Source of the DNA: a virus
Virus record (IMG/VR): IMGVR_UViG_3300028025_004063
Location: 1 to 22,258 of that record
Reading direction: 5' to 3' (one strand)
DNA length: 22,258 nt
In this document: in pieces, positions 1 to 22,258 of the stretch
Position numbering within the stretch: the stretch's first letter is position 1
Layout: each line of letters opens with the position of its first letter
Translations under genes and position numbers: made by a program
Notes under the pieces: generated by a model
What the model was told of the DNA's origin: nothing
Seen by the model: the letters and a program-made list of their open reading frames with translations, nothing else
Databases searched by the model: none

Positions 1-147
1 GAAAGCCGGGAAGAAAAAACCCCATTTAAAACGATTCAAAAATTAGGCGCATCACTTAAGCGATTTTCTGAATTGTCGCCAGCCTTGGATGGATTTACAC
101 AAGCCATTAATGACTTTTTCGAATCGGACGAAACCGAGGGAAAGTAG
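1..147 (+). CDS. Tail assembly chaperone, gpG-like (3' end only)
   Basis: The last 48 codons of a gene that starts upstream of the window; frame 1 runs open from base 1 to TAG at 145-147. The visible end is acidic (ESDETEGK). I infer a lambda gpG-like tail assembly chaperone, because the last two sense codons form G_GGA_AAG, the slippery heptamer used by lambda G/T, and because the overlapping -1 frame continues into the next ORF just upstream of the tape measure gene. In that family the short G form and the frameshifted GT form coat the tape measure protein during tail tube assembly. The N-terminal domain is not visible, so the family call rests on context and the frameshift signal. Confidence 0.7.
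   Translation, partial: ESREEKTPFKTIQKLGASLKRFSELSPALDGFTQAINDFFESDETEGK
138..144 (+). other. Programmed -1 ribosomal frameshift site, GGGAAAG
   Basis: Read in the gpG-like frame the heptamer is G_GGA_AAG, directly followed by the TAG stop. Slipping back one base re-pairs GGA to GGG and AAG to AAA. The ribosome then continues GTA GAA CCC into the frame of the next ORF, which is open from base 114 (after TGA at 111-113) through to 488. Heptamer, register and gene position all match the conserved G/GT frameshift of lambda-like tails. I see only a weak GC-rich hairpin possibility downstream (GGCG 156-159 with CGCC 166-169). Confidence 0.85.
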
Positions 148-182
148 AACCCGAGGGCGAAGGCGCGCCGCTTACTTGGAAA

Positions 183-488
183 ATGGTCGAGCGCATCAGT
201 TACGGCGAATTGAATTTGTCGGAGCGTGAGTTTTTGAAATCAACGCCCCGATTCTGGAAACGCAAACTTGAAGGGCTCAGAAGCGCACAGAGACAAGAAT
301 ATAGGAATCAATGGACTATTGCGCGTTGGACGGTCGCGGCAGCCATGACGCCGCACTTAAGATCTCCAATAAGCCCTACAAAATTATTGCGGTTTCCCTG
401 GGAGCGGTCAGAACACGACGATATTGTTGCGACCGTTTCCAAACATAAAGATATATTTGCGAAGCTCACCCCACCCGCAAAAGCATGA
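183..488 (+). CDS. Tail assembly chaperone, T-like extension (made as GT fusion)
   Basis: A 101-residue ORF counted from the first ATG, but its frame is open from base 114. It is probably translated mainly as the C-terminal part of a gpG-gpT fusion after the -1 slip at 138-144; the join would read V-E-P-E-G-E-G-A-P-L-T-W-K before this ATG. It is basic, with a pattern (FLKSTPRFWKRKLEG, then WTIARWTVAAAMTPH) resembling phage tail assembly chaperone C-terminal domains, which recruit the tape measure and tail tube subunits. It ends in ATGA, overlapping the next gene by 4 bp. Independent initiation at 183 cannot be excluded, but no good ribosome site is seen. Confidence 0.7.
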   Translation: MVERISYGELNLSEREFLKSTPRFWKRKLEGLRSAQRQEYRNQWTIARWTVAAAMTPHLRSPISPTKLLRFPWERSEHDDIVATVSKHKDIFAKLTPPAKA

Positions 489-970
489 AAGCAATAATCG
501 CAGCCTATAACATCCTTTCCAATAATTCGGCGTTAACGGCTGTTGTGGGATCAAGAATAAACCCGTTACGATTACCCCAGGGGTCATCGTTTCCCGCCAT
601 TACACTGCATGTAATTAGCAACGTGCCCCACATGAGTAAATCGGGGCCAAGCAAAACGGATTTCGCACGCGTTCAGGTTGACGTATTCGGCACGACATAC
701 CAATCCGCGTACAGGGTGGCCGAATTGGTGCGATCAGCAATGGAGGTTCCAACGCCTGGTATATTTAATGGAGTTACGGTTCAAGTAATTGAATATGACG
801 GCGAAATCGAAATGACCGAGGACCAGGCAGCATTTGCCGGGGTTTATCACGTTTCACAGGATTACATAATTAATTACAATAGAATCGAAAGCGCAACCGG
901 TGACAATTTCATGTTGCTAGAAAGCGGAGATTTCATGTTGTTGGAAAGTGGTAGTAGAATAATTTTATAA
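485..970 (+). CDS. DUF3168-like tail completion protein with C-terminal LLESG repeat
   Basis: 161 residues. Residues 1-133 fit the DUF3168 (gp17-like tail completion / tail terminator) pattern: an N-terminal helix AIIAAYNILSNNSALTAVVG, then PAITLHVIS, then RVQVDVFGTTYQSAYRVAELV, then a C-terminal beta region ending DYIINYNR. Known members cap or complete the tail tube at the head end. The start overlaps the T-like ORF by 4 bp and the tape measure gene follows after 2 bp. Two oddities: it lies between the chaperone and tape measure genes, whereas it usually precedes the major tail protein, and it carries a tandem 8-residue repeat (see 905-952) after the domain. Confidence 0.72.
   Translation: MKAIIAAYNILSNNSALTAVVGSRINPLRLPQGSSFPAITLHVISNVPHMSKSGPSKTDFARVQVDVFGTTYQSAYRVAELVRSAMEVPTPGIFNGVTVQVIEYDGEIEMTEDQAAFAGVYHVSQDYIINYNRIESATGDNFMLLESGDFMLLESGSRIIL
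905..952 (+). repeat. Tandem 24-bp repeat encoding (N/D)FMLLESG twice
   Basis: Bases 905-928 and 929-952 encode NFMLLESG and DFMLLESG in the frame of the DUF3168-like gene, followed by SRIIL and the stop. The copies differ mainly at third positions (CTA/TTG, AGC/AGT, GGA/GGT), so the peptide appears to be maintained rather than freshly duplicated. Confidence 0.85.
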
Positions 971-972
971 TT

Positions 973-2856
973 ATGGCCAAAAGTCAATCGTTAAACATAG
1001 TAATCGGGGCCGACATCAGCAACCTGAAAAAGGGGTTTGATGCGGCGGTGGTAGCCGTTCAGAAGTCGGGCAAAATGCTCACAGAGGACGCAGGAAAAAG
1101 CGTTGCTAGCATTCAGGCACAGTTTGACAAATTGGCCACGGGCAAATTGACGGGTCGAACCGTTCAGCAGCTTACAAATTTAGCAATGGAAGTTCGCGCC
1201 CTAGGTCCAGAGTTTGCAACTACGGCCAACTCAATGATCAAAGAGGCGGGTAAAATAAAGGACAGCATCGGCGACACACGCGCCGAGGTTTCGTATTTTG
1301 CAAGCGATACGCGCCGACTGGATGCAGTTTTGGGCGGTATTCAAGGAGTTGCCGGGGCATTTGGAGCAGTTGAAGGGGCAGCGGCTGCACTAGGTATTCA
1401 AAACGAGGACCTGCAGCAAACCATGGTGAAATTGCAGGGAATTATGGCTCTAGTAAACGGGTTGCAGGCAGTACAAAACGCATTGCAATCCGAAAGCGCA
1501 GTAATGATTGGAATACAAACGGCAGCGACCAAGGTTCAGACGTTTGTGATGGGACAGGCTACGTTGGCGGCTCGGGCATACTCGGCCGCGTTGTTAGCAA
1601 CAGGCGCGGGTGCCGTATTGGTCGCGATTGGCTTGGCGGTTACGTTATTCAAAAACATGTCGAGCGAAATCGACAAAGCAAAAGCCCGCCTCGAGTCGTT
1701 TCAAAAAGCGCAGGAACGATCGCTCACACTTGGACAGCGACAAATAAAAGAAGAAGAACGCCGCGCGCAGTTGGCGATAAGTCAAGCCCAGGCACAAGGC
1801 AAAAGTGAGGCCGAAATATTTAAGATAAAACAGGATAGTTTGGACCGCCAAAAGGCCATGTACACAAAGTACGGCAAAGAGGCGATGGATGAACTACACA
1901 AACAACGCCGCGTGGAGTTGTATTTGGCAACGGGCAACGCTTCAAAAATTGCCGAAATACGTATAAAATACGAGCAACTCGAAAACGATTTGCGCTACTC
2001 AATCAATAATGAGTACAAGGACAAAGTGGTTGCGCTCGAGGTTGAGAAAAACGGCGAAATTGCAAATCAGAGACAGGCGGATTTTAAGGATTTTCAAGTT
2101 AAACAAGCCGAAAAATTAAAGGCAGCCCAAAAAGCCGCCAACGATTTGAAGGCCACCGAAATCGCATCATCAGCAAGCGGAACGAGGCAAGGTATCAAGG
2201 CAGTCGAGCCAGCGCCGGTTAAAATACCCGACCCCAAGCCAATCGAGCACGCGTATACGCAAATTGATTACGCAGCGCAAAGGGCGGCAGCAAATCAAGA
2301 AGCATACGAGGAACGTTTTGCCAAATCGGCCGAGGGGATTAACGCGGCATTTAATAGTTTGACGGCCCAGGGGCTAGAGGCGTTTGGTGAGTTAATTGGC
2401 GGCGTTTTAACGGGCCAAATTGATAGTTTTCAAACGTTTGGTAAAAAATTACTAGGCGCCGTGGCGGCCTTTATGAAATCGTTCGGTCAAGCATTGATAG
2501 CAACCGCAACGGCATCGAAGGCGTTCAAAGAGTTGTTAATTAAACAACCGGTTGCGGCCATCGCAGCGGGTGTCGCATTGGTGGCAGGTTCGGCCGTAAT
2601 CACCGGCATGTTAAACAAAGGCCCCAACGTCACCGCATTCGCCGACGGTGGTATCGTATCTGGCCCAACGCTCGGTTTGATGGGAGAATACCCAGGGGCA
2701 TCAACCAACCCCGAGGTTATCGCGCCATTGGACAAATTGAAAGCATTAATGAAACCAAGCGATTCAGGGTCGGGTTACATCGCATCAACCATGGTGAGCG
2801 GGCGAGATTTGGCAATTGTTTTGAATCGATATAATAAAGATAACCAACGTGGCTAG
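973..2856 (+). CDS. Tail length tape measure protein
   Basis: 627 residues, short for a tape measure protein. At the roughly 0.15 nm per residue seen in siphoviruses this implies a tail near 95 nm. It begins with a mixed alpha region, then an Ala-rich hydrophobic stretch near residues 197-226 (ATGAGAVLVAIGLAVTLF), a long charged coiled-coil region (about 230-400, rich in K, E, Q and A), a second hydrophobic region near 485-545, and a C-terminal FADGGIVSGPTLGLMGEYPG segment typical of these proteins. It sits directly after the chaperone and completion genes and overlaps the next gene by 8 bp. It measures tail length and usually enters the host envelope with the DNA. No peptidase or lysozyme domain is recognised. 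Confidence 0.88.
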   Translation: MAKSQSLNIVIGADISNLKKGFDAAVVAVQKSGKMLTEDAGKSVASIQAQFDKLATGKLTGRTVQQLTNLAMEVRALGPEFATTANSMIKEAGKIKDSIGDTRAEVSYFASDTRRLDAVLGGIQGVAGAFGAVEGAAAALGIQNEDLQQTMVKLQGIMALVNGLQAVQNALQSESAVMIGIQTAATKVQTFVMGQATLAARAYSAALLATGAGAVLVAIGLAVTLFKNMSSEIDKAKARLESFQKAQERSLTLGQRQIKEEERRAQLAISQAQAQGKSEAEIFKIKQDSLDRQKAMYTKYGKEAMDELHKQRRVELYLATGNASKIAEIRIKYEQLENDLRYSINNEYKDKVVALEVEKNGEIANQRQADFKDFQVKQAEKLKAAQKAANDLKATEIASSASGTRQGIKAVEPAPVKIPDPKPIEHAYTQIDYAAQRAAANQEAYEERFAKSAEGINAAFNSLTAQGLEAFGELIGGVLTGQIDSFQTFGKKLLGAVAAFMKSFGQALIATATASKAFKELLIKQPVAAIAAGVALVAGSAVITGMLNKGPNVTAFADGGIVSGPTLGLMGEYPGASTNPEVIAPLDKLKALMKPSDSGSGYIASTMVSGRDLAIVLNRYNKDNQRG

Positions 2857-5257
2857 GAAATATTTTGGTTCGTTTTATTCGGTGACGGGCAAGCTGCACC
2901 GCGTAGAGATTTGGGACGCCCCGAGCGGTTCGAGCTCAGGCGGTACAGAATTAACGCTGTCGGGCGTTGGCTACGAAATCGAGCGAGACGGAGAGGGCGA
3001 CACGTTTTACGAAAACGCCATCCGTCCATCACGATCAACATCGTATTGGGTTATTCCGTCCGACACGATTTTGGGCGAGTTCAAACAGATTGCCACCAAT
3101 GCTGAGCAGTACTGGGCGGTTTTGATTTACCAGGACAATCAATTGGTGCACGTTGGTAGGGCGTTGGCCGATCAGATGCAGTTTAAGCGGGAAGCCATCC
3201 AAGCCAAACCAACAATTGAACTTGCAGCGGTTGACGGTTTGGAACTACTCAGCGGATTCAACGTTGACGTGGATTGGTTCACCGACGGGAAAATAACGAT
3301 TGCGCAGTTATTCCGTAGGTGTTTGGACACGCTCGGATTAAAGGATTATTGGGTTGTGGCGGGAACCAATACGGATTATTTCCGCGATGCCGTTGCAATG
3401 TATTCGAGCGATGCAAGCCGAAAAGGTATTGATTTGTTGAAGGTCGACATAAACACGTTTGTCGATGATTACGACCCATTCAAGGACATAAAATCGACCG
3501 ACATCGCAACGTTCCAATATGGGTCAAACAACATGGTTACGTGCAAACAAGCCATTGAGCAGGTCTGTGATATTTTGCAGGCTCGATTTGTTCACGAACT
3601 CGGTAAATATTGGCTCGTTTCTGCAGCTGAATACCTCGACACCACGGTGGCCTATCGTCAATATTCCTACACGTTGCAATATATCGGAACGGGTACCTAC
3701 ACGCATACGGTCACACTCGGCAACGATGTACGCCCGCAATGGCAAGCCAAACCGACGCTGACCTATCAACCCGCCGCGAAATACGTGCAAATCGATACGG
3801 AGCGCACAATGAATGCGGGGGTGTTTAGGACGTTTGCAAATACGGCCTCAACGTCATTAATTGGAGAGTTCCCTAACATCCCGACGGGCTCAACGCCAGA
3901 CGACGCACCGATGCGGATTCGGTTTGCCTTAAAATTTTCAAGAACCATTTTTAGTACAGCACCAGCAGGGCCAGAGGACGAAACACGCGTTAAAATAAAA
4001 ATTTGGCTCACCGATTCGGCGGGAAATATTAAAATATTAGACAACTCAAATTTTTATTGGGTATCGCATACGGGGCCAATACCCGAATACATCGAGTCGA
4101 TTAAAACGGATTTGCAAACAACGACGTGGACATCGTTTGTTTTTGATAAGCAAGTTACCACCGCGCCCGCAGGATTTGACACGCTGCACGTTGTTGCTTA
4201 TCAGGTGTTAGCCCGCAAACAGTTGTTTAATATCACCGGAGGTTTGAAGGATGCGCAACCCGACACCGCTAAAAATTTCTGGGGCTCCATTCAAATCGCA
4301 TTCGCCGACGCATCGCCATACCAAAACCCCGATTTCACATTCAACGTAACCGAGACGTACACACCCGACACAAACAGCGGGTTAAATTCCAAGCCGGTTA
4401 TTCTGGAGCCGAAATTTTACGCCTCGACCAACAAATACGCAACGGGGAATATCCTAGCATTTAACGGAACAGCCGACGTAATCGCAGACGATTGGTATTC
4501 GGGCTACGATTCAACAACGCACGGATCACCGACGGAAATGTTGGGTAAATCCATTGCGGGGTTGTATCGCGATTTCGTGCCGGTCATCCAAGGAACGTGG
4601 ATTGATGCGGGAACACTCACGGCCATCAAATCGCTGTATTTTGACGATTTTAAATGGTTGTTTAACGGCGCTGTTTATTCTGCACGTTCTGAGCAGTGGG
4701 ACGGCGAGTGGCTTGGATTGGTTCCGATTTACACGGGGTTGACCTCGTCGGGCGAAGGGCTTAAAGTCGGCTCGGGTTTAAAGGACCGCGTCAATTATCA
4801 CGAGAGCCAAATCGCGCGTCTAAACGATTCGGTGCAAAGAACGCCCGCTCTGGTATTAAACTACCTAATTAACGAGGCAGACGGCGCGCCATCAACGGCA
4901 CCAACGCAAAACACCCGTTATGAGGTGATGGTGCAATATGACGAATCGGCTGAAACGATGGCTTGGCACTTGCAGGAACACAACAGCGCCGTCACGTACA
5001 CAGCAGGAACCCACACCATAACGAACGGTTACGAGCTGATTTTGTGCGATACATCGGGCGGTGCAGTTACTATTGATTTGCCCGACCCGACATTGAGCAA
5101 GGGTAAAAAATACTACTTTAAGAAAACAGCCACATCGCATCAAGTGATTATAACGGGCGGAGGTTACGATATTGACGGCTCACCATCCAAAGTTATGACA
5201 TCGCAGTTTGAGACGTGCACCGTAATATCGGACGGCGCGCAATGGTGGTTGATTTAA
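2849..5257 (+). CDS. Baseplate / distal tail hub protein with fibre-type C-terminal domain
   Basis: 802 residues from a GTG start that overlaps the tape measure gene by 8 bp. The first ~150 residues (MARKYFGSFYSVTGKLHRVEIW, an Arg-rich loop, YEIERDGEGDTFYENAIRPS) resemble the distal-tail/hub proteins that follow tape measure genes in Bacteroidetes phages. The middle is a long beta-rich region with no name I can assign. The last ~110 residues (AVTIDLPDPTLSKGKKYYFKK, then VIITGGGYDIDG, then VISDGAQWWLI) match a small beta domain common at tail-fibre C-termini. A host-contact tip fused to a hub is the likely role, from position and this end domain. An exact structural family needs profile searches. 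Confidence 0.7.
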   Translation: MARKYFGSFYSVTGKLHRVEIWDAPSGSSSGGTELTLSGVGYEIERDGEGDTFYENAIRPSRSTSYWVIPSDTILGEFKQIATNAEQYWAVLIYQDNQLVHVGRALADQMQFKREAIQAKPTIELAAVDGLELLSGFNVDVDWFTDGKITIAQLFRRCLDTLGLKDYWVVAGTNTDYFRDAVAMYSSDASRKGIDLLKVDINTFVDDYDPFKDIKSTDIATFQYGSNNMVTCKQAIEQVCDILQARFVHELGKYWLVSAAEYLDTTVAYRQYSYTLQYIGTGTYTHTVTLGNDVRPQWQAKPTLTYQPAAKYVQIDTERTMNAGVFRTFANTASTSLIGEFPNIPTGSTPDDAPMRIRFALKFSRTIFSTAPAGPEDETRVKIKIWLTDSAGNIKILDNSNFYWVSHTGPIPEYIESIKTDLQTTTWTSFVFDKQVTTAPAGFDTLHVVAYQVLARKQLFNITGGLKDAQPDTAKNFWGSIQIAFADASPYQNPDFTFNVTETYTPDTNSGLNSKPVILEPKFYASTNKYATGNILAFNGTADVIADDWYSGYDSTTHGSPTEMLGKSIAGLYRDFVPVIQGTWIDAGTLTAIKSLYFDDFKWLFNGAVYSARSEQWDGEWLGLVPIYTGLTSSGEGLKVGSGLKDRVNYHESQIARLNDSVQRTPALVLNYLINEADGAPSTAPTQNTRYEVMVQYDESAETMAWHLQEHNSAVTYTAGTHTITNGYELILCDTSGGAVTIDLPDPTLSKGKKYYFKKTATSHQVIITGGGYDIDGSPSKVMTSQFETCTVISDGAQWWLI

Positions 5258-5298
5258 TTTGTTGCATGCGTTTAGCCCCGTGTGGGTAAATTCGTTTT

Positions 5299-6651
5299 AT
5301 GGCGGATCAAAAAATATCGCAATTAAGTAGTATAGGCGCCGTCGACAATGCGGCCGATTTATTCCCAATTGTCGACACGTCCGCAGCGGAGACAAAGAAA
5401 ATCACACCATCAGCATTGAAAACTGCATTGGCGTTGAACAATGTAGACAATACAAGCGATTTGGGCAAGCCTGTTTCAACCGCCACACAAACGGCGCTTG
5501 ACGGGAAACAGGACGCCCTAGGGTTTACAGCTGAGAACGTAGCGAATAAATCGACATCGGTCGTAACTGATCAAGCATCAAGCGTAAAATATCCAACTGT
5601 TAAGGCCCTGTATGATTGGGCGGTTGCTACCTTTCAAGCGGCGATAGGTTATACGCCAGCAAACAAAGCGGGCGAAACGTTCACGGGCCCAATTTCAGCA
5701 ACTAATTTAAGCGGAACGAATACAGGCGACAACGCGGTAAATAGTTTGTATTCGGGTTTGGCGGCAAGTAAAGAGGACGTTGCGAATAAATCCACATCAG
5801 TTACCACGGATCAAGCCAGCAACACGAAATACCCATCAGTCAAATCGGTATATGATTGGGTAAGTGCTGCATTTCAGGCAACTTTGGTAAGTGGTACGAA
5901 TATTAAGACCATCAACAGCACTTCGCTTTTGGGTAGTGGCGATATTACAATTTCAGCATCTCCAAGCGGTGTAAGTGGTGCAATTCAGTTCAGCAATGGA
6001 AGTGCGTTTGCAAGTGATGCGGCAAACTTGTTTTGGGATGATACCAATAATAGGTTCGGCGTTGGGACAAATGCCCCAAGTGCAACCGCTCATTTTAAAG
6101 GGAGTGGGACAACTTCAGCGACGACATCCCTTTTGTTGCAAAATAGTTCAGGAACATCTGCAGTTACAGTTAAGGATGATTTAAGTGTTTTCATAGGTTC
6201 AGCTAATACTGGAGGCGGTTCAAATGCATTAAATCAATTTCCACAAAGATTGTATCTTGCTGGAGGTCAATGGGGGCATTATTTAGGTAGTACTCAAGAT
6301 GGGGGCGGTGATACATCTTTAGCATTATTTGGATTAGGCGTTTCAGGAGGTTATTCGGGGGGAATTCGATTTTTTACATCAAACAATTCAGCAACTCCAG
6401 TGCTTGGAATGATTGTTGACCGAAATCAAAGTGTTGGAATTGGCTTGACTAATTCAAGCAATTTGTCGGTTAACGCTTCGGCTCGTTTACAGGTAGACTC
6501 CACAACTAAAGGATTTCTACCACCCCGAATGACAACAACCCAAAAAAACGCCATCGCATCACCAGCAGAGGGATTGGTTGTTTACGATACAACATTAGGA
6601 AAACTTTGTGTGCGTACTGCATCAGCGTGGGAAACTATAACATCTATATAA
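5299..6651 (+). CDS. Tail fibre / receptor-binding protein
   Basis: 450 residues. The N-terminus (MADQKISQLSSIGAVDNAADLFPIVD) is a typical tail-attachment segment, followed by fibre repeats including NVDNTSDLGKPVSTATQTAL and two copies of ENVANKSTSV.TDQAS..KYP.VK..YDW. The last third is Gly/Ser/Asn-rich and beta-like. It ends in FLPPRMTTTQKNAIASPAEG followed by LVVYDTT, a C-terminal motif seen widely in Bacteroidetes phage fibres. It follows the hub gene after a 41-bp gap. From about 5900 onward the codon choice looks more AT-rich than in the N-terminal part, which would fit an exchanged receptor-binding tip; this is an impression, not a computed value. Confidence 0.82.
   Translation: MADQKISQLSSIGAVDNAADLFPIVDTSAAETKKITPSALKTALALNNVDNTSDLGKPVSTATQTALDGKQDALGFTAENVANKSTSVVTDQASSVKYPTVKALYDWAVATFQAAIGYTPANKAGETFTGPISATNLSGTNTGDNAVNSLYSGLAASKEDVANKSTSVTTDQASNTKYPSVKSVYDWVSAAFQATLVSGTNIKTINSTSLLGSGDITISASPSGVSGAIQFSNGSAFASDAANLFWDDTNNRFGVGTNAPSATAHFKGSGTTSATTSLLLQNSSGTSAVTVKDDLSVFIGSANTGGGSNALNQFPQRLYLAGGQWGHYLGSTQDGGGDTSLALFGLGVSGGYSGGIRFFTSNNSATPVLGMIVDRNQSVGIGLTNSSNLSVNASARLQVDSTTKGFLPPRMTTTQKNAIASPAEGLVVYDTTLGKLCVRTASAWETITSI
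5533..5640 (+). repeat. Tail-fibre internal repeat, copy 1 (period 240 bp)
   Basis: Encodes ENVANKSTSV..DQAS..KYP.VK..YDW..A.FQA. It matches 5773-5880 at an exact offset of 240 bp and in the same frame, with mostly synonymous differences. Confidence 0.85.
5773..5880 (+). repeat. Tail-fibre internal repeat, copy 2 (period 240 bp)
   Basis: Encodes EDVANKSTSVTTDQASNTKY, then PSVKSVYDW and FQA. It is the in-frame partner of 5533-5640. Such repeats usually correspond to repeated shaft segments in trimeric fibres. Confidence 0.85.
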
Positions 6652-6658
6652 AAATTAT

Positions 6659-7003
6659 ATGAAAGCAATTCAAATTAATACAAGCGTAAACCTAACAAGC
6701 GGTTTATCAATCCCATCGGGTTCAATCGTAGTAATTGCCGAAGGTTACGCCGATGTAAAAAGTCAAAAAGACGGAATCATTCCCGCCCAAATCGCAACCT
6801 TTGTTTTTGCAAGTGTACAAGCATTGGCAGAAGGCAAAGCCCCGATTCAAGGCATTGAAGATTTTAACACCACTTTTGCAGGGCTTGAGTTAACCGTTGC
6901 GGATTACGAAACATTGGCAGCCGAAACCTTGCTCGTAAATGCGGTTGAGAAATCACTTGAAACAATCTATGGAGTCGACAATGTCGATGTAATTGATTTG
7001 TAA
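6659..7003 (+). CDS. Conserved phage hypothetical downstream of tail fibre
   Basis: 114 residues, acidic, without membrane segments. It begins with a beta-like stretch (MKAIQINTSVNLTSGLSIPS, GSIVVIAEGYADVK) and ends with an alpha region. I recall similar small proteins after fibre genes in Bacteroidetes phages but know no function. The position suggests a structural accessory such as a fibre chaperone or tip component (inference). The start follows the fibre stop by 7 bp, and the stop overlaps the next ATG as TAATG. Confidence 0.65.
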   Translation: MKAIQINTSVNLTSGLSIPSGSIVVIAEGYADVKSQKDGIIPAQIATFVFASVQALAEGKAPIQGIEDFNTTFAGLELTVADYETLAAETLLVNAVEKSLETIYGVDNVDVIDL

Positions 7004-7203
7004 TGCAACACAGCGAATGGGCAAAACCCACCGAAGATGAGGTGAGAGAGTTGGAATACACACAACTTGAGCAGAACAACGGAAACGGAAAAGGCAATTT
7101 GTCTACAACCGTACCCATCAATGGCGGTATGTGGGTTGTTCTATTCGCAGTGATTATCTTTGGGCTATTTAGAATTAATAAGAATGAAACACTTACAAAA
7201 TGA
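7003..7203 (+). CDS. Small single-pass membrane protein
   Basis: 66 residues: a polar, acidic and Asn/Gly-rich N-terminal half, then one hydrophobic span (MWVVLFAVIIFGLF) near residues 43-56 and a short Lys/Asn tail. The start overlaps the previous stop (TAATG). It is the first of a run of tiny membrane genes leading to the endolysin, so a lysis-related role is possible but not shown. No family recognised. Confidence 0.6.
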   Translation: MQHSEWAKPTEDEVRELEYTQLEQNNGNGKGNLSTTVPINGGMWVVLFAVIIFGLFRINKNETLTK

Positions 7204-7363
7204 TACGACAGCGGGTATCGCAACCGCCATCACTGGATCGAGTGCGCTCATTAATTTTGCCCAAACTTGGCAGCCTGTTGTTTCTTTGGTTGTGGGTTTG
7301 GTTGGTATTGTTTCGGGCATTTTTGCAATTCGTTACTATTCGAAAAAAATAAATGGCAAATAA
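7184..7363 (+). CDS. Putative holin-like membrane protein
   Basis: 59 residues from ATG 7184 (MKHLQNDTTAGIATAITGSS). An upstream in-frame ATG at 7160 is possible but would lie deep inside the preceding gene. The weakly hydrophobic N-terminal half is followed by a strong span VVSLVVGLVGIVSGIFAIRYY and a basic tail SKKINGK. Length, hydrophobic pattern and basic end fit a small holin or holin partner. It overlaps the previous gene by 20 bp and the next (36-residue) gene by 11 bp. Holin is inferred from topology and position within a lysis cluster. Confidence 0.55.
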   Translation: MKHLQNDTTAGIATAITGSSALINFAQTWQPVVSLVVGLVGIVSGIFAIRYYSKKINGK

Positions 7364-7463
7364 CACCGCAACGTTTAAGCCCAAGCCAAAAAAGAAGATT
7401 GGCCGTCACACGAAACACGTTAATAAACACAAGTCATGCAAGCCAACAAGAGGCCAAGGCTAA
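7353..7463 (+). CDS. 36-residue Lys/His-rich small protein
   Basis: ATG 7353 to TAA 7461-7463. It is extremely basic (FKPKPKKKIGRHTKHVNKHK) and ends in TRGQGstop. It resembles the small Lys-rich proteins ending in a RGQG motif that I recall between holin-like genes in flavobacterial phages. Its ends overlap the genes on both sides, as expected in this compact cluster. Function unknown; nucleic-acid or membrane-phosphate binding would fit the charge (inference). Confidence 0.55.
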   Translation: MANNTATFKPKPKKKIGRHTKHVNKHKSCKPTRGQG

Positions 7464-7636
7464 AGTCGTATTTCAAACCGACACCGAAACGTTTTCGTAT
7501 TCTGGGCGATTCGATTGCAGCGGCTAGTTTGTTTATTGCCGGCTTAAATCTCGACAACCCCAAATTAATGCTCATTTCGGGCATTGCAGGTGCGGCCGGT
7601 AAATTCGTAACTAATTTCTTCGGCGATGAAGCCTAA
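7436..7636 (+). CDS. Small membrane protein, holin-like candidate
   Basis: 66 residues with a basic N-terminus (KRPRLKSYFKPTPKRFR), then two short hydrophobic segments, IAAASLFIAGLNL and LMLISGIAGAAGKFVTNFF. The KRFRILGDSIAAAS...GKFVTNFF pattern resembles a conserved small membrane protein of Bacteroidetes phages found near endolysins. It may be the holin, with the upstream 59-residue protein as antiholin, or the reverse. It overlaps the 36-residue gene by 28 bp and the next gene by 11 bp. Confidence 0.58.
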   Translation: MQANKRPRLKSYFKPTPKRFRILGDSIAAASLFIAGLNLDNPKLMLISGIAGAAGKFVTNFFGDEA

Positions 7637-7907
7637 ATATTTGCTGTACGCCATCACCGTAGCCGCGTTCATTTTGGCCGCGTACCTATCCAGACCGACC
7701 CAGACCGAGACGGTCCGATTCCACCATACCACCTACACAGACACCATTAAATCGCTCGAGCTTAAATATGTCACACTGTACAAAACAAAACGAGAAATTC
7801 AAACAAAATACGATACTTTGTACCGTGTTATTTATGGCGATACTAGTTGCCACACCACGCGCGAGCTTCTCACAATGCACAGACAGCTCGACACGCTCGG
7901 ATATTAA
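7626..7907 (+). CDS. Putative inner-membrane spanin-like protein
   Basis: 93 residues: an N-terminal anchor (KYLLYAITVAAFILAAYL, about residues 4-21) followed by a periplasmic-type polar region rich in Thr, Lys and Tyr (TLYKTKREIQTKYDTLYRV). This is the topology of Rz-type inner-membrane spanins. The next gene starts inside it in another frame (7768), echoing the Rz/Rz1 arrangement. No sequence family is recognised, so spanin is an inference from topology, overlap and the neighbouring holin-like and amidase genes. Confidence 0.55.
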   Translation: MKPKYLLYAITVAAFILAAYLSRPTQTETVRFHHTTYTDTIKSLELKYVTLYKTKREIQTKYDTLYRVIYGDTSCHTTRELLTMHRQLDTLGY

Positions 7908-8109
7908 CCTATATTTATTGAAGGGAGCCGAAGCACGCGAGCAGCTCAACCTATGCCGCCAATTTCGTGCGGTTGATTCCTCAATCATCGCAACACAGCG
8001 CACAGCCATTCAAACACAATCGGACGACCTTGGACATGTTAAGCGTGTAAATAGTTCGTTACGCGTTGCGTGTGTTGTTTTGGCGGTCTTATTTCTCATT
8101 GCGTTATGA
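7768..8109 (+). CDS. Secreted protein with C-terminal membrane anchor, spanin-like
   Basis: 113 residues, with 140 bp overlapping the preceding gene in a different frame. The start at 7768 gives a full signal peptide: Lys-containing n-region (KQNEKFKQN), h-region (TILCTVLFMAILVA) and a c-region with SFS before QC. The later ATG at 7834 would lose the charged n-region. The periplasmic part has four Cys in total in the mature region or anchor. The protein ends in a C-terminal span (VACVVLAVLFLIAL). Signal peptide plus C-terminal anchor recalls single-protein spanins, but the lipobox is poor (Q at -1). It ends with ATGA overlapping the phosphoesterase gene. Confidence 0.58.
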   Translation: MSHCTKQNEKFKQNTILCTVLFMAILVATPRASFSQCTDSSTRSDINLYLLKGAEAREQLNLCRQFRAVDSSIIATQRTAIQTQSDDLGHVKRVNSSLRVACVVLAVLFLIAL

Positions 8110-8945
8110 AAACAAACAACGTCCATACCATTCGAGCCACTGCCAAAAAAATCAAGGTGCTGTTAATATCCGATTTGCACTGGGATAACCCGCATTGCGA
8201 TCGTGATTTATTGCGGAAACACTTGGACGAAGCCGTTAAGGGCGGTCACGATATTTTAATTAATGGTGACATGTTTTGCCTCATGCAGGGTAAATATGAC
8301 GGGCGTCGAAGCAAATCAGAGATTCGCCCCGAACATAACAACAGTAGGTATCTAGATTCGGTTGTTGATACGGCGGTTGAATGGTTCGCCCCATACGCGC
8401 ATAATATCCGCGTTATTGGGTACGGGAACCACGAAACGTCGATTTTGAGACATTGCGAAACGGACGTGATTGAACGGTTTGTTACGTTGTTAAATAACAA
8501 GACGGGTGCATCGGTTCAGGTTGGCGGATATGGTGGTTGGGTTATTTATCAACATTGGCGAGGTAGCGTTATTTCCAACGCCTACAAAATAAAATATTTT
8601 CATGGTGCAGGTGGTGGCGGACCGGTGACAAAGGGTGCGATTAATTTTAATAGAATGGCCACAATGATTGAGGGCGCAGACGCAATTTGGATGGGACACG
8701 TCCACGAATCGACTGAAATCACATATACATTGGAGGGGTTAAATAACCGCAACAATGTTGAATTAAGAGATGTTTTGATGATTAGAACGCCCGCCTACAA
8801 AGAGGAATATAATGAAGGAAAAGGAGGATGGCACGTTGAACGAGGCGCACCACCAAAGCCATGCGGAGGGCGTTGGTTGGAGATTTATTTTGAACGTGAT
8901 AAAATGCGCGATTGGATGCGGGCATTTACCTACAAAACGAATTAA
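8106..8945 (+). CDS. Calcineurin-like metallophosphoesterase
   Basis: 279 residues from ATG 8106, chosen because it overlaps the previous stop as ATGA; upstream codons to 8070 are also open. The metal-binding motifs are present in order: D23-x-H25 (SDLHWDNP), G54-D55, G-N108-H109-E, and the G-H198-x-H200 motif near the end. These define the two-metal phosphoesterase fold that hydrolyses phosphomono- or diesters. The substrate is unknown; phage members have been suggested to act on nucleic-acid ends or cyclic nucleotides. It sits between lysis-type genes and DUF3310/amidase, an odd neighbour for a DNA enzyme. Confidence 0.85.
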   Translation: MKTNNVHTIRATAKKIKVLLISDLHWDNPHCDRDLLRKHLDEAVKGGHDILINGDMFCLMQGKYDGRRSKSEIRPEHNNSRYLDSVVDTAVEWFAPYAHNIRVIGYGNHETSILRHCETDVIERFVTLLNNKTGASVQVGGYGGWVIYQHWRGSVISNAYKIKYFHGAGGGGPVTKGAINFNRMATMIEGADAIWMGHVHESTEITYTLEGLNNRNNVELRDVLMIRTPAYKEEYNEGKGGWHVERGAPPKPCGGRWLEIYFERDKMRDWMRAFTYKTN

Positions 8946-8954
8946 CTTTGCACC

Positions 8955-9173
8955 ATGGATGCAATAAACCCAGAGCACTACAAAAAGGGCGGTATTGAAT
9001 GCGTCGAAGCCATTAAGGCCTCGATGAGCGATTTGGAATTTCAGGGATATTTGAAGGGAAACGTTTTGAAATACATGTGGCGATTCCGTCACAAAAAAGG
9101 CGTTGAGGATTTACAAAAGGCTGAATGGTATAACAAACGATTAATCGATGAACTTAAAGCAAATCCCGTTTAA
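8955..9173 (+). CDS. DUF3310 family protein
   Basis: 72 residues, nearly all matching the DUF3310 pattern: INPEHYKKGGIECVEAIKAS, then GYLKGNVLKYMWRFRHKKG, then EDLQKAEWYNKRLI. The family is common in phages and is sometimes described as nucleotide-kinase-like, but its biochemical role is not settled. A TAnnTTTG box (TAACTTTG, 8943-8950) lies just before the ATG, without a clear -33 element. The 3' end overlaps the amidase start by 26 bp. Confidence 0.85.
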   Translation: MDAINPEHYKKGGIECVEAIKASMSDLEFQGYLKGNVLKYMWRFRHKKGVEDLQKAEWYNKRLIDELKANPV

Positions 9174-9768
9174 TAACTACGTGCGCGAGGAATCCGCAAA
9201 GAAACAAATCGTTTTGCACCATACCGCAGGGGGCGGAAAGGGTGAAATCGTTTACCAGGGATGGCAGGCGGACAGAACGCCCGTAGCTACGTGTGTAGCC
9301 GTATCCAGGGACGGGGAAATCATCCAGGGTTTTGCGTCTCGTTTTTGGGGGTATCACCTTGGCATGCAGGTTAAGCACTTCGGGAAATTACCCTACAAAA
9401 ACCTAGACAAACAATCAATCGGCATCGAGCTATGTAATTGGGGGCCGTTGACGTTGAAGGCTGGACAGTATAAAAATTACGTGAACGGGGTGGTCGATGC
9501 GGACGAGGTGATCGAGCTCGAATACAAGGGGTTCAAATATTGGCAGAAATACACGGACGATCAAATCGAATCGGTCCGTTTGTTGTTGCTGCATTGGGGG
9601 GAAAAATACGGCGTGAACCTGGAATATAACGAGGATATATGGGCGGTATCGCATAGGGCATTAAAGGCCGAATCGGGTGTGTTTACCCACAATTCGTATC
9701 GTCCAGACAAGGCCGACATATACCCATACCCGCCGCTGATTGAAATGTTAAAGAATCTCGAACCATAG
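9148..9768 (+). CDS. N-acetylmuramoyl-L-alanine amidase (endolysin, Amidase_2)
   Basis: 206 residues, a single-domain enzyme. The first metal-site motif is IVLHHTAG (His24/His25), followed by SIGIELCNWG in the core, then a late metal/catalytic segment SGVFTHNSYRPDKADIYPYP with His181 and an Asp around 187-190. Amidase_2 enzymes cut the amide between MurNAc and L-Ala in peptidoglycan. No signal peptide is visible, so it needs a holin, consistent with the membrane genes upstream. It overlaps DUF3310 by 26 bp. Its last 86 bp are antisense to the end of the leftward ORF at 9683-9970. Confidence 0.9.
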   Translation: MNLKQIPFNNYVREESAKKQIVLHHTAGGGKGEIVYQGWQADRTPVATCVAVSRDGEIIQGFASRFWGYHLGMQVKHFGKLPYKNLDKQSIGIELCNWGPLTLKAGQYKNYVNGVVDADEVIELEYKGFKYWQKYTDDQIESVRLLLLHWGEKYGVNLEYNEDIWAVSHRALKAESGVFTHNSYRPDKADIYPYPPLIEMLKNLEP

Positions 9769-9970
9769 ACCGATTGGCGGTTTCTTTTGACGGGTCAAAC
9801 GTGCCGATATAATTATCGCCGTTGTGGTAAAAAATAACCGAGCCGTCCCTCAGTATTTCGGTTGCTAAATCATCAGGATAACGGGCGCGCACTTCGTGGA
9901 TTATCTCCGCTGTGATATAGGCCATTGCTTGGTTCGGGTCCATCCCGATTGGCGCGCTTATCGTTACCAT
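9683..9970 (-). CDS. Small hypothetical, last gene of leftward operon
   Basis: 95 residues. It starts 15 bp after the stop of the 161-residue gene, fills the gap up to the amidase gene, and has a plausible protein core (AYITAEIIHEVRARYPDDLA, then SVIFYHNGDNYIGTFD). Its last ~29 codons run antisense through the end of the amidase gene, so the C-terminus (CRPCLDDTNCG) may be a by-product of that overlap. No family recognised. The non-overlapped part (9769-9970) is the best support; the alternative is a 200-bp spacer. Confidence 0.5.
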   Translation of the reverse strand: MVTISAPIGMDPNQAMAYITAEIIHEVRARYPDDLATEILRDGSVIFYHNGDNYIGTFDPSKETANRSMVRDSLTFQSAAGMGICRPCLDDTNCG

Positions 9971-9985
9971 GGTTTCAAATATATG

Positions 9986-10471
9986 TTATTCGGCGTGAAT
10001 CAACGCCTCATTTTCGTCTGATAGGACGTATCGCCCGCGTATTGTTTCAATCGTTACCGTGCCGGCCTTTATGGCTTGTTTGGCCTCCTCCCATTTCGGG
10101 TGCTCGGGAGTGAGGCTCGTTTTGGCCTTTTCGGGTGGCTTGGGGGCTTGCAAACGAACGCGCAACGCTATGATGGTTTCGCCGAATGCCTTAACCGGGG
10201 TCGCGTAGAGTTGAATCCATTTGCCCGCCCAATCCTCGATATACGGAGACCCGAGAGCCTTCTCGATGGTTTTCTGATTGGTGGCGTTAAGAATAAACGG
10301 TTTGTGGCCGATTAGGTGGGCGATGTTGGCCTCATCCATTTTGCCGTCAATACCTTTGAAGGTTTCGTGCGTTACCTTCTCGATTCGAACGATTAGATCC
10401 TCCCCAGGGTTAAGCGCATAGGCCCCGATAAAGTCAGGATTCGTTAATTTTTTCCAGTGTGTTTTTTGCAT
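9986..10471 (-). CDS. Conserved phage protein beside the exonuclease
   Basis: 161 residues. The core (NPDFIGAYALNPGEDLIVRI, then KPFILNATNQKTIEKALGS, then YIEDWAGKWIQLYATPVKAF, then GETIIALRVRLQAP) is a conserved, mainly beta pattern that I recall in many phages next to recombination and replication genes. The C-terminal ~45 residues are a charged helical tail. I do not know a proven function. The position after the RecE-like nuclease, where an annealing or ssDNA-binding protein would be expected, makes DNA binding a reasonable guess (inference). It overlaps the upstream small gene by 38 bp. Confidence 0.75.
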   Translation of the reverse strand: MQKTHWKKLTNPDFIGAYALNPGEDLIVRIEKVTHETFKGIDGKMDEANIAHLIGHKPFILNATNQKTIEKALGSPYIEDWAGKWIQLYATPVKAFGETIIALRVRLQAPKPPEKAKTSLTPEHPKWEEAKQAIKAGTVTIETIRGRYVLSDENEALIHAE

Positions 10472-10631
10472 GGTGTTTCTCTATTAGTTTTTTTAGTTGG
10501 TTGTAGGTTACGTCGTATCGGGATTTATTGATTTCGACAAATCCGTTTTCAATTTCTTTGACGTGCGGGATGTGATATACGTTAAACAGCTCGCGTTTGC
10601 CCGTTTTTATGTTGTTCAATTCGATGTACAT
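10434..10631 (-). CDS. Small hypothetical in recombination operon
   Basis: 65 residues from the ATG at 10631, which lies 2 bp after the nuclease stop codon. An upstream in-frame start at 10703 would add 24 residues inside the nuclease gene and is less likely. The sequence (MYIELNNIKTGKRELFNVYH, then FVEINKSRYDVTYNQLKKLI) suggests a small beta-alpha domain with a basic helical end. It resembles short proteins in phage recombination clusters but no function is known. Confidence 0.6.
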   Translation of the reverse strand: MYIELNNIKTGKRELFNVYHIPHVKEIENGFVEINKSRYDVTYNQLKKLIEKHHAKNTLEKINES

Positions 10632-10633
10632 GG

Positions 10634-11437
10634 CTACGGCAGAATTAACGTTTTGACCTCGGTGGATTCTGTCAAGCCGTGCCAAATACCTGATTCTTTG
10701 CAACGTTTATATGTTTGCAGGTCCGCGCGGTATAATTCGGTCCCACGTTCACGGTCGTATTCCGATAGTTCGTACAGCTCGTTGAGGTACGGCGCGGTTT
10801 TCTCAACCGCCCAGAATATGAAACGAGGCGTTACCCCGAAGTTTTGGCGGTAGATCTCCGAGTAAAGCGCGTCCTGTACATGGTATCGGTAATTGATGCA
10901 GGAATAGGCGAATTTGCGCTCACTGGCATCGGTTGTGGTTTTCGCATCGATGATGGTGTGCGCTGATTCAACGTGACAGTCCAGTCGGCATTTAACCGGT
11001 ACGCCGTCAATTTCGCCGTACAATATTTGTTCGGCTTGGTAGCCCGGTTCGATTAACCGCATGTAATCAGGGTTATTTTGGGCGGCTTGGTGGATGCCTT
11101 GAACCGTTGCGAGTAGGTCGGCATCGATTTCGAGTTTGCCGGCGTTTTTTTCAAGTTGCTCCGATTTCCATTCTTGATACCTGGATGTGTTGCGCGGACG
11201 GGCTCCACCAATTTCGGCAACGATTTCCGCATCGTCAAACACAAAATAGTGATCGCCCATTGTATGCTGTTCGAATAGGTAGCGGTGTGCGGCCGAACCT
11301 TCAAACATGGCCTTAGTTTCTTTGCGTGGGTTCCCGTCAAGATATTGGTATTTGAACGATGCGGGGGCCTGACTGATCACATCCAGTTTAGATTTTGTGA
11401 GGTGGGTGAGGTCGGCGTGGTATTCCTGAATGGTCAT
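10634..11437 (-). CDS. PD-(D/E)XK exonuclease, RecE / exonuclease VIII-like
   Basis: 267 residues. N-terminal HLTKSKLDVISQAPASFKYQ and MFEGSAAHRYLFEQ match the start of the RecE C-terminal nuclease domain (DUF3799/YqaJ-like). The catalytic region shows GVPVKCRLDCHV followed by IIDAKTTTDASERKFA, giving the D...DxK signature, and then the helix INYRYHVQDALYSEIY. Enzymes of this type resect dsDNA ends 5' to 3' and work with an annealing protein in phage recombination. The start overlaps the coiled-coil gene stop as ATGA. No standard RecT, Erf or Rad52-type partner is recognised nearby. Confidence 0.87.
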   Translation of the reverse strand: MTIQEYHADLTHLTKSKLDVISQAPASFKYQYLDGNPRKETKAMFEGSAAHRYLFEQHTMGDHYFVFDDAEIVAEIGGARPRNTSRYQEWKSEQLEKNAGKLEIDADLLATVQGIHQAAQNNPDYMRLIEPGYQAEQILYGEIDGVPVKCRLDCHVESAHTIIDAKTTTDASERKFAYSCINYRYHVQDALYSEIYRQNFGVTPRFIFWAVEKTAPYLNELYELSEYDRERGTELYRADLQTYKRCKESGIWHGLTESTEVKTLILP

Positions 11438-12531
11438 AATTTATCCGCCTCCTGTTCGATGTACGTTCTAACCTTGCCTAACAACGTTTTTACATTGCGG
11501 GTTATTTTCTCCGCCTCCGGTGTTTCAAGTTGTGGAATATTGATGCCCGCGATTTGGGTTATCAAAAACGCCAGTTTGTCGCGGTCAGGCGCGAGCAATG
11601 CGGCGCGGTCTGATTCGGCTTTCAATCGCTCAGCCTCAGCAGCTGCAGCAGTGGCGGCGCGTGCATCCTCGGCCAATTTCTCGGCGGCTTGTTTCGCCTC
11701 GGCGGCTTCGGCGCGCGCCTTCTCGGCCTCCTTTTCGGCAGCTTCGCGGGCGATGCGTTGTTCATCGGCAATTTTGGCGGCCTCGATTCTAGCCTCCTCG
11801 GCAGCCTTGGCGGCGGCGGCGCGTGCGGCTATTTTGGTTTGTTCTGATTTGACAAACGTGTCAAATTGTTCGTCTGGCATTTCGCGAATATTCATAAGAC
11901 CGCCGTCAATATCCATGGCAGCCAATGTTTTTAGGCGCGATTTCATGCGATCATCCAATTTGCGCTCCTCGGCGGCTAGTCGGTCCGCTTCAATTCGGTC
12001 GGCTTCGGCCTTTGCAGCCTGGGCGGCTTTGATTTGGTCGATGTAGGCTGTGAACTGATCATCGGACATTTGGCGAATGTTAACAAACACCGTATCGGCC
12101 CCGAGTTCGTCGCACAGGTTTTTTCGTTCCAGGTAAACCGCCTCGACGCGTTTTGCCTCCTCGATTTCGTGCCATTTTTCAATCGCTTCGCATCGTTTCT
12201 CAAGTGGTTTGCTGGAATTGTCGATGATGTTGTACAGGTTGTCGAATAGACGGCCCTCGATGATAATGGCCTCTTTGCCTTGTTTTTTGATGCGCTCGGC
12301 CTCCAAACGATTATCGCGCAGGGCTTTGCGTATGGCCTTGGCCATTTCGCAATCTTCCTTTGATGGATTCTCAGCGGGTAGGATGGAGATTTTGCGCTCC
12401 ACCTCGTCCATGCGTTTGAAATACGGAACAAAAAGTTGCATCATTTGTGCGCCTTTTGTAGGCTCGATGTTTGATTGCTCAACGATTTGAATCAGTTGGC
12501 CGTCGTAGTTTTGTGTGGTTAAATTGCTCAT
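11434..12531 (-). CDS. Coiled-coil protein, first gene of leftward recombination operon
   Basis: 365 residues. An alpha-helical N-terminal domain (~1-130, with FVPYFKRMDEVERKIS and AIRKALRDNRLEAERIKKQG) resembles the DUF1351-like phage coiled-coil proteins that accompany RecE/RecT modules. Two copies of a motif, NIRQMSDDQFTAYI and NIREMPDEQFDTFV, are each followed by Ala/Glu/Lys-rich coiled coil. A third coiled-coil stretch (EAEKARAEAAEAKQAAEKLA) precedes a short globular end. The ATG lies 8 bases after an exact TAnnTTTG box on the minus strand (12547-12540), so this gene heads the operon. A scaffold role for the nuclease complex is possible. Confidence 0.75.
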   Translation of the reverse strand: MSNLTTQNYDGQLIQIVEQSNIEPTKGAQMMQLFVPYFKRMDEVERKISILPAENPSKEDCEMAKAIRKALRDNRLEAERIKKQGKEAIIIEGRLFDNLYNIIDNSSKPLEKRCEAIEKWHEIEEAKRVEAVYLERKNLCDELGADTVFVNIRQMSDDQFTAYIDQIKAAQAAKAEADRIEADRLAAEERKLDDRMKSRLKTLAAMDIDGGLMNIREMPDEQFDTFVKSEQTKIAARAAAAKAAEEARIEAAKIADEQRIAREAAEKEAEKARAEAAEAKQAAEKLAEDARAATAAAAEAERLKAESDRAALLAPDRDKLAFLITQIAGINIPQLETPEAEKITRNVKTLLGKVRTYIEQEADKL

Positions 12532-12536
12532 AACGT

Positions 12537-12569
12537 GTGCAAATTTATACTATATTGATATTATATTTG
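12537..12569 (+). promoter_or_regulatory. Rightward early promoter, back-to-back with the leftward one
   Basis: TATATTTG (12562-12569) is an exact TAnnTTTG box. The -33 position holds only GTG (12537-12539), 22 bases upstream, so the promoter may be weak or activator-dependent. The two -7 boxes sit in imperfect dyad symmetry (GCAAATTTATA ... TATATTTGC), and one regulator could cover both. An ATG at 12574 follows the box by 4 bases. Confidence 0.6.
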
Positions 12570-12572
12570 CAA
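12540..12572 (-). promoter_or_regulatory. Leftward promoter for the recombination operon
   Basis: On the minus strand TAAATTTG (12547-12540) matches the Bacteroidetes -7 consensus TAnnTTTG exactly. TTG at 12572-12570 is a candidate -33 element with a 22-base spacer, slightly longer than usual. The ATG at 12531 lies 8 bases past the box, so the leader would be very short. Confidence 0.65.
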
Positions 12573-12573
12573 T

Positions 12574-12759
12574 ATGGATAAAAAATATTTTCAGCCATCT
12601 GGAATAGTCGCACGTCGTTTGAAGCGGGGCAGCATGATTTTATTTCAAACAAAATTCCAAGGTATCATTTATTTCAAACGTCGCAAATCGTCCAAAACGA
12701 CATTGCACGCAAAAATCAAAACAACCAACGACGGCAGACAATGGACGCGATCAAATTAA
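12574..12759 (+). CDS. Small basic ORF in early leader (may be non-coding)
   Basis: 61 residues, very basic (Lys/Arg/Thr-rich), with no recognised domain. The ATG lies 4 bases after the rightward -7 box, so it would need an almost leaderless transcript. It overlaps the next small HTH gene by 19 bp. The region also carries TTCAAAC-type DNA repeats that do not stay in one reading frame (12616-12680). It may therefore be a regulatory leader rather than a gene. Confidence 0.35.
   Translation: MDKKYFQPSGIVARRLKRGSMILFQTKFQGIIYFKRRKSSKTTLHAKIKTTNDGRQWTRSN
12616..12680 (+). repeat. Operator-like repeats in early leader (TTCAAAC family)
   Basis: TTTATTTCAAAC occurs at 12639-12650 and 12668-12679, 29 bp apart, and an inverted CGTTTGAA lies at 12616-12623, pairing with TTCAAACG at 12673-12680. 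The direct copies fall in different reading frames, so this is DNA-level repetition. The position just downstream of the divergent promoters and just upstream of an HTH gene suggests repressor or antitermination sites. Confidence 0.55.
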
Positions 12760-12914
12760 TTGAGCAACGTTGCAGGGATAAAAAAACCAACCTGCACAAA
12801 ATATGCAAGGAGCTCGGATTGAAATCTATGTATTTCAGCCGTTGGAAGCGAAACGAGCCCACCGCGATTAAATACCTTAATGCAGTTAATCAACACCTGG
12901 ATGGAATCAACTAG
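12741..12914 (+). CDS. Small HTH DNA-binding protein, Cro-like candidate
   Basis: 57 residues from ATG 12741 to TAG 12912-12914. The middle reads as a helix-turn-helix: NLHKICKELGL, a turn, then KSMYFSRWKRNEPTAIKYLN, with a short C-terminal helix (AVNQHLD). Size, lack of any other domain and position as the first solid gene after the divergent promoter fit a Cro- or repressor-type regulator. It overlaps the preceding small ORF by 19 bp and the ParB-like gene by 35 bp. The HTH reading is by eye, and the natural binding site is unknown (candidates: 12616-12680 and 13620-13638). Confidence 0.6.
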   Translation: MDAIKLIEQRCRDKKTNLHKICKELGLKSMYFSRWKRNEPTAIKYLNAVNQHLDGIN

Positions 12915-13599
12915 CAATTACGACGCGTTCGGTCTGTACGATTCGAACCGCGAAATCGACCAAAAACACGTGCTGTATTTAATGAAGAAAATAAGCCGTA
13001 AAAATTTGCTGCACGTGAATCCGATTATCGTTGACGGCGAAATGAATGTGATAGAAGGCCAGCACAGATTGGAGGCCGCCAAACGTTTAGGCGTTCCGAT
13101 TTGGTTCGTCATGGGCGAGGGTGTGGATAAATCCGACATGTCCGATTTGAACGCGGGCCGTAAAAATTGGAAAATTCTGGATTACGTTAATTTCTGGACC
13201 GTAGAAAAACGGAAAGGTTACGACGTGTTGAGTAGATTTATTAACAAATACCCGCACGTTCCAATTAGTTCGTTGGTGGGGCTATTGAGCACATCGGGCC
13301 GTTGCGAACGTCGTGAGCTCGAGGAGGGCAAGGTGAACGTGTCGAACGAACGCGAGGCGGAGAGAGTGTTGGAATATTTGAAAGCGTTTCGCGATTTCAC
13401 CGATTTGGCGTATACGAGTTATTTTATACGGGCCGTTTTGAAAATTGCGCGCATTGAGGGCTACGACCAGGAACGAATGATGCGCAAAATTAAGATGCAG
13501 CCGCGCAGCTTGGTGAAATGCGTAGACACGAATCAGTACGTTGATTTATTGGAGGAGATATACAACCACCACGAACGCACCCGGTTGCGGTTCCGTTAA
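12880..13599 (+). CDS. ParB/sulfiredoxin-like domain protein
   Basis: 239 residues. The N-terminal part contains a ParB-N-like core: NPIIVDGEMNVIEGQHRLEA (GQHR at residues 60-63) then AKRLGVPIWFVMGEG. The C-terminal half is alpha-helical (KGYDVLSRFINKYPHVPISS; EREAERVLEYLKAFRDF), with no second domain I can name. Phage ParB-N proteins vary in role: DNA binding, nuclease or regulatory. The start could also be ATG 12901 (8th codon, MESTSNYD). It is the last gene before a new promoter/operator region, and it contains an exact DnaA-box sequence inside its coding region (13122-13130). Confidence 0.78.
   Translation: MQLINTWMESTSNYDAFGLYDSNREIDQKHVLYLMKKISRKNLLHVNPIIVDGEMNVIEGQHRLEAAKRLGVPIWFVMGEGVDKSDMSDLNAGRKNWKILDYVNFWTVEKRKGYDVLSRFINKYPHVPISSLVGLLSTSGRCERRELEEGKVNVSNEREAERVLEYLKAFRDFTDLAYTSYFIRAVLKIARIEGYDQERMMRKIKMQPRSLVKCVDTNQYVDLLEEIYNHHERTRLRFR
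13122..13130 (-). promoter_or_regulatory. Perfect DnaA-box sequence (TTATCCACA)
   Basis: TGTGGATAA on the plus strand is the reverse complement of the consensus 9-mer. It lies inside the ParB-like gene, 490 bp from a degenerate match (TTTTACACA, 13620-13628). It is of interest because this phage encodes a DnaA domain IV protein (15587-16030). One exact copy could be chance or coding-driven. Confidence 0.35.
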
Positions 13600-13619
13600 T
13601 TGTCATCGTATTGTCATAA

Positions 13620-13638
13620 TTTTACACATATTGTAAAA
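13620..13638 (+). promoter_or_regulatory. Palindromic operator over the replication-operon promoter
   Basis: TTTTACA-CATAT-TGTAAAA is a perfect 7-bp inverted repeat with a 5-base centre. Its right arm covers the putative -33 element (TTG 13631-13633) of the promoter ending at 13662, the geometry of a repressor site. The left arm plus centre also reads TTTTACACA, matching the degenerate DnaA-box pattern TTWTNCACA. Two copies of ATTGTCAT lie just upstream (about 13599-13617). Confidence 0.6.
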
Positions 13639-13662
13639 ATGTGGAGAACGTGGGTATATTTG
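13631..13662 (+). promoter_or_regulatory. Promoter for the long replication operon
   Basis: TTG (13631-13633), a 21-base spacer and TATATTTG (13655-13662) match the Bacteroidetes vegetative promoter TTG-N19-21-TAnnTTTG. It lies in the only sizeable gap (76 bp) between the ParB-like gene and the 13676 gene. The ATG follows the box by 13 bases. This is the best promoter in the window and probably drives most of the genes up to 21841. Confidence 0.75.
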
Positions 13663-13675
13663 CCTCCGTTAAATT

Positions 13676-13894
13676 ATGGCACTAGACATCATATATCTAA
13701 TTATTGGCACGCCCGTTACCATTGCGGTAGCGTACGGCAGCCACGTTTTACGCTCGAAGCGTAAACCATCAACACCCGAAGCGACACCGTATCAATTTGA
13801 GCGGGATCAGTTCGTGCCGGGATTCAACGAAACGGTAAACCACCAGCGCACCGAATTAAAAAGAATGTACCGCGGGGAGGCGTTAAGGTCGTGA
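13676..13894 (+). CDS. Small membrane-anchored hypothetical
   Basis: 72 residues. An N-terminal hydrophobic segment (IIYLIIGTPVTIAVAYGSHVL) is followed by a basic junction (RSKRK) and a polar tail of ~45 residues, consistent with a single-pass inner-membrane protein with a cytoplasmic tail. It is the first gene after the promoter at 13631-13662. It ends in GTGA, overlapping the next gene by 4 bp. That gene is also an N-terminally anchored protein, so the two may work together. No family recognised. Confidence 0.6.
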   Translation: MALDIIYLIIGTPVTIAVAYGSHVLRSKRKPSTPEATPYQFERDQFVPGFNETVNHQRTELKRMYRGEALRS

Positions 13895-14367
13895 TTGGAT
13901 TGGTAATTACTTTGACGGCATTGAATTGCCTATCGATTTGGCGTTATTACAAAATGGAGGGGCGTTTTGTTGAATCAGACAGGGGTAAAACGCGAAAAAT
14001 TGAAAGCCTACACAATCAATTAAATACCTATTTGGCGGATTTGGACGAGGCAAAATTGGGTAGATTACACGATGCAAGCATACACGCGGACCAATTGCAT
14101 GCGTCAAGAAACAAGGCGCATCGACAAGAGGAATATATCCAACAATTAAAAAATGAGCTTGGAGCCTACCAACTAGACTCGCTGACAAAGTCCGAATGGC
14201 GCAAACAAATTGACGGCCTTCAAAACGAAATCGACGGCCTAAACGTTGACAAATTGCACCTTAAATCTGAGCTTGCAAAATACCGCGCGATTCACGAAAA
14301 ACGCAAAGCACAAAAGGCCGCCAACATGAGACGATTCAGGGCTAAGCAAAAGGAGGCGAAGGGATGA
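13891..14367 (+). CDS. Membrane-anchored coiled-coil protein
   Basis: 158 residues from a GTG start, with GGGAGG about 10 bases upstream. A short N-terminal hydrophobic segment (MIGLVITLTALNCLSIW) is followed by a long heptad-rich coiled coil (~30-130: HNQLNTYLADLDEAKL; LKNELGAYQLDSL; IDGLQNEIDGLNVDKLHLKS) and a strongly basic end (RKAQKAANMRRFRAKQKEAK). A membrane anchor, a rod and a basic tail could tether DNA or replication proteins to the membrane (inference). No known family. Both ends show 4-bp overlaps with neighbours. Confidence 0.65.
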   Translation: MIGLVITLTALNCLSIWRYYKMEGRFVESDRGKTRKIESLHNQLNTYLADLDEAKLGRLHDASIHADQLHASRNKAHRQEEYIQQLKNELGAYQLDSLTKSEWRKQIDGLQNEIDGLNVDKLHLKSELAKYRAIHEKRKAQKAANMRRFRAKQKEAKG

Positions 14368-14513
14368 AACAAGTTATTAAAAACGTATTGGCCTACGCAA
14401 TTGTTTACACAGTTCTATTAGCCGGTAAAGAACATCTAGGATTCGAAACGGCTGTGCTGTTTGGCTTGGCTCATTTGATGAGTACTCAAATATTGAAGGA
14501 GATAGAAAAATGA
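14364..14513 (+). CDS. 49-residue small membrane protein
   Basis: ATG 14364 to TGA 14511-14513; the start overlaps the previous stop (ATGA) and the stop overlaps the next ATG (14510). AGGAGG at 14351-14356 is a good ribosome site 7 bases upstream. The sequence has two short hydrophobic segments (VLAYAIVYTVLLAG and ETAVLFGLAHLMS) separated by KEHLGF, possibly a hairpin membrane protein. Function unknown. Confidence 0.6.
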   Translation: MKQVIKNVLAYAIVYTVLLAGKEHLGFETAVLFGLAHLMSTQILKEIEK

Positions 14514-14704
14514 GAATTATTGAATTAACTAAACATCCAAATTTCGAAAAGGCCTATGTTAATGCAAATACAATCATTAATTATATGCGTTTTAATGGAG
14601 TCAATTTTACATGGGTTGTATTTGGGCATGCAGATACCGAAATCAAAGTACACGAAACCCCCGAACAAATCACCGAATTAATTAAAAACGCACCAGAGTT
14701 ATGA
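14510..14704 (+). CDS. Small FlbD-like fold hypothetical
   Basis: 64 residues: MRIIELTKHPNFEKAYVNAN, then TIINYMRFNGVNFTWVVFG, then TEIKVHETPEQITELI. The order of a short strand, an I-N/A-N turn, strands, and an ETxEQI helix resembles the small FlbD-like proteins found in many phages; weak similarity by eye, function unknown. AAGGAG at 14496-14501 provides a strong ribosome site. Overlaps of 4 bp on both sides place it in the same operon. Confidence 0.6.
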   Translation: MRIIELTKHPNFEKAYVNANTIINYMRFNGVNFTWVVFGHADTEIKVHETPEQITELIKNAPEL

Positions 14705-14937
14705 GCACCCACAAAACAGCACCAAGCGTAAACGCGTTTCCAAGGATGTTTGGAAATGACGCGCCCCAAGATGGCCTAACCAAGCGCGAATACTTTGCAG
14801 CGGTGGCCTTGCAGGGGATATTGGCCAGAGAAGACAATTTCCCATACAAATCAAAAGACGAATTCTTAAAGTCAATAACGAGCATTTCCGTTGAATTGGC
14901 CGACCAACTTATTATCGAACTAAATAAAACAAACTAA
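14701..14937 (+). CDS. Conserved small phage protein (GLTKREYFAA motif)
   Basis: 78 residues. The central GLTKREYFAAVALQGILA is a recognisable motif of short conserved phage hypotheticals (GMTLRDYFAAKAMQ-type). The rest is helical, ending ELADQLIIELNK. No biochemical role is known to me. The start overlaps the previous stop by 4 bp and the next gene follows after 6 bp. Confidence 0.65.
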   Translation: MSTHKTAPSVNAFPRMFGNDAPQDGLTKREYFAAVALQGILAREDNFPYKSKDEFLKSITSISVELADQLIIELNKTN

Positions 14938-14943
14938 CACCAC

Positions 14944-15414
14944 ATGACTATCGAAATAATTAAAATCAAACTCTACCCAGGCAACACCGCCAAAATTCAA
15001 TACATAGTCGACAAGGACTACGAGGTGACGGCCGAATGGAAAAAACGAATTGCCCATGAGGATTTCACCAATGCATTGAAGGCCTTAACGCCTTTTCTGT
15101 TTGAGTTGTGCGAAATGGGTATTGTTACACATACCGATGCGGAATTTGACAGTATTATATTAAAAGATTACGAATCCACACAAATCGTTTTCGGTGGGAG
15201 TGGCGAATCGTACGGGTGTACGCTGGTTGGTAAGAAAACCCTAACCGGCAACCGCGTTTTGAATTTGGTGGCTCCGTTTATTTCGTTTATTGACGATGAT
15301 AGGTATATGAACGTCGATAAATTGCAAGTTGCAGCCATGAGGGCGTATAACGAGGCGGTTGAGTACATCAACGGCAAAACGGCACCAGATCCGCAATTGG
15401 AGCTAGAATTATGA
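14944..15414 (+). CDS. Conserved phage hypothetical
   Basis: 156 residues. The N-terminal segment IEIIKIKLYPGNTAKIQYIV is beta-like, followed by helices (FTNALKALTPFLFELCEMG), a strand region (STQIVFGGSGESYGCTLVGK, then KTLTG.RVLNLVAPF) and a C-terminal helix (KLQVAAMRAYNEAVEYINGK). I recall similar proteins in early regions of Bacteroidetes phages but no assigned function. It ends with ATGA overlapping the next gene. Confidence 0.65.
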   Translation: MTIEIIKIKLYPGNTAKIQYIVDKDYEVTAEWKKRIAHEDFTNALKALTPFLFELCEMGIVTHTDAEFDSIILKDYESTQIVFGGSGESYGCTLVGKKTLTGNRVLNLVAPFISFIDDDRYMNVDKLQVAAMRAYNEAVEYINGKTAPDPQLELEL

Positions 15415-15647
15415 CCCGCATCGTCGTAGCCACCGTAAACGGACAGCACAAATTTAGGGTTTATAAATTCCAGCAACTTGTTGCGACATTTGAAACAATG
15501 GAGGCCGCGAAGAAATACACCCACCTGGACGAAACAATCAACCTATTCAACAAATTATTCAAATCATTTCAATTCGAGCTATACAGATGCAACACGCAGC
15601 TACACACACAATGCAAGACGAAATTACTCGACTTAGGCGAGCTATAA
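15411..15647 (+). CDS. Small hypothetical preceding the DnaA-like gene
   Basis: 78 residues. The N-terminal half (TRIVVATVNGQHKFRVYKFQ, then LVATFETMEAAKKY) looks like a small beta-beta-alpha unit. The C-terminal half overlaps the start of the next gene by up to 61 bp in another frame, so its tail (RCNTQLHTQCKTKLLDLG) may be constrained by that gene. No family recognised. The start overlaps the previous stop as ATGA. Confidence 0.55.
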   Translation: MTRIVVATVNGQHKFRVYKFQQLVATFETMEAAKKYTHLDETINLFNKLFKSFQFELYRCNTQLHTQCKTKLLDLGEL

Positions 15648-16030
15648 CGGCGCAGGACCGCGAGATTATCAGATTAAAAAATATCATCAATTACCGCGCA
15701 ATTGAAAATAACATAACACCGATGTCAATTGAATGTGTGATGCATCATGTATGTGTATTTTTTAACATGACGGTAGACATGCTAATCGAGCGAAATCGAA
15801 AGGGCGAGCGGGTTAAGGCCAGAATGGCGGTTTGTTGGATTTCCCAGCGCAGGTATAATCACACCTACAAATCAATTGGCGTGAAACTGGGACACCGAGA
15901 CCATTCGACCATCATGAACGCATGCAGCGAGGCGGACGATTTCATACAAACAAACAAATCGTTCTCCAAGCAGGTCGACATGATAATTAACTCAATCGAG
16001 CAGGAATTTGCAAGCGACCCGACATTATGA
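15587..16030 (+). CDS. Stand-alone DnaA domain IV DNA-binding protein
   Basis: 147 residues. After an N-terminal coiled-coil-like segment (DEITRLRRAITAQDREIIRL) comes a DnaA C-terminal domain: VCVFFNMTVDMLIERNRKGE, ARMAVCWISQRRYN, YKSIGVKLGHRDHSTIMNAC. HRDHST (residues 103-108) is the DnaA-box-reading signature loop. There is no AAA+ domain, so it can bind DnaA-box-like DNA but not remodel an origin by ATP hydrolysis. ATG 15611 is an alternative start. The next gene is a helicase, overlapping by 4 bp. It could mark the phage origin, recruit host DnaB or compete with host DnaA (inference). Confidence 0.82.
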   Translation: MQHAATHTMQDEITRLRRAITAQDREIIRLKNIINYRAIENNITPMSIECVMHHVCVFFNMTVDMLIERNRKGERVKARMAVCWISQRRYNHTYKSIGVKLGHRDHSTIMNACSEADDFIQTNKSFSKQVDMIINSIEQEFASDPTL

Positions 16031-17550
16031 ATCTCTACCCATACCAACTTGACGGCGTGCGCATGATCCGCGAGGCATTCACCCGAGTGAAACGTGTTAT
16101 TTACGTGTTACCAACCTCGGGCGGAAAAACCGTGATCATGTCGCACATCGCGCTCAATGCTATACGCCGAGGTCGGAGGGTTTTAATTTTGGTGCATCGC
16201 GTGGAGCTATTGAAGCAAACAGGGCAGAAATTAGCCGCCTCGGGCATTCCGCACGGGTTTATATCGACCGAACACGTGCAGAACGATTTTTGGCCGGTGC
16301 AGGTTGCCATGGTTGCAACGATTCGAAACCGGCAAACCGAGCCGTTCAACCTTATTGTCGTTGATGAATGCCACCACACGCCATCATCGACGTATCAGGA
16401 GGTTATAGCCAGACACCCCGATGCGTACGTTCTGGGCGTTACGGCGACACCTTGCAGGCTAGACGGCAAAGGATTGGCCGATTGTTTTGATGAAATGGTA
16501 CAAGGCCCGCAGATCTACGATTTAATCGAATTTGGTTCACTTACTCAGCCCGTAACCTACGCGCCAGCAACGGCGGTCGATTTGAAGGGCGTTCGAACCG
16601 TTGCAGGCGATTACGTGAAATCGGAGCTATCCGACGCGATGAGTAAACCCAGCGTGACGGGTTCGGCGATCAAAGAATACATGAAGCACGCCCCTGGCAG
16701 ACCGTGCGTCGTGTTTTGCGTATCAGTGAAACACGCCGAGCAGGTCGCCGAGGATTTCCGAAATGCTGGATTTCGGGCGGTATCGGTTGACGGCAACACG
16801 GACCGAGAGGAGCGCGCCCGAATGATTGCGGGATTGTCTGACGGGGCGGTGCAGGTACTGTGCAGCTGTGATATTATCAGCGAGGGTACAGACGTTCCGG
16901 CGATTGAGGTCGGTATATCATTAAGGCCGACGAAATCGTTATCGCTGTATATTCAGCAGATGGGGCGCGTATTGAGGAAGCACCCGGGGAAAACCCGCGC
17001 GTTGTTGCTAGATCACGCAGGTAACTGTCATCGGCACGGCGTAATCACGATGCACCGCGATTGGGCGTTGGAACCCGGCAAGGAAGCAAAACGAACCGAA
17101 TCAATTATCCGTCAGTGTTTGAAGTGTTACGCGGTGTATGAATCAGCGCGAACCGAATGCCCTGAATGCGGAACCGTTCCACCGCCAAAACCGCGCGAAG
17201 TGGTTAAGGTTGCAGGCGAATTGGTACCGGTTAAGCAGGCCGACCAAGCCAAGGAAGCAGCCCGCAAAGAGTTGTGGGGTCGCAAAACGTTTGATGAATG
17301 GGTGGCGATTGCGCGGAAACGGGGTTACAAGACGGGGTGGGCTCGGTTTAGATATGATGCACAGGAGGCGCGATACGCACCGAAAACAACGGGCGAGATA
17401 ATAGACGCGGGACACGTTGGGGACGGCTCGATTTGGGTTGCGTACAGCGGTGAGCCCAGTGTTGATAGTTTGATTGAAAGGGCTCGATTGGTTGCGCCGG
17501 TTAAAGGCGTTTTGATGAGTAGGGAGAGTAATATGGTGACGATACGATGA
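16027..17550 (+). CDS. SF2 DEAD/DEAH-box DNA helicase with zinc motif
   Basis: 507 residues. Q-tip-like start (YPYQLDGV), Walker A PTSGGKT (29-35), motif II D113-E-C-H, motif III-like T139-A-T-P, and motif VI QQMGRVLRK (310-317) identify a superfamily 2 helicase of the SSL2/type III restriction family. A C-x2-C...C-x2-C zinc motif follows (Cys364, 367, 378, 381), then a basic C-terminal region. Phage helicases of this group act in replication or recombination. The gene sits between the DnaA-like gene and a small HTH gene, with 4-bp overlaps on both sides, in the same operon as the primase. Confidence 0.9.
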   Translation: MNLYPYQLDGVRMIREAFTRVKRVIYVLPTSGGKTVIMSHIALNAIRRGRRVLILVHRVELLKQTGQKLAASGIPHGFISTEHVQNDFWPVQVAMVATIRNRQTEPFNLIVVDECHHTPSSTYQEVIARHPDAYVLGVTATPCRLDGKGLADCFDEMVQGPQIYDLIEFGSLTQPVTYAPATAVDLKGVRTVAGDYVKSELSDAMSKPSVTGSAIKEYMKHAPGRPCVVFCVSVKHAEQVAEDFRNAGFRAVSVDGNTDREERARMIAGLSDGAVQVLCSCDIISEGTDVPAIEVGISLRPTKSLSLYIQQMGRVLRKHPGKTRALLLDHAGNCHRHGVITMHRDWALEPGKEAKRTESIIRQCLKCYAVYESARTECPECGTVPPPKPREVVKVAGELVPVKQADQAKEAARKELWGRKTFDEWVAIARKRGYKTGWARFRYDAQEARYAPKTTGEIIDAGHVGDGSIWVAYSGEPSVDSLIERARLVAPVKGVLMSRESNMVTIR

Positions 17551-17693
17551 AACTGGATTTGAAAGGCTACACGCCAAAACAATACGCGATTTTGATATTG
17601 CGGGATGACATGAGAAAGACCCAGCGAGAAATTGCCCGTCGCATGGGAATGAGTGAATCGGGCGTAAAACATGTAATTGATAAAAAACGATGA
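17547..17693 (+). CDS. 48-residue HTH protein
   Basis: ATG 17547 to TGA 17691-17693, overlapping both neighbours by 4 bp. The C-terminal half, TQREIARRMGMSESGVKHVI, reads as a helix-turn-helix of the sigma-70 region 4 / LuxR-like type; the N-terminal part (YTPKQYAILILRDDM) is one helix. It is too small for another domain. It may modulate host RNA polymerase or autoregulate the operon (inference). Confidence 0.65.
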   Translation: MKLDLKGYTPKQYAILILRDDMRKTQREIARRMGMSESGVKHVIDKKR

Positions 17694-17905
17694 AAAAAAC
17701 AATATTATTCACCTTGGCGGTCGGAATGATCGCTGGGTGTAGCGAATCTAACGGCCATGAAAGTAAATGGCCCGGAACAATACCAAAGGATGCCTTTGTA
17801 TTAGAAGCGTATAGTTTTGAAGGTCATAAATACATAACATACATAAATGGCGGTTTGGCTCATTCTGAATCGTGTGAGTGCAAAAATAAAGGAGGTGAGC
17901 AATGA
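17690..17905 (+). CDS. Phage-encoded lipoprotein
   Basis: 71 residues with a lipoprotein signal peptide: MKKTILFTLAVGMIAGC, with lipobox I-A-G-C and Cys17 as the lipidation site. The mature ~54 residues are polar (SESNGHESKW, then YSFEGHKYITYINGGLAHSE), with two further Cys (CEC) near the end. Small lipoproteins made early by phages often block superinfection or alter the envelope; that role is an inference. Its last codons (KNKGGEQ) also encode the GGAGGT ribosome site for the next gene. Confidence 0.7.
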   Translation: MKKTILFTLAVGMIAGCSESNGHESKWPGTIPKDAFVLEAYSFEGHKYITYINGGLAHSESCECKNKGGEQ

Positions 17906-18258
17906 ACGACAATAAACAACAAACGGCAGTAGAGTGGTTCATTGAAGAACTTGAATACAAGGGAGATTTGCGAGAAACTCCATCAATTAGAAACATTCAA
18001 TTAAACATTGATACATCTGATTATATGGAATTGAAACAACAAGCCAAAGAAATGGAGAAAGAGCAAAGGTCAGTTGAGATACAAAAGTTTATAGATAAAG
18101 TCAACGAAAAAATTGACAGAGAATTAGGATGGTGTGGAGGGCCTAGGAATAAATCTTTTGAAATGGAAAATTGGAGAAAAGCTTATGCAAATGTGCGTAA
18201 ATGGATGCAGAACTTAAATAAAGAATTTCAACAAACCTACGGAGGAGATAACCAATGA
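17902..18258 (+). CDS. Conserved Bacteroidetes-phage hypothetical (QTAVEW motif)
   Basis: 118 residues. The N-terminal QQTAVEWFIEELE and central QQAKEMEKEQ match a family of short helical proteins I recall from many Bacteroidetes phages, usually in early regions. The C-terminal part (ENWRKAYANVRKWMQNLNKE) is helical and the end is QQTYGGDNQ. A GGAGGT site (17891-17896) lies 5 bases before the ATG. The gene is A-rich compared with its neighbours. No function is known. Confidence 0.68.
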   Translation: MNDNKQQTAVEWFIEELEYKGDLRETPSIRNIQLNIDTSDYMELKQQAKEMEKEQRSVEIQKFIDKVNEKIDRELGWCGGPRNKSFEMENWRKAYANVRKWMQNLNKEFQQTYGGDNQ

Positions 18259-18497
18259 GTAAGTATCAACAACAAATTATTGAAGCCCTAAAAAATGGCG
18301 CAAAACTTCAATGTACCGAAGGCACAAATTGGCGTGCTTGGCTAAAATACCCACACGGAGAAATTAAATATGTTCGTAGAGATTCTGCCAATAAAGTATG
18401 TCAGCAATATTCAGATATATTAATATTTGGTAAATATGAAGGTATTAGTTATAAGTTAAAAAATAAAAACGAAACCTACGGAGGAGGTGAGCAATGA
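18255..18497 (+). CDS. Small hypothetical, GGGEQ-ending cassette gene
   Basis: 80 residues: IIEALKNGAKLQCTEGTNWR, then AWLKYPHGEIKYVRRDSANK, then SDILIFGKYEGISYKLKN and the end NETYGGGEQ. The repeated aromatic/Gly pattern suggests a small all-beta domain. GGAGGA at 18241-18246 lies 8 bases before the ATG, encoded by the end of the previous gene, and its own end encodes GGAGGAGGT for the next gene. No family named with confidence. Confidence 0.62.
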   Translation: MSKYQQQIIEALKNGAKLQCTEGTNWRAWLKYPHGEIKYVRRDSANKVCQQYSDILIFGKYEGISYKLKNKNETYGGGEQ

Positions 18498-18649
18498 AAA
18501 TAAAATTTGAAACATTTGAAAATATCATCGAATTTTTGCCGGCAATTTATTGTTGTAAACAATCCTACCGAGAAAGATTTGGAAAAGGCGTCGTGGTATT
18601 GGCTTGGCTTAAATGGGGTGTTATAATTTATAAGAAACCGAAAAAATGA
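18494..18649 (+). CDS. 51-residue hypothetical
   Basis: ATG 18494 to TGA 18647-18649, overlapping both neighbours by 4 bp, with GGAGGAGGT at 18480-18488 as ribosome site. It begins MKIKFETFENIIEFLPAIYC and has a hydrophobic stretch VVVLAWLKWGVIIY before a basic end KKPKK, so it could be membrane-associated. No family recognised. Confidence 0.58.
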   Translation: MKIKFETFENIIEFLPAIYCCKQSYRERFGKGVVVLAWLKWGVIIYKKPKK

Positions 18650-18981
18650 CAAACGAAACTAACATACAACACAAAATCATGCTAGCCGCCTCGCGCGTTC
18701 CAGGTGTGCGATTATTTCGAAATAATACGGGATTTGATAAAACGGCCAAGGTGAGATACGGCCTATGTGTCGGTAGCTCCGATTTAATCGGATGGAAAAC
18801 AATCGAAATAACCCCGCATCACGTCGGGCAGAAAATCGCGGTCTTTGTCGCATTGGAGGTTAAAACTCCAACAGGTAGACCGACTACTGAACAGTTAAAT
18901 TTTATCGACGTGGTTGATTCCGCTGGGGGTCATTCGGGTATAGTGCGTTCGGAGGAGGACGCTGTAAATTTGCTAAAATGA
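18646..18981 (+). CDS. VRR-NUC domain nuclease
   Basis: 111 residues, essentially one VRR-NUC (PD-(D/E)XK-type) domain. An N-terminal helix with Q8 (NIQHKIMLAASR) precedes RLFRNNTG, then LCVGSSDLIGW with the catalytic Asp, then VFVALEVKTPTGRPTTEQ with the ExK motif, then a helix ending HSGIVRSEEDAV. Stand-alone VRR-NUC proteins in phages are structure-specific nucleases thought to process branched DNA. It overlaps its neighbours by 4 bp and lies just upstream of the primase, which fits resolving replication or recombination intermediates. Confidence 0.87.
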   Translation: MTNETNIQHKIMLAASRVPGVRLFRNNTGFDKTAKVRYGLCVGSSDLIGWKTIEITPHHVGQKIAVFVALEVKTPTGRPTTEQLNFIDVVDSAGGHSGIVRSEEDAVNLLK

Positions 18982-19475
18982 AGCCGTTTAATCTAGAACA
19001 AGCGTTGAAGGGTAAGCCCGTAGTGACGCGGGATGGGCGGAAAATTGAGCGCGTTTGGTTGGATATAGATTTAGACGAATCGTATTCGGTTTACGCTATG
19101 GTCCCTTTGTTATCTTCACCAACGGAAAAAAATCAGCGTACTTTTACGCGTGATGGAATGTACTATAACGACGGAATGAAATCGGGGCACGACCTATTCA
19201 TGGCAGGCCGTTCATGGCCATCAATAACACCGCATCCACGCGCGATACTTTTCGCCACCGCATTCGTCCAGGTCTTGTTGGTTTCGCTCAACACGATACT
19301 ACTCGCCCACAAACAAATCGCGTCATCCATCGCGGTTGCGGGTTTGATTAGCTACGTTTGGACGTTCAACGTGAAGCGGGCCGCGTTTGGTTCGCATTGG
19401 GATAAAATAATTTATTCGCTCGGCGCCGCTTGTGGTTCGGGTGTTGGGATTTATCTTGCGGGGCTGATATTATGA
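18978..19475 (+). CDS. Membrane fusion protein: RDGR domain plus 3-4 membrane spans
   Basis: 165 residues in two parts. Residues 1-70 (FNLEQALKGKPVVTRDGRKI) match a short soluble domain found alone in many phages. Residues ~85-165 are hydrophobic with 3 or 4 spans (AILFATAFVQVLLVSLNTIL; IASSIAVAGLISYVW; IIYSLGAACGSGVGIYLAG) and polar turns (TFNVKRAAFGS). The second part resembles small phage membrane proteins that also occur separately. Role unknown; the gene lies between VRR-NUC and primase in the replication operon. The end overlaps the primase ATG by 4 bp. Confidence 0.65.
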   Translation: MKPFNLEQALKGKPVVTRDGRKIERVWLDIDLDESYSVYAMVPLLSSPTEKNQRTFTRDGMYYNDGMKSGHDLFMAGRSWPSITPHPRAILFATAFVQVLLVSLNTILLAHKQIASSIAVAGLISYVWTFNVKRAAFGSHWDKIIYSLGAACGSGVGIYLAGLIL

Positions 19476-21841
19476 CCGATTACGCCACACTTAAATCGAC
19501 CCACAACATCGTCGACATCGTTTCCCGTCGCGTTCAACTCACCCCGAAAGGATCAGAACTCGTCGGCCTATGTCCGTTTCACAACGATACCAAAAAATCC
19601 CTTCAGGTGAACCAAGCCAAACAAATATTTAAATGTTTCGCGTGCGACCAAGGGGGGGATATGTTCGATTGGTTCAAGGCACTCGGGGCGGATTACCGCG
19701 TTGAACTCGGCATCCAAGAACAACCAAAACGCGACCCATCCGAACGGCCCGTACTCAACGGGAAATGGTACTATCACGACCAAACAGGGCAGGTCATCGC
19801 CGAGGTGCATCGCTTCGATTATTCGGACGGCTCCAAGGACGTCAAACCATTTACAAACGGACGGTATGGGCTGCCAAAAGGTCAACGGACGCTGTACAAC
19901 CTCCCCGGCATAATCCAAGCCGATCACGTTTATATCGTTGAAGGTGAAAAAGCAGCCGAGGCCGCCAAACTTATTAACCCCGCAACAACAACGTGGCTTG
20001 GAGGCGCATCGGCCGTTAATAAATCAGATTGGACACCGTTGCAGGGTAAACGCGTGACCTTGTGGCCAGACAACGACGACCCAGGTCGTAAGGCTATGCT
20101 CCAGGTGGCCGAAATACTTACCGACCTATCCTGTACGCTCGACATGATTGTTTGGCCCGAGGGGACACCGCCCAAACAAGACGCCGCAGACCATCCATAT
20201 ACTATCGAATGGGTCGAACAACACGCTAAACCAATCGAGGCGGATGCGCCGTTCGTTCAACTTGGGTTTGTGAACGAATCAGGGCTAAAACATATTTTCT
20301 ACTCCAAGGGGTCGCGCACCATCATTTCGCTCGCATCATCATCGCTGAGCAAATCAAACCTGCCTGAACTCGCGCCGCTTCGGTATTGGCTCGATAAATA
20401 CCCCACCAAACAAGGGTATAACCACGATCAAGCCGTGGACGACCTAATACAGGCATCCAAAAAAATCGGGATATTTAACCCCAACATCATACGGGGTCGA
20501 GGCGCATGGGTTGACGGTACAAACGTGGTAATCCATAACGGTTCGTCGTTAATTGTGAACGGTCGCGCGTTACCATTGGAACAGCAGTCCTCGCGGTATT
20601 TATACGAATTATCGCCCCCGCTTGGTATGAACGTAGCCAACCCGATGCCCGACGAGGAATCCGAATTAATCGCGGAATTCATATCCGGACTATCGTTTTC
20701 GCGCGAGGTCGACGCCCATCTCCTTGCGGGTTGGTGCGTCGTTGCTCCCGTATGTGGCGCGCTATCATGGCGGCCTCATATATGGCTAACGGGTGCAGCG
20801 GGTACGGGCAAATCGTGGGTGTTTCAAAACGTGGTTAGGTCCATGCTTGGGGCGTGTTCGTTATCCGTTCAAGGTGAAACATCGGAGGCGGGTTTACGTC
20901 AGTCGCTTGGACATGATGCGATACCGGTCGTGTTCGATGAGGCGGAGGGCGAAGATAAACGGAATCAGGATCGTATGCAGGCCGTCATGGCGTTGATGCG
21001 TGCAGCATCGGCCGAGGATGGTGGGGTGATGGCGAAGGGTACGTCATCGGGTACGGCTAAAACGTATCGAATTAGGTCATGTTTCGCCTTCGCATCCATC
21101 GCCGTACAGGTCCACCAACAGTCAGACCGTACACGTGTGACGGTGCTGACATTATCCAGACCAAACACAACCAAGCAGCAATGGGAGGAAAAACGGCGTT
21201 ATTTCACCAAGACGTTTACGCCTGATTACGTTCAACGCTTGCAGGCTCGGACGGTTAAATTACTCCCTACAATCCTAGCCAACACCAAAACGTTTGCGCG
21301 GGTTATTGCCGAGGAACTGGGCGAGCAGCGTTTGGGCGATCAGCTAGCCCCAATGTTTGCCGGTCGTGTGTCACTGATTACATCGGACCTATTAACCGAA
21401 TCAGAGGCGCGTGAGCTATTCCGTGGGTATGAGTTTGAAGATGAACGTTCACTCATGGACACCAAAGACGAAATCGCGTGTTTAAAATACCTTATGGAAC
21501 AGCAGGTTGTTGTACATAATCGAGATGATCGCGCGATGAATGTCACCGTGTCTGAGCTTATTCAAGCGGTTCAAAACGTGGAGGGCGGTGTATCGGTTAC
21601 ATCTATGACTGCAGCAGAGGTGTTGAGCCGATGCGGGTTGAAAATCGAACACGACGTTGTTTTAATATCCAACACCGCACTATGGGTTAAAAACGCGCTG
21701 AAAGATACGCAATGGGCTAAGAACCATAGTAGGATATTAATTCGGATTCCTGGTGCAGCTGCCGCGCCGTCCATGCGATTTGCAGGAGGATTGGTGAGTA
21801 GGGCTGTGCAGATTCCGTTGAATGTTTTATATTTGCAATAG
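19472..21841 (+). CDS. DNA primase-helicase (CHC2 zinc finger, Toprim, P-loop ATPase)
   Basis: 789 residues from ATG 19472, chosen because it overlaps the previous stop (ATGA) and starts directly at the zinc domain; the frame is open 14 codons further up. CHC2 zinc finger: Cys34-x2-His37 and Cys55-x2-Cys58. Toprim core: VEGEKA (Glu157-Glu159) and DNDD (200-203). The ATPase part has Walker A GAAGTGKS (441-448) and Walker B VVFDEAE (Asp489, Glu490), of the DUF927-like/phage primase-helicase type. It makes primers and unwinds DNA at the fork. It is the last gene before the terminator at 21870, and the single largest early gene. Confidence 0.9.
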   Translation: MTDYATLKSTHNIVDIVSRRVQLTPKGSELVGLCPFHNDTKKSLQVNQAKQIFKCFACDQGGDMFDWFKALGADYRVELGIQEQPKRDPSERPVLNGKWYYHDQTGQVIAEVHRFDYSDGSKDVKPFTNGRYGLPKGQRTLYNLPGIIQADHVYIVEGEKAAEAAKLINPATTTWLGGASAVNKSDWTPLQGKRVTLWPDNDDPGRKAMLQVAEILTDLSCTLDMIVWPEGTPPKQDAADHPYTIEWVEQHAKPIEADAPFVQLGFVNESGLKHIFYSKGSRTIISLASSSLSKSNLPELAPLRYWLDKYPTKQGYNHDQAVDDLIQASKKIGIFNPNIIRGRGAWVDGTNVVIHNGSSLIVNGRALPLEQQSSRYLYELSPPLGMNVANPMPDEESELIAEFISGLSFSREVDAHLLAGWCVVAPVCGALSWRPHIWLTGAAGTGKSWVFQNVVRSMLGACSLSVQGETSEAGLRQSLGHDAIPVVFDEAEGEDKRNQDRMQAVMALMRAASAEDGGVMAKGTSSGTAKTYRIRSCFAFASIAVQVHQQSDRTRVTVLTLSRPNTTKQQWEEKRRYFTKTFTPDYVQRLQARTVKLLPTILANTKTFARVIAEELGEQRLGDQLAPMFAGRVSLITSDLLTESEARELFRGYEFEDERSLMDTKDEIACLKYLMEQQVVVHNRDDRAMNVTVSELIQAVQNVEGGVSVTSMTAAEVLSRCGLKIEHDVVLISNTALWVKNALKDTQWAKNHSRILIRIPGAAAAPSMRFAGGLVSRAVQIPLNVLYLQ

Positions 21842-21869
21842 AGTGTGGTGCTCTAGGTTTGACAGATTT

Positions 21870-21892
21870 GGCGGATTTATTCCGCCTTTTTT
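21870..21892 (+). terminator. Intrinsic terminator after the primase gene
   Basis: GGCGGA (21870-21875), loop TTTAT, TCCGCC (21881-21886), then TTTTTT (21887-21892): a 6-bp GC-rich stem with a U-tract on the plus strand. It lies 28 bases past the primase stop and ends the rightward operon. On the minus strand there is no U-tract after the stem, so it does not serve the convergent HNH gene. Confidence 0.85.
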
Positions 21893-21893
21893 G

Positions 21894-22235
21894 TTATACG
21901 CGTTCAAACATGGAGCGATGCGGACAGTTGCGCAGGCGGTACAGTTCGGTTGAATATGGGTAACGCTCGGCCTCGCATGCTGTTTTTAAGTCGGGGTATT
22001 CAATGCAGGTGAATAAGCTTCGAACGGGGTAGGCTCGCCTTGTTTCTGATTTATACAGATTGTCGGCTCGATTGTTTGTTGTGTCTCCGTCTAAGTGTAT
22101 GACGTAATCGGATGGGCTTAATTTACCCACGAACAACTCATAAACGAGTCGCGAAATGTAGTGCGGTTTGGGCAACGTCAAGAAAAAAGGCAAGCCATAC
22201 ACCCCAAAGTTAACCAAAACGGGAACGCATTTCAT
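21894..22235 (-). CDS. HNH endonuclease-like protein (homing type)
   Basis: 113 residues from ATG 22235; the frame stays open to the window edge, with TTG and GTG codons further up. The motif YISRLVYELFVGKL, then VIHLDGDTTNNRADNLY, matches the HNH core of phage homing endonucleases (H-L-D-G...N-N...N-L). An N-terminal NUMOD4-like region is at most partial (MKCVPVLVNFGVYGLPFF). These genes usually spread as selfish elements and cut DNA lacking the insertion. It is on the opposite strand to the preceding operon, right after its terminator. The 5' end may be truncated or altered by the inverted repeat at 22247-22258. Confidence 0.72.
   Translation of the reverse strand: MKCVPVLVNFGVYGLPFFLTLPKPHYISRLVYELFVGKLSPSDYVIHLDGDTTNNRADNLYKSETRRAYPVRSLFTCIEYPDLKTACEAERYPYSTELYRLRNCPHRSMFERV
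22160..22171 (+). repeat. Inverted repeat arm, partner of window end
   Basis: AGTGCGGTTTGG is the exact reverse complement of 22247-22258 (CCAAACCGCACT), with a 75-base spacer. This arm lies inside the HNH coding region (encoding PKPHY on the minus strand). Confidence 0.8.
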
Positions 22236-22246
22236 TAACTTAAACA

Positions 22247-22258
22247 CCAAACCGCACT
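22247..22258 (+). repeat. Inverted repeat arm ending at the window edge
   Basis: CCAAACCGCACT is a perfect 12-bp reverse complement of 22160-22171 and touches the last base of the window. It may be longer outside the window. Possibilities are a true inverted repeat or a fold-back/chimeric contig end. Confidence 0.7.

Follow-up and report, generated by a model that had tools for sequence, protein, structure and literature searches.

A predicted -1 ribosomal frameshift on G_GGA_AAG at a tail-assembly chaperone locus of a virus recovered as a metagenomic contig

We find that the beginning of virus record IMGVR_UViG_3300028025_004063 most probably encodes a tail-assembly chaperone in two forms, the longer of which would be produced through a -1 frameshift on the slippery heptamer G_GGA_AAG, and we put the probability of this reading at about 0.94. 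The window, by which we mean the whole stretch of DNA analysed, is the whole virus record of 22,258 bases, and its first base falls inside the upstream chaperone gene (Table 1).

In the mechanism that we infer for this locus, most ribosomes would stop at the TAG codon that follows the heptamer and release a short, G-like chaperone, while a minority would slip back by one base on G_GGA_AAG, with the Gly and Lys tRNAs re-pairing with GGG and AAA. The slip may be aided by the stop codon next to the heptamer and by a predicted hairpin that begins 6 nt further on. The shifted ribosomes would then continue in the -1 frame to yield a fusion of about 222 amino acids that carries a T-like domain. By analogy with phage lambda, the short form may coat the tape measure protein and the T domain may recruit the tail tube protein, and both forms of the chaperone would leave before the tail is complete.

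Table 1. Positions of the predicted frameshift site, the two reading frames and the adjacent tail genes in the window.
Feature	Position	Strand	Basis
Tail-assembly chaperone gene (putative), G-like, 3' end (48 codons and TAG)	1..147	+	Open frame; full gene in L002-L014; AlphaFold model
Slippery heptamer G_GGA_AAG	138..144	+	Sequence; in 17-18 of 20 clusters either kept or exchanged for a different slippery heptamer
0-frame TAG of the chaperone	145..147	+	TAA or TAG here in nearly all relatives; missing in L023/L024
-1-frame extension, T-like domain (predicted), 116 aa from the heptamer	138..488	+	Stop codon 486-488; PHROG_16333, 7e-11
Predicted mRNA hairpin, possible frameshift stimulator	151-155/175-179 and 156-159/169-172	+	6 nt after the heptamer; covariation, RNAalifold
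ATG, the sole early start of the extension frame; not conserved	183..185	+	Codons of relatives
Tail terminator / tail completion protein, gp17 family	485..970	+	PF11367, 3.1e-11; PHROG_347 tail terminator, 6.7e-14
Probable tape measure protein	973..2856	+	tblastn to annotated tape measures of Bacteroidota phages

The slippery site and its conservation

An earlier note had singled out GGGAAAG as a lambda-type frameshift site in the correct register and directly before the stop codon, and the sequence bears this out: positions 136-147 read GAG GGA AAG TAG, which places the heptamer in the register X_XXY_YYZ at the end of the 0-frame ORF and in contact with its stop codon. As a string of letters GGGAAAG is not rare, occurring once in the window where chance alone predicts 2.6 occurrences, so that its frequency provides no evidence and the argument rests on its position and its conservation. 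Among the 1,362 other ORFs of at least 80 amino acids in the window and its relatives, an XXXYYYZ heptamer that is in register and abuts the stop codon was present in two, and one of these is the homologous chaperone of phage Silence. The site stands out by the position of its heptamer, not by its frequency.

To collect relatives, we searched with the next gene (485-970), which yielded 13 viral contigs. GGGAAAG was located directly before TAG or TAA in 12 of these, while the remaining contig, L007, contained GGGAAAA before TAA. With further searches the dataset, which includes phage records, grew to 129 distinct sequences, and the extension was located in the -1 frame in 127 of them. The two exceptions were the distant Cellulophaga phage phi39:1 and L001, a copy of the window in which the chaperone is cut short and hence misparsed, and which was for this reason not counted as a heptamer exception. 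No prophage or relative in a host genome was found in the genome contigs.

Grouping of the relatives at 90% identity resulted in 20 clusters. An in-register slippery heptamer was present in every member of 17 clusters (L001 aside) and in part of one more. Most of the 17 clusters contained GGGAAAG, two contained GGGAAAA, three AAAAAAG, and GGGAAAT was observed in L159. The heptamer in L227 is AAAGGGG, and its sister L087 has only GGGGGAG (L087:1009-1015). The -1 extension was retained also in L087/L088, L185 and L190/L191, all of which are without a classical in-register heptamer; the stop codon in L190/L191 is preceded by GGAAAAAGAAAACCCCC. Eight heptamer changes were needed on the tree inferred from the extension protein. 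The letters of the heptamer change while its predicted slipperiness stays. The earlier note had suggested conservation in related phages as a check, and had named relatives with an intact stop region and no slippery site as the observation that would speak against it; most relatives have kept the site, and those without it are confined to the small minority listed above.

Entry into the extension frame

From the heptamer onwards, the -1 frame is open via GTA GAA CCC to the stop codon of the extension, and the junction of the predicted fusion reads ...EGK-VEPEGEGAPLTWK. In L002, which is near-identical to the window, the predicted fusion is 222 amino acids long. The distance from the heptamer to the next gene is 347 nt in 12 relatives and 344 nt in L007. 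The register of the heptamer and the open -1 frame can both be read directly from the sequence, as can their conservation among the relatives.

A different explanation, which we consider very unlikely, is that the locus consists of two separate genes and that the extension is translated alone, through re-initiation or coupled initiation at ATG 183 or at a TTG further on. This ATG, at which a gene caller would place the start of the extension, is present in the window and in its close relatives, PHROG_16333 begins near it, and gene callers have split such pairs in phi39:1, GBK2 and Bacuni_F1, just as the earlier note had anticipated that they would. In most relatives, however, the ATG is replaced by a codon that is not a start codon (ATA, ACC, AAG, AAA or AGT), and at 19 of 71 sites the first 40 codons of the extension contain neither ATG nor GTG nor TTG. 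The segment that precedes ATG 183 is also under purifying selection in the -1 frame, with a pN/pS ratio of 0.53 in the extension frame, which is the lowest of the three frames (0.74 and 1.29 for the others). The absence of a convincing start in the extension, as claimed in the earlier note, is consistent with both the unconserved ATG and the selection upstream of it.

The heptamer itself is kept beyond amino-acid demand, which also argues against two independently translated genes. The fraction of identical codons at unchanged residues was 0.86 in the stretch of twelve codons that starts at the heptamer, as compared to about 0.4-0.7 along the chaperone. GAG GGA AAG was invariant in all 12 sequences compared, and synonymous conservation peaks at the site. 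In L151, the heptamer adjoins a -1-frame TGA on one side and is followed by the 0-frame TAA on the other; with stop codons on both sides, and unless there is an independent start, the switch of frame must occur within those 7 nt. In L023/L024, the adjacent stop codon has been lost and the next one is located 27 nt further on, and GGGAAAG is still kept.

Even less probable is that the frames are joined by transcriptional slippage, not by the ribosome. Some relatives contain runs of A's at which polymerases can slip (AAAAAAG, and poly-A in gut phages), but GGGAAAG and CCCAAAG are not long homopolymers, and the form and phase of the heptamer fit with tandem tRNA slippage (PMC5009743). Least likely of all is that the frame break represents a sequencing error or a decayed gene; one-base errors do occur in metagenomic contigs such as this one, but the same break, register and stop codon are shared by more than 100 distinct sequences from many samples, with both frames under selection, which refutes this explanation.

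Protein halves, neighbouring genes and a predicted downstream hairpin

Under ribosomal frameshifting, the two frames would provide a G-like chaperone and a T-like extension. The full length of the chaperone, as read from the relatives, is 108 amino acids in L002 and 115 in L007, and its N-terminus is M(D/N)HIEIGGVQHPLLFN in most of the 13 relatives. The AlphaFold model of the chaperone, with a pLDDT of 85, was matched by Foldseek to annotated tail assembly chaperones in BFVD with probabilities near 1 and E-values of about 0.007-0.02, and from this model we infer that the upstream gene codes for a tail-assembly chaperone (TAC). Searches with the chaperone half gave nothing significant in Pfam, NCBIfam and PHROGs (PHROG_183 at 0.009), no meaningful Pfam match for the 18 members tested, no match to solved structures by sequence or by fold, and no tblastn match in phage records. 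We also considered kinship of the chaperone half to Silence-type chaperones, which was unsupported (hhalign, 1.9%).

The extension is homologous to the second part of the Silence protein (tblastn E = 4e-5, 30% identity), and hhalign comparisons to the extensions of Silence, GBK2 and phi39:1 gave a probability of 98%. The separately made models of the chaperone and of the extension both matched BFVD entry A0A0K1LMC7, which at 247 amino acids has the same length as the Silence fusion and presumably represents that protein. Phage_TAC_6 (PF09550) matched the first ~40 residues of the extension weakly, with E-values of 0.1 or better in 5 of the 18 members (best 9e-4) and with a best score of 20.1 bits that falls below the curated cut-off of 23.4, and the extension of the window itself had no match to it. 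PHROG_16333, which matches the extension and is listed with unknown function, seems to represent the T-like part of a chaperone made by frameshifting.

The chaperone is located just after the major tail protein gene in the relatives. In L010, the genes are arranged in the order connector, head completion, tail completion/neck, tail tube, chaperone, extension and terminator, and the overall order is tail tube, chaperone, extension, terminator and tape measure. The predicted frameshift site is situated between the tail tube and tape measure genes, with one terminator gene intervening before the tape measure gene, and the terminator gene overlaps the stop codon of the extension by 4 nt. The matches of the probable tape measure protein, among them Parabacteroides phage PDS1 at 1e-9 (tblastn), are found mostly in phages of Bacteroidota, which suggests a host from this phylum.

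In relatives, too, the terminator gene separates the extension from the tape measure gene. Bacuni_F1 and Silence are arranged differently, with the corresponding tail genes ahead of the tail tube gene and the chaperone pair adjoining the tape measure gene. The terminator has a C-terminal tail of 28 residues (884-970) with a repeated FMLLESG motif (DNFMLLESGDFMLLESGSRIIL), which is present in L002 and absent from L009 and L010, in which the protein ends at residue 133. Elsewhere in the window, we observed a large replication protein that carries a CHC2 zinc finger of the DnaG type (19430-21841), for which a start at ATG 19472 (MTDYATLK) fits better and the upstream TTG is unlikely, and a short block of genes on the opposite strand (9986-12531, minus strand) that includes an exonuclease VIII-like gene (PHROG_412, 2e-71).

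To quantify the support for the predicted hairpin, we used 27 sequences of the group to which the window belongs. In this dataset, 93% of the cells were paired and 15 cells were compensatory, such counts being inflated by the relatedness of the sequences. Neither the pairing nor the compensation was reached by any of 500 shuffles, and versions of the hairpin slid along the alignment had at most 10 compensatory cells. When the window's sequence is folded by itself, the hairpin is not the minimum-energy structure (z about +1), a common hairpin in the more distant L007-type group was no better than shuffles, and a comparison to Rfam gave no match. A candidate pseudoknot between 169-172 and 190-193 consists of mostly invariant pairs with no added covariation. 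It is plausible that the hairpin acts as a frameshift stimulator. We give roughly even odds to a two-part frameshift signal in this uncultured phage lineage, which probably infects Bacteroidota. The signal would consist of an interchangeable slippery heptamer and of a covarying hairpin that begins 6 nt after it in the coding sequence of the extension, and the hairpin would be maintained as the letters of the heptamer change.

Comparison with known systems

Frameshifted tail chaperones are an established mechanism, known across long-tailed phages, to which the window adds an unannotated chaperone lineage. Three points are mildly new: heptamers have been exchanged inside a single lineage, a covarying hairpin is predicted, and PHROG_16333 receives a putative function. 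A frameshifted chaperone would also account for the two short hypothetical ORFs that gene callers leave before the tape measure gene. With its varying heptamer in a fixed arrangement, the lineage forms a natural series that may be useful for testing which slippery sites function in hosts that rarely use Shine-Dalgarno signals.

The pair shares with gpG/gpGT of phage lambda the heptamer G_GGA_AAG, its register, the -1 direction, the predicted short and extended forms and the place between the tail tube and tape measure proteins. It differs from lambda in the lengths of its parts (108 and 116 amino acids), in the terminator gene before the tape measure gene and in the predicted covarying hairpin downstream of the site. 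Neither half matches the Pfam families for lambda G and T, in agreement with the divergent protein sequences described in the earlier note. The heptamers G_GGA_AAG, C_CCA_AAG and A_AAA_AAG have been reported to be highly shift-prone in E. coli (PMC5009743), and these three are also the commonest in the family of the window and the family of Silence taken together. Mature lambda virions contain neither gpG nor gpGT (PMC5009743), so that mass spectrometry of virions, one of the checks suggested in the earlier note, is expected to be negative even if the pair is real. In line with such an absence, the counterpart pair in phi39:1 is not among the genes with support from virion MS/MS, by which its neighbours were annotated.

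In Bacillus phage Silence, the joined CDS annotated as "tape measure chaperone" (AKU43354/AKU43353) has a homologous extension in the -1 frame, a slippery heptamer directly before the stop codon and a position next to the major tail and tape measure genes, as observed here. It differs in that the heptamer is CCCAAAG, the host is a Bacillus, no terminator gene intervenes and no sequence similarity is detectable between the chaperone halves. Among phages of Bacteroidota, phi39:1 (gp19/gp20), the Bacteroides phage Bacuni_F1 (00005/00004) and MT835789 resemble the window in the place of the pair before the tape measure gene, the similar extension and the overlapping frames, while they differ in that slippage would occur on runs of A's and in that the two genes are either labelled as hypothetical proteins or lack annotation. 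The frames of the phi39:1 pair (L153:2086-2812) are offset by +1 or -2, not -1, beside a run of A's, and the overlapping pairs of Bacuni_F1 (L234:3411-3821) and the gut phage MT835789 (L235:1862-2125) are located at A-runs in the -1 register.

The interpretation in the earlier note, a lambda-type frameshift that yields a G-GT pair, is supported by the heptamer, its register, the spacing, the unconserved ATG, the selection and the homology to Silence. Judged from these sequence features, the pair is predicted to work like lambda G/GT, and we assign it to this class by its mechanism, not by sequence families.
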